NCBI GenBank assembly: GCA_026770025.1
Contig: JAMXDE010000067.1
Span: forward strand, 124,001 to 188,000
DNA from: Craspedostauros australis
Lineage: Eukaryota; Bacillariophyta; Bacillariophyceae; Mastogloiales; Achnanthaceae
Reading direction: 5' to 3'
Length of the DNA: 64,000 bases
A program made the translations under genes and the position numbers. Below are positions 1 through 64,000 of this stretch, piece by piece; position 1 is the first letter of the stretch; every line of letters begins with the position of its first letter. The notes under the pieces were generated by a model. It was not told where the DNA came from. It saw nothing but the letters and a program-made list of their open reading frames with translations, and ran no database searches.

Positions 1-3000
1 CACGATGTTCGCGAAGACAAAGTCCATACGTGGGAACATCTGTGCAATGATTTATTGTACACCATTTCATTGGGTCCGAGTGTACCCAATGGCGGCAAGG
101 CGAGAGGCCGCGCAGACACTCGATGAGCTATTCAGAGATTACGGCATCCCACACACAATGATACCAGACAATGCACGAGAGCTAGTTGAGGGCAACTTCA
201 AGAGCAAACTTCTCAAGGCTCAAGTCTCAATCCGTCCCGTGGAGGCGTATATTCACAACCAGAACAAAGCAGAGGCAACGATCCGAGAACTTCGACGTCA
301 ATATCGGCGACTCATGACATCGACGAACACACCTGCATACTTGTGGGATTATTGTTTTGAGTACTGTGCAGAAATTCGAAGCAACACAGCACTTCAGATA
401 TATGATCTACATGGCCAGACACCAACTACAATCCTAACTGGCGATACCACCGACATCTCACATATCTCAGAATTCGGGTGGTTCGACTTTGTGTGGTACA
501 TGAATCTCCAGGGAGCAAACATGAACACAAAACATCTTGGTCGCTACCTCGGTCCGTCAAAGGCCGTGGGTGAAGCGATGTGCTCGTACATTCTCACATC
601 TTCTGGCGCTGTTGTTTCTAAATCCTCTGTCATTCCTTTATCCGATGTCGACCTCAACAGTGAAGCAGTCAAACAGCAACAATCCGACTTCATGTCCAAT
701 CTACGAAATAAATGGAAAGATCGAATGGAAGGCATCAAGCCAGGGGACGACGGAGACGACGTCGACGACACAGCCGAAGACATTGCATTCCTGGAACAGA
801 CTACATCATTGGAACCTTTGATTGAGCCAGCTGACGCCGACGAAGACGCATACGATCGATACCTGTCTGCTCGAGTCAAGCTACCTGCGGGTGATGACAT
901 CCAATTTGGTACTGTGAAGCGCCGAAAACGCGATGCGAGCGGGAAGCTGATTGGTCACTCACATTCAAATCCACTTCTTGACACGTCCATGTATGAGGTT
1001 GAATTTGTCGACGGGCACAGCGAAGTGTTCAATGCGAATCAGATCGCGGAAAATATCTACGCACGAACAGATGACGACGGATACACGACACTCTTGATGG
1101 AGGACATCATTGACCATAAGCGACTCCCAACCGCAGCAACCACTGATGACAAGACGACCACGAAGACGACGAAGGGATGGAAGCTGTGTGTGTTATGGAA
1201 AGACGGATCTACATCATGGATTCATTTACGAGATGCCAAGGAGGCTGATCCTGTGAAGACAGCCGAATACGCAACCAACAACCAGCTCACCAATGAGCCT
1301 GCTTTTCGATGGTGGGTTCCATACACGATGAAGCGGCGCAACCGCATCCTGATGGCCAACCGCAAACGATACTTCCGACGAAATGAGAAATATGGTCTCG
1401 AACTACCGAAGAGCGTCCAACGTGCTCTTGCAATTGACGAGGAGACAGGAACCGACTTCTGGCGCAAAGCATTAGAGAAGGAGATGAAGAACGTTCGACC
1501 AGCATTCGACATCAAGACCGAAGACACGAAGCCACCAGTCGGATACACCTACATTGCATGTCACATGATCTTCGATATCAAAGTCGACCTCACACGGAAG
1601 GCACGACTTGTGGCAGGTGGTCACATGACTGAAGCACCATCCAGCATAACATATGCCAGTGTGGTGACACGCGAAAGCGTTCGAATCGCATTCCTCTTGG
1701 CGGCGCTGAACGACCTCGATGTGCTTGCGGCAGACGTGATGAACGCATACCTCAACGCGCCATGCCGCGAACGCGTCTACACAACATGTGGACCTGAGTT
1801 CGGGGCAGACGCAGGAAAGGTAGCGATAATCTGTCGCGCACTCTATGGGCTCAAATCAAGCGGCGCTGCCTGGAGGGCGCACCTTGCAGAGACACTGCAG
1901 AACTCACTCGGATTCACCTCGTGTCGTGCAGACAGCGATGTTTGGATGAAGCCAGCGGTGACGAGCGATGGGTCTGAATATTACGAGTACATCCTCGTGT
2001 ACACTGATGACATTCTGGCGATCTCCAAAGATCCCAGCGCGATACTCTCACACATTGGTTCTTACTTCTTTCTTAAACCCGCCTCGATCGGTCCACCAAC
2101 AACATACCTCGGCTCTACAATCGCTCCATTCCATCTCACAGCAGAACCGGAGCGGCCGAAGTGGAGCATGGGATCCCAGCGATACGTCCGAGAGGTCACG
2201 AAGATGGCACAGAAATGGCTTGAGGCCCGTGGCGGTAAATTCCGTACCAGCGCGAAAAGCGTGATACCAAACGGGTACCGACCAGAGCTTGACGCCACCA
2301 CCCTTTGTGATCCAGAGGAAATGAACTATTATCAACAGCTGATTGGGATCCTGAGGTGGATCGTCGAGTTGGGGCGGATCGACATATGCTGCGAGACAAG
2401 CATGATGTCTTCATACTGTGCTGCCCCCAGAACAGGGCATTTGCGTGTGCTTTTTTCATATGTTTGCCTATCTTAACTCACATGACCGATCACGTTTGGT
2501 GTTCGACGATGCATACGTCAAGAAGAACACCACTCCAACACCAGATTGGGCATCCTTCTACCCAGACGCACGCGAATTGATACCACATGACATGCCAAAA
2601 CCAAGAGGCAAAGCAGTCCAGATGACGTGTTTTGTTGATGCAGATCATGCAGGAGATCAATACACACGACGATCTCGAACAGGTGTTTTACTTTTCTTGA
2701 ATTCCTCACCCATCTTATGGTACAGCAAGAAGCAGAATGGAATCGAGACATCGACATTTGGTTCAGAATTCACAGCACTCAAGGTCGCCATGGAGATTGT
2801 GATTGGCATGAGATACAAGCTTCGAATGATGGGTGTGCCTTTGGAGGGACCGGCTGATATCCGAGTTGACAACCAGAGCGTCGTCTATAACGCATCCGCA
2901 CCCGAATCACAGCTGAGAAAGAAAGCCAACGCAATTGCATATCACTTTGTCCGAGAGAATGTGGCGGCAGGAGTGGCAGTCATCCAATATGAACCATCGG

Positions 3001-3080
3001 AGACCAACCTGGCTGACATGTTGACCAAGCCACAATCAGGTCCAAGACGACGAGAGCAATCACAACACATTCTATTTTGA
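1..3080 (+). pseudogene. pol: Copia pol remnant: integrase end, reverse transcriptase, RNase H
   Basis: Parts in order: integrase catalytic core and C-terminal region, an acidic linker, reverse transcriptase with the VYTDDIL active-site motif, and RNase H with the VDADHAG and VDNQSV motifs. It is a fossil that carries about one visible break plus a 5' end cut by the window edge, so it should not make a whole polyprotein. Similarity to the 23.6-27.5 kb pol gene is high at protein level, while silent positions differ widely, which suggests it is considerably older than that copy. Confidence 0.88.
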
Positions 3081-3276
3081 GTTTGTGAGACTGCGCGACA
3101 GTACCCATCGGATGGTCGGCTGGGGAGTAACTTCCTGGTGGATGGGATGAGCGCCCTGTGGTGTCCATTCATGAGGACATGCAGCAGGTACATACCGTAC
3201 GAATGAATATGAACGAGAGCACTGAAGAGATTGAGACGATCTGACGAGCAGCAGAGCCACCGCATATCGAGGGGAC
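1..3276 (+). mobile_element. Ty1/Copia LTR retrotransposon, 3' part (old, broken)
   Basis: The window opens inside the integrase region of a Copia-order element and runs through reverse transcriptase and RNase H to a short 3' untranslated stretch. A purine-rich tract (GAGGGGAC, about 3268-3276) is followed by what should be the start of a 3' LTR at about 3277. The protein is closely similar along its whole length to the younger Copia element at 21.4-27.8 kb, so both belong to one family, probably CoDi-like. Its 3' UTR also shares blocks with that element (for example the stretch around 3085-3180). The LTR sequence itself is different, so this is a separate subfamily or an old copy. The 5' half lies outside the window and the 3' LTR end could not be fixed. 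Confidence 0.9.
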
Positions 3277-3881
3277 CAAGCAGATACGGACGTTATTACC
3301 GGTTATTTGAGCGTTAGACTGGGCACTTGCAGCTGAATCGTACGCAGCAGAGTAGAGACCACGTGAGAGGTAAATGGCTCGTGCCTTGAGCTCATAATCC
3401 GTTGTTTACTTCCAATTCCATGCCTTTTCCAGTAGGAGAGTTTGGCAGGACAAGCCACAACACGTCAAGAAGAACAAGCACACAAAGACATGTTGATGTC
3501 CGTTTCGTCGAAACCCAACGGAAAGGAGTGATTGGGTCGACGTGGTCAAACATGCACGTAGTGATCGATCGAGTCGATATGAGAATGTTGAAATCCCGAG
3601 TGACGTGTCGCGTGACTCGCATGCGTCACTTCAACCACCACCACCAAAACACGCAAAACAAGAGGAAAGATCGCACCACACATGATCTCCTCTGTTTCTG
3701 CAAATAGCAACATCAGCAACATCGCCATCATCAACACAACACATCATAAAAAGAGTAGCAGCTGACGGAGCGTTTGCAATCAGACTCGTCGATCTGTGCA
3801 TCAGAGGGAATCGCCAGCACAAGAGACAACAGGCAACAGAGAACAGAGAACGGATAACACAGAACGGAGCGGGAGGCCAAG
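3277..3881. other. Putative 3' LTR of the left Copia element, then upstream region of SELO
   Basis: The first part should be the 3' LTR of the left element (it begins CAAGCAG, like the CAAACAG start of the LTRs further right). I could not find its end because no second copy is in the window. The remainder is AT/CA-rich, holds no supported gene, and must contain the promoter and 5' UTR of the selenoprotein O gene. Confidence 0.4.
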
Positions 3882-6248
3882 GTGCATCAGATGCGCTTCA
3901 GTGGTTTCAACAGCAGAGGCGGAGCAGGAGCTGCGACTGCGTCGGCCACAGCTACAGCTACAGCTACAGCTGCAGCAACAGCAAGTCGGCGTTGGCACAT
4001 TCGATCAGCCGCGAGATCACCTTCGGCAGCCACCAGCGCATTCCTCTTTGCGTTGGCAGCAGCAGCGACCACATCGCCACCAACATCGACATCATCGGGG
4101 ACGCGCTCGTTCATGGCCAGCGCTTGGAACATGTCTTCTCAGCAGCAGAAGCAGCAGAGGATACCTCGCATCATTGGCATCTCCGACTGCAGTGCTGATG
4201 GCAGCACCACTGGTAGCACCACTGGAGGCAACGATGGCAACGCCGCAAGCAGCCCCTTGGCCTCCATCGTTCTGCGCAACTCGTGGATCGACCAGCTGTC
4301 GCCAGAGACGAAGGACAACTACGAACGATCCCTCAAAACGGAGCGCTTGTCCGCCACAGACAGCCGCGTCAACGTGAACAACCGAACCAAACGACCCATC
4401 TTCAACGGCCACTACGTCATCGTGCCTCCCACGGGCATCGCCAATCCAAAGCTGCTTCTGCACAGTCCCGATGTGGCCCACGATCTCCTCAAATTCACCA
4501 AGGATCAGATGGAGTCCCAGGACATGATCGACTGGTTGTCCGGCAATGCCGTGCTGGCCCAGGACACCACCTGGGCCACGCCCTACGCCCTCTCCATCAT
4601 GGGAACCCGCTACACCAGCAACTGTCCCTACGGAACGGGGAACGGCTACGGTGATGGACGCGCCGTTGCCATCGGTGAAGTGCAGGCGACCGATGAGACC
4701 GCCTTCGAGCTGCAGCTCAAGGGAGGAGGCAAGACGCCCTTCCATCGCGGTGCCGATGGACGTGCCGTGCTGCGATCCAGCATCCGCGAATTTCTCGCCA
4801 GCGAGGCCATGCACTACCTAGGCGTGCGCACCACCCGTGCGCTCTCCCTCGTCGTCAGCGTTAACGGTGACACGGTGCAGCGTCCATGGTACTCCGACTC
4901 GGCCCAGCTGCAGCTTCCCACCCTGGACGACCCGCGCCTGGCGAAGTACTCCATGGAGCAACGCAAGCAGTTGCTTCGGCAGCTGCGCACGCAGTCCAAG
5001 GCGGACCCCAACATCATGATCCGGGAACCATGCGCTATCACATGCCGGGTTGCCACGTCCTTCACGCGCATCGGCCACCTCGACCTCTTCGCGCGTCGCG
5101 TGCAGCAGCTCGCGGAGCTGGGTGGGACCTTCGGCGCCAAGAGCAGTGCGCCCCGCTACGACATCGCCACGAACGAATGGAAGGAACTGGAGCAGATCGT
5201 CTGGCACGCCTGCTTCCGCGAATTCAAGGCTGAGGCCTACGATCCCTTCATCGACAAGCAGGATATCGCAGGCGCCGCCACCAAGCTCATCGAGCTCTCC
5301 TCCGAGCGCATCGCCGACATGGTCACGGGCTGGGTCCGCGTCGGGTTCGCGCAGGGCAACTTCAACGCCGACAACTGTCTCGTCGGCGGCAGCACCATGG
5401 ACTACGGTCCCTTCGGATTCCTCGAGGAGTACTCACCGCTCTTCGCTAAGTGGACCGGCAGCGGGGAGCACTTCGGGTTCCTCAACCAGCCCAGCGCCGG
5501 CCTGGCCAATCTCCAGGTCCTCATCGAGAGCGTTGTGCCCGTCATTGTTGCCAAGGGCACAGACTACGAAAACGCCGAAAAGGACTACGATCATGTTGTG
5601 GAAAAGTTCGTGCAGTCCGCCCAGGTGCTGTTCCAGGAGCGTCTCGACACGGTCTTCCGCAACAAGATGGGATTGCCCGACGATGCCGACGTCGCAGATG
5701 ATCTCTGGGTATCCTTGGAGCCTCTGCTGCGCAAGTCACGCGTTGATTGGACCATCTTCTGGCGTCAGTTGACCTACGTCGCGAGGGATCTGGCAGCAAG
5801 CGAAGTCGACGGTGAACGTGACTACGAGGCCATGATGTCCCTTTTGGAAAACGGCAACAGCAGCAGCAGCAGCAATAACAACGACGAGGATGGCGTCTTC
5901 TATGAATCGCTGGATGATAGCATTCGCAGGGAGTGGTTGCATTGGTTGGAGCAGTGGAGCGATGTGCTGGATGGCATGGATCAATCCCCGCAGGAGGCCT
6001 ACGACCGAATGAAGACGACGAATCCCAAGTACGTGCTGCGCGAGTGGATGCTCGTTGATGCGTACACCACAGCAGCGCTGGATGAAACGGATGGTGAATT
6101 CGATACGACGGTGTTGAAGGAGCTCTTTGAACTCGTCCAACGTCCCTACGATGAAGGGACGGAATCAGAGCAATCCAAGTATTACCGGCGCGCGCCGGCG
6201 AGCGCACTGATGGCTGGTGGCACAGCCTTCATGAGCTGATCCAGTTAA
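3882..6248 (+). CDS. SELO: Selenoprotein O (SelO/YdiU family protein AMPylator), Sec-encoding
   Basis: Pseudokinase-fold enzyme that transfers AMP from ATP to Ser/Thr/Tyr of target proteins, usually in mitochondria, with a redox role. Family blocks are clear: QLKGGGKTPFHRGADGRAVL at about residues 285-304, the REFLASEAMHYLG stretch after it, and NFNADNCLVGGSTMDYGPFG near residue 500, which holds metal and active-site residues. The Ala/Arg-rich first ~70 residues suit a mitochondrial leader. The frame reaches TGA at 6237-6239, but the next codons are TCC AGT TAA. Read as selenocysteine, the protein ends M-S-U-S-S (788 aa), matching animal SelO, where Sec is third from the end. I therefore place the stop at 6246-6248. 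If TGA is a true stop, the protein is 785 aa and lacks its redox residue. A small internal Ser/Asn repeat occurs near residue 660. Confidence 0.93.
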
Positions 6249-7141
6249 GCGGGTTGGCGGCTGGTAGTCCGTTCGGTGCATTCGGTGCTTGTGTCGACAA
6301 GATCAACACCACCACCAATGGATTGCAAACGAGATGATTTAGGCATTGGCAACCATGTAGGTACGTGATTGCTTGGGGGGCTGCGATGGAACCTTGCGGT
6401 ATCCACTGCCCACCGTTGCTGCTGCCATTGCCGTCCTACTTCATTTCGTGATTCAAAGCCGCTGCTCGTGAAGATACAAAACAACATTCCACAGGAACAG
6501 AGAAAGAAAAGGAAGAGGAATGACATAAGAACCACATCCTGGGCTTCTCCTGAATGGGAATGGAACCTCGGGGACGCGATGATTGATTGAGATTGACTCG
6601 TAAGCGCGTGAATGATGGCTGGGGGATCGACTCTTGATTGGATTGGATTGGATTGGACTGAATTTGGTGTGGTGTGGCATACAACATGCACTACATCGTA
6701 GCAGACTCTCCAGATATTCCAAGACACGACGAGAGGCGATCCCCGGCTTGACAATAATACGACACGAGTCGGTGGGATGTTGCTTGAGCCGCCCATCTGT
6801 GCTGCGTTTGATCTGCTCGATCGTCTCATGGTTGCTTGTACGAAATGGACAAGACGATCAGGGATGAGACATCCCATGGGTGAAGAGCAAAGGCAACGCA
6901 CAGACACGGACACGGGGCAACGACAACCCAAGATTGATGGATCATGGAGATCCCTAACCACTATTCTACATAAATATGCACAACGAATGATACTTGAAAG
7001 AGCTTTTGCCGAGCACTAGTTATGATCCCGGCAATGGTTCAATGTTTCAATGATGCCATGCGGCGAGTGATCGTTCGCATCAAAAGTTAAAGTAGAGCAA
7101 AGTGGATAAATTAAAATAAGAAGGTCGCGTTGATGTTGCGT
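6249..7141. other. Intergenic region between SELO and a convergent gene
   Basis: Holds the 3' UTRs of two converging genes. A short (GATTG)n run lies at about 6634-6657. Apart from the SECIS candidate I see no gene. Confidence 0.6.
6320..6385 (+). promoter_or_regulatory. Candidate SECIS element in SELO 3' UTR
   Basis: About 95 bases after the TGA there is an ATGA (6334-6337), an AA pair (6351-6352) and a TGAT (6366-6369), with 13 bases on each side of the AA. This is the spacing expected of a eukaryotic SECIS core (AUGA, apical AA, GA). A short stem GCAT/ATGT (6343-6346 with 6355-6358) closes an 8-base loop holding the AA, and CAA..CG below the core can pair with TGCTTG (6370-6375). The middle of the upper helix pairs poorly by eye, so this is only a candidate; the real element could be elsewhere before 7080. 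Confidence 0.32.
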
Positions 7142-8587
7142 TTAGGCGGTGACTTTCTTTGATCCCTTGACCTTTGGCTTGGGTGCCGCTCCCAGGTACT
7201 CCTCTGGCATTACGGAGGAATGGTGATGAGAGATCTTCCACTCTCCATCCTCGAAGACGTAGACGAAGCTGTATCTCGCGAGAACCTTGGATCCGTCCGC
7301 CCCCATCGTGAACTCGTAGATTCCGGCATCCTGAGCCCAGTTCTTGCCGATCATGATGTTGCTCTCGACGATCCTTCCCATCGGCGCTTTCTTGAGGAAG
7401 GCGACGAAATAATCCTCGATGAGAGCGGCATCGGTGCGTGGCACGTCGCTGACGGTTGGTAGGAGAACTGCGTTCTTGCTGTACCTCTGGGCAACCTTCT
7501 TTGGATCGCCGGAGGCGAGGGCGGCATTCCAGAGCTGGAACAGGTTCTTCACCTGCGACTCCTCGATGGTCTTGAAGGAGGGGATGCCCTCCGGCATGAC
7601 AGAGGAGTGGTGCTGGCTGATCTTCCACTGGCCTTCCTCAAACACGTAGATGAAGGTGTAGCGACCCTTGACCTTGGAGCCATCGACGCCCATGGTGAAC
7701 TCGTAGATTCCGGCATCCTGGGCCCAGTTGGTGCCCACGATCACGTTGCTCTCGAGGATCTCGCCCTGCGGCTTCTTGAGGAGGAAGGCGTCGAAGTAAT
7801 CCTTGATGAGGGCGTAGTCCGTGCGTGGAACATCGGAGACGGTTGGAAGGAGGACCGCGTTCTTGGAGTAGCGGCTGGCCACGGCGTCGGAATCGAGAGT
7901 GGCGAGGGCGTCGTTCCAGAGGTGGAAGAGATTGCGGGCGCGCTCCGGTGTCATGCTCTGTGCGAGGTCAATTCCCTCCGGCATGATGGAGGAATGGTGG
8001 TGGCTGATCTTCCACTGGCCGTTCTCGTAGACGTAAACGAAGGAGTAGCGAGCCTGGACCTTTGATCCATCGGCACCCAGAGTGAACTCGTAGATGCCGC
8101 AATCGGAGGCCCAGTTGTGTCCGATCTTGATGTTTCCCTCGACGATCTCGCCCTGGGGCTTCTTGAGGAGGAAGGAGTCGAAGTAGTTCTTGATGCTTTC
8201 TGCGTCCTTGCGTGGGGTATCCGAGACGGTTGGCAGCAGCACCGGCTCCGCAGCGTAGCGTTTCGTAACGATTCCAGAGTCTCCGGTGGCCAAAGCGTTG
8301 TTCCAGAGGTTGAAGAGGTCGCGAACCTCGGTCTCGGTGATCGGCTGTGCGCCGGCTGGGGCTCCGTTCTCGCCAGAGCTGCCAGACGTGGACTTGTCCT
8401 TGTTGTTGTTGAAGAGACCGAACAGGCCCAGCTGGGTAGTGCTTTGGATGCTGCTCTGAACTGCTGCTGGATGGCTTGGAGCGGCGCAGAAGGCGGCTCT
8501 GCTGGAAGTGGACGCCGACGATGGTGCGAAGGCTGCTGCTCCGCTAGCGGAAGCAACAATGACGATTGCCAAGTTGGAGATCTTCAT
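7142..8587 (-). CDS. Plastid-targeted protein with three tandem NTF2-like (CaMKII-association/SgcJ-type) domains, copy A
   Basis: 481 aa. The N terminus is a signal peptide ending GAAAFAP (about residues 16-22), the diatom bipartite plastid-targeting signature, followed by a Ser/Ala-rich transit stretch. Then come three near-identical domains of about 129 residues starting near 83, 212 and 341. Each begins with a helix of the form VxxLFxLWNxALAxxD, continues with LLPTVSDxPR and ends with ARYSFVYVYExGxWKISHHHSS. This is the layout of the NTF2/DUF4440 fold seen in CaMKII association domains and SgcJ/EcaC proteins. Those proteins oligomerise or bind small molecules; catalysis cannot be read here. 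The very high similarity between domains suggests recent internal duplication or gene conversion. A close paralogue lies at 13365-14858 on the same strand. Function in the plastid unknown. Confidence 0.85.
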   Translation of the reverse strand: MKISNLAIVIVASASGAAAFAPSSASTSSRAAFCAAPSHPAAVQSSIQSTTQLGLFGLFNNNKDKSTSGSSGENGAPAGAQPITETEVRDLFNLWNNALATGDSGIVTKRYAAEPVLLPTVSDTPRKDAESIKNYFDSFLLKKPQGEIVEGNIKIGHNWASDCGIYEFTLGADGSKVQARYSFVYVYENGQWKISHHHSSIMPEGIDLAQSMTPERARNLFHLWNDALATLDSDAVASRYSKNAVLLPTVSDVPRTDYALIKDYFDAFLLKKPQGEILESNVIVGTNWAQDAGIYEFTMGVDGSKVKGRYTFIYVFEEGQWKISQHHSSVMPEGIPSFKTIEESQVKNLFQLWNAALASGDPKKVAQRYSKNAVLLPTVSDVPRTDAALIEDYFVAFLKKAPMGRIVESNIMIGKNWAQDAGIYEFTMGADGSKVLARYSFVYVFEDGEWKISHHHSSVMPEEYLGAAPKPKVKGSKKVTA

Positions 8588-10038
8588 CTTATCTTGCTGT
8601 ATCTATTAATATCGTATAATATTATCGGACAATAGAATAGGTCGAATGATGTTGTTGGTGAACACACGAGTACTTTATGAATGGGTCCTTTTGCGATGGA
8701 GCAGGGTAACACTTGTGTCCGTAGAGTCCGGTGGAGTAGGAGTATCGGGTCAAGTTATGGAATGAGAAGCTGCGATGATCATGTGATGAATTGTGCAACA
8801 CACCAACTGCCTCCTTCGTCACCGATTCCACCAACAACGTACTCCTACTATGGCACGGACTACGGTGTTGGTGTGAGGAAAACAACAAGATCAACAAAAG
8901 CACACGAACGCACATGCGAACAGTGGCTTGTTGCCGTATCTTTCTCGTCATCATTCTCAAAACACGCGAGCGGCTTCAAATGACGTCATGCTGGCGTTGG
9001 TCCACTTGATGACGTCCGCAAATCGGAAGTACATAGCAGTACCACAGTATAAATACCATTTTAATGGAGGATGAATATATAGTGGTACCATTCTTATTGT
9101 GTGTAGTATGTGCGACACGAGGACGGTTTGACGCGCGTGTCTCACTTGGATGAGGATCATCTGTGAAACACGACTGCAGAGTGCGGTACGCGTCGCCATT
9201 TGCGTCATTGGCCGATAGGACAATCATTCGTTGTGCCCAACACCACAAAAGGAGAATTTCTCACCTCATTTTTTGGCCTCCGATCCACGCAACGGAGATG
9301 ATGGGAGGAACAGCAAAGCCGGCGCCAAAAAGCCGCTGGCCCTCGACGGGAAATGACCACATCCTCTCCCGCATGTGTTGTGACGATTGATGGTTGGCGC
9401 TTCTCATCAATACCAGTGTTCCCCCGAGAGGAGGTAGAGTGGGGCGCTCCCTCCGTCTCACATTGAATGGATGTTCACGAGAACCGAATCGCTGGAGCAG
9501 CTCGCGCGGCATGGAGGCGCCCCACTCGTGTCCCTCACTTGGATAGCTGAAGTTGCGACGCCGATGATCTGATGTGGTCTTGGGACAGATTGTTCGCCGA
9601 CTTTTTGTCAAGTTCCATCCATTCCTCGCACTCGCGCTCACTCATCTTTCTCTCCTCCCACCGACCTCCGTGTGCTCCATCATGGGTCCTCCGATCCTCC
9701 GATCCGCACATCGCCAAAACCTGTGCGCTGGTCACGCGCAAGCGAAGTTGCGGTTGCCCAATCCACCCATCAACCGCAAACCATGGTCTTCACGCCTCAT
9801 CCCTCACGGATCGACAACGTACAGGCACAAGAACAAGCACAAGAACACTCACAAAGCAACCTCATCCGTGCATCTCCAAACTTTTGGCATTCCAAGCAGG
9901 AACAAGTCACCCTCTTCCTCTCATACTTCCCAGGTCCGTGGTCTCCACAGCTGACTATCATCGTACGCCCACCAGTACGAGTACAAGTACCAGTGCCCGT
10001 GCCAGTCTTCGCGCATCAACACCAACAGCGACATCATC
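8588..10038. other. Divergent intergenic region with CRE-type boxes
   Basis: Upstream region shared by the minus-strand NTF2-domain gene and the plus-strand subtilase. TGACGTCA lies at 8981-8988 and TGACGT at 9010-9015. No supported gene; several overlapping open frames in 9.5-10.0 kb have no recognisable features and look like chance. Confidence 0.55.
8981..9015. promoter_or_regulatory. Paired TGACGT (bZIP/CRE-like) boxes
   Basis: A palindromic TGACGTCA (8981-8988) and a TGACGT (9010-9015) lie about 400 bases upstream of the NTF2-domain gene start at 8587. The same boxes recur upstream of its paralogue. In Phaeodactylum TGACGT elements mediate CO2/cAMP responses of the carbonic anhydrase gene ptca1 through bZIP factors. 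Use here is inference. Confidence 0.4.
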
Positions 10039-12732
10039 ATGATCTTCCGCAGCCCCATCATCTCGGTGGTGTTCTCCATGCTCATGGCCAGTGCTGTCCA
10101 GGCCAACACCCATACTCGTGCAGCAGCCAAACCGCAAAGGAAGCAGGAGCCACTACGTCCGCACATCACCAACAGCGGTCGCCGGGTGCTGTCCGGCGCC
10201 ATCTCCACCGACCGTGTCATCGTGCATTGCATCTACGGCATGGAGAATTCATGCCTCGCCCAGGTCACACAGTTCGCAAACGACAACTCCGATGACGTGC
10301 GTATCGTCCACGAGATCCTGGGAACCAGCTTCATCGCCGTCAAAGTGCCAATCGCCAAGCAACCCATGCTCAAGGCTTTACCCGCCGTCTTTGACATCGA
10401 GGGAGACTCCAAGCGATACATCATCCCAGAAACCCACAAAGGCGACAGCCGGCGCAGGCTTCAGGAAGATGAGGATAGTGAGTACGACTACGATTACGAT
10501 GGTGACTATGACTACGACGGGGACGGCGATAGTGACGGTGATTCACAGCCAGAGGAGCAGACGATCCCGTACGGAATCAATCTCGTCAAGGCCCGCGAGG
10601 TCTGGTCGAAGTACAACACCAAGGGAGAGAACGTGATGGTTTGCGTCGTCGACACAGGAATGGTGCGCCATGAAGACATCACTGCTGCCAACATCGTTGG
10701 TGGATTCGATTTCTCGCCAGAGAACGATTGGGTAAGTTTCGCGCATTGCCATGGCCAATTGAACTGAACTGATCCAGAGTACTTGGTCACACCCCGTCTG
10801 TGTGCGTGAAACATACGAGCACGAGCTACGGTTAGCGCACTCTCCGCATTCCTTTACTCCATAGGTGCTTGTGCACTATTCTGCTATCGTGCATACTCAC
10901 ACATACTGGTACATACTGGTACCATGCACATATTTACTCATACTAACCCAAACTCACCAACTCGAAAATCCAATCCGCAAACCGACCGACTCATACACAT
11001 CGAACAGTCATCGGACGGCGACGGACACGGGACGCACGTCGCTGGCACCATCGCGGCCTCGGACAATAACATTGACGTTGTCGGCGTTGCTCCTGGCGTC
11101 AGCATCTACACCGTACGCATCTTCGATGATAACGCAGACTATTTCGCCAGCGACAACATCGCCGCCATCCAGAAGTGCGTCGATGCTGGCGCCAACGTCA
11201 TCAACATGAGTTTCGGTGGTGACGAAGGCAGCGAAGCGGAGGCGCTCCAATTCCAGGCGATATACTCCTCCAACATCGTCCTCGTCGGCGCTGCCGGCAA
11301 CTCAGGAATGGAGAATGTCGAATTTCCTTCCGGCTATACCTCCGTCATCAGCGTGGGCAACGTCAACGAGCAGAGCAACCTCGACAGCAGCTCGACCAGG
11401 AATCGGTTCGTAGACGTCTCCGCCCCTGGAGAAAACGTGCGTAGCCTCGACAAAGATGGCCTCACCACCACCCTCAGCTCGGGGACCTCCATGGCATCGC
11501 CGCACGTTGCCGGTGTTGCGGCCCTCCTCAAGAGCATCAAACCATCCGCCACCTCCTTCGAGATCCGCCGCGCCCTTTCCTTGACCACTACCGATCGAGG
11601 TCCCGACGGCAAGGACATTCAATACGGATACGGCATCGTCAACGCGCTCGCGGCGGCCGATTTTCTCACTGACACCCACAACAACAACGGCAACTGCAAC
11701 AGCGATGAATTCTTGATGACTGTGCGTTTCAGCACCGACGGGACGCCAAATGAGAACACCTGGCAGCTGCGCGAAGGCAGCGTCATCCGTCTCGAACACA
11801 TGGGCTTCGATCCCAACTCAGATCTCGAATTCAAGGAGTGCATCGCCAAGAGCGCGTGCTACAAGTTCGCCATGACGGATTTGGAAGAGGATGGTATCTC
11901 TCAAGAAGACGAGGAGAGGAGCATCGAAGTCTCCCTCGATGGGACTTCCATCTTCACCACCCAGTTTGCAAACGGAGCGGAATTTGAATCATCCGAGTTC
12001 GGTGAAACATGCGCGTCCGTCTCCCTGGCGCCCGCTCCAACTTCCACTCCAACTCGTTTGCCCACCACCACGCCAACGTTCACACCAACCAAGGAGCCGG
12101 TGGATGATGCAACCAGTGATCCAACCTTCCTTCCAACCCTAGCAGATACCAGCGAACCGACGGTTCCCCCAGCTTTGGCAGATACCAGCGAACCGACAGT
12201 CCCCCCAGCTTTGGCAGATACCAGCGAACCGACGGTTCCCCCAACCATGGCAGATACCAGCGAGCCGACAGTTCCCCCAGCTTTGGCTGATACGGGCGAA
12301 CCAACATTCGATGACTTGTCAGAACAGATCGAAACGGATGAACCCACAACGGCGCCGACGTCTGCACCAACCAAGGAACGAAAGTCGTCTCCTGGAACAG
12401 TTGCACCGGTTCAGCCCCCCACAGCAGGCGCGCTTGCCAACGTGCAGCTTCGATTGTTCACGGATGCTGCTGCCCGCTCCGACAAGACCAGATACTTTCT
12501 CACGAACATGGCAGGTGAGAGCATCTGGCATCAGATTCTGACTGACATCAACCGGTTCTACCGCCAGGCCTCCATCTTGGACACAAACGACTGCTATACA
12601 TTCATCATTGAAGATGATGGTGGCGACGGAACAGAGTTTGTGCAGCTCCTGTACGATGGACAGATCGTCATCGACGAGGAGTACGGAGCCTTCGGCAGTC
12701 TGCTCACAAAGAAGTTTGGATCTTTGTGTTGA
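10039..12732 (+). CDS. Secreted subtilisin-like serine protease (S8), spliced
   Basis: Two exons, 10039-10731 and 11008-12732, joined across a GTAAGT...CAG intron in phase 0, give about 805 aa. A signal peptide (residues 1-22) targets the secretory pathway. An I9-like propeptide follows, with an Asp/Tyr-rich acidic stretch near 150-175. The catalytic triad is visible: Asp in VCVVDTGM, His in DGHGTHVAGT (just after the intron, which separates Asp and His into different exons) and Ser in SSGTSMASPHVAG, with the oxyanion Asn in VGAAGNSG. The C-terminal half holds a beta-rich domain, a Thr/Pro-rich linker with 12-residue repeats, and a second similar beta-rich domain with TFIIEDDGGDG near the end. 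Both resemble the non-catalytic domains seen in many diatom secreted proteins. Likely extracellular or vacuolar proteolysis. Confidence 0.9.
10732..11007 (+). other. Intron of the subtilase gene
   Basis: 276 bases, GTAAGT donor at 10732 and CAG acceptor ending 11007. It joins ...SPENDW to SSDGDGHGTH in phase 0 and restores the uninterrupted S8 fold. Confidence 0.85.
12142..12309 (+). repeat. 36-bp coding minisatellite in the subtilase linker
   Basis: About four and a half copies of a 36-base unit encoding ADTSEPTVPPAL lie in the Thr/Pro-rich linker between the two C-terminal domains. The copies are nearly identical, so the copy number is probably variable between strains. The linker is likely O-glycosylated. 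Confidence 0.9.
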
Positions 12733-13364
12733 GCACATTGGCGCAGTTCAGGTGGTTGCGTGACATGCATCTGGAGAGCTCCACCAGGACTGCATAATCA
12801 TATTGGCTACTGCTGCTGTTGCTGCAACAGACACCTTCTACATTCCACATCTGCAAATTTCTACATCGTACATACTCAGACTGAAGATTAACCTGCCGAT
12901 ACATAATAACAATTACAATAATTTCTATTCTGTGAACCACAATAACAGAGTGGATTGAATTCTACGAGCCACACAACAGGCAGTCAGGCCACGATGCTGG
13001 GAGCTGTACTCTCTCTCTTTCTCTGCAGAGAGCAGAGCAAAGGAGAGCATTACGCATTCGTGCCATGGGTCCATCACATTTGTGCAGTGTGATTGCGCCC
13101 TTCATCCAAAGATGGCGATAATGACCAGTGTCATAGTCTGAAGGCAGAGTACCAATCATGAGTTTCCTGCAACCCCCACATCAGACCATCCTCACTCATC
13201 ATCACATCTTCCAACAGGGAGATGACACATACATACGACTACAAGTCTCAGTCAAAGTGATCAAAAATCTATTCCTGTCTACCCATTAGAAAAAGTAGAA
13301 ATCCAAACCGAATCCAACGCAATCCAATCCATTCCATCCATTCCCCTCGCAGCAGTGTACTTGT
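12733..13364. other. Convergent intergenic region
   Basis: Lies between the 3' ends of the subtilase (+) and the second NTF2-domain gene (-). AT-rich stretches at 12890-12950; no gene seen. Confidence 0.6.
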
Positions 13365-14858
13365 TTACTTCTTGGCGGCGGCGACCTCCTTCTCAGCAGG
13401 CTTCGGCGACTCTCCGAGGATGCCCTCTGGCATCACCGACGAGTGGTGGTGGGCGATCTTCCAGGCTCCATCCTCGAACACGTACACGAAGCTGTAGCGG
13501 CCCTTCACCTTGGAACCATCGACGCCCATGGTGAACTCGTAGATTCCGGCATCCTGGGCCCAGTCGCTGCCCATCATCACGTTGCTCTCAAGGATCTCAC
13601 CCTGTGGCTTCTTCTTGAGGAAGCCTTCGAAGTAGTCCACGATCAGATCGCGGTCGGTGCGTGGCACGTCGCTCACGGTGGGCAAGAGGACGGCGTTCTT
13701 GCTGTAACGGTTGGCGACGGCGATTGGGTCCTCGGTGGCGAGGGCGTCGTTCCACAGGAAGAACAGATTCTTCACCTGCGGCTCGGAGATTGGCTGGGAG
13801 GTTGGGATGCCCTCCGGCATCACAGAGGAGTGGTGCTGGCTGATCTTCCACTCGCCATCCTCGAACACGTAGATGAAGGTGTAACGACCCTTGACCTTGG
13901 AGCCATCGGCGCCCATGGTGAACTCGTAGATTCCGGCATCCTGGGCCCAGTTGGTGCCCACGATCACGTTGCTCTCGAGGATCTCGCCCTGAGGCTTCTT
14001 GAGGAGGAAGGCGTCGAAGTAATCGACGATTCCATCGAAGTCAACGCGTGGGGTGTCGCTGACGGTTGGGAGGAGGACTCCCTCGCTGGCGTACCTGCTG
14101 GCGACCTTCTTGGAGTCGAGAGTGGCGAGGGCGTCGTTCCACAGACCGAACAGTCCGCGGACCTCATCCTCGGTGATGGCCTCTGGGCTCACCATCTCCT
14201 CCGGCATCATGCTGGAGTGGTGGTGGCTGATCTTCCACTGGTTGTTCTCGTAGATGTAGATGAAGGTGTAGCGGGCCTTGACCTTGGAGCCGTCGGCGCC
14301 CATGGTGAACTCGTAGATGCCGCTGTCCTGTGCCCAGTTGTGTCCGATGCGGATGTTGCCATCGACCACCTTGCCCTGTGGCTTCTTGAGGAGGAAGGCA
14401 TCGAAGTAGTCCTTGATGGAGCCGAAGTCGGTGCGTGGGGTGTCGGAGACGGTTGGGAGGAGGACCGGATCGGCGGCGTAACGCTTGGCGACGATGCGGG
14501 AGTCTCCGGTGGCCAGGGCGTCGTTCCAGAGGGTGAAGAGGCTGCGGACCTGCTCCTCGTTGATCTCCTGTGGGGCAACGACCTTGCCCTCGGTGACCTC
14601 GACGGAGTCATCTTCGCCTCCGAACAGCTTGCTGATCAGACCCATGTTGAGGGCTGTGGAGCTGGAGATGGTGGTGGAGAGGAGGTCATTGTTGACGTTG
14701 CTGCTGCGGCTGCTGCTGTTGACGAGGCCTGCTGGGGCGACTGGGGCGACAGCGCTCTTGACAACGAAGGATGGGGAGGCTGGGACGAAGGCGGAAGCCT
14801 GGTTGCCTGCCATCAGGGCAGAGGCCACAAGGACGAAAGCTTGGCTTGTGAACTTCAT
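13365..14858 (-). CDS. Plastid-targeted protein with three tandem NTF2-like domains, copy B
   Basis: 497 aa, paralogue of the gene at 7142-8587. The signal peptide ends NQASAFVP (about residues 19-26), a classic diatom plastid motif, followed by a Ser-rich transit stretch. The three repeats start near residues 98, 228 and 357, with the same VSDxPR and KISHHHSSMMPE landmarks. The C terminus is Lys/Ala-rich (EKEVAAAKK). Domains are more similar across the two genes in matching positions than expected by chance, so the three-domain form probably arose before the gene duplicated. Codon bias is strong, which leaves a 492-codon antisense frame open on the other strand; I do not consider that frame a gene. 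The divergent neighbour at 15704 shares its upstream region. Confidence 0.85.
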   Translation of the reverse strand: MKFTSQAFVLVASALMAGNQASAFVPASPSFVVKSAVAPVAPAGLVNSSSRSSNVNNDLLSTTISSSTALNMGLISKLFGGEDDSVEVTEGKVVAPQEINEEQVRSLFTLWNDALATGDSRIVAKRYAADPVLLPTVSDTPRTDFGSIKDYFDAFLLKKPQGKVVDGNIRIGHNWAQDSGIYEFTMGADGSKVKARYTFIYIYENNQWKISHHHSSMMPEEMVSPEAITEDEVRGLFGLWNDALATLDSKKVASRYASEGVLLPTVSDTPRVDFDGIVDYFDAFLLKKPQGEILESNVIVGTNWAQDAGIYEFTMGADGSKVKGRYTFIYVFEDGEWKISQHHSSVMPEGIPTSQPISEPQVKNLFFLWNDALATEDPIAVANRYSKNAVLLPTVSDVPRTDRDLIVDYFEGFLKKKPQGEILESNVMMGSDWAQDAGIYEFTMGVDGSKVKGRYSFVYVFEDGAWKIAHHHSSVMPEGILGESPKPAEKEVAAAKK

Positions 14859-15703
14859 GTTGTAATGTGTTGCAGTCGGGTTGGGTTAGGTTGCTGTTAC
14901 CGTTGGGTTGTGAGTTTATGACAAAGTGGAGGGATGAAGAGATGACGATACAGGGGACGAAGACCAATGGAGTATTGGTACAGGACAAACGTCATGGAGA
15001 TGCACAGAACGTGCGTGGGAGAGAATCGCGAAATGTGGTGTGAGTCGTTTGATGGGTTCTGACGGATCTTGAAAATGTGCGATCCTTCTCGTGTGTGTTG
15101 TCCAACGCTTGACGTCATCATGAAATCGCGAAAGGAGGGAAGATGTCATGATGACGTTGGATTCTGACGTGTCATCACGGTTTCAATGGTCAGTGTGGTC
15201 GCCATGGTCGAGTCATGTTCGATGCTCGCCGTTGATTGGTGGAGGTGTGAAGCAGTCTGTTTGGTCGTGGAAGTCGGTCATCGTCACCACGATCGCCACC
15301 GCACATGACGTCAGCCTTCGCAACAACACACAAATGCTCAAACACGAGTTGGCACACACAAAAGACATCAGACAAAAGAACACGAAAGAAAGTTCCGAAA
15401 CAATCCACGGTACGATACGACTACACGTCACAAGTACTCGGGCGCCTCCACCACACAACATGAAGCGTGAGGAGTATCCACGGAAGATGATACTCTGCGA
15501 TGACTCACACGGGTGGGGATGATAGCGCGCCAAAAGAGAGAGGGAAAGAGCGAGAGAAAGAACGAGAGAGCGTGACAATGAAGATCCTATCCGTACACGT
15601 ACTATAATTGTATGGTACTCTCCTCACACACTCTACAAGTGCTACGAGTAGTGGTGTGAAGACGAACGAAGCTTCAGCTGGAGTGGTCGCAAAGGCAACA
15701 ATC
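14859..15703. other. Divergent promoter region rich in TGACGT boxes
   Basis: 845 bases between two divergent genes for plastid-targeted proteins. It holds four TGACGT/TGACGTCA boxes and an imperfect palindrome described separately. No gene seen. Confidence 0.55.
15101..15313. promoter_or_regulatory. Cluster of four TGACGT (bZIP/CRE-like) boxes with an imperfect palindrome
   Basis: TGACGTCA at 15110-15117, TGACGT at 15152-15157 and 15165-15170, and TGACGTCA at 15306-15313. The segment TCCAACG..TCATCATGA (15101-15122) is repeated inverted at 15144-15161, so two boxes sit on the arms of a palindrome with a ~20-base loop. A CO2/cAMP or light-related bZIP control is plausible for diatoms; this is inference. 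Confidence 0.45.
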
Positions 15704-16432
15704 ATGAGGAGAACCCAGGCGGCATCTGCGATGGCAGCGGTCATGGTTGTGGCTGCGACCCAGTCGATCCAAGCAGCATTCGTTCCAGCCTTGCCATCGC
15801 CGACAGCCAAAGCGACAGCATTCACAAATGCAAGTTCCAGTGCAAGTTCGAGTGCAAGGTGCACACACTTGATTGATGTGACATCACTGCCATCATTCTC
15901 ATCAAGAACAGCATCAACTGCAACAGCAACAGCAACACCGTCGCCGTTGGTACTGTTCGGATCTAACGATGATGAGAATGATCACGGCAGACATGATCCA
16001 AGTGCAGACAGCATGGATCAGACCAATCAGGACAAACTGACTCGCAGAAACAGCAACGAGGGCAAGAGCAACCAAGACAATGACCAGAATGCAATCAAGA
16101 ATGCAACAAAGAATGTTGACATCAAATCAATCCTACGTTCCGTCGGTGATGTCATTGACAAGGCGTGGACATACACCACCTTCTTCCTCGGTGCCTTCCT
16201 CTCGCTCGGTCTCGTTCTCAACCTGTGCGGATATGGATACCAAGTCGACTTTCGACACATGGAGGAGAATGGCGGAACCTTCCTCAGAGTCGATACCATC
16301 GAACGCTTCCGCACGGAGAATCAGTGGAAGCGCGAGGCGTTGCGATACAAACAAGAGCAAATGCAGCAGACACAACAACTACAACAAATACAACAATTAC
16401 AGTGGGAGGAAATGCAGCAGGAGCCAAACTAG
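15704..16432 (+). CDS. Small plastid-targeted membrane protein, unknown function
   Basis: 242 aa from the ATG at 15704, chosen because MRRTQAASAMAAVMVVAAT is a good signal peptide followed by AAFVP, the plastid-targeting motif. The open frame extends 32 codons further upstream without such features. After a Ser/Thr/Ala-rich transit stretch and a polar Asn/Asp/Gln region comes one hydrophobic segment (FFLGAFLSLGLVLNLCGYGY, about residues 155-175). The C-terminal helix is Gln-rich with heptad-like spacing and may form a coiled coil. It is divergent to the triple NTF2-domain gene and may share its control region. I recognise no family with certainty. Confidence 0.7.
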   Translation: MRRTQAASAMAAVMVVAATQSIQAAFVPALPSPTAKATAFTNASSSASSSARCTHLIDVTSLPSFSSRTASTATATATPSPLVLFGSNDDENDHGRHDPSADSMDQTNQDKLTRRNSNEGKSNQDNDQNAIKNATKNVDIKSILRSVGDVIDKAWTYTTFFLGAFLSLGLVLNLCGYGYQVDFRHMEENGGTFLRVDTIERFRTENQWKREALRYKQEQMQQTQQLQQIQQLQWEEMQQEPN

Positions 16433-17854
16433 ACTCACAGCTCAAGTGATGGGACAGAGTGTGCGCACAGCCTGGTTGTTCTCGGTGTCACTTTCGTACC
16501 TGTCTCCAGCCAACGGATTCGTCACATACATCGCCGACACATCACAAGGAGGAAAGATTTCCACTGATGATCACATTCTGAAAACTGCTGCGAAACAGCG
16601 TCCCACAATATACACGTTATCCATGATGTGACATGACATGACATGACATGAAATGGCTGCTCTCACACTTGTGATCGCCACCGTGCAGGTATGAGAGCAT
16701 TTGCAGCACCAGTATGTGCACAAACCATTGGCAAAACGTAACGGTGACAAGCGAGAGTGTACACCCCCTGCGGACCGTTGATCATGTCCATATCTCACCC
16801 GTGCTCATTCCCGGGAAAACTGCTCTCAATCTCGTACTACCGATAACATGATTCGGCGGCAACGAGATCATCACCATGGGTGGCAGCCTGTTGTGGTGGC
16901 CGGGATCCGTTCACTTCACAACAGATGCGTTGACACATTGCACGCTGTCTCCGCGAGAACATATGGGGCCACGGATCTCAAGTTGCATGGGTTTCATGTA
17001 TGCTCCTCATCGCCAGCGAATACAGGCGCGCCAGGTCAATGCAGGTGAAGAGGCGTTGGCGCGCCAACAGACACAGCTAGTCAAGTATCAACGGCAACTG
17101 CACATAGTTCGCGATCTTCCCAGCAACACAATTCCCTCCAACTCTCTACAATTTGGTATCATGCATCCTTTCGTCCTTCCAACAGCCCCATGGTTGAAGA
17201 CACTGGATGTGCCAAGGAAGGTTCCACCCCTGTCGCCGTTCGGCTGTTCTGTCCGAACGTGTCCAGGATGCCGCGGGAGACAGTGCGCAACCCAGTTGTC
17301 GTACAGATACCAACAGATGCCCCCGTCGCATACGCGCATTTTCCATTGCGTATGGGTACAAGTCGAGCGCAGGTGCTCATGCTTTCCATTCCTAGTCGTG
17401 CCTTGCTTGTGCCAAACGATGGATGGGATTGCACCCCAGAGTACGCAGCACACTATCTACGATGAGAGTAGACCACATGGAACAAAGACCAAAAACGTCT
17501 GGGTGGAGTATCTTTCTGCGCCTCCACAAACGCAAGGTCGGAACGCAAACATTGACGCACGTTTGGTGCATGTGCGTGTGCTTGTTGGGCAAAAGGGAGG
17601 GTGGATGACCCTCCTCGTTCCCCTCTCAGTCTTCTCGTTGTGTGTTGGTGCCCACCATGGCCGTGGGTTGCGCAGAACTGTTCTCAATTCAGGACAACCC
17701 TTGCGATGCATCAGCCTATGACACAAACGTGCACGTTGACACTGAGAGCGAGGAACCCACCAATGGTCCTGCAGCATAATCGCAACAGACATCAGCATCA
17801 TCAGCATCATCATCATTGATATATTAGTCTTTCTACGAACAAGCGGCCATCATC
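16433..17854. other. Intergenic region, no supported gene
   Basis: Contains four copies of ACATG at 16631-16650 and several overlapping open frames in both directions (largest 16876-17721). None has a motif, signal or paralogue in the window, so I leave them out. The last part must hold the promoter of the first SRPBCC gene. Confidence 0.5.
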
Positions 17855-18523
17855 ATGACGACAACATTCATGAAGTCGAAGAACCACTTGGGCATGGCGA
17901 GCTCCACAGTCCTGGACATTCCAGCAGAGCTGGCGTTCGATATCTTCTCCGACTTCAGCTGCCATCCACGAGTCTTCCGCATGTGCACTCGGATGGATCT
18001 CTTGTCCGGCCCTGGATGGAGATCTGCTGCTTTCAAGGAGATCGCCCGTGTTGCGAATCACACTGATGCTGCTGCTTTCAAGAGCAATCAAGGACCGCCT
18101 CGCTCGACACCGGTGGGATCGAGGTACAGAGCTGTGTTCGCTCCAGATGGTGGGTCCACTTACAAGACCATCCTCACGATCACAAAAGCGGACACCGACC
18201 CAAAGAGGACGTGTTTCGAGCTCTCCGTGGTATTCACCATGGCGTACTGGACGGTGACGGCAACGCAAAGGTTTCAGCAATTTCCACACAGTACGAATAC
18301 ACCGCAGGATTCACCAAATGCAGTCGGCTCTTGCTGGGTGGGTACCACCTATGCATTGGTTCCAAACAACTGGCAGGGTCGAATCTACTTTTGGCTGCGC
18401 GCCAAGCAATTGCAAATAGATGCGGCGCAAGGGTTTCAGCAAGACATGCAAGACCTATGCGCGGAAGGAAAAAGGAGGATGAACGCAACGTCAATCCGAC
18501 CATCGGGCGAGAAGCTTCCATGA
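17855..18523 (+). CDS. START/SRPBCC-like protein, tandem array copy 1
   Basis: 222 aa. The N-terminal block MASSTVLDIPAELAFDIFSD followed by CHPRVFRMCTRMD, the central GSRYRAVF and the long C-terminal amphipathic helix (KQLQIDAAQGFQQDMQDLC) match the layout of the SRPBCC/polyketide-cyclase fold (a helix-grip hydrophobic pocket). Ligand unknown. Three paralogues follow on the same strand at about 2-kb spacing. This copy is the shortest because a loop after TRMDLLS is reduced. The start was chosen by alignment with the other copies (M-T-x-T-F-x-K-x-K). No signal peptide, so probably cytosolic. Confidence 0.7.
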   Translation: MTTTFMKSKNHLGMASSTVLDIPAELAFDIFSDFSCHPRVFRMCTRMDLLSGPGWRSAAFKEIARVANHTDAAAFKSNQGPPRSTPVGSRYRAVFAPDGGSTYKTILTITKADTDPKRTCFELSVVFTMAYWTVTATQRFQQFPHSTNTPQDSPNAVGSCWVGTTYALVPNNWQGRIYFWLRAKQLQIDAAQGFQQDMQDLCAEGKRRMNATSIRPSGEKLP

Positions 18524-20019
18524 CGGCCACCCACCTCACACACGCTCACCTCAAAGTGGGCGTTTCCAAATGGACTCTCCATGGCAATTGACGGAATGTG
18601 TGAAGCACAAGATGCAGCAGACAGAAGCCGAACTCGGGCGACATGCCCAAGCATCAACTTTGCGAGCAATGTCGCATTGCATCGCAGTGAAGAGCGCAAG
18701 CTGTCGAATGCCATTGACATGGAAGGTCCGTCGGCCTTCTGCCGAAGATCGACGATCGATGATCATTGGCTATTGACAGGTTGCGCGGCGCTGTAGAATT
18801 GCCAGCCGAACAGTACGATGGGATGGAATTGATCGGTTCCAGCGAATGCCTCGCATTCACCAATCATGATGCTATGGCTGTGAGTCACGGTCATATGATA
18901 GCCTACAGTGGCTGGAATCGTGACATCACCGTGGCGGCACCATCTTTCGGACGCACAGCGCAATTCAAGACAGAAGCATCATTGGAGAAACGGGTTCACA
19001 GACAATCAACCTCTTGGGGCAGCACAATTGCGCTGGAGTTTGAGCCGCTCTCTTCCCATGTTCTCTGGTGCCGCCGCAACGACAGAATCCAGAGTACTCA
19101 AGATCACACGTTCCCTCCCGATCGTCATGATCATCGGTTAGTCTACGCACGTCGCAAGGATGAAACGTTCCCGCTAATGCCCAATTTGATGACGTCGCTG
19201 ACGAGCAGCATATGCAGTCCCATGTCCATGCCGGCCCACTTCATTAAGCGTATCAGTAGTATCCAGAAGCTTCAAGAGAACACCATACACACGAGCTAGA
19301 GGACACTGATGGTCTTTCTCTCTCTTTCTCTCTCTCTGTCTGGGGAGGGGTTGTTCCTATCTTGTGCCTCGTACGTACTCGAATTGTTCTGTTGCGTACC
19401 GTTACTGTGAGACGAATCTCCTCAGAAAGATCAAACATGAAACGAGACGCTACACCCATCGTCCCCAACCTGCGATTGGCGACGAGCTGTGGTCCTCCAC
19501 CTCCACCACCTCCACCAACCCCGACAACTATGGCAACAGGGTACGTGTTTCGCCTTCTTCCCACCAAAGGTCTGCGATGCTCGTCGGCAGAATGCACGTG
19601 TGTTTCACATCGCAAAGAGTATTGGCGAGGCCGGAAGGCTACAACAACGAGAGTAGATAAAAATGACTAGAACAAACACGAACGTGTCCACAGCGTTTTT
19701 GGCGAAATCAACACCACGCCATCAACAATGCGGACACGATGCCACCAAACACGTTCCGTTTGGAAACAGTCACCGCAGATCCCTCCGCTGCACATCCAGA
19801 GGGATGGACATGTTTGGAGCTACCGGCGGATCGTTGGAGAAGGCGCACCATCTCATCCACATGCACCGCGAGGCATCCACCATCTTTGTTGTTGCCTTCC
19901 ATCGATCACATCTCTGCTCTGTGCATTTGATGATCTTTCGTGACGAATCGCAAAAAGAACTTTGACGCAGCAACTCAAACGCAGCTCCTTCGGCACAACG
20001 GTCAGCAACAAGCGGCAAC
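18524..20019. other. Spacer of tandem unit 1
   Basis: Non-coding as far as I can see, but large parts are repeated in the next units. The blocks near 18710-18760 recur near 20860-20910, and 19118-19720 recurs at 21405-21428 plus 27827-28408, interrupted by the Copia insertion. It contains a (TC)n run near 19314-19340 and a poly-CCACCT stretch near 19497-19518. Confidence 0.65.
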
Positions 20020-20736
20020 ATGACGATGACATTCGTGAAGACGAAGGACCACATCGGCATGGCGATTTCCGCACTTGTGGACATTCCAGCGGATGAGGCT
20101 TTCGATGTCCTGGCGGACTTCAGCTGTCATCCGCGAGTCTTCCGCTTTTGCACACGGATGGATCCCATATCGACTCCTGATGTCGGAGTTGCTTCTGTCA
20201 AAGAGAGCGCTGCTCCTGCTCATTCTCTTCCACATAGAGCCCGTGTTGCAGATGACACTGTGCTCGAAGCCTCCAAAGAGGGCAACACAAGAGGACGCGC
20301 CGACCGTATACAAGTGGGCTCCAAGTACCGAACAGAGTTCGTACTTGATGGCAGACGCAGCTACAGCTCCGAATCCACAATCACAAGAGTGGATGCCGAT
20401 CCAGAGAGAAAGTATTACGAAATAGCATGGGCAGCGACGCTAGGGCCCTGTGCATTGACAACAACGCAGACGGTGCATCGAGCGGAACCGGAGCAACACA
20501 AACAGCAACACAGGCACGCTACCAACGGAGATGGCCGGTGCCATGTCACCTTTTCGTACGCTTTGGTCCCCAACAACTGGCGAGGCCGAATCTACTTGTG
20601 GTCCCATGGCAAACAAATGCGAAAAGATGTAGCGCGAAGCTTTCAGCTGGATATAAAGGATATTTGTGCAGAAGCCAAGAGGAGGAAGGAAAAGATAGTC
20701 GTATCAATTCAATCATCAGACGGGAAAGTTCTGTGA
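20020..20736 (+). CDS. START/SRPBCC-like protein, tandem array copy 2
   Basis: 238 aa, aligned over its length with copies 1, 3 and 4: MAISALVDIPADEAFDVLAD, then CHPRVFRFCTRMD, GSKYRTEF, the LVPNNWRGRIYLW block and the C-terminal helix ending in Lys/Arg. The insert after the TRMD motif is about 40 residues longer than in copy 1. Likely binds a small hydrophobic ligand in a helix-grip pocket, by family; nothing in the sequence tells which. The spacer behind it carries the Copia insertion at 21429. Confidence 0.72.
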   Translation: MTMTFVKTKDHIGMAISALVDIPADEAFDVLADFSCHPRVFRFCTRMDPISTPDVGVASVKESAAPAHSLPHRARVADDTVLEASKEGNTRGRADRIQVGSKYRTEFVLDGRRSYSSESTITRVDADPERKYYEIAWAATLGPCALTTTQTVHRAEPEQHKQQHRHATNGDGRCHVTFSYALVPNNWRGRIYLWSHGKQMRKDVARSFQLDIKDICAEAKRRKEKIVVSIQSSDGKVL

Positions 20737-21428
20737 CGGTCACCAACCTCGCACAAGCATGATGCATACCGCACACGCAAGTCTGGGCGTTATCAGCATC
20801 AGCTTCACGAATAATGATGCGTTGCGATGAATTGCATTGAAGAGATGGTTCGGCGGAATGCCATTGACACGGACCGTGCTTGGGCTCTCTGACGTTCTGC
20901 CGAAGATCGATGCCGTCAACGGACGACGAGTAAACCTTCGGACCGCAATGCACACTGTTTGATCAGATAGTGCGAAAGAATGGAGTTGACCAACTCTACC
21001 GCCATAAGTCACTCGCACCCCCAAGCAAGATGGGAGGTTCCTCTTTCAGATTCAGTCGATGCTCATCGCACAGACGCGCTCTTTGACAAGCGGCGGTGTC
21101 CACAAACAATGCGCGTTTCACCAAGACGATGTCGCTGCGGCTCTGACTGTTGGAATCACTCCAACCGCCGTAGCAACGCAAGTTTTCGAACGCGCGATGC
21201 AATCTAAGGCCGAAGCGTCGTTGGAGAGACAAGCGCACGGAGAAACAGCCAAGTACGTGTAAAGCGGGCGCAAGCTTCATAGAACACTGTCATGGTTTAT
21301 CCGGCGGAGTAGAGCCTGATCTCTTCCTCCTCTCTCTTTATTAGTAGAGGTTCTCTGATGCCACTGTAACGATAGGAGCCACTCAAGAGTTCACGTCGAC
21401 TCTCGATCGTCATGATAATCGGTTAGTC
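20737..21428. other. Spacer of tandem unit 2, left part
   Basis: Repeats blocks of the spacer behind copy 1 (for example the CATTGACA..GCCGAAGATCGA area). It ends at GGTTAGTC, where the Copia element is inserted; the matching uninterrupted site is at 19136-19147. No gene seen. Confidence 0.65.
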
Positions 21429-21602
21429 CAAACAGGGATGCATGTGAAACGGTTAAAACGGGGTTAACATGCGAACACGGGCATCGCCCAACCACGGGAG
21501 AACAGTGTACTCTCTGACAATCCTACACGACCCTATAATCCTTATAATATGAATCCTTTGGGTTTCCAACCCTCAATGACAATGCATGTGTGTGTTAACT
21601 TG
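21429..21602 (+). repeat. 5' LTR of the Copia element
   Basis: 174 bases beginning CAAACAGGGATG and ending GTTAACTTG, identical to 27653-27826. A TATA-like TATAATCCTTATAATATG lies near 21534-21551 and may be the promoter. The ends are CAA...TTG rather than the usual TG...CA. Confidence 0.93.
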
Positions 21603-22072
21603 GTTTATCATTACGCATCCGCTCACGCGGGCCATGCGCAAGCACGCGGGGACCGCCTGAAGAGGCGATGACAATACTGGGACCCCGCTCTGAGGGTGGA
21701 CCGCCGTGAGCCGGCACAGCTTGAAATCGTGTTGCATCCCCTTTGACAATGATGTTCTGGTGCATTTGGCCGGTGCCAGAGGGATGTACTCCCGCCGTTC
21801 GCTTTGGCGTGGTGTGGATGGCAAGACAGGTGGACGCACCAACCGCAGGCCACGCGGAACCCCTACTGAGACACGCGCTCCTACTGAGTGAAAGATCGTG
21901 TGCCTTGTTGCCACATCCGTGCTTCTCAACGTGGGTCGAAAACATCGACACACACACTCCGAAAACTCACACGACGAAACACGCTCTGTCCCAGCGAAGC
22001 CTTCTGTCACAATCCAACAACTTGCTGCTTTTTCCTCTCCTTTTTGCATTCAACAACCATACGACAGCCAAC

Positions 22073-23554
22073 ATGTTGACCAACAGCGATGAGATCCGCA
22101 ACTACCTTACCAACGTCATGGGTTTCACCAAGGCCAACATCGGTGAAGCACTCAGCGCGCAAGGACTGAACACCTTCGACGACCTTCTGATGTTCTCCGA
22201 CAAAGACTTGGAGAAGCTCTGTGATCGCATTCGTAAGGGAAGCGGCCTCGTCTCCAACCCAGCACAGACATCGGGCAATCGTTCTACCACTCCAGCACAA
22301 ATCAAGGATCCTGGAGTCACCATCGGATGGGTGCACGAGCTGAAGCTTCGAAAGCTCCGCTATGTGCGCTTCCACTTCGATCGTATCCAACGCCCTTTCT
22401 CTGCTGCCGAAGCACCGATTGAGCGTCTCAACGCTCTCTGGTCCCTCTTTGAGGAGGAAGTGCGCGCGAAAGACGCCCCATCAATGGACTTGCCCGATCC
22501 TCTCACGCGCGTGGACAACGTCCGCGAGACCCTTGAGGATATCGCGAATTACCTCGAGAACACGCTTGGAGCAAGTGATGCTCCACTATCATACATCATC
22601 CGTGAGAATCCGCTCAAACCGGAAGACCGATCGCCAGCAGTCAACACCCCGTTCGGCACACCATCCCTCAAGGAGGAGCTCATCGACAGAGCTACCCACA
22701 TAGGCCTCAAACACAAAGCCGACAATGCAGCCGTATGGCAGGTCATCCGCCATGTGACTCACGGTGGTCCAGCATGGAACTGGGTGCAAGGCAATGAGCG
22801 ATCCCGAGATGGACGTACTGCATACCTGACACTCCAAGAGCATTACCGCGGTGACTCCTATCAAGTCCGAACCAAGGCAACCGCGACCGGCATCATCAAC
22901 AACACCTTCTACGATGGCAAGTCACGCAACTTCACATTCGAAACATACACCCAACGCCTGAACTCTGCCTTCGAAGATATGGCTGCTTGTGGTGAACCGC
23001 TCGTCGAAGATGCCAAAGTCCGACACCTGATGCATGGCATTCGTGTGCCACACCTGACCACCGCGTGTGATGCCATCATGCTCAACGAAAGCATCCGTAC
23101 CAGCTTCCCCGCCACCGTGAATGCACTCAGCGAAGTGATCGGCCGCAAACAGGCAACGACCCCCACGCGTCAGATCTCGTCCATGGGACGTAACAACAAC
23201 AGTGGCGGCCGAGGCGGCCATTATCGCGCCAACAAACCAGGACGTGGAGGCCAAGGGCGAACCAAACAGTACAACCCCAACATGGTCATCACTGACCGTC
23301 ACTATCTCCCTGAGGAGTGGGCAGTCATGTCATCCGCCCAAAAGGGACGCGCATTGGAATTGCGCGGCGCACGTGACAAACGCCGCGGTGTGATGTCTGT
23401 TGGCCGAGGCAGTCCGGCGAAACGCACTCGTGAGGACACGGACGGCCATTATGGACCTCCAACTCCACCAAACCAGACCAACAACACTGGTACCAACCAA
23501 ACCGCTGGGATTGGTTCCATGATGTCTCGCCGCAACCAAAACAATCGTTCCTGA
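22073..23554 (+). CDS. gag: Copia gag
   Basis: About 493 aa from the ATG at 22073. That start was chosen because it follows the leader and opens with a helical stretch (MLTNSDEIRNYLTNVMGFTK). The middle part shows the helical capsid-type pattern of Copia gag. The C terminus is rich in Arg, Gly and Asn (for example NNNSGGRGGHYRANKPGRGG) and has no CCHC zinc knuckle, so RNA binding is probably by RG-rich segments. Gag and pol lie in the same reading frame as consecutive open stretches, which suits the read-through type of expression known from retroelements. Confidence 0.85.
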   Translation: MLTNSDEIRNYLTNVMGFTKANIGEALSAQGLNTFDDLLMFSDKDLEKLCDRIRKGSGLVSNPAQTSGNRSTTPAQIKDPGVTIGWVHELKLRKLRYVRFHFDRIQRPFSAAEAPIERLNALWSLFEEEVRAKDAPSMDLPDPLTRVDNVRETLEDIANYLENTLGASDAPLSYIIRENPLKPEDRSPAVNTPFGTPSLKEELIDRATHIGLKHKADNAAVWQVIRHVTHGGPAWNWVQGNERSRDGRTAYLTLQEHYRGDSYQVRTKATATGIINNTFYDGKSRNFTFETYTQRLNSAFEDMAACGEPLVEDAKVRHLMHGIRVPHLTTACDAIMLNESIRTSFPATVNALSEVIGRKQATTPTRQISSMGRNNNSGGRGGHYRANKPGRGGQGRTKQYNPNMVITDRHYLPEEWAVMSSAQKGRALELRGARDKRRGVMSVGRGSPAKRTREDTDGHYGPPTPPNQTNNTGTNQTAGIGSMMSRRNQNNRS

Positions 23555-23599
23555 TCGCAGCATGAAGGGAACCGACAGGTCACGTCTGTCCATCTCTCA

Positions 23600-26500
23600 T
23601 TGTCGTCTAACACACCGCGAGCGGAACTTGACTCACACGCTGACACATGTTGCTTCGGCGACACAGCATACATTGTGCACACCACGAATCAGACGGTGAC
23701 TGCAACTCCCTTTCTTGACTCACTCGGGAACATCGACAACGTGTCAATCGTCACGGCAGCGATAGCATATGATGATCCCGTAACATACCAAACATTTGTT
23801 CTTTTCTTCCCACAATCGATCTACTTTCCTCGTCTTGAGCACCCGTTATTGTGCCCGAATCAGATGCGAGCTGCTGGTGTTGTTATTAATGATGTTCCAT
23901 TACTCATGATCAATGAGGATGAACGGAAACCGGAGGATCACTCAGTGATCTCCTCCCTTAACAACCTCCACATCCCGCTCCGACTACGTGGTACCATATC
24001 GTACTTCCACACAAGAAAACCGACACGACAAGAAGTCCAATCTGACCATGACTGCATCCATGTCATGATGACACAGGAGTCCACCTGGGACCCAGCACAC
24101 TGGTCGGCAGGGGACGACGAGGACGCCATCAGAACGACCGTCCCAACAACACAAACGTCCATGTCGCCAACGATCCTACGTGACATCAAGGCGGTGAGCG
24201 GAACGCAGTCCTCCAACCGAAAGGGGACGATCACCCCAGAAGTACTGGCACGACGATGGCGCATCGGCGTTGATGCAGCAACACGAACGTTGCAGGCCAC
24301 AACACACCTGGCTATGCGCGACTTCCGCAATACCACAGGGACACGTCGACTCAATCCATATGCGATGCAACTACGCTACCGGCGTTTGAACACGCAGGTA
24401 TATGCCGACACAATGCACGCGAAAACGAAATCAATCCGTGGCAATAAATGTGCGATGATATACTGCACACCATTCCACTGGGTTCGCGTCTATCCGATGA
24501 CGGAACGCAAGAACGCACACCTCACCCTTGACGAAATGTTTCGCGATCACGGTATCCCTCACACGATCATACCCGACAACGCCAAGGAGCTCGTGGCTGG
24601 CGAGTTCCGTCGTAAACTGCACAAAGCACAAGTGTCTATCCGCCCGATTGAGGCGTACATACACAACCAAAACCGTGCAGAGGCGACCATCCGCGAACTG
24701 CGTCGCCACTATCGCAGACTGATGACATCCACCAACACGCCCGAATACCTGTGGGACTATTGCTTTGAATACTGTGCGGAGATCCGAAGTCACACAGCGT
24801 TATCCGTGTACGATCTGCATGGAGAGACACCTGCCACCATTCTGTCCGGCGACACAGCCGACATCTCACACATTGCCGAATTTGCATGGTTTGAATTCGT
24901 CTGGTATATCAACATACAAGACGCCTCCATGAACGTGAAACAACTCGGACGTTATCTGGGGCCAAGCCGTTCTGTCGGCGAGGCCATGTGCTCGTACATA
25001 CTCACCGCCAATGGCATCGTTGTTTCCAAATCCTCGGTCTTACCTCTTTCACACGACGATACGAACGATGACGTGCTCAAACAAAAGCAAACCGATTTCA
25101 TGACCAAACTCAGTACCAAATGGAACAAACGTATGGAAGGCATGGAACCAGACGATGATGGTGACGAAGTGGATGACACCGCCGCCGACATCGCCTACCT
25201 GCAAAACACAGAGCCAATGGAACCCATCGTCGAACCCGAAGACGTCGCCAGCGAGGTATACGATCGCTACATCACAGCGAAGGTCGTTTTGCCGACAGGG
25301 GACGAGATGCGATTCGGCACCGTGAAGCGAAGGAAACGAGACGCAGATGGCAACCTCATTGGACATTCACACGACAATCCGATGCTCGACACGTCACGCT
25401 ACGAGGTCGAATTCCTCGACGGACATCAGGAGGCATTCAGTGCCAACCAGATCGCAGAGAACATTTATGCTCGTGTCGACGACGATGGATATGAGACCGT
25501 CCTTATGGACGAGATCATCGACCACAAACGCTTACCCTCTGTCTCTTTTGCTTCTCACAAAACGAAATCCACGAAAGGATGGAAACTGTGCATACGTTGG
25601 AAAGACGGATCAACCTCATGGATACACCTGCGAGACGCGAAGGAGGCCGACCCCGTCCGTGTGGCGGAATATGCAGAAGCCAATCTCCTTGTCAACGAGC
25701 CAGCCTTCAAGTGGTGGGTGCCGCACACCCTCCGCAAGCGACAGCGCATCATCATGGCAACCAAACGGAGACAAGTGCGCAAACAAGAGATGTTCGGTGT
25801 TGCGCTACCAACCTCTGTACGACATGCGCTTGCCATCGATGCGGAATCGGGCACTGATATGTGGCGCAAAGCAATCGAGAAGGAGATGAAAGCCGTACGC
25901 CCTGCCTTCGACATCAAAGAGACCGACACTCCCAATCCCATTGGACATCCATACATGGAGTGTCACATGATCTTCGCAGTGAAGGTCGACCTCACACGAA
26001 AAGCGCGATTGGTGGCTGGTGGCCACATGACAGAGGCACCAGCGGCCATCACCTATGCGAGTGTGGTGTCACGCGAGAGCGTGCGCATCGCGTTCCTGCT
26101 TGCCGCACTCAATGACTGCAACATACTGGCAGCCGACGTCCAAAACGCATACCTGAACGCGCCTTGCAGAGAACGCATATACACACGGTGCGGACCCGAG
26201 TTTGGGTCCGACCAAGGCAAGATCGCCGTCATCTGTCGGGCCTTGTATGGCCTGAAGTCCAGTGGAGCCGCTTGGCGAGCGCACCTGGCTGAGACACTAC
26301 GCGATTCGATGGGATACACATCCTGCCGCGCTGACAGCGACGTCTGGATGAAGCCAGCTGTGGCGAGCGATGGGTCAGAGTATTATGAATACGTGCTAGT
26401 GTATACAGACGACATCCTTGCGGTGTCGAAACAACCCCAGCGCATCCTAGATGCAATCGGCTCACACTTCTTCCTCAAACCGAGTTCCATCGGCCCTCCT

Positions 26501-27481
26501 ACTACTTACCTTGGATCCACTATCGCGCCATACCACATTGACTCTGATGCAACACGTCCCAAATGGAGCATGGGATCACGTGCCTACATACGAGCCGCCA
26601 TCAAGATCGTGACGAAATGGCTCACAGATCGACAAGGGCGCCTCAAGACAAAGGCACCCAGTGTGATACCAAACAACTACCGACCTGAATTGGATGCAAC
26701 ACCGTTGTGCGATGCAGAGGAGATGCAATTCTACCAGCAACTGATCGGCATCCTGCGTTGGACCGTTGAGCTGGGTCGAATCGACATCTGCTGTGAAACA
26801 TCCATGATGTCATCATATTGTGCTGCGCCACGTACAGGTCACCTGCGAACGCTCTTCCACATGTTTGCCTATTTGAACTCACACGATCGTTCTCGTCTTG
26901 TCTTTGATGATGCATACGTTGACAAACCCGCTGTGATACAACCGGAGTGGGGCGACTTCTACGCCGATGCCCACGAACAGATACCGAACGACATGCCACC
27001 ACCACGCGGAAAGGAGGTTCAGATGACCTGCTTTGTTGATGCTGACCATGCTGGCGATCGGGTGACGCGACGATCGCGCACCGGAGTCCTACTGTATCTG
27101 AACTCATCGCCCATCCTATGGCACAGCAAGAAGCAAAACAGCATCGAAACATCCACATTCGGCAGCGAGTTCACCGCGCTCAAGGTGGCGACGGAGATCG
27201 TCATCGGCATGCGCTACAAGTTACGTATGATGGGTGTCCCTATGGACGGCCCCACAGACATGCGCGTCGACAATCAGAGTGTTGTATACAACGCCTCACT
27301 CCCCGCATCACAGCTACGAAAGAAAGCCAACGCCATTGCATACCACTTCGTCCGAGAAAGCATCGCGGCGGGTGTGATGACCGTCTCATACGAGCCATCA
27401 GAAACCAACCTCGCCGACATGCTCACCAAACCACAATCAGGTCCAAGACGGACAGCTCAAGCACAATGTGTTTTATTCTAA
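23600..27481 (+). CDS. pol: Copia pol: protease, integrase, reverse transcriptase, RNase H
   Basis: About 1293 residues. Protease motif DSHADTC near residue 11, integrase core between about 220 and 430, an acidic linker of about 150 residues, reverse transcriptase with AADVQNAYLNAP and the active-site YTDD near residue 935, and RNase H with VDADHAG near 1146 and VDNQSV near 1225. All key motifs are present and no break is seen. The open stretch begins before the coordinate given, without an ATG, in line with synthesis as a gag extension. It is the best reference in the window for the older copy at 1-3.1 kb. Confidence 0.9.
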   Translation: MSSNTPRAELDSHADTCCFGDTAYIVHTTNQTVTATPFLDSLGNIDNVSIVTAAIAYDDPVTYQTFVLFFPQSIYFPRLEHPLLCPNQMRAAGVVINDVPLLMINEDERKPEDHSVISSLNNLHIPLRLRGTISYFHTRKPTRQEVQSDHDCIHVMMTQESTWDPAHWSAGDDEDAIRTTVPTTQTSMSPTILRDIKAVSGTQSSNRKGTITPEVLARRWRIGVDAATRTLQATTHLAMRDFRNTTGTRRLNPYAMQLRYRRLNTQVYADTMHAKTKSIRGNKCAMIYCTPFHWVRVYPMTERKNAHLTLDEMFRDHGIPHTIIPDNAKELVAGEFRRKLHKAQVSIRPIEAYIHNQNRAEATIRELRRHYRRLMTSTNTPEYLWDYCFEYCAEIRSHTALSVYDLHGETPATILSGDTADISHIAEFAWFEFVWYINIQDASMNVKQLGRYLGPSRSVGEAMCSYILTANGIVVSKSSVLPLSHDDTNDDVLKQKQTDFMTKLSTKWNKRMEGMEPDDDGDEVDDTAADIAYLQNTEPMEPIVEPEDVASEVYDRYITAKVVLPTGDEMRFGTVKRRKRDADGNLIGHSHDNPMLDTSRYEVEFLDGHQEAFSANQIAENIYARVDDDGYETVLMDEIIDHKRLPSVSFASHKTKSTKGWKLCIRWKDGSTSWIHLRDAKEADPVRVAEYAEANLLVNEPAFKWWVPHTLRKRQRIIMATKRRQVRKQEMFGVALPTSVRHALAIDAESGTDMWRKAIEKEMKAVRPAFDIKETDTPNPIGHPYMECHMIFAVKVDLTRKARLVAGGHMTEAPAAITYASVVSRESVRIAFLLAALNDCNILAADVQNAYLNAPCRERIYTRCGPEFGSDQGKIAVICRALYGLKSSGAAWRAHLAETLRDSMGYTSCRADSDVWMKPAVASDGSEYYEYVLVYTDDILAVSKQPQRILDAIGSHFFLKPSSIGPPTTYLGSTIAPYHIDSDATRPKWSMGSRAYIRAAIKIVTKWLTDRQGRLKTKAPSVIPNNYRPELDATPLCDAEEMQFYQQLIGILRWTVELGRIDICCETSMMSSYCAAPRTGHLRTLFHMFAYLNSHDRSRLVFDDAYVDKPAVIQPEWGDFYADAHEQIPNDMPPPRGKEVQMTCFVDADHAGDRVTRRSRTGVLLYLNSSPILWHSKKQNSIETSTFGSEFTALKVATEIVIGMRYKLRMMGVPMDGPTDMRVDNQSVVYNASLPASQLRKKANAIAYHFVRESIAAGVMTVSYEPSETNLADMLTKPQSGPRRTAQAQCVLF

Positions 27482-27652
27482 CAGACAGACTGCGCGACAG
27501 TACCCATGGATGGTCGGCCACGGATCCAATCCGTGGTGGATGGGATGAGCGCCCTGTGGTGCCCACGCATGGGGCATGCAGCAGGTACATACCATACGAA
27601 ATGAAAATGTGACGATCCGACAGTCAGCAGAGCCACAGCGAATCGAGGGGAC

Positions 27653-27826
27653 CAAACAGGGATGCATGTGAAACGGTTAAAACGGGGTTAACATGCGAAC
27701 ACGGGCATCGCCCAACCACGGGAGAACAGTGTACTCTCTGACAATCCTACACGACCCTATAATCCTTATAATATGAATCCTTTGGGTTTCCAACCCTCAA
27801 TGACAATGCATGTGTGTGTTAACTTG
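27653..27826 (+). repeat. 3' LTR of the Copia element
   Basis: 174 bases, identical by eye to 21429-21602, preceded by the purine tract GAGGGGAC and followed by the target duplication AGTC. Confidence 0.93.
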
Positions 27827-29025
27827 AGTCTACGCACGTTGCAAGAGTGAAACGTTCCCACTGATGCCCAATTTGATGAGGTCGCTGACGAGCAGCATGT
27901 GCAGTCCCATGCCAATGCCAGCCAATTTCATTAAGCGTATCAGTAGTATCCAAAAGCTTCAAGAGAACACCATACACACGAGATCGAGGACACTGGTGGT
28001 ATTTCTCTCTCTCTGTCGGTCTGGTGAGGGGTTGTTCCTACCCCGTGGCTCGTACGTACTCGAATTGTTCTGTTGCGTACCGTTACTGTGGGACGAATCT
28101 CATCAGAAAGATCAAACATGAAACTAGACGCTACACTCATCGTCCCCAACCTGCGATGTGGCGACGAACTGTGGTCCTCTGGCTGCGCCGCCTCCACTGC
28201 CTCCACCAACCCCGACAACTATGGCAACTTTGGCAACAGGGTGCATGGTTCGCCTTCTTCCCACCGAAGGTCTGCGATGCTCGTCTGCAGAATGCACGTG
28301 TGTTTCACATCGCAAAGAGTATTGGCGAGGCCGGCAGGCTACAACAACGAGAGCAGATAAAATGGCTAGAACAAACACGAACGTGTCCGCAGTGTTTTTG
28401 GCGAAATCTATTGGAGCGTGAGCGAAAATGGACATCGAATCAAACAGGTCGAAGATGTCACACTGAGCGCAGAAAGCGCGAGAGCACAAACAACACAGAG
28501 GATGACCGATGAGAACGGGTCAGCCGCTGTCATCAACAAGAACAAGAACAAAGACAAGAGCAACAGCAGAAAAGCTCATAATCCCAATTAGGTTACACCA
28601 TCAACATCGTCATCTGTATCACCACATTCCGTTAAAATCAACACCACACCAACAACAATGCGAACTGCATCGAAACGTGCGTCCGAATAGGCCATACACG
28701 CACCATCCACCATGAAACACAACAAGGACGAAGGTGTGCTCGGAGCTATCAGCGAACTGGGCTGCCCCACAATCCACAGAGATCACAACACACCACTGCT
28801 CTTGGGGTTGTCGTTGCTTCCTCTCGCCCACAGCCCCACTCTGTAGAACCCTTGCAATCCAACCGGACAGTTGCTAAATCTAAAACACATCTGCAATATC
28901 TCGTCACCAACAGACTTGACAGAACCGACAGCAAGGCATATTCTATTACATAATATAATACAAGCCGACAGACTCAGAGAGAACACGAGAACACCATGCT
29001 CGTGCAGCCAGAAGCAGCAAGCAAC
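27827..29025. other. Spacer of tandem unit 2, right part
   Basis: Continues the spacer interrupted by the Copia element; 27827-28408 aligns with 19137-19720 at high identity. It then carries a 226-base insertion relative to unit 1 (listed separately) before the homology resumes. No gene seen. Confidence 0.65.
28409..28634. mobile_element. Possible small non-autonomous insertion (MITE-like), 226 bp
   Basis: Compared with the paralogous spacer, where GCGAAATCAACACC is continuous (19710-19725), this copy has 226 extra bases bounded by AAATC on both sides (28404-28408, 28635-28639), as a 5-base target duplication would give. The ends TATTGGAGCG and CATTCCGTTA show only weak inverted similarity. 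A deletion in unit 1 between two AAATC repeats is the alternative. Confidence 0.35.
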
Positions 29026-29793
29026 ATGGAGACGATGATCGTGAAGACGAAGCACCATCTGAGCATGGTGGGTTCCACGGTTGTTGATATTCCGTCAGAC
29101 CTGGCGTTCGATGTCCTGGCGGATTTTGGCTGCCATGTGCAGGTCTTCCGCACGTGCAAACGGATGGATCTCTTGTCAACTCCTGGCATGGAGAGCGCTC
29201 TTGCTCGTCCCATTCGAACAAACTGCCGCGTTGGCGATGCTCATCGTGCGAATCACACTGCAACCGAATCTTCCAAAGACGCCAACACGGGGACGCGCGC
29301 TGATCGCTCGCTGGTGGGGTCCAAGTACCTTTCTGAGTACGTGGCTGGCGGCAACCGAAACTATAGAGCCGTCTGCACCATCACAAGTGTGGATGCCGAC
29401 TCAGACAGCAATCGCTATGAAATATCATGGGCAGCGACTATGGGGTCCTGCACTTTGACTACAACACAAATGCTGCATGAGGTGCAGCCAGACCAAAAGC
29501 AACAGCAACAGCAACAGCAACAAGGATGTGACGCCAACGAGCCTAGCCTCTGCCATCTCACCTTTTCCTTTGCATTGATCCCCAACAATTGGCGAGGGCG
29601 ACTATTTTTATGGTTCCGCGGCAAGCAATTGCAAAAAGAAGGAGCCCAAATCTTTAAGTTCGACGTGGAAGATTTATGTGCCGAAGTCAGGAGGAGAATG
29701 AAAGCAACGGAGGAATGCCCACTCAACCCAACCATAGGCAAAGACTCAACAGCGAGCACCCAGCTCACGCAAGTATCGCGAGTGGCGAGTTGA
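29026..29793 (+). CDS. START/SRPBCC-like protein, tandem array copy 3
   Basis: 255 aa from the ATG at 29026, chosen because the alignment with the other copies starts there (METMIVKTKHHLSMVGSTVV); an upstream in-frame ATG at 28996 would add ten residues. Family blocks: VDIPSDLAFDVLADFGC, VGSKYLSEY, ISWAATMGSCTLTTTQ, LIPNNWRGRLFLW and the terminal helix. A run of eight Gln (near residue 165), encoded by CAG/CAA codons, sits in a loop that also varies between copies. Cytosolic by lack of signal. Ligand unknown. Confidence 0.72.
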   Translation: METMIVKTKHHLSMVGSTVVDIPSDLAFDVLADFGCHVQVFRTCKRMDLLSTPGMESALARPIRTNCRVGDAHRANHTATESSKDANTGTRADRSLVGSKYLSEYVAGGNRNYRAVCTITSVDADSDSNRYEISWAATMGSCTLTTTQMLHEVQPDQKQQQQQQQQGCDANEPSLCHLTFSFALIPNNWRGRLFLWFRGKQLQKEGAQIFKFDVEDLCAEVRRRMKATEECPLNPTIGKDSTASTQLTQVSRVAS

Positions 29794-30908
29794 ATCCAGT
29801 GCGGCTTAAATTAGTTGCCACGCCCGAGCAACAGTTCGCTCGGCGATGCGGAAATCCAGGCGTGGCGAGTTCAGAAGCGGTGGATGTCGATACCTTTGGG
29901 TGTCCATTTATCTCGAGCTATTGGTGGGGAGGGTCGTCATCCGTCAGCAGACGAAGCATCAACCTTCGGACCAACGGTTTACTCTGACTGTCAACGCCAG
30001 CAACGGTGGTTCTGCAGGTCTGGTTGCCATCCCGTGAGGTCTTTCGCAGAACCAGCCAGTGCACAAAACATCAACAAGAAATACAGATGATGTGCCGAAA
30101 TCCAAGTCAGCTGCGGACTGGTAAATTGTTCATGTCCATCGACGCGGCCTGTGACACGACGTATCACCATCCTTAATCTCCTGGTCGCGAGGAGTGATCG
30201 GGCGCAGGCTGCGGCATCTTCGTCGGCTCCTACAACTTCTACCATACCAATACACAGTGGGTGCGATTCGCCACCTTCCCATCGCAGCGATGCCATCAAT
30301 AACGCAAGATCGCGTGGTTGGCAGCACTGCAGTCCTCGTCGGTATTTGTGAGTACAGTGCCATGAGCGCATTCGCAAGGCAGACGAAAACAAGAGCGAAG
30401 CAGAGAGTTTGGACACAGAGCAACTTGTCCCCTCTTGTCCGCTTTGCGCGAAGTCACGATACACGATCCACAGTCAACACCCAAAGCGAACCGAGGTGTC
30501 GAAAACAAACACACGACAGAGCGTCTCTCGAACTCGAAGGTGGCTTGTGCTTCGCATCTCCCTCATCACCTCTCCGCAAACATGGAAGCATGATACCATA
30601 CGAATGCGCACAAACACCAACACCAGCACCAACAAAGCCTGCCCTCACATGCAAACGCCGGTGTTCGGTGAGAGGAGCAGCAAGAACAACATCACATCCA
30701 TCTTGGTGGCTGCGGCGGCCGTCAGCGTCACAGTTGCGTTGTTCCAAACAACTCCATTCTCCACCGTTTTGCGATCACCAGCCGCATCACCCACAAAGCG
30801 ACTCTGCAACGCATCCGGAGGAACTCGAACAGATCTGGTAGAGTGAACAATCGGATCAAGAGACCGATAGCTGGGAGACTACGAGAACGCACAGCAACAT
30901 ACAGCACC
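29794..30908. other. Spacer of tandem unit 3
   Basis: The region just after the gene (CCATTTATCTCGAGCT area) is diverged from the other spacers; little of the duplicated block is recognisable. Open frames at 30194-30841 and 30409-30846 overlap each other and have no features I can support. Confidence 0.5.
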
Positions 30909-31700
30909 ATGACGACAATGACCATGAGGACGAAGAACTACTTAAGCATAGCAGCTTCCACAGTTGTGGACATTCCAGCTGAGTCAGCTTTCGATGTGCT
31001 GGCGGACTTCAGTTGTCATCCGCAGGTCTTTCGCATGTGCACACGGATGGAGCGCTTGTCAAGTCCTGACGTAGGGAATTCTTCTGCGAAGGAAGGCGCT
31101 CTTACTCGTCCAATTCCAGGAAACACCTTTGCCAGTGATGCTCACAGCGCCATTCGCAATAAAACCAGAGCCCCCAAAGAGGTCAACATCAGACAACGCA
31201 CTGATCAGTTGCTGGTAGGCTCCAAGTACCAGGCTGATTTCGTGCTGGCTGATAAACGAAGCTACAGCTCTGTCTCCACGCTCACGAGAGTGGATGTCGA
31301 TTCGGAAAGCAATCGCTATGAAATATCCTGGGCAGCGACCCTGGGGTCCTGCACTTTGACTACAACACAAATAGTCCATGAGGTGCAGCCAGGCCAAAAG
31401 CAACAACAGCAGCAGCAACGACTGCAATCGGAATGCACGACCAATGAGAGCGGCTCCTGTCATATCACCTTTTCCTGTGCATTGGCACCCAACAACTGGC
31501 GAGGACGAGTGTTTTTCTGGTTCCGTGCCAAGCAATTGCAAATGGATGGAATGCGGAACTTCCTGTCGGATGTGGAAGATATATGTGCCGAAGTCAGGAA
31601 GAGGATGGATGCAAGCAAGGAAGGCCACCTCAACACAACCATCGGCAAAGTTTCAACAGCGAGCACCCACCTCACGGAAGAGACAGATGCGGGAAGCTGA
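30909..31700 (+). CDS. START/SRPBCC-like protein, tandem array copy 4
   Basis: 263 aa from the ATG at 30909 (MTTMTMRTKNYLSIAASTVV), which matches the start of the other copies; the frame is open 22 codons further upstream. Blocks: VDIPAESAFDVLADFSC, VFRMCTRMERLSS, VGSKYQADF, ISWAATLGSCTLTTTQ, LAPNNWRGRVFFW. It is closest to copy 3 and shares its Gln-rich loop (six or so Gln), so copies 3 and 4 probably come from the latest duplication. Last member of the array. Confidence 0.72.
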   Translation: MTTMTMRTKNYLSIAASTVVDIPAESAFDVLADFSCHPQVFRMCTRMERLSSPDVGNSSAKEGALTRPIPGNTFASDAHSAIRNKTRAPKEVNIRQRTDQLLVGSKYQADFVLADKRSYSSVSTLTRVDVDSESNRYEISWAATLGSCTLTTTQIVHEVQPGQKQQQQQQRLQSECTTNESGSCHITFSCALAPNNWRGRVFFWFRAKQLQMDGMRNFLSDVEDICAEVRKRMDASKEGHLNTTIGKVSTASTHLTEETDAGS

Positions 31701-33361
31701 GTACAGCGTGCACTATACCTAAGTACCATGCCCAAGCAACCATATCAAGGGGCACGCGACAATCCCGATTGCATTCGTTCCGTACCGGCGGATGTCCCCG
31801 CCCGTGGGTACCCATCCTTTGCCGAACAATATTGAATGACGAACATCGTCACCCCGTCAGCAGACGATGAATCACTCGGGCGATTTGAATGCAAAAGGAC
31901 CCATCAGGACAAATCAAGAGGATGGAATCGCTCGGTCCCGGTGGATGTCATGCGTCCACACGCTCGTCTCCACAATCGTGACTTGGGCTTCCGCCGTTGA
32001 ATCCATTTGATGTTCACCACGCACGCTAGTTCTTTGGGAAGCGATGCGCCAGCCGGAATCATCCCATCCCGTCATCGGTCCGGTAGTCCGACATCCTCGG
32101 ACAGCGCAAACAAAGAGGAGGTCGGAAGCTGTAGCTCGTATGAGACAGACGTCACGGACAAGCGGATAAGCCGACAAGCGAACAACTGGAGATGCTTCAG
32201 CATTTGTCGTACTCGCACAGATACTGGCCGCAACGATGCATCATACATAATAATAATAATAATACACACAGATTATCCCCTCATACGAGGGTCGCCTCGA
32301 TAGCTTTAACGTCGCCGGCATACGGCGAACCTGGACGGGCCGACTGCGCTCGAACGACCTACCTAGATCTCTCACTCCTGGGTCTACCGCAGGGTTGCCA
32401 ATTCCACAGGCCATAAAACATACCGCACTGGGCACTCAGCTCTCGCCATCGTGCACTTCACTCTCTTTTTCTGTCATCGCGAAAGGCGCCGCTGCCGAAC
32501 CCGGCGACCTGCCGTATCCTGCCTCGTCGCATATTCCTTCCGCTTTCGCTGTTGCTGAATCAGGTCGCCCGTACTCCGCTGCAACCCTGCTTGCCGGGCT
32601 GCCCGTGCATGACGCACCCACAACATTTGGTCCTCTGCCGATTGTGCTCGAACCGCTGCCTCCGTCGTGTGGGTCAGCAGCCTGGTGTCGTCACCTTTGA
32701 TCCCTCGTACTCCATGGCGCCACTCGTCTCTTACTGCATCCGCAGCCTCCTGAGACACTTTGGCCACCGCCGCCGCCTGCTCACTTTCGTGTAGTACTTG
32801 CTGTATGTCATCCACGCCTTCCACCCAACTTCCCATAGCCCTACCATGGCTCTCGCAATCCAATTGGCCGGCCTTCCCGGCTGGCCGCGGACCTCCATCG
32901 TGCATTCCTGAATTCTCTGCCACTTCGTGGACCACCGACCTCGCACCATCATTCCCCACCCTATCGCCTTCTGCTCCGACATAGCCTGTTGCAGCCGCAT
33001 GATGTATCATACATACTCTGTGGCGCACTATCGCTCGATTACTCGTCGGACACTTCCCCACCAGTCACCTGCAGTCGCGATATCCAGTGGGTATTGTGGA
33101 ATAGAATAGAGTACTCTACCCGTCGGAGTATCACAGACAACCGTAGCGTAACTCTGTTATCTGGAGTATGTATAATAGATCGTAAACCATCATAGAGTAC
33201 TTGCACCTGCGTTCGCCATGCTACTCTCACTATTCCACGTTACACGCACGTACGGCCGTATCGGTGGTATCAAACCAAATCGTATGCAACCATGGAGGAC
33301 TCCAGTCGCAGTCGCAACCATCGTCAGGGCCATCGTCATCAAATTGTCATCATAATCGTCA
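31701..33361. other. Intergenic region with a GC-rich island at 32.28-33.06 kb
   Basis: Starts with the array's downstream DNA. A (TAA)n run lies at about 32247-32266. From about 32280 to 33060 the composition changes to GC-rich with both strands open over long stretches (a 195-codon frame on the minus strand, 32474-33061). I see no motif in it. It may be a decayed transposon part; see findings. Confidence 0.45.
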
Positions 33362-36300
33362 TCATGACAGTGATGACAGCCACTGACATTGAGATCCGTC
33401 CATGCTCCTGGACCGACGGTGACGTGTTCCCGCTTCACGGCGCGCACCCGATGCACCTTGATGTGTGCCCGCACCTGATGGTGCTTCTTGTGTGCTCGTG
33501 ATTGAGCTTGACCACGGCCATGGACGAAGCTGACTCCCACTCCCACTCACGCTCACACTTGTTGCGTCAGTTGGCATCGATGGAATTGACGACATCATCG
33601 ATTGCTGGTAGTTGTTCGTCTTGCTCTCCATCCTCAAGAAGTGTCTCGCTTCTTCTCCTTCGTCCATTCCTTGATGTCCACGATTTCCATCCCTCGGTGC
33701 GCCATCATTCCATCCCATCTTCGAAGGTTTCACTGATGAGGCTGATAGCATTGATGTTGATGTTAATGTTGACGGTGACGTTGATGGTATGGAAGACATC
33801 GACGACATCGATCCAGGCTGGGATATGGATGATGACGATAGCAAGCCACCGCGCATCAACAGACTGCGAATCAAGAAGTAATATTTCGCATACTCGCTTG
33901 CTGGGACGCGAACGTCGAAATGCAGGCTCTGCAACAACGCCAGTTCCAGCTGATTCACCCTCATCAGTGTCATGGACCTCAGGAACGTGCTGTCACCAGA
34001 ATTCCAGGCGGCCTCCAACAACATGTTCTGACGCTCTTGTTGCCGACGCGCGTCGGCATTGCTGAGATCTGTGCTGGTTCCCACGCTGGTACCAGCTCTT
34101 CCATTTCTATTTGTGTTTGTACAGGCGTTAGCATTGGTGGAATCGGCATGACCAACGCCCATACTACCGTCGATGCCAGATGCAACAAAGATGTTCGAAA
34201 AATCCACGTTCCACATGGACAGATCGTCCCACACCTTGCTCGCCAGCACCATGCACGACACCAGAATCGACTTCCAGTTGGAGGGATTGAGTGCGAGCGT
34301 CCCGTTCGTCCTCTTCTTCAGCCGCTCCACATAGATCAATGTCATGATGATGGTGTCCTGCTCCATCTTCGTTCTGCGGAACAGCTTGGTGTAGAAGTCG
34401 ATGATGTGGTCGAGTGTTGGGATGTTGCTTCTGCTGTTGCTGCCACTGGCAGTGTTGACGCCAGTGCCGCTGTTACATGTAGCAATATTCGCATCCACAG
34501 CACGGCTGTTGTACTTCCCAGTATGATGGTGAGATTTCGGTTGCTGTTGTTGCTGTTGTCGATACTGTTGTTGCTGCTGCTGCTGCTGCTGCTGGCGGTG
34601 GTAGTGGCGATGCTGAAGCTGAGATTGAGGCTGTGGATGATCAGAGAAGATGTGGGCAAACGGGTCGGCCGCAACCAGTGAACGCGCTGATGTACTGGCA
34701 TGGGCAGGATTCACTGACACAACCGAGTCCGGCGATCGATAGTCCACCACAATCTCGGTCTTGGCTTCTCCTGCTCCCAACCTCGACGATGTCGCTACCC
34801 CTGCCCCTGCCGCTGCCGCTGCCATTTCTGTGGTCGTAGCTGTCCTGGCTGCTGCTTGTCCTCCTCTTGTTGTTGATCTGCCTGAGGGTTGAGATGAACG
34901 AGGATCGCTACCTGCGGATGTAGACACGGATGTAGACGCGTGTGTCAATGAGGGCGCAGACGCAGACGCAGACGCAGGAGCGAAAACCTCGTTCGATTCC
35001 ATGGCTTGGACTGACTGCACGATGTGAGCCCTGTAGACGCCACACACACACTTGATGGTAGCATCGATGTCTGGATTGACCATGGAAGGCCCAATGTTGA
35101 TGTTGCCATCTCCTGTGTTGCGTCGGACATGACGCATCCGCCTCTGCCCTTCCCACTGCGATGTGTCCGCGTTTGTGGCGCTCATCCCTTCCATAGATGC
35201 CGGCACTGGTACCGGTACTGATACCGATGCGGCTGCTGCGATTTGTGCTTTCGCGGTATCGACATCGACATCGGAAGTGGCATCAGAAGTGCCATCGACA
35301 GCGGCATTAGCGATGAGAACGGTGCTGAGACTGGTTTGGACATTACGTCGGCCGTCATCGTGACCATTCGCTCCCAATGATGGAGATGGGAGTGGAGGTC
35401 GGATCCTCGTCTCTTGGTTATCATTCCGCTCCTTGGACTGCGGTTCCTTGTGATTGATGAGCTGTGGGTCCTGGCTCGCACTCTGTGGTCGTTGTTGGTG
35501 TGGTCGTGTTTGGCGACCATGCCTGTCTTTGCGTTGTGGAGCCTGACCCTGTCTCTTTCGTGGCTGTTGCTTCTGCTTCTGCTGTTGCCTCTGCTGTTGG
35601 TGTGTCTGTCGTGGATGCACTTGCAGGTGCGGTTCTGAACGTTGCAATTCCGCAAGCACAGAAAGGTCCATGCCCGAGATCGTGCGAATTCGAGGACCCT
35701 GTTCTCTCTGTCTTCTCCTCTCCCTCCTCTCTTTCTTTCGATTGCCATCACGGCCATTGCTTTTTCTGCCGCTGCGTGTGCCAGTGCCAGTTCCGGTGTC
35801 GGTATCGATGTCGGTATCGATGTCACTGTTGCTACTGCTGTCTTTTGCTTGGTTGTCTGTTGATATCCTCACATACTTCGGTCGCACTTTCTTGTTCGTC
35901 AAAGATGGCGATGGTGACGATGATGATGACGACGACGATACCTCCCCTCCGCCATTTCTCATCTCCGCATACTCTCTCTGCTGTCGTGTTGCAGTGCTCA
36001 CTGTTTCTTGTCTACCTCCCCTCGTGGTCGAATACCTTGCATGACTATGGGAGGTGGCATCTGCACCGTCAACATCTTGCTGATGATGTCGAAGCTCTTC
36101 CCGTCCACGTCCACGTTCATGTTCATTTCCACGTTCATGTTCATTCCCATGTTCATGTTCATTCCCACGCTCAGGTCTCTTGTACTGTGCTTCGAGCGAT
36201 CTCTCGTGCGAGTATTCGTGTTCGGAAACCCCTTCGACCTGTCCTTGATTGCGCTTGCTGCTCACGCTGGATGGCTTCTGCGGTGCGATCGTTTCCTGAG

Positions 36301-38317
36301 GGATCCAAGACTTCCCGTGAGCTATGTGAGACAGCAGGCGATACTCCATCTGCTGAAAGAAGTGCAGATCGCGCTGCCGCTTCTCCCACCTCTGATACTC
36401 CTCCACGGCCACGAGCTCATGCGGTTTGTTCCATTGTGTGTGATTGGTATGCGTGTTGTAGAAGTATTCTCGATGAGTGCGAGGATCGATGGTCGCCCTC
36501 CACGAATCGACCAGGTGTTGTGGCGGGAGAGGAGGTGGCGCGAAGGGTTGCTTGTTGAGTGCCAGTTTGTATGGTTGGTTCTTGTTTTGGTTGCGTTGGT
36601 TATGTTGATCACGTTGGCCACGTTGGTCACGTTGTGGGTTGGTGTGGGTGCTGGAATGCTGCTGATGTGAGTGATGCTGATGTGGGTGGTGAGAAGGAAC
36701 AGGTTGATGAGGAGAATAGTGTTGTTGGTACATCTGTTGCTGATGCATGTGATGTTGTTGTTGTTGTTGATGATGATGTTGCTGGTATGCCTGGTGTTGT
36801 CGTGCGTGTTGTAGATGGTGCAGATATTGCATCTGTTGCTGATTCTGCTGATGCTGCTGCTGATGATGATGGTGCTGTTGATACTGCCGTTGATGATTCT
36901 GCTGCTGTTGACGATGCTGATGATGATGCTGAAGGCTGTGGGTTGGATCATGGTCTTGCCTCTGAGAACGAGCGGAAGCATCATGGGGTGAGTCGACAAC
37001 CGCGCTCGAACAGTCAATACTTCCAGCTCCAGCACCACCATCATTTCCGCTGGATCTGTTGCTGCTGCTGTTGTTGTTCCTTCTGTCGCTAATAGCAACA
37101 CGACCATTCGTTGGAATACGGCTGTCCCTGTTAGTGGCTTGCCGATTCGGGATTCCATCGCCATGCACAGCACCGTTGCTGTTGTTGCTCGAGCGGGATC
37201 TGGTTGCCGCATCTTGCTGTTTCATGACTTGCCGATACCCAAGGAGCGAAGACGAAGAGCACGACGACGACGAAAACGACAAGGATGGATCACCGGAGTG
37301 CGATAGGTACACTGGAGATGCGGTCGCGTTTACATGTGATCGCCGCGGTTGTTGTTGTTGCTGTTGTTGCTGCTGTTGTTGGTAGTGGTGGTGCTTCTGT
37401 TGTGGATGGTGTGCACGTTGTGCATGGCGTGCATGATGCGCATGATTCGGGAGATGCGAGTAATCAACACGTTGGCTGTGGACGGCATGTTCCGATCTCT
37501 GTCTGATACCCGACTTGACACCAATGTGTGCTTCATGCTGGTGCCCACGCTGACGTCTTTGATCAGTTCCACCTTGACGTTCGTGTCTTTGCGCTTGGCC
37601 CCGTTCATGTACATATTCATGCACATATTCATGCTCATGCTGTTGGCTGTATTGCGACGATGCATCTCCATCCGTATCTGCATGTGAATGTGCATGTGAA
37701 TCAGGATGTGCATCTGCCCTCGACTCTGCTTGTTCATATCCTCGCACTTCAGAGTCCAGATGCGAATGTGAGTGGGAATGGAAAAGACCCTCTGACATTG
37801 GTTGGTGGAAGTTCATGTCGAAGAGGAAGCACTGCAAGAATCGGAACTTCGTCATCTCCTTCGATTCTTCCATGGAGATCGGGAGTGCTGCCGATGCCGA
37901 CGCCGACACTGAAGCTGTTGCTGTGACTGCTGCGGTTTTTGCTGGCAGTGTTGCTTCTGCTTCTGCTGCTGCTGCTGCTGCTTCCCTAGCATACTTGGTA
38001 GGCACCTCCTTCCTGCGCTTGTCCTGTCCACCATGGTGCATACGCCCCGCTTGAGTTTGTTGCTCATATTGGTATCCATGGTACTGTTGATGACGATGTT
38101 GATTCCCATGATGACGATGACGATGGCGATGATGGGCGTCCCAATCTCCCCTATCATCCACATCAGCGTCAGTATCAATGTCAGCATCAATGTCAGCATC
38201 TATGTCAATGTCAATTGCCATGCCTTCATCCACACCAATATCGACGAGATCACCCAAGTACGACTGCTGCTGCGGTGACCGGGATGGAAGCGACCCCAGA
38301 AGCTTGTCCAACCACAT
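33362..38317 (-). CDS. Very long cyclin Y-like protein with WW domain and Gln/His-rich tracts, left copy
   Basis: 1651 aa in one open frame. The WW domain (about residues 600-632) reads W-R-A-T-I-D then REYFYNTHTNHTQWNKP, with both Trp and the binding Tyr present, so it should bind Pro-rich ligands. The cyclin box (about 1300-1476) has NWKSILVSCMVLASKVWDD, then LSMWNVDFSNIF and VPASEYAKYYFLIRSLL; these are the landmarks of cyclin Y/PHO80-type cyclins, which activate CDK14/16 or PHO85-type kinases. The N terminus has an Asp/Ile repeat (DIDIDADIDADI) and long His-, Gln- and Ser-rich low-complexity tracts, suggesting condensate-forming disordered regions. A second copy is inverted at 60494 onward. 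Normal cyclin Y proteins are about 340 aa, so the extension is extreme. Confidence 0.85.
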   Translation of the reverse strand: MWLDKLLGSLPSRSPQQQSYLGDLVDIGVDEGMAIDIDIDADIDADIDTDADVDDRGDWDAHHRHRHRHHGNQHRHQQYHGYQYEQQTQAGRMHHGGQDKRRKEVPTKYAREAAAAAAEAEATLPAKTAAVTATASVSASASAALPISMEESKEMTKFRFLQCFLFDMNFHQPMSEGLFHSHSHSHLDSEVRGYEQAESRADAHPDSHAHSHADTDGDASSQYSQQHEHEYVHEYVHERGQAQRHERQGGTDQRRQRGHQHEAHIGVKSGIRQRSEHAVHSQRVDYSHLPNHAHHARHAQRAHHPQQKHHHYQQQQQQQQQQQPRRSHVNATASPVYLSHSGDPSLSFSSSSCSSSSLLGYRQVMKQQDAATRSRSSNNSNGAVHGDGIPNRQATNRDSRIPTNGRVAISDRRNNNSSSNRSSGNDGGAGAGSIDCSSAVVDSPHDASARSQRQDHDPTHSLQHHHQHRQQQQNHQRQYQQHHHHQQQHQQNQQQMQYLHHLQHARQHQAYQQHHHQQQQQHHMHQQQMYQQHYSPHQPVPSHHPHQHHSHQQHSSTHTNPQRDQRGQRDQHNQRNQNKNQPYKLALNKQPFAPPPLPPQHLVDSWRATIDPRTHREYFYNTHTNHTQWNKPHELVAVEEYQRWEKRQRDLHFFQQMEYRLLSHIAHGKSWIPQETIAPQKPSSVSSKRNQGQVEGVSEHEYSHERSLEAQYKRPERGNEHEHGNEHERGNEHERGRGREELRHHQQDVDGADATSHSHARYSTTRGGRQETVSTATRQQREYAEMRNGGGEVSSSSSSSSPSPSLTNKKVRPKYVRISTDNQAKDSSSNSDIDTDIDTDTGTGTGTRSGRKSNGRDGNRKKERRERRRQREQGPRIRTISGMDLSVLAELQRSEPHLQVHPRQTHQQQRQQQKQKQQPRKRQGQAPQRKDRHGRQTRPHQQRPQSASQDPQLINHKEPQSKERNDNQETRIRPPLPSPSLGANGHDDGRRNVQTSLSTVLIANAAVDGTSDATSDVDVDTAKAQIAAAASVSVPVPVPASMEGMSATNADTSQWEGQRRMRHVRRNTGDGNINIGPSMVNPDIDATIKCVCGVYRAHIVQSVQAMESNEVFAPASASASAPSLTHASTSVSTSAGSDPRSSQPSGRSTTRGGQAAARTATTTEMAAAAAGAGVATSSRLGAGEAKTEIVVDYRSPDSVVSVNPAHASTSARSLVAADPFAHIFSDHPQPQSQLQHRHYHRQQQQQQQQQQYRQQQQQQPKSHHHTGKYNSRAVDANIATCNSGTGVNTASGSNSRSNIPTLDHIIDFYTKLFRRTKMEQDTIIMTLIYVERLKKRTNGTLALNPSNWKSILVSCMVLASKVWDDLSMWNVDFSNIFVASGIDGSMGVGHADSTNANACTNTNRNGRAGTSVGTSTDLSNADARRQQERQNMLLEAAWNSGDSTFLRSMTLMRVNQLELALLQSLHFDVRVPASEYAKYYFLIRSLLMRGGLLSSSSISQPGSMSSMSSIPSTSPSTLTSTSMLSASSVKPSKMGWNDGAPRDGNRGHQGMDEGEEARHFLRMESKTNNYQQSMMSSIPSMPTDATSVSVSGSGSQLRPWPWSSSITSTQEAPSGAGTHQGASGARREAGTRHRRSRSMDGSQCQWLSSLS

Positions 38318-39799
38318 CTTTCAGCTTGGGTTTGTTCTGTTGTGATCTGAGCTGTTGTGATCTGCTGTGATCTGTTGTATGTAGTTCAGTCTGGTCTGCT
38401 TGTAGGGCAGAGTACTCGCAGAGGAAGCTCTGTTGCCCCTCGTCTTTATCGTCTACTCTGTACTCGTGCACTTCAACTCATCCATGCTCCAGGGTATGTG
38501 TATGTGTATGCGGATGTGGAGGGGAGGAAAGAGCAATGGTTGCGATGCCTCCAATCCCAGGCTTCTGTTGAATGCCAAAAGAGGAGCTCTTCTTGAGGTG
38601 TTGATGGAACGATGGAATGATGGAACGATGGATGAATTGGGAGTTTGGTGGAGTGGTGGGAACACTGGGGATGTGCACGGCGACACTTACAGCCACACCT
38701 CCAACTACAATCACAATCACAATCACAATCGAAGTGCGAGTGCAAGTGCAATCAAAGCCGAAGATGGGATGAATGGTTTGGCATGAAAGGTGCAGCCAAC
38801 TTGCTCCTTCGTTCCTCTTTCCTCTTTCCTCTTATTGGCTTCTTCTCTTCCTCTCTTTCATCCTTCTGTTTCTTCCATCTCACCATTTTCCCCACTTCTC
38901 CAACCACAACAACACAGAACAAGCGACAAAAAGAGAAAACAACAAGAACAATCCCAACAGCCCAGAAAAGCGCGGGACCGCCACAACACAACACGCTTGC
39001 GCACACGCCAACGCACACGCCAACGTCCGTTACACGCCCGCACAAGCACAACAACACACCAACCAACCAAAGCCGGCCACGATCACATTCGTGATCCACA
39101 CAAACAAACCATGAACAACACACACACATGTAAGAATACATCCAGTCCCGATTGATATTCGTCGATCGATCCATCCAATCGTTTTTAAATCACGACTCGC
39201 TCGTCGACCGGCGCGCACCTGACATGATAACGTGGCAATTTGTGGCACATCGTCACACAACGTGGAACGATATCACGATTCGCAAACGCGTCGCCGTTGT
39301 GTCGTGACGTTATTGGAGGCAGCATGCACGACCTCAACCACATCACAATTTACGGTGGATTCAGGCTACTATACTTGTTTGCACAGGTCCACACACATCA
39401 AATCAAAAACAACACAAGACAACAACACAAGGCATGAAGAGCAAGAAGAGCATGCAAGGTATAACACCATACTCGCCCAAGTGAAAGCAGGAGCGAGATT
39501 GCGATCATGACCATCAAACAAACGATACTCATCATACCAAGCAGTCGCTGGTCCACCAAGGATCTTCGAGAATTGGATGATGGGAAATACAGACGGCAAT
39601 AACAGCGGCTGCAGCTTGGCAGGGAAGTGTGATGAACAGAGAAGATGAAACGCAACCGTGCTTGACCATGTCGATGATTCCAGTGAAATGAAAGGTTCGG
39701 GCGCTGGAATCCGGTGGATGGCAGTGTTGCTGTTGAACGTTGGTGATCGTTGTGAATGTCCAAGTCACATTTGCCTGCGTACTCCACTGTGATCTACTC
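34790..39799 (-). repeat. Left arm of large inverted duplication (part visible in both copies)
   Basis: Inverted counterpart of 58937-64000. It holds most of the cyclin gene and 1.5 kb of its upstream DNA. The inner edge is sharp: GAGTAGATCA at 39790-39799 (reverse strand) is the last shared block, and sequence differs beyond it. The outer edge lies below 34790 and cannot be set because the right arm leaves the window. Identity looks like roughly 95 percent or more by eye, with small indels. Confidence 0.93.
38318..39799 (-). promoter_or_regulatory. Upstream region of the left cyclin gene, duplicated in both arms
   Basis: 1.48 kb that must hold the promoter and 5' UTR of the minus-strand cyclin gene. 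It is conserved in the right arm (58937-60493, about 75 bases longer there). It contains purine/pyrimidine-rich stretches and short GAGTACTC-type repeats near the gene. Open frames within it shift or vanish between the copies, so I call none of them genes. Confidence 0.5.
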
Positions 39800-40039
39800 G
39801 CGCTCCCTACGGATATCCATGATGATGCACGGCGCGCTCATTGTGATGATCTGCAGCTCATGCTATCGTACCGAGATTGATCTATTCAAAGCAAGGATCG
39901 CAACTATCGTATCACTCTACCGGACATAGCACCAGCACGCACGACTCATCAAAACAGAGCCGGCCTCCTTTTTCCAGTGCCTGTGAATAGGTTTAGAGTA
40001 GAGCAATTCAAACCCTCGATGAACTTTGCGAGGACCCTT

Positions 40040-42922
40040 TTATGGCTGATCGACAGTCCAAGATTGACTGGATAGCATGGCTTCGGTTGCTTCGCTGGAC
40101 CTTCTGGCCTGCTTTCTGCGGCTTGACCTTGCTGGTCTTCTGAATCGCGATAGAGCTTTTCGAAGGAATTGACGCGTTCGAGGATCGTACCATCGCCGGG
40201 CGTGTCGAGATCTGTTCATGCTATCGATGATGCCGTCGGTCACAGCGCTTGTTGACGCTACCGTTCCGTGGCGCACCGGAGCTGCATTAGGTTCACTGGA
40301 AAGACGCCAATGCCTTTGATCTCTTTGATGATGGTGGTGGTGATGCTGTTGTTGATGTTGTTGTTGTTGCTGCTGACGCATGGCACTCAGATACTGTTCA
40401 GCAATGACTCCTCTGGGCTTAGAATCGGTTGCGGTACGATTGATGTCTATGGAGTCAATCCCATCCATCAGGCCGCTGATGCTGCTGCCACCGCTGCTGC
40501 CGCCGCTACTCGTGGACAGGGAACTGGAAAAGGGCACCCAGTCCGGAGGTGCCGAATTGCCGCTGTAAGAGCTGTTAATCTCGCCATGACATTCGTCGCA
40601 GTCGCCAATGCCCTTACTACCACCGTGCGAGCGCTCTTGGTCATCACACACTCGAGTTTCCGAGATGTAAGCGTGTTCGGAGAGGAAACAGGCGATTTCC
40701 TCCAAGATCTGGAGCGTATCTGAATCGCGTTCGATCTTGGATTGCTCAAAGAAGGTTTCCAGAAAGGGATCAATAGCGTAGGTCCAATGGTCGATATTGT
40801 TGGACGGCGTTTTGCCTGCAAGGCTGGTTGCGGTCGCTGCGTGGATTGTGGAGGAGGAGGGGATCGCGAGGCTGCGTTGGTGTTCGTTGGCTTCGGTTGC
40901 GTGCTTCCTTGCCAGCTGTATTCGTATGGATCTCGTGACCGCTTGCAGCATCTTGGTGTAAAAAGCGCCACGGTTCTCTACCTTGGTCATGTGCCGCACC
41001 AGAACACCGTATTGCTTTGACAATTCTCCATGCGCGTTGTCATAGATGACGACCTCCGCCATGAGGTTGCTGACCTGCAGGCAAGGCGCCAGCATAAGCT
41101 GCGGAGGACCTGACTTGACGTAGAGGTAGTAGTCCTCGGAGCGCCTTGGATGGATTGGGATGGTGATGTTGATCCAAGTCTCTGCCGCATCCAGGAATCC
41201 CTGAGCTGGTACGCTGGGTATGCTTTCAATGGGGCTTGCCCAAAGCACTCGCCCTCCATCAAAGGGCAAGTTGTTGTGGTCGTGGATGCATTTCCCAACC
41301 TCGTGCGCGACGACATAGAACTCACCCCGCCGGATGAAGCTATGGGTATTCAACGACCAAGAGCCTTGGCAATGGGGAGAGTCAGCAGTTGATTCAGATT
41401 TAGCGATTGAATCAATGATCGAGTGAAGCCGGTTCGGTGGGGGTGTGGCCAGTGGCCACCCCATCGAGAAGAATGACGTTGAGAAAATTAAGAAAGGACG
41501 AGAGACACAGAGTGAGTTGGAAGATACTACTCTAAGTCGTCGTATGTGCGTGAGCAGAAGGAGGTAAGGTGTGGAACGATACATTCATCCCGTGGAGTGA
41601 ACGTATCGAGAAGGCATGATTCCAAGAATCGTGGGAGCCCTGCTACCATGCACCGCGGGTATGCAGCACAGAGGGGCACGAGCGTACCAATACGATGCGA
41701 AAGTATCCTCACGGACGGACGTCCAAGTGCATCCGTACGATACGAACATACGGTGCGAACATACAACATGAGGATACGACAGGATAGCATCGCAACATCG
41801 TCATGACAGCTCACCTGTCAGGGTGATGGAATGTGTGCGTCCTCGAAAGTGCGGTATCTTGGGGCCTCGTCGCACATCGCTGAAATCTCCGATGCGAGTG
41901 TTGGTGTTAGTATCGTCGTTGCCAGTTGCCGCAGGTGCATTCGCAGTACGACGGTTTGCTCGTTCGTTGTTGCGACGGCTGTGGCGGTTGTAACGGGTGG
42001 ACGCATAACTCCTCCGGATCGTTGGCCCTCGTCTCTTCGATGTCGTGTATTCCCCAGTCCCGTGCCATGATTTGAAGGCAATCTTCATGCATATCTCCGA
42101 CAAACAGAGGTCATCTTGCATGGCCTTGCACGACTTGGAGGCGCTCCTCGCATCGAGAACCGAGAGGTAGGAAGCGATCTTTTGCTTGAGGCATTGCGGC
42201 AGGTGCTGTATCGACGTGCTTCCCGAACGCGGCGTATGCTCGGTGTGCTTGATATGCTGGACGTGTCGATCTGACTCTTCCGTCTGGTCTTCCTGGCCAT
42301 GCTCTTGCCGATGAGTCTGGGGAACAGTCTGAAGAACAGCCTGGCCACTCTGATCAGCAAGGTCGTCGACCACCTTCTCTCCGGATGCACTTTCATCATC
42401 AACGAGTGGACCGGCGCACGATGGATCAACAGGGTTGCTCATCTGATGGCCAGGGGAGGCTGCGGAAAGCGAGGCAACAGGGAGGTGGGCGACGGAAGAC
42501 ATGCTCGGGGAGGGATGCTCGAATGCGTACGCGCGCCAATACTCATGGACGCCTGGGGCGCTAGGATGGATAGGTGAAAGCCGGAGGGAGTAATTCGCCG
42601 TCGGTGTCACCTTTGCGTCTTTCTTCGCATCAACAGCAATACTGCTCAGGAACAGATTCCATAAATCTGTAGCTGTGGCTATGACTGAGTATTGGTATGA
42701 TACTGCTATTGCTGTTGATGCTGCTGACGTTGTTGATGTCGTTGATGTCGTTGGTGGCAGGTTTGTGACGAAAAGAGGAAGGCCAAAAGTTGTTGTCCCC
42801 GAGTTGCTTCTTGAGTTTGTGGGATTTAGGTGCCCAATCATCGCGATCTGATCGCCAAACACGATGCGCTCACTGCATAGCGTCTTCTCATCCTCTTGGG
42901 AAGCGCGGTAAAGACACCACAT
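40040..42922 (-). CDS. F-box-like protein, probably two exons
   Basis: Exon 1 42922-41815 and exon 2 41529-40040, joined across a proposed GTGAGC...AG intron (41814-41530) in matching phase, give about 865 aa. Exon 1 (disordered first ~230 residues) ends with an F-box-like motif, LPQCLKQKIASYLSVLDARS then ASKSCKAMQDDL, which would recruit substrates to an SCF ubiquitin ligase. Exon 2 encodes a globular region (SFIRRGEFYVVAHEVGKCIH, then INITIPIHPRRSEDYYLYVK) that I do not recognise, followed by Gln/His-rich and basic tails. If the intron is wrong, these are two genes: 373 aa (41801-42922) and 514 aa (40040-41584). It is the first gene inside the spacer of the inverted duplication. Confidence 0.55.
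41530..41814 (-). other. Proposed intron in the F-box-like gene
   Basis: On the minus strand CAG|GTGAGC starts the intron just before the exon 1 frame closes. The acceptor TTAGAG|TA keeps phase 1 and joins TLT to VVSSNS. The pyrimidine tract before the acceptor is weak, so the acceptor is uncertain. Confidence 0.45.
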
Positions 42923-43978
42923 GTGTCGATTTGTACTTTATTCACGCTTGAAGCGTGTTGTGCCGTGCTTTGTTCGTTCGGATCATCGACTCATGCGACT
43001 ACTAGAGCACGCCTTTCCCGTGTCGGCGTGATGTTGCGCTTATTGATGTGCGTGCCCTGGGCGTTGTCCAGCACCATGTGAACGTGCCAATGACGTCCGC
43101 TTTGCTCTCCTTCCATCCCCTCGTGTCTGCTCCAAGACATCCCCATTCCCATACACGCGACGTCACATTGCCTCCTTTCCGCCGTGACAGCCCTTCGGCT
43201 CAATCGCCCCTTGCTTTTCAAGAGGGTCCTTGCTTCGCATTCGTTGTTCGTGCTGGTGCGTGCCTTCGTGCCGGAACAACTCTCGAACGTGTGGGTGTTT
43301 TTTTTTTTTCGCGCCACAATTCATTGCTGCGCAGCACTCCAACAAACATGCATCGTCTCATCATACTCTTGCCCAGTGTACTTCGGTTCTTCACTCGTCA
43401 CTCTCCACACCCGTGACGAAAGTGAGCATGTTCGTTCGCAGGGGGGTAGGCAGCATCATGTCCTCCCTTTCCTGTCCTGATAGGCACGCGTCGTTGCGTG
43501 ATGAACCCTGCTCGTGTCGCTCCCCTGCTCGTGTCGCTCTCATCGTCGGCTGTTGCTGTCAACATCCTCCCACCCCTCCGCTCAACGTGCGTGTGATTGC
43601 ACAGTCCAGATGCTTCCCTGGTGTTTTCGTTCGTTTCATTAGGACACACTCGGATTGTTTTGCGCAAGCAACAGTGTCTGGTTGCCTAGTCCATCCTCTT
43701 GTGATCCAGGAAGGATGTCACCCCACGTGGACGAAGCTCCTTCGTCGTTTTTTCCACAACGGCTTTCCAGTGGGTCCGAGATGCATCGTTGGCAAATAGT
43801 GTTCCCCACAGTAAAGCAGAGCACTTACACGATGAACCAGTCAGCGCGATGCTGTGCTTGCCTTTTTCAAACCAGGACACCAAACACGAACTCACTACTA
43901 CAGACAAGGGAGGACATCAACAATTAACATTTTATGCTTGTTAAATTCTGGCTATTTGTTACTGCTACTTGGGACGGC
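42923..43978. other. Intergenic region, no supported gene
   Basis: Between the F-box-like gene start and the transposase 3' end. It holds a poly-T run at about 43298-43310 and several overlapping short frames without recognisable features. If the transposase belongs to a full DNA transposon, one end should lie here, but I found no terminal inverted repeat. Confidence 0.45.
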
Positions 43979-45008
43979 CTAATTAGTAGTGTTTGTGTGT
44001 TGTGCATCTGCTTGGGCGATGGCACGTTCGCGTGCTTCTTGCATGGCGACAACAACGTCAAACGAGGGGAAGCCGTTGCTCAGTTCAATTTGGGTGAGGA
44101 TGGCAACCGCGTTGAATGCAAGGCGATGCTTGTCCACGTGGTGCCGCCACTTCAGGTGCATGCATTGCCAGTGCTTGATTCGCCTGTTGACCGTTTCGTG
44201 GCGGCACCGCATGATCCCATCTGCACGAAATGTTGGGGGAAAGACACACGGGTCCCCACGGTATCCGGCATCTGCAACGACGACTTCGTGCTGCACTAAT
44301 TTCGGTTTTAGTCCCAGACGGAAGATCGAAAGATCGTTCAACAGGCCACACGGGAAAGGCCCATTCGCCCAAACAATCTCGCCAGTAGAGATCGCAACAG
44401 CCAACTCATAGCGCACACCAGCAGCGCGAAACTTGAACGAGTACCACTTCTGGCTAAACGGTTTCGGTTCGGTGATTCGCATGTCGGTCCCGTCAACAGT
44501 GACAAGAGCTTTTGCATCGTGACTTGCGCCAACGAAACGACGGTTCCAGACAATCTGTCAATTGGAGCGGTACCACGAGGAAGAAAAAATTAGAAGCTTG
44601 TGTGAGTGAATGGAGTGAAAATAATTTTGTGTCGCAGTTCGGTTTTGAGATTTATTTAGTACTTACGATTCGATCTTTAACGGTTTCAACGGCTGCCATC
44701 ATAAGCCACATCCATTTGCGAAGTGTTTTTGCCGAACACTTGCACACAGCGGCTAACGCAGTCTCAGACACGTACAGACGAAGAAACGCGCACGTCCAAA
44801 GGAGATGTTTTGGTTCGGCCGCGCGTGGCAGAGCTCGAGCGTCTGCGAGCTCGTTCCACAAGATGTGCACGATGTCAGGATGCGTCCCAAACACAGACGC
44901 GAACTGTCGCAATGACTCCATGGAAAGATTGTTTGTAAGCATGCCTCTTGGGCGAGACCCAATCAGCCCGAAACCAACAGTCGCGAACGTTCCATGAGGG
45001 AGTAACAT
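43979..45008 (-). CDS. PIF/Harbinger-type DDE transposase, two exons
   Basis: Exon 1 45008-44667 and exon 2 44554-43979, joined in phase 0 across a 112-base GTAAGT...CAG intron, give 305 aa. The N-terminal third is a helical region with a helix-turn-helix-like end (LYVSETALAAVCKCSAKTLR). The nuclease part is of the DDE_Tnp_4 type: the first Asp in VTVDGTDMRI, the second in VVVADAGYRGD and the Glu in RHETVNRRIK, so all three acidic residues are kept. The motif GLLNDLSIFR is also typical. It cuts and pastes the element or, if domesticated, is HARBI1-like. The frame is intact, suggesting recent activity or selection. A divergent gene of unknown function upstream may be its partner. Confidence 0.83.
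44555..44666 (-). other. Intron of the transposase gene
   Basis: 112 bases, GTAAGT donor and TTGACAG acceptor on the minus strand. Splicing joins VKDRI to IVWNRRFVGASHDAK and supplies the first catalytic Asp region. Confidence 0.82.
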
Positions 45009-45713
45009 GTTTGTATTGTTGCGAATTGTGAGCTCTTGCGCCTCCTTGAATTATCAAAATGAAGCGAAAACCAACAATGTCAACGTTGTAACCGTTGAAA
45101 TAGTAGACATAGTGCGCAAATAAACTGCAACTTGGTAAGGAGGAACCAGCGTTTCTCCGCGAACTCTGCGTGTCTCCTGGTAGACCAGTTGTTGTCGCCC
45201 TGTCGCTGTTGGGGAGCTGATCACGCGCTGTGTTCACCAGGGCGTGCAAGTCGCAGAGAAGGCAAGACAAGCGTTTCGTTGTCCCGCAACGTCACTGTCA
45301 ATTGCGCTTCGTCGCGCCCAAGGGCACCAAACAAGCCACAACCCAACGGAAAGCAAGGACACATTCTTGTATCCGTTGCCGAATAAAACATCATCATCTT
45401 GTGTGTATCCACGACTTCTTGGAGGAGGGCACGTGCGCGGTTCTGTTCGTCCTCCACTGTAACCAAGGAGCACTAAGCGCAGAGACATGTTGTTTGAAGC
45501 GGTTGGTCATCCTGCGCGATGGCTCATCCCTGACTGCGCGGTGCTGTCCTCCTATTTACGGATCCCAGCAAACAGTTGTGCGCGGTATGATGAATGATTG
45601 ACCTTCATTCATGAGTATACAATTATGGACAGCAGGCTTCACCTTGAGATCCAACACATGTCGTGTCTAGGTCTTGTGCAAGTCGCGCTCCCGTCGAGCT
45701 CGTGTCCATGTCG

Positions 45714-45864
45714 GTTGCTCGTCGACTCCCCTCGTTTGCTCGTCGACTCCCCTCGTTTGCTCGTCGGACGCGCCTCGTTTGCTCGTCGACTCCCCCTCGT
45801 TTGCTCGTCGATTCCCCAAGTTTGCTCGTCGATTCCCCAAGTTTGCTCGTCGATTCCCCTCAAG
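45714..45864 (+). repeat. Minisatellite array 1, unit TTTGCTCGTCGAYTCCCC
   Basis: About seven tandem units of 20-22 bases, each holding TTGCTCGTCG. The third unit differs (GGACGCGCC). The unit core GCTCGTCGA is partly palindromic (TCGA). Confidence 0.92.
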
Positions 45865-46176
45865 TGTGGACTATTTCTGTACTTTCGACACGTCCCATAC
45901 GACAAAATCATTTACAGCAACATGTCGCAGTATCGTAGATGACAAGGTTGCGATGCAAAACTCTCATGTCAATTGTGTTTCCGAACGCAGCTTTCAATCA
46001 ACATCAACCACTTAAGCTGAACAACACAAGCTGCATGTCTCATCTGTCTTATCAATTTTTCATTTCTGCATCATACTGCAGGTAAAAAGACAACTATACC
46101 CGATGCATTAGCTTGATCAACTATCACCCCCATGTCGCAGTGCCAAATCCGCGGTATTTTGGGCTGATTTAGTGTC

Positions 46177-46294
46177 CTTTGCTCGTCGATTCCCCAAGTT
46201 TGCTCGTCGATTCCCCTCGTTTGCTCGTCGGACGCGCCTCGTTTGCTCGTCGACTCCCCCTCGTTTGCTCGTCGATTCCCCAAGTTTGCTCGTC
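46177..46294 (+). repeat. Minisatellite array 2, same unit as array 1
   Basis: About five and a half units. The order of unit variants (GATTCCCCT, GGACGCGCC, GACTCCCCC, GATTCCCCA) repeats that of array 1, so one array is a copy of part of the other. They are separated by about 310 bases of unrelated sequence. Confidence 0.92.
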
Positions 46295-46948
46295 TACGCT
46301 GATCCTGTCTCATGCGTGTCGCACATACATGTCGTGTCGTTGTCTATCCAAACACATTCCACTTAGAGGCACATGGTGACAAGCACGCGAACCTCACATC
46401 ATTGTCTCAACGGATCGAAGCACATGGTGAAGAGCCAAAGCGTCAAAGTGGTAGTGACACGTGCATGCTCCGAGCGAGTGCGGCGCACGCAAAGAGAACC
46501 ATGTGTATCCCAAAATTTCGACTCATAGGAGCCGTCCCAAACCGTACGTTGTGCGTTGGGTCTAGCCTAGTATTGTATATACACTCATCTTCGAAGGTGT
46601 ATATTTATGTAACGTACACTTAGACATGTACATATTGTTATAAAATATATATTCCTTTTATAAGATATAATCATTCCTTCTCGAACGCGGGATCGACTAG
46701 GCTTGTAGCATGCGTTGGACGCTAGTGGAGGGGAGTAGCTCCACATGGGATGATCACGCTGCAACACGGTGATGGATAGTGCGGATGCTGTGCATGACAA
46801 GCTTGTTGATCACCACATGATGAAAACGAACACAGGAGGAAGCCTCGGAATGCAGCAACACTCTTCGTTTCATAAAACGCATCCAGATAGCATTCGCATA
46901 ACTGTCTCAAACGCTCCCCCACCATTCGCCAGTAAGTAACAGTCAAAC

Positions 46949-48919
46949 ATGCCGAGGAAGGCCGGTGTCGCGAAGCTGGATGACGGCGATGGAGCCGAAT
47001 GGAACGAGCGACTGTATTCGCAGATCCGTGACCTGCGGGCGAAGATCGAGAGCGGGGCGATCCCCATGACAACACCGGCAAGAGTCGTTTGGGAGGAAAA
47101 CTCGGAGTTGCGGTTCTTGTCCAAGCGCAACTTTCCACGCAACCTTCGGAACCTCCGGAACTCTGTGAAGAGGAATCGCGCGAAGAAGGCCACCAACGAC
47201 GGTACGTGTCTGGGTGGTATCGCCATGCAGAATGTCAACCCATGAAGCAGGAGTTCTCATCACCCGTCACTCACCTTTCTCAGTGCGCATGGACACGAAA
47301 TTCTCCCCCAACGTTTCCGATCTTGTTGCCAACGCCACTGAATTCAAACAACGATTCGACGAAACCATCACGAAAGTCGCAAAGCAAAAGCCGGAAGAAG
47401 CGAAGGAAACGATGAGCGCTTTCTCTCGTATGGCTTATGGCCGGGAACCATCCAACGAAATCCCGATGGCGACAACTGTCTTGCCGCCCGCCCCGCCGAT
47501 CGCGGCGCACATCCCCACCCATCCGTCCCCAGCCCTCAGACCCGTGTACAATGCAGTGAACAGGATGACTGCTGCTCCTCCTGAGCCCTCATCTGTTCCT
47601 GTTCTTCCGCCACCCGTGCCTTCTCCCCATGCTGCTGCTCTTCCCGCCTCTGCTGCAGGTCGCATGCTCGTGAACAACGCCGCCACTGGGACACCCTTGC
47701 AAGAGGGTCCCAGTCGTGGGCACGCGATTTCAGCTTGGATGAACAGAAACAGTGACATTTTCTTGCCTGCTGTACGTCATGCCTACTGCCCAGAAGGACT
47801 TGGTGAGGTCTTCGAAATCACTTTCGAACTCCCAGGAGGGACATGCTACGGTGACGTAGACGTGGCAATCAAGGAGCGCGGGCGAGTGCTGGAGGTCAGG
47901 ATCCGTCAGAACCAAGAACTTGGGTCATCCAGGGCTATTGACAAGGAGCTGGTTGACCTCCTAAATGAGTCGCGTCCCTCCCTTGCTCTTGTCCGGTCTT
48001 TTCGCGGGCAACGCGAGCGGAGCGAGTCGTACGCGCTTGCCGTCCGCAACATGTGCCGCGGATGCTCGCAGCCTGTTCGCGTACACAAGGAGCTCCTCCC
48101 CATCCAAGTGAGCGACAGATTTGAGATGACCCCCGACAATGCCATGCACGGGATCGACTTTCTGAACCCATCATTGAACATCAACGACCGCGAAAGCGAG
48201 GTGCGCACTGATGCGCCTCTGCTCATTGTTCGCTTGGTGCCGGTGTACAGCACAAATCCTGTGACACACACAGCAAAAAACTTGGCACGCTACAGACGCA
48301 AACAAACAATGAACCATAACGTCGGAGTCGCGAAGAGCGACGATGGCTTTTCTTCATCTGACGAGGACGAGTTGTTGTTGATCCCCTCTTCTGCTCGTGT
48401 GCCATTGGCTCGTGCGCCAACTGCTCGTGCACCACCTGCTCGTGCTCGCCGAGGAACCCGTTTCGGAAGGTCTGGAAACGTAAGCAAGTCCCTGCGAAAA
48501 CAAGATCGTTTGTTGTTCATGACTCGATCATTTTGACTCACACATCTGTTTTCTTTTCCACCGCACAGTTCCCTCGCAAAAAATCCACTCATGTGGCTGT
48601 GGACATGACGAAGACGGCTGCTCGTGCTTCGCGCCGTTCTGTTTCTCGCGGACGCGCTCGTCGCGCTCCAGAACGCCCTGTTCCTTCCATCCCGACTTCT
48701 TTCCAGATTCCCGCACCTGTTCCCTCAGCTGTTCCCTCCAGCGCCCGCCAACCGCGAATCGCAAAAACCAAACGCCGCAGACGTGCTCCAGAATTGATTG
48801 ACCTGATCGCCGCTAGCGACAGCGACAGCGAAAGCGAGGACGAATACGACTACGAAGAAGAGGAGAACTTCGACGAAGACGAAGACGAAGACGAAGACGA
48901 AAGCACACAGACCGAGTAG
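46949..48919 (+). CDS. Three-exon gene of unknown function, possibly the transposon's second protein
   Basis: Exons 46949-47201, 47284-48479 and 48569-48919, with short introns of 82 and 89 bases (GTACGT...CAG, GTAAGC...CAG) in matching phases, give about 599 aa. The N terminus (MPRKAGVAKLDDGDGAEWNE, then RVVWEENSELRFLSKRNFP) is a small charged helical domain. A Pro/Ala-rich linker follows, then a globular domain (LGEVFEITFELPGGTCYGDV and VLEVRIRQNQELGSSRAI). The C terminus has Arg-rich patches that should be nuclear signals (KTKRRRRAPE) and ends in an Asp/Glu run. I do not recognise the family. It is divergent to the Harbinger-type transposase; such elements typically carry a second DNA-binding protein gene, so a partner role is possible. 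Confidence 0.7.
47202..47283 (+). other. Intron 1 of the three-exon gene
   Basis: 82 bases, GTACGT donor and TTTCTCAG acceptor; joins codon phase 1 to give KKATND-VRMDTK. Confidence 0.75.
48480..48568 (+). other. Intron 2 of the three-exon gene
   Basis: 89 bases, GTAAGC donor, pyrimidine-rich TTTTCTTTTCCACCGCACAG acceptor, phase 0; joins FGRSGN to FPRKKSTHV. Confidence 0.75.
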
Positions 48920-49610
48920 ATGACCCCCAAAACACACACAAACAACAATAACACATTTAGCGAATACATGGATTAGCCGTGATCAAACAATGCTGATGGG
49001 ATGACTATGGTAGTACGTTGTAGACAATCGACGTGTCCGACACGGACTACTTGGACTACTGATGGAGTCCCATAGGAAAACGACGCCTATAACGTATTTA
49101 CCGCGCTTCCCTTGTGGGGTCCTCTCCCTCAGCGGCTCATGGTGGTACGACACGAGGAAAGTGGAGAAACGCTTCCTCGTTCCCAGTCGTGGCACCATGC
49201 CGACTCTCGTTTCAGTCGTGATACGCTTCACAAACCACAGAGCCCCAAAACCCACCAGTACCACTCCAGCAATGAAGGGAGGGGGATCATAGTGGCTGGA
49301 GGGTATAGAATAGAGTGCAGAGTGCAAAGTGTAGAGCGTAAAGTAAGGTGATGGTGGAGGAGAGGAGAGCGACCTGCTATGTGACAACATTTTGGTGGTT
49401 GGCAATGGTGGTACTCTCGAGATCGTATGGTTTTGAGTAGACCACAGTACTTTACTATACTCCCACGCAGAACAGAGAGAGAGAGGGACAAAGACAGAGA
49501 GGAGAGTTGTTGCACTAGTAACCTACCTGGAGGGTTGCACACTTTACCACAGAGTACGAGCACATGCAATGAATCTCATCATGCTGGTGCCTTGCGCTAC
49601 TATTGGTATT
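48920..49610. other. Intergenic region, no gene seen
   Basis: Convergent space between the three-exon gene (+) and the SAP-domain gene (-). Includes a GA-rich run near 49473-49505. No inverted repeat matching the far side of the transposase was found. Confidence 0.5.
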
Positions 49611-51674
49611 CTACGCCGTCTGCAGCCTCTCGATTAGCTCGGCCTTCTTCCCGCTGACTTTCAGTCCTCTCTCCTTCAGAAGTTCCTTCAATTGGGCGAC
49701 AGTCTTGACCTCCAGGTCTTCTTCGTCCAGGTCACCGGCGGCAGGTTCCTCTGCTTCTACTTCCACTTCCTCTTCGTCCTCTTCTTCAGCTTCTTCCCAA
49801 TCGTTCAGGACGTCTTCGGCACCAACGTCGTCACCGACTTCCTCGACGCCTTCGTCGCTTTCAAAAGCAGTGGCATCGGCATCATCGTCTTTTGCTGCTG
49901 CTGCTGCTTCTGTTTCTTCGAATTCCGTTGCATCCACAACCTCGTACTCCCCATCGTCGTCACCATCGTCGTCACCATCGACTTCGTCCTCTTCCGATGG
50001 CAACGCGGTCCACTGCTTCGTCCTATCGTTGATTTCGATGAGGTAGTCGTCGCGCAGCTCGTCACGGATGGCATCGGCCGCGTCGAACTCGCCCTCCAGC
50101 TTGGCCAGTGATCTCTTGTCCATTTGCTGTTGGACGTACGCCCTGGTGAGCTCATCCAGCTCGACGGAGACATCGGACTCGCTGTACTCCCCGTTCACGC
50201 TGTAGAATTCGCGATTTCGGTCGTCGATGCCGATCTTGTACTGATTGCGGAGGCGATCGCGGATCTGGTCGCACTTGGCGAACTTCCGCTGAACCTTCAG
50301 GTCGGCGCGCAGCTCGAGCATCTGCGTCACCTCCCGGAGCTCCTCGGGGGACAGCGGCTGACCGCCACGGAAGCGGAAGCCGGAGTGGGTCGGCCCGTCG
50401 TTGGCACGGCCATTCTCTGGTTCGAACTCGCCGCCGACGCTCCACTGGCGGAGACGGTCTCGGACCTCGACATTGTACTCCTCCCGTAGCTCGTCGCGGA
50501 TGTCGTCGGCGAGGTCGTAGTTGCGGTTCTTCCTCGCCTCGTTGCGCTCTTCGATGAGTGCCTGGATGATCTCCTCCGATTCGGTCGGCTGTGACGTGGT
50601 GGCCATGCGGAATGGACCGGCCTCTCTGGCGGGCTTGCCATCGGCGCGGGCATCGATGGCGTTGCCGAAGCCAATGCCATCGGCGCGCCATTCCTTGCGG
50701 CCGTCGTGCACGAAGACACCGGATGCAACCAGCTGCTCCTGGATGTCATCGGCCGGACGGAAGTTGCGACGCAGCTTGAACTGCAGCCGTTCCGCAATGA
50801 GCTGGTTGATCTGGTCTTCCGACAGAGAGGACTCGTTCGGGCCGGCATCCGGCGAGACAACGTAGTCGTGTCCGGTGGGCCCGAAGTCGATCTCACGCCC
50901 GCGGCCACGACCGCCACCTCGTGGATTGTTGTCGAAGCGAGAATTGCCCCTGCCGTTGTCATCGCGGAAGCTGAGCCAGCCGCGCCCAGAGCCTGAATCG
51001 GAGCATCCCGATCTCCATTTGCGGTCCTTGTCGCGGACCATGACGCCGTGGGTCTCGAGCAGCGTGTCGCGGATCGAGTCAGCCTCCTCGAAGCGTCCGG
51101 TCGAGCGAGCCTTGTCGCGTTGCTCGATCAGGGTGGTGACGGTGCTCTCATCGACATTGGATTGATCTGCATCGAAATCTCGCGAGTAATCCGGTCGGTC
51201 GCGAGATCTGCCTCCACCGTTTCTGCCACCGGCATTCCGGTTGCCGCCACTATTGCGGTAGCCGCCGCCACCACCACCTCGGTTGTAGTTGTTGTTGTTA
51301 CTGTTATTGTCGCGGTATCCGCGGCCGCCGCCGCCGCCGTTTCTGTCGTCATCATAGTCGCGGTTGGCGTTTTTGTCGAAGTCTTCGACGTTGAAATCGG
51401 AGACATCGAAGTCGGCATACCATGCATCGATATCATCCTGGCCGCCTTCGCGCAATGCCACCGATCGTTGCTGGACGGCAACGCTGGACGCCGGGAAGTG
51501 GTTGGTTGCGGTCGACAGACCCCGCGAGGGCGCCACGGAGAAGGCCGCTACCATGGAAGAACCACTCCTAACCGCGATGCAGAGCAGGGTTCTGGTGGCG
51601 AGACGTTGGACGCAAGCATTGCTGAATCGGACCATTGCGGAAGGTGTGGAATACGATGAGCAGAGTCGATGCAA
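49611..51674 (-). CDS. Plastid-type protein with repeated helical IRD motifs, RGG box and C-terminal SAP domain
   Basis: 687 aa as the longest frame; the ATG at 51635 (MVRFSNACVQRLATR) is an equally good start. The leader with VAAFSVAP resembles a plastid signal. A Gly/Arg/Asn-rich RGG region (about residues 110-160) suggests RNA binding. Then five copies of a helical unit follow, each with E-x-x-D-x-IRD-x-L and ending with D-R/K-x-x-x-W, near residues 185, 290, 375, 450 and 520. This resembles the C-terminal helical domain of cysteinyl-tRNA synthetases. An acidic stretch precedes a SAP motif (VAQLKELLKERGLKVSGKKA, about 660-680), which binds nucleic acid. A plastid nucleoid or RNA-binding role is inference. 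Confidence 0.72.
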   Translation of the reverse strand: MHRLCSSYSTPSAMVRFSNACVQRLATRTLLCIAVRSGSSMVAAFSVAPSRGLSTATNHFPASSVAVQQRSVALREGGQDDIDAWYADFDVSDFNVEDFDKNANRDYDDDRNGGGGGRGYRDNNSNNNNYNRGGGGGGYRNSGGNRNAGGRNGGGRSRDRPDYSRDFDADQSNVDESTVTTLIEQRDKARSTGRFEEADSIRDTLLETHGVMVRDKDRKWRSGCSDSGSGRGWLSFRDDNGRGNSRFDNNPRGGGRGRGREIDFGPTGHDYVVSPDAGPNESSLSEDQINQLIAERLQFKLRRNFRPADDIQEQLVASGVFVHDGRKEWRADGIGFGNAIDARADGKPAREAGPFRMATTSQPTESEEIIQALIEERNEARKNRNYDLADDIRDELREEYNVEVRDRLRQWSVGGEFEPENGRANDGPTHSGFRFRGGQPLSPEELREVTQMLELRADLKVQRKFAKCDQIRDRLRNQYKIGIDDRNREFYSVNGEYSESDVSVELDELTRAYVQQQMDKRSLAKLEGEFDAADAIRDELRDDYLIEINDRTKQWTALPSEEDEVDGDDDGDDDGEYEVVDATEFEETEAAAAAKDDDADATAFESDEGVEEVGDDVGAEDVLNDWEEAEEEDEEEVEVEAEEPAAGDLDEEDLEVKTVAQLKELLKERGLKVSGKKAELIERLQTA

Positions 51675-53143
51675 GTGTGGTTCTCAAGAGGTTGGAGGAT
51701 GCTTGGAATGAATTTGTGCCGTTGAAGCTTGCGATCGTTGATGTATTCGTACGAGCAAGGTGCCGGTGACTGTTCTTTGGTTGATGGCTTTGTGTTGGTG
51801 GCCTTCGATTGGTGGCAGCTTGGATTGCTGCGAACAATGAGTGAAGGGAGGTCAGACGAAGGAAGAAGAGACGGATCGGCACGATGTCCGAATGCTGGAG
51901 ATTCAATGGGTGGCTGTGCTGATCGGCAGTTGGAGATTGCGAGGGCGATGACGGCGGTCTCGTTGCAGCTGCTTCTGAGGTGAGACTGATGTCACTGTTG
52001 TGATTGCCGTTCTCCACACGCACGGAAGCGGAAGAGCGGACAACAATCAAAGGTTCTGTTCTTTCGCAGCTTCTCCCACGTGGATGGTGGAGATGATGTG
52101 AGTGGTGATTGAGACATCGTGGTTCTGTGTGGTGGCGAAAGAAGACTGACGATGTACTTCAAAAGGGGAAAGACAAGAGAGCGCAACCGAACATGATTCT
52201 CTTCCTTTGACATTTTTTGGATGGTTGGCTTGCTCAGTCTGTCCGTCGGGCGTGCGAGATGAAAATGAATCGTTCGACACGAACACGGTCCAATTGACAT
52301 AATGACGTCATTTCACGTTCCGGAGATGTTTCATGTCTTGTGTCTCGGTCTGTACTTCGTTCGGATGCTTCGTCCGTGTTTTGCTTCGCGCCAAAACTGT
52401 TTCGTTCTTTGGCAAACATGCTGCGGTTCTTGCTTTTCGCTATCGATGTCACGAACGGCACAAGAGGCTGCTGTTCGATGCATTGGTCGCGGCCTTCATG
52501 CTGCAAGTGCCTCATCGTGTATAGTGCCATACGATTACATGTATCCAGACCCAGCTGTCATCCAATCTAGAGTCCGACAGCATTGTGAACGGCCGGTTCA
52601 ATGTGACTGTGGACGCACGGCGCCTGAACGAACGGGACAAAGAACGCGTCCCAGGAGCCTTGGCCGGAGTGAAATCTGGCGTCAACCAGCACATCCGACG
52701 AGCTCAAGGGACGCGAGACCTGCAACATCCTGGAGAAGAGGACTGCGGAGAGAGCCTACTCGCGCGGGCTGGCGAAGGCATAGCGAAGCTCGTTGGTGAA
52801 CGGTTGGACTAGTGCAACCTCTGCAACGGCCAAGCATCCTGCCGCCAACACGAAGCCACGACGTCCGACGCTCTGCAGCGATGACAGCACTGCCGCATAC
52901 CATAAGTGTGTTTCGATACTAACGACTATTTGTTCAAGGTACTGCAAAACTTTTCACAGATGCTGTCTCTCAGCTCCTAATTGCACGTGTATGCACCATG
53001 GAAAAGAGCCCACGGTGTGAATCCTCCGCTACGAGTACATCATCCTTGTCACAACGATCACAGGGACTCGAATTTGCGATTAGTGCAGCTGTTGCTGTTG
53101 CGACTTCTTCGGAGTGCAAGTCTCCATCGTCGACCCTAGTCAT
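51675..53143. other. Intergenic region, no supported gene
   Basis: Upstream of the SAP-domain gene and downstream of HID1. The segment 52500-52950 is open in several frames on both strands (for example 52585-52812 plus) and more GC-rich than its surroundings; it may hold a small or broken gene, but nothing is recognisable. Confidence 0.45.
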
Positions 53144-56100
53144 TTACTGGTTCTCCGCCTTTTGCGTCCTGACCTGGAACAACTGAACACATTTTCCATC
53201 GAACAGCGGTGGCTCCTGGTTGTTCAAGAAGATCACACCCCACAGGTACGCAGTCACCCACACCGGCGTGTACTTGTTGGGATTGAACTTTTGCACGAGG
53301 ATGGCGTGCGGCACAGGCAAGACACCCACGAAGGTGGTCTTCTTCAGCATGGCCATGATCTTATTCTCATCGATGATGTCCTTGTTCTTGGCGATGTCCT
53401 CGTCCACCATCGGGTAGGCGTATTCGATCAAGCGTGTGACGGTCTCCATGGGCAGCGCGTCTTCCAGTTCCTCCAGCCATTCTTGGGATGGTCGGAACTC
53501 TGTCTTCTTGGGGACGATGCCAGCGAAGTAGTTGATGGCTGCCGCGACTGCTTCTGGGCGTTGGAAATCAATACCTGTATCTTCTGCATCGTCCTTCTCA
53601 TCTTCGGCACCGCCGTCGTGCTTCGCTTCGTCGGCTTGGTCTGCTGCATGTGCTTCTGGTGTTTCTTCCTTGACTTGGCGATCTGCGCCGTCGTCTTCCT
53701 TTGTCACGCCGCTGACTGGTACCCCATCAATGGCGTCGTCCTCCACCTTCGGTTCGTCGTCTGTTGCGACGGTCTCCTCCGCCCCTTCTTCGGCGATAGC
53801 GCTCTGTTTCTGGGGTTCATCTTCGTTGACGGCTTCTGCATCGTCCTTCGGAGCATCTTCTGCTGGGACCGAAGTCGCGGTATCATCCATGATCACGCCC
53901 GCCATCTTTGGCTCTTCGTCCGCAGCGGTTTCTGGCATTCCATCCTCTGCGTCAACGGTTACATCCTGCGCCGGCGTTGAGTCTTGCTCAGTTTCTTCGG
54001 ATTCAGCGGCAGGCTCAGCCTCCGCTGCGGACTCCGCTACTGCCTCCACCTCTGCACCTTGATGTTCCACAGCGTCCGGGGAAGATTCGGACTCCAACTG
54101 CGCATCATCAGCGTTCGTGGTCTTTGCGTCAGCCTCTGCCTTTTCTTCCTCTTCTGGTTCGGCGTCAGCCTGAATCTCGGCCGAGGGCGCACCATCATCT
54201 GCAACTGCCGTGTCAGTAGTTTCATCTTGGGAATTTTCTGCCTTTTCTTCGTTTTCTTCTTGTTTCATCAGGAAAGGGCTTACAGAGATGTCAACTTCGA
54301 TTCCCATTTCTTGTTCCATGGCGGGTTCCGACAATTCGTCTGCGTTTGCCTCGCATCCAGAATCCACAGAACGGTTGGCCAAGATTTCGAAGTCGTCTTC
54401 GTCTTCGTCATCTTCCTTCTTCTCTTCATCTTCCTCGGGCTTCGCCTCTTGGATTGGGGCGGGAACTTCAGCGACGGGGGTTTCTGCGGTCGGGGCGGAA
54501 GGTACCACAGTTGCAACCGCAGCGGGGGCTGCCGGCCCAAGTTCTTTTTCGTCGTCGTCTTCATCATCGGATGATCTGGTCTCGATGAACGCCCAAGCAA
54601 ACTCATCGTCGGACTCTTCGTCTTCCTCTTCGATAGTGTCGAGGTTCCTGTTCATGTCCTCCTCTGCCTTTTCGAGGGTCATGTTGTTGATGCGATCAAA
54701 GAATTTCTGTAGAAGAGTAATGTAGCAAGGAGCAAGCACAATTCGATGTAGAAAAAGCAAGGAGGCGGAGAAAGAACAAGAAGGACGATTGTTCGATGAG
54801 GGCGGAGCAGGCCAAAGTCAAACTTTTCAAAGAATAAGGAATGTATTGCACCAAGCTGGGCCGATCATATGCGTAGTGGACAAATGCAACCAGCTACAGT
54901 CCACACGACAAGACGCTCCAAGCTGCCAACACTGAGTGCAGAATGAGAAGCAGTCCATTTCCAATCCATCGCCCGCAAAGACTGCTCCGATGAGCCCGTT
55001 CGTACCTTGCCTCTCACGAGCGCGTATATGAGAGTGATGTTGGTGTGGTACTGATAGTGGATGATCGTGTTGAAGGTTTGCAAGAGGTGCTCCAGGTACC
55101 GGCGGGCCTCCGCGGCATCATCTTCCTGGTACAGGTATTTGTGCTTGGAGAATTCGCCGAAGATGGTGATCAATTTCATGGCGGTTGTGAGGCTCATGTT
55201 GCACCAATACGGCGAGATGTTCTGGATGATGGTGAGGAAACCCTCGTACAGGGGTTGGAGTTTGGGGTGACCATCCATCATGCAGTTCCACATCGTGTTT
55301 GCGATCAGATCATGCTGGGCACCGGAGGTGTTTGGCAGATCCGTGGGGAGTTGGACGGTGGTGGGTTCGCGCAACGCCATGCCAAATGCGCGTTCGCTGC
55401 TCAATTTGAGCAGGATGAAGGTGCAGAGGTGGACCATGTTGCTGCGGCTGGGGTCCTTGCGCGCTCCATTCATGAGGTAACAGATGGGGATGAGGAGTTC
55501 GTTCACATCGCGTTGGTTGAGGACGTACGGCAGGAACAATGGGTTTTCCTCCATCGCCTTCCAGAGGAGGATGACCAATTCTTGGAAGCAATTGACCGTG
55601 GCGGCCGATGTAGGAAGGAAAGAGGCTTCAACCTCGTACGAAGTCTTGAGCAGACGCAAGAAACCGTCGTAGAGGAAACTGAGCTCGTTTTCCGTGTCGA
55701 GGCGCGCAAGCAGGGTGCGGTGGATATTGAAACCCTCCTCTTCGGCCTTGCAGTTCTCGACGACGGGGCCTGTGATGCCGTAGATCTGCTCGCAGGATCC
55801 TGGCAGTCCCCAATCGAGGAGAATGCAAAGGAACTGGGCGGATGTTTCAATGAGCTTGACGTGGCTGTCCCTGATCTCAGCCGATGTTGAATAGATGAAG
55901 GACTTGTACATGGCTGGGTCGAAGCCGAAGACAGTGTTCATGAGAGAGTAGAAGAGACTGCTGGCATGTGGGGTGTTCGTTGCCGTGAGCAACGACAGCC
56001 ATCTCGATGATGTTGGGTCGTAGTGCTCCGCCGTGCAGTAGATCGGTCCGCAACAAGCGGACATGAGCATTCGCAAGACCTCCATGCGTCGCCTGTCGTA

Positions 56101-57222
56101 CTTGCGGCGTGAAGGCAACGTCTCGTCAACCTCGACAGCCTTCGTCGATCCGTCGCTCGTCTTGCTGTAGTCATGGCTCTTCGGCGGGGCGCATCCTTCC
56201 ACAAGCAAACCGGCAGCCCAGATTTCCGATGGTTCATCCGGTTGCAGCGGAAGGCCGTCATCTACGAAGGTCATCGCATAGTCATCCTCTGGCTTGAGGG
56301 CGGCGAACTCCGGCCGATCGTCGCACCGTTGCTTGAATCGCAAGATGTGGGTCTGCAATTCTTCCTCGTCAAACTCAACGCCAAATCCTCGCAGGAAGAG
56401 CATCTCCATCGCAGCATGGACGATGAGGACTGCAATTGGTTCGTCATCCATGTTGTCCACCACTGCAGCTGCTTCCTCGTCTGCCGCAACGCCAGGTTTG
56501 GAAATGGTGTCGTCACCTGCATCCGACATGGCCGTGTCGAGCGTCATGCCAATGACGGCGTCTTCTTCTTCCGACTTGGGGCCAGTTGTGTCTGGGATGC
56601 CCCAGCAGAAGAGCTCCACGTTCTCATCGACATCTTCCAAGTCCTCTGAGATGCGTTGCGATGTGGTGCAATGCGATTTTATGTGCACATGTGTTTTGTC
56701 GGTCGGGTTGGTTGGTTAGTTGATTAATGAATTGGCATAGCATAGCATAGCATAGCATGGAGCAGAGTGGGTCGACGAAGTATCGAGATGCACGGACAGA
56801 AAGGGAGATGGGCATGGAGTGGGTATGATGCGTGAGCTGATGAGCGAAGTAGAGCAGATGAAATGACAAGCACAGACGCGGAGGTGGTATTGGCAGAACT
56901 TACCTTTTTCGAGGATGATAGGCAGCATGCGCGTGACAACACGCACGCAGTTGAGGACCTGCTCGAAGAACTTCTCCTCTGGAGTGTGCGAGATCTGGCA
57001 CATCTGCGCTGTGGCCTGAGACACCATCACACAGAGGTTCTCAAAGTGTTCCTCCCGCAACGTCCTCGCAAGTTCGGGACGGATGAGCTCGTAGATGTCA
57101 TTGGTGCTGGTGTTGATCGTCCAGAGCTGATCCCAGAACTTCTCATCATCCGGGCTCACATCGGTTTCCACCAGAGTGGTCACCGCGGCCTGGAATTTCT
57201 GACGTGAGAATGATGCTCCCAT
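53144..57222 (-). CDS. HID1: HID1 (Hid-1 family) homologue, three exons
   Basis: Exons 57222-56904, 56645-55006 and 54706-53144 with introns in matching phases (1, 0) give about 1173 aa. HID1 proteins are myristoylated peripheral membrane proteins of the medial/trans-Golgi that act in trafficking and secretory granule sorting. The N terminus MGASFSRQKFQAAV keeps Gly2 for myristoylation, and FWDQLW follows. Family blocks: RRMEVLRMLMSACC, SLFYSLMNTVFGFDP, FQELVILLWKAMEENPLFLP, HLCTFILLKLSSERAFG and, near the end, FVGVLPVPHAILVQKFNPN and AYLWGVIFLNNQEPP. Exon 3 begins with an acidic disordered insert of about 350 residues, very rich in Glu/Asp/Ala, between the helical-repeat body and the conserved C-terminal block. 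In animals the linker there is far shorter (protein about 790 aa). Confidence 0.92.
54707..55005 (-). other. HID1 intron 2
   Basis: 299 bases, GTACGA donor after LVRGK and TCTACAG acceptor before KFFDRINNM, phase 0. The join matches the family, where this segment is continuous. Confidence 0.87.
56646..56903 (-). other. HID1 intron 1
   Basis: 258 bases, GTAAGT donor after ATCCTCGAAAAAG and CTCAG acceptor. It joins ILEK to EDLEDVDENV, with the Glu codon split. A CATAG run (ATAGC repeats) lies near 56735-56758. Confidence 0.88.
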
Positions 57223-58936
57223 GGTGCTTCAGTTGGTTGCGTTGCGTCGGTGGTCTTCGCCTATATTTGCTTGAAGTCGCCTGGCTGTGTCTGACTATGC
57301 CTTACTATGCCTGATGTTGATTTGTCTTCTTGAACGGCGGCGAGATGCTCTGTCAGAAGCTAACCGACCGTGAGTCTCTTTGTGATGTACAACCACTCTT
57401 CACTCTTCGATGAGCACTCTGCACAAGATCAGAGATGAGCGACGCGAGTGTGTTGTGTCGTTGTGTTGCTGTCAATACACAAGAGGATATAGGAGAGCAA
57501 ACAGAACAGAGTGGGTGCGGAATTGCTTGCAAGGTCGTTCCGAAGTTGTTGTATGAGTGGAACGTATCCGTTGGATGATGGTGTCCGTAGTCGTACGTAT
57601 TGTAGGCCGTACAGTACCATACACGTATAGTACACAGTTGCAACCACAATTCACATGTATCGCAGGACAGCTGCGAGAATCAGTATGTTGCTGAAGCTGC
57701 GACTTGCTCTGATGTGCACACAGAACAAATGAAACTCGCACAGGATCTTGTGTCCGTGCTATTCCTATCGTGGAGTGCGAGATGATTTGGCGAGAGGGAT
57801 AGTGCGCGCTTGTGGTCTCGTGGCTGGACTGTTTAGAATCGTACGAATGTGTTGCTGCGCCCAAGTTCAACCGCTGATGGGGTGCTCAATAAATGACGAG
57901 GTTGCGGAAGGAAGCACACAGAAAGCACGGAGATTGGTCGAGAGGCTTCACATCTCGCCTCACCCATCGATCCGTTTGGTTTGAAGTGGGTGCATGTGTT
58001 TAGATATATATATTATATTAAGTGCGTAATATATTTAATCATCCTGAGAGCCGTTGAGAATGCCAATACATGTGGCGAAAGAAACATGTGCTCGTAAATT
58101 CTCAGCGTGGACCAACCAATCATAAACGGACAGTTATTAGAGCCGACTATCTGGTCTATGATATTAACGGACTGAATTTAATTGTTAATACATGAGTTAT
58201 GTATTTCACCGTGCCTTCTTGCAACATGTTGAATTTCCTGTTTGCGCTGCACTGTTCTGTGTTGTCGATCCACAGAAAGAGAGCGCTCTACTCTACTTTA
58301 CTTACTTTACTTTACTTTACTCGGCTCTATTCCATTCCGGAATACCGGACGTTCGGTACCATGACCACTCGTATGTTGGAAGCGGAAGGATGTTAGACCA
58401 TAGATATGAGCACAAAGCTCCGGTGATCCATGCTCTGCTCAAAGGTGCTGTTCCATACATATTGTGCCCTCAATATCTCCATCACGTGGCCTCATGATAC
58501 GCCGCGAGTATCACAGCTTCGGAGAGGTGCAAGCGCCATGCACTCCTTCTTAGCGACGTGGCTGGAGCCAGCTGGAGCTGGGCACATGTGCAAATGAGTA
58601 GGCCGCGGGTGTCTGCGATCGTTGATCTCGCTGCTGCTGCACCTGAACCGGATCATGAGCGGAGCCAAAGTCGAAACGGAGTACGGGTACGTGAGGTTAG
58701 ATCGACCAAAGTTTCAAACAGCTTTCGTCAAGTGCACCCTCTTGCGACACCACTCCGGGTACGCGCGCAGCGGTCGGTTCATAGTACGTACCCGTAGCTC
58801 TGCAATAACAGAAGCAGTCACCGCCATTTCCTGCGCGGTGATGGAGTAAGCTCTCTCTCTCTCTTTTTCAGAAAGTGATGTGATATGGTCCGCTGCAGAG
58901 TATCACAACCAGCGCACCATACAGCTCTACGATAGA
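57223..58936. other. Intergenic region between HID1 and the right arm
   Basis: Upstream of HID1. It contains an AT-rich stretch near 57998-58040, a TTTAC repeat at about 58288-58322 and a CT run near 58851-58866. No gene seen; short frames are without features. Confidence 0.5.
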
Positions 58937-60493
58937 GAGTAGATCATAGTGGAGTACGCAGGCAAATGTGACTTGGACATTCACAACGATCACCAACGTT
59001 CAACAGCAACACCGCCACCCACCGGATTCCAGCGCCCGAACCTTTCATGTCGCTGGCATCATCGACATGGTCAAGCACGGTTGCGTTTCATCTTCTCTAT
59101 CCATCACCGTTCGCCTTGCTCTCACTTTCCTGCCAAGCTGCAGCCGCCGCCATCGCCGTTTGTATTTCCCATCATCCGATTCTCGAAGATCCTTGGTGGA
59201 CCAGCGACTGTTTGGTATGATGAGTATCGTTTGTTTGATGGTCGTGATCGCAATCTCACTCCTGCTTTCACTTGGGCGAGTATGGTGTTATACCTTGCAT
59301 GCTCTTCATGCCTTGTGTTGTTGTCTTGTGTTGTTTTTGATTTGATGTGTGTGGACCTGTGCAAACAAGTATAGTAGCCTGAATCCACCGTAAATTGTGA
59401 TGTGGTTGAGGTCGTGCATGCTGCCTCCAATAACGTCACGACACAACGGCGACGCGTTTGCGAATCGTGATATCGTTCCACGCAGTGTGACGATGTGCCA
59501 CAAAGCGCCACGTTATCCCTTCGGGCCATGTCGCGTGCGCGCCGGTCGACGAGCGAGTCGTGATTTAAAAACGATTGGATGGATCGATCGACGAATATCA
59601 ATCGGGACTGGATGTATTCTGACATGTGTGTGCATTGTTCATGGTTAGTTTGTGTGGATCACGAATGTGATCGTGGCCGGCTTTGGTTGGTTGGTGTGTT
59701 GTTGTGCTTGTGCGAGCGTGTAACGTACGCGAGCGTGTACGTTGGCGTGTACGTTGGCGTGTGCGCAAGCGTGTTGTGTTGGTGTTGTCCCGCGCTTTTC
59801 TGGGCTGTTGGGATTGTTCCTTGTTGTTTTCTCTTTTTATCGCTTGTTCTGTGTTGTCGTGGTTGGAGAAGTGGGGAAAATGGTGAGATGGAAGAAAACA
59901 GAAGGATGAAAGAGAGGAAGAAGAAGCGAATAAGAGGAAGGAGGAAGGAAGGAGCAAGTTGGCTGCACCTTTCATGCCAAACCATTCATCCCATCTTCGA
60001 CTTTGATTGCACTTGCGCTCGCACTCGCACTTCGATTGTGATTGTGATTGTAGTTGGAGGTGTGGCTGAAAGTGTCGCCGTGCACATCCCCAGTGTTCCC
60101 ACCACTCCACCAAACTCCCAATTCATCCATCGTTCCATCATTCCATCGTTCCATCATTCCATCGTTCCATCAACATCCCAAGAAGAGTTCCTCTTTTGGC
60201 ATCCAACAGAAGCCTGGGATTGGAGGCATCGCAACCATTGCTCTTTCCTCCCCTCCACATCCACGTACATATACATCTACACACACGCATACATATACAC
60301 ATACCCTAGAGTATGGATGAGTTGAAGTGCACGAGTACAGAGTAGACGATAAAGACGAGGGGCAACAGACAATATAGAGCTTCCTCTGCGAGTACTCTGC
60401 GAGTACTCTGTCCTACAAGCAGACCAGACTGAACTACATACAACAGATCACAGCAGATCACAACAGATCAGATCAACAAACCCAAGCTGAAAG
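58937..60493 (+). promoter_or_regulatory. Upstream region of the right cyclin gene
   Basis: Counterpart of 38318-39799 in the other arm and presumably the promoter and 5' UTR. It is about 75 bases longer here, through small insertions such as an added GCGTGTACGTTG-type repeat near 59740 and a second GAGTACTCTGC unit near 60390. Confidence 0.5.
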
Positions 60494-61442
60494 ATGTGGT
60501 TGGACAAGCTTCTGGGGTCGCTGCCATCCCGGTCACCGCAGCAGCAGTCGTACTTGGGCGATCTCGTCGATATTGGTGTGGATGAAGGCATGGCAATTGA
60601 CATTGACATAGATGCTGATATAGATGCTGACATAGATACTGACGCTGATGTGGATGATAGGGGAGATTGGGACGCCCATCATCGTCATCGCCATCGTCAT
60701 CATGGGAATCAACATCGGCATCAACATCGTCATCAACAGTACCATGGATACCAATATGAGCAACAAACTCAAGCGGGGCGTATGCACCATGGTGGACAGG
60801 ACAAACGCAGGAAGGAGGTGCCTGCCAAGTATGCTAGGGAAGCAGCAGCAGCAGCAGCAGAAGCAGAAGCAACACTGCCAGCAAAAACCGCAGCAGTCAC
60901 AGCAACGGCTTCAGTGTCGGCGTCGGCATCGGCAGCACTCCCGATCTCCATGGAAGAATCGAAGGAGATGACGAAGTTCCGATTCTTGCAGTGCTTCCTC
61001 TTCGACATGAACTTCCACCAACCAATGTCAGAGGGTCTTTTCCATTCCCACTCACATTCGCATCTGGACTCTGAAGTGCGAGGATATGAACAAGCAGAGT
61101 CAAGGGCAGATGCACATCCTGATTCACATGCAGATACGGATGGAGATGCATCGTCGCAATACAGCCAACAGCATGAACATGAATATGTGCATGAATATGT
61201 ACATGAACGGGGCCAAGCGCAAAGACACGAACGTCAAGGTGGAACTGATCAAAGACGTCAGCGCGGGCACCAGCATGAAGCACACATTGGTGTCAAGTCG
61301 GGTATCAGACAGAGATCGGAACATGCCGTCCACAGCCAACGTGTTGATTACTCGCATCTCCCGAATCATGCGCATCATGCACGCCACGCACACCATCCAC
61401 AACAGAAGCACCACCACTACCAACAACAGCAACAGCAGCAGC

Positions 61443-61474
<32 letters not shown>

Positions 61475-64000
61475 CCGCGGCGATCACAGGTAAACGCGAC
61501 CGCATCTCCAGTGTACCTATCGCACTCCGGTGATCCATCCTTGTCGTTTTCGTCGTCGTCGTGCTCTTCGTCTTCGCTCCTTGGGTATCGGCAAGTCATG
61601 AAACAGCAAGATGCGGCAACCAGATCCCGCTCGAGCAACAACAGCAACGGTGCTGTGCATGGCGATGGAATCCCGAATCGGCAAGCCACTAACAGGGACA
61701 GCCGTCTTCCAACGAATGGTCGTGTTGCCAGTGGCGACAGAAGGAACAACAACAGCAGCAGCAACAGATCCAGCGGAAATGATGGTGGTGCTGGAGCTGG
61801 AAGTATTGACTGTTCGAGCGCGGTTGTCGACTCACCCCATGATGCTTCCGCTCGTTCTCACAGGCAAGACCATGATCCAACCCACAACCTTCATCATCAT
61901 CATCATCATCAGCATCGTCAACAGCAGCAGAATCATCAACGGCAGTATCAACAGCACCATCATCAGCAGCATCAGCAGAATCAGCAACAGATGCAATATC
62001 TGCACCATCTACAACACGCACGACAATACCAGGCACACCAGCAACATCAACAACAACATCACATACATCAGCAACAGATGTACCAACAGCACTATTCTCC
62101 TCGTCAACCTGTTCCTTCTCACCACCCACATCAGCATCACCACCAACACCAACATTCCAGCACCCACATCAACCCACAACGTGACCAACGTGACCAACGT
62201 GGCCAACGTGATCAACATAACCAACGCAACCAAAACAAGAACCAACCATACAAACTGGCACTCAACAAGCAACCCTTCGCGCCACCTCCTCTCCCGCCAC
62301 AACACCTGGTCGATTCGTGGAGGGCGACCATCGATCCTCGCACTCATCGAGAATACTTCTACAACACGCATACCAATCACACACAATGGAACAAACCGCA
62401 TGAGCTCGTGGCCGTGGAGGAGTATCAGAGGTGGGAGAAGCGGCAGCGCGATCTGCACTTCTTCCAGCAGATGGAGTATCGCCTGCTGTCTCACATAGCT
62501 CACGGGAAGTCTTGGATCCCTCAGGAAACGATCGCACCGCAGAAGCCATCGAGCGTGAGCAGCAAGCGCAATCAAGGACAGGTCGAAGGGGTTTCCGAAT
62601 ACGAATACTCGCACGAGAGATCGCTCGAAGCACAGTACAAGAGACCTGGGCGTGGAAATGAACATGAACGTGGAAATGGACACAAACGTGGACGTGGACG
62701 GGAAGAGCTTCGACATCATCAGCAAGATGGTGTTGACGGTGCAGATGCCACCTCCCATAGTCATGCAAGGTATTCGACCACGAGGGGAGGTAGACAAGAA
62801 ACAGTGAGCACTGCAACACGACAGCAGAGAGAGTATGCGGAGATGAGAAATGGCGGAGGGGAGGTATCGTCGTCGTCATCATCATCATCGTCGCCATCGC
62901 CATCTTTGACGAACAAGAAAGTGCGACCGAAGTATGTGAGGATATCAACAAACAACCAAGCAAAAGACAGCAATAGCAACAGTGACATCGATACCGACAT
63001 CGATACCGACACCGGAACTGGCACTGGCACACGCAGTGGCAGAAAAAGCAATGGCCGTGATGGCAATCGAAAGAAAGAGAGGAGGGAGAGGAGAAGACAG
63101 AGAGAACAGGGTCCTCGAATTCGCACGATCTCAGGCATGGACCTTTCTGTGCTTGCGGAATTGCAACGTTCAGAACCGCACCTGCAAGTGCATCCACGAC
63201 AGACACACCAACAACAGAGGCAACAGCAGAGGCAACAGCAACAGCCACGAAAGAGACCGGGTCAGGCTCCACAACGCAAAGACAGGCATGGTCGCCAAAC
63301 ACAACCACACCAACAACGACCACAGAGTGCGAGCCAGGACCCACAGCTCATCAATCACAAGGAACCGCAGTCCAAGGAGCGGAATGAGAACCAAGAGACG
63401 AGGATCCGACCTCCACTCCCATCTCCATCATTGGGAGCGAATGGTCACGATGACGGCCGGCGTAATATCCAAACCAGTCCCAACACCGTTCTCACCGCTA
63501 GTGCCGCTGTCGATGGCACTTCCGATGTCGATGTCGATACCGCGAAAGCACAAATCGCAGCAGCCGCATCGGTATCAGTACCGGTACCAGTGCCGGCATC
63601 TATGGAAGGAATGAACGCCACAAACGCGGACACATCGCAGTGGGAAGGTCAGAGGCGGATGCGTCATGTCCGACGCAACACAGGAGATGGCAACATCAAC
63701 ATTGGGCCTTCCATGGTCAATCCAGACATCGATGCCACTATCAAGTGTGTGTGTGGCGTCTACAGGGCTCACATCGTGCAGTCCGTCCAAGCCATGGAAT
63801 CGAACGAGGTTTTCGCTCCTGCGTCTGCGTCTGCGTCTGCGCCCTCATTGACACACGCGTCTACATCCGTGTCTACATCCGCAGGTAGCGATCCTCGTTC
63901 ATCTCAACCCTCAGGCAGATCAACAACAAGAGGAGGACAAGCAGCAGCCAGGACAGCTACGACCACAGAAATGGCAGCGGCAGGGGCAGGGGTAGCGACA
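60494..64000 (+). CDS. Cyclin Y-like protein with WW domain, right copy (3' end off the window)
   Basis: Begins MWLDKLLGSLPSRSPQQQSY, like the left copy. About 1168 codons are visible, through the Gln/His-rich region and WW domain (near residues 604-633; both Trp present) up to just before the cyclin box, which lies outside. Relative to the left copy it has several insertions and deletions. The frame is the same before and after each at every point I compared, so all appear to be multiples of three. One Gln run is 18 residues here and 11 in the left copy. Both copies are therefore likely functional genes. Transcription is away from the left copy. Confidence 0.82.

Follow-up and report, generated by a model that had tools for sequence, protein, structure and literature searches.

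AMPylation activity has been described for the SelO family (PMC12409994), and in the E. coli protein the C-terminal Cys476 bonds the activation-loop Cys272 (PMC7278666). A marine picoeukaryote branch of SelO, which includes the diatoms Thalassiosira and Phaeodactylum together with Aureococcus, Ostreococcus, Micromonas and Ectocarpus, usually ends in U-x-x-stop according to the passages of PMC3281104 that we drew on. Sec-containing SelO had been reported in 2007 from Ostreococcus and a red alga, and in the excerpts of that study used here the SelO of T. pseudonana is only partial, with the Sec region missing (PMC2375036). Between 20 and 44 selenoprotein genes are given per diatom, and SELENOO is listed among the algal families (PMC7539508). 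The accounts do not all agree: in the portions at hand, PMC7278666 places Cys instead of Sec in SelO of lower eukaryotes, which does not agree with PMC3281104.

We analyzed a SelO gene of the diatom Craspedostauros australis located in a 64,000-nucleotide stretch of genomic DNA, the whole of which is referred to here as the window. The encoded protein resembles the algal and diatom SelO proteins of PMC3281104 in having a SelO domain and a U-x-x-stop ending, a likeness drawn from the description in that paper. Human SELENOO, as printed there (CVTUSS-stop), likewise carries Sec as its third-last residue, with Ser-Ser behind it; it differs from the window protein, which would end FMSUSS and has no C-x-x-U pair. 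The window SelO is ordinary for algae, and diatom SelO proteins ending U-x-x-stop are already in print (PMC3281104). What the window adds is a SelO complete through its Sec-type C terminus, a part that the diatom study of 2007 did not have (PMC2375036).

The product would have a pseudokinase fold and would AMPylate other proteins, an activity assigned from its family. In the mechanism that we propose, the eukaryotic Sec machinery would insert selenocysteine as the third-last residue at TGA 6237-6239, insertion would be directed by a SECIS in the 3' untranslated region (UTR), for which the 6595-6770 hairpin is the likeliest candidate, and translation would end at TAA 6246-6248. We put the probability of this reading at roughly 95%.

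The SelO gene and its C terminus

The stop-to-stop frame 3858-6239 on the forward strand is open for 793 codons and closes at TGA 6237-6239; its first ATG is at 3891. The frame product contains the SelO domain PF02696 (E 2.1e-63; 215.2 bits against a gathering cut-off of 22.8), and it also matches four PDB sequences that bear the name SelO or YdiU, with E values from 1.2e-39 to 1.1e-32. Structures such as 6iii are of E. coli SelO/YdiU. A search of the genome (74.8 Mb, 90 contigs) revealed a single SelO gene, matched in two neighboring pieces that both lie in frame 3858-6239. Direct reading of the sequence gives TCC (6240-6242), AGT (6243-6245) and TAA (6246-6248) in frame after the TGA, exactly the two Ser codons and stop that the earlier note had read. 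With TGA taken as Sec, Sec783 would be the third-last residue. The features of the locus are listed in Table 1.

Table 1. Coordinates of the SelO gene and associated features in the window
Feature	Position	Strand	Remarks
SelO coding region, ATG to TAA	3891..6248	+	785 residues with TGA as selenocysteine
Cys496 codon (NFNADNC), candidate redox partner of Sec783	5376..5378	+	Cys common to all 80 relatives
TGA, proposed selenocysteine codon, residue 783	6237..6239	+	Aligned with Cys in 80/80 relatives and 8/8 bacterial SelO from plasmid records
TCC AGT TAA, two Ser codons and proposed true stop	6240..6248	+	Equals C-S-S-stop of relatives
SECIS-like element	6595..6770	+	Helix I 6595-6601/6764-6770; helix II 6617-6629/6737-6748, enclosing a long apical stem
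GAATGAT, 5' side of proposed SECIS core	6610..6616	+	GAATGAC in the 7 control genes
TGAC, 3' side of proposed SECIS core	6749..6752	+	

The C terminus was compared with bacterial Cys forms of SelO. A tblastn search of a plasmid collection matched 96 records, and the SelO proteins of 8 of them were read: three end C-S-S and five C-G-T, with the stop directly after. The best plasmid-borne match, the SelO of Leptolyngbya, can be aligned as far as the window residue directly ahead of the TGA; its ending is YYSCSS, compared with FMS-TGA-SS in the window protein. No relatives were found when bacterial and archaeal genomes were scanned with the window protein alone. The scan from the window/Leptolyngbya alignment, with Leptolyngbya first, matched at least 593 stretches, at least 562 of which encode a relative. 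The best 80 of the 562 were kept, ranked by their match to the Leptolyngbya protein and not to the window protein, and all 80 end S-C-S-S-stop. By their record titles, these are mostly cyanobacteria, Desulfobulbales/Desulfobacterales and marine gammaproteobacteria.

Leptolyngbya sp. BL0902 SelO and the 80 relatives show 38-42% identity to the window protein in the alignments (36.4% for Leptolyngbya by tblastn). These cyanobacterial-type proteins share with it the NFNxDNC motif and the S-[Cys/TGA]-S-S-stop ending and differ from it in having Cys in place of the TGA. E. coli SelO/YdiU (L028), of the same family, also ends C-S-S and is 26.5% identical to the window protein. Cys was thus found at the aligned position in all 88 sequences read (80 from the genome scan and 8 bacterial from plasmid records), placing the window TGA exactly at the family Cys position, and TGA-TCC-AGT-TAA aligns with C-S-S-stop to give the [Cys/Sec]-x-x-stop ending of SelO proteins. 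The notion that U-S-S-stop fits the SelO family is supported. Relatives with a different residue and a stop at the TGA position, named in the earlier note as evidence that would count against recoding, were not seen among these 88 sequences from outside the eukaryotes. Automatic annotation would truncate the protein just ahead of a position occupied by Cys in all the relatives read.

Selenocysteine machinery and other in-frame TGA codons

The genome contains a tRNA-Sec (76.6 bits, anticodon TCA), SepSecS (E 9.7e-70), an SPS2 gene that itself has one in-frame TGA (E 2.8e-61; context SDLKG-TGA-ACKI) and eEFSec, whose best PDB matches are eEFSec chains (E 4.1e-113) and which contains the domains PF21208 and PF21131 (euk_SelB_III, eEFSec_4th). 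The PSTK candidate is weak, with 24.9 bits in the genome search and 45.7 bits to TIGR03574, both under the cut-offs. Of the full Sec machinery that recoding had been said to imply, a large part was recovered: tRNA-Sec, SepSecS, SPS2 and eEFSec, with PSTK weakly represented, alongside other genes with in-frame TGA. By its gene content, the organism appears able to insert Sec.

In-frame TGA codons also occur in genes for SelT, two glutathione peroxidases (GPx), SelM, a Sep15/SelM-like protein, MsrA and PDI-like proteins, at the Sec sites of these families. Two near-identical PDI-like genes (L138 and L142, contig C6) both read RQG-TGA-GYC; the L142 copy also carries a TAG, and its frame is broken, so that it looks like a decayed duplicate. 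We also noted a second MsrA gene on the reverse strand of L152, which reads ALG-TGA-FW, with the TGA (position 1370 when the locus is reversed) standing for the active-site Cys. It is apparently split by an intron and has a SECIS-like site at position 2069 in the same numbering.

A candidate SECIS in the SelO 3' flank

The Rfam SECIS_1 model (RF00031) gave no match in 6200-7300 at E values up to 10, none in 6950-7110 and none genome-wide among the 133 candidates scored. We hold this null to be uninformative because the same library, in a 161-base search, also missed the clear SECIS of SPS2, an element complete by textbook standards, with helix I, ATGAC, a helix II of 8-9 bp, AAC at the apex, a mini-stem and CGAA. 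Since Rfam was blind to this element, the Sec genes of the genome itself were taken as the guide. A strict SECISearch-like pattern (NTGA, 9-14 nt, AA or CC, 13-45 nt, GA) was run on five control genes and SelO. SPS2 was outstanding at -28.8 kcal/mol, SelM gave -12.3 at a place other than its GAATGAC, the GPx gene on C7 gave -8.5, nothing was found in SelT or the GPx gene on C1, and SelO gave -4.9. The scan was set aside as too strict for this genome. A two-helix scan without a sequence anchor was also rejected, as it failed to distinguish Sec genes from 26 flanks whose genes were presumed to be non-Sec, the best of which scored down to -26.3; the 26 are 31 loci minus 5 that were too short, and they include L152, later recognized as a likely Sec gene.

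After this anchor-free scan had failed, an anchor derived from the control genes, GAATGA, was applied to SelO. Of 11 matches with in-frame TGA, 7 served as controls (SelT, GPx on C1, GPx on C7, SPS2, SelM, PDI-like and MsrA; loci L013, L016, L017, L023, L024, L138 and L149). Four were dropped: L025, where the gene end behind an intron was not located; L140, where the TGA is at the edge of the match and the gene end unclear; L142, the decayed PDI-like near-copy; and one match without a locus. GAATGAC was present within 475 nt of the stop in all seven control flanks, compared with 0.045 expected per 900 nt (from 23 occurrences in 461,992 bases of other sequence, both strands), and may serve as a simple SECIS core signature for this genome. 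All seven control sites passed the two-helix test, with only SPS2 outstanding by z (-6.0), the remaining six lying between -0.13 and -1.94.

The SelO 3' flank contains three GAATGA[C/T] sites, at 6518, 6610 and 6985. Only the site at 6610 passed the two-helix test (z, -4.8); GAATGAC 6518 and GAATGAT 6985 were rejected as SECIS cores, as they had weak partners only and formed no two-helix structure. Helix I of the 6595-6770 element pairs GACTCGT with ACGAGTC, and helix II, of 12 bp with one bulge, encloses a long stem. The minimum free energy (MFE) of 6590-6770 is -67.4 kcal/mol (z, -4.92), and none of 200 shuffles was as low. Pair probabilities in this segment are at least 0.9 for helix I and above 0.9 for 8 of the 12 pairs of helix II, the other four lying between 0.24 and 0.77. 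The MFE structures of 6580-6790 (10-20 nt added per side) and of 6540-6820 lack helix I as well as the lower part of helix II. Neither AA nor CC follows the core of the element at a distance of 10-13 nt, the core has T instead of C, and the insert is 132 nt long, where PMC2375036 permitted an AA-to-GA distance of 15-39 nt. These features count against the element. Long mini-stems are described for Ostreococcus SECIS elements in the parts of PMC2375036 that we used.

No core-preserving shuffle (0/1200) reached the -70.6 kcal/mol of the 6610 site (lowest, -70.0). The two-helix test itself was passed by 53/400, 104/400 and 20/400 core-preserving shuffles at the three SelO sites, so that only the energy of the SelO site is rare. 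As a background set we used 64 GAATGA[C/T] sites from both strands of loci retrieved from this genome, some of them overlapping; 16 loci that contain SelO or TGA-bearing genes were excluded together with what surrounds them. Five of the 64 passed the two-helix test, none with a z as low as that of the SelO site. Those passing include L152, the strongest (z, -3.57), and L133/L143, which are one site seen twice. The L152 site is probably real, because upstream of it lies an MsrA-family exon, and the exon preceding that one reads ALG-TGA-FW, the MsrA active site in its Sec form; searching the intended background for GAATGA[C/T] thus exposed one more likely Sec-MsrA gene. By an earlier anchored energy score, the SelO site (-25.45) was bettered by 2 of the 64 background sites (-27.94 and -27.15).

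The earlier note had made its reading depend on a SECIS in the 3' UTR. The 6595-6770 hairpin in the 3' flank is a SECIS-like candidate for it, though not in textbook form and with no Rfam match. Given that Sec is decoded here, we think that it is probably the working SECIS, a view held with less confidence because a competing fold appears already in 6580-6790. There is a lesser but substantial chance, as a variant of the same explanation, that the TGA encodes Sec and the working SECIS lies elsewhere in the 3' flank, either in an unrecognized element or in a hairpin in which ATGA 7022-7025 faces CGAG or TGAT near 7067-7071, giving an ATGA/TGAT core. The lack of AA in the 6595-6770 element and the loss of its helix I in slightly longer folds speak for this variant, but the 7022 hairpin is weak (-8.9 kcal/mol) and its helix II bulged, and in the same scan 9 of the 26 flanks taken as non-Sec (one of them L152, the likely Sec gene) scored as low or lower.

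Selenocysteine codon or stop

The TGA could instead be an ordinary stop, the last three residues having been lost and Ser-Ser-TAA surviving as a fossil or by chance. The standard open reading frame does close at this TGA, the SECIS candidate departs from the textbook form, and a recent loss could still leave the Ser-Ser-TAA codons in place. Against this, the tail after the TGA matches the C-S-S-stop ending of all 80 relatives (the best 80 of 562), Ser, Ser and stop would follow by chance with a probability of about 2.0e-4 given the triplets that make up the 3' flank, and the genome has Sec machinery and several other genes with in-frame TGA. We regard an ordinary stop as very improbable. Several conserved genes with in-frame TGA would also be expected if TGA were a sense codon throughout this nuclear genome, but most family matches have no TGA (4 of 43 thioredoxin-domain matches do) and the sole tRNA with a TCA anticodon, from the four loci scanned, is tRNA-Sec, which makes that idea barely credible. 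Decoding as Sec, which the earlier note had deduced for this species, is supported by the Cys at the TGA position in relatives, the Sec machinery genes and the SECIS-like hairpin, all of them read from sequence.

Candidate redox partners of Sec783

Sec783 may take the redox role that the C-terminal Cys plays in the bacterial proteins. A Cys in the activation loop, as at E. coli Cys272, was found in two of nine aligned proteins (E. coli and Methylococcus) and in neither the window protein nor Leptolyngbya; it occurs in part of the SelO family only and hence does not define it. The 80 relatives all have Cys at window positions 245, 487, 496, 511 and 783, and 79 of them have Cys at 285. Of these shared residues the window protein keeps only Cys245 and Cys496, with the TGA at 783; three further Cys of the cyanobacterial-type proteins correspond to His285, Ala487 and Leu511 in it. 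The partner of Sec783 could most readily be Cys496, which lies in the NFNADNC loop, or Cys245. Structure prediction (mean pLDDT, 56.9; pTM, 0.52; residues 774-785 below 50) gave nothing on the Sec783 partner.

We tentatively suggest, as a reading less likely than not, a lineage-specific form of SECIS with an extended 5' core, GAATGAC or GAATGAT, an AA at the apex that frequently cannot be made out, and a third helix of possibly more than 100 nt, which standard models miss, together with a SelO whose Sec might pair with Cys496 or Cys245 and not with an activation-loop Cys.

Neighboring sequences

The gene convergent with SelO (7142-8587, reverse strand) encodes three CaMKII_AD/SnoaL-like domains, and the N terminus of its product, ASGAAAFAPSS, resembles a diatom plastid-targeting peptide. 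The region 2-3080 on the forward strand is retrotransposon-like: frame 2-2476 matches the RVT_2 reverse transcriptase (E 1.1e-16) and is overlapped by frame 2406-3080 on the same strand. Elsewhere in the genome, four consecutive frames on one contig are presumably rps12, rps7, tufA and rps10, in the red-lineage order.
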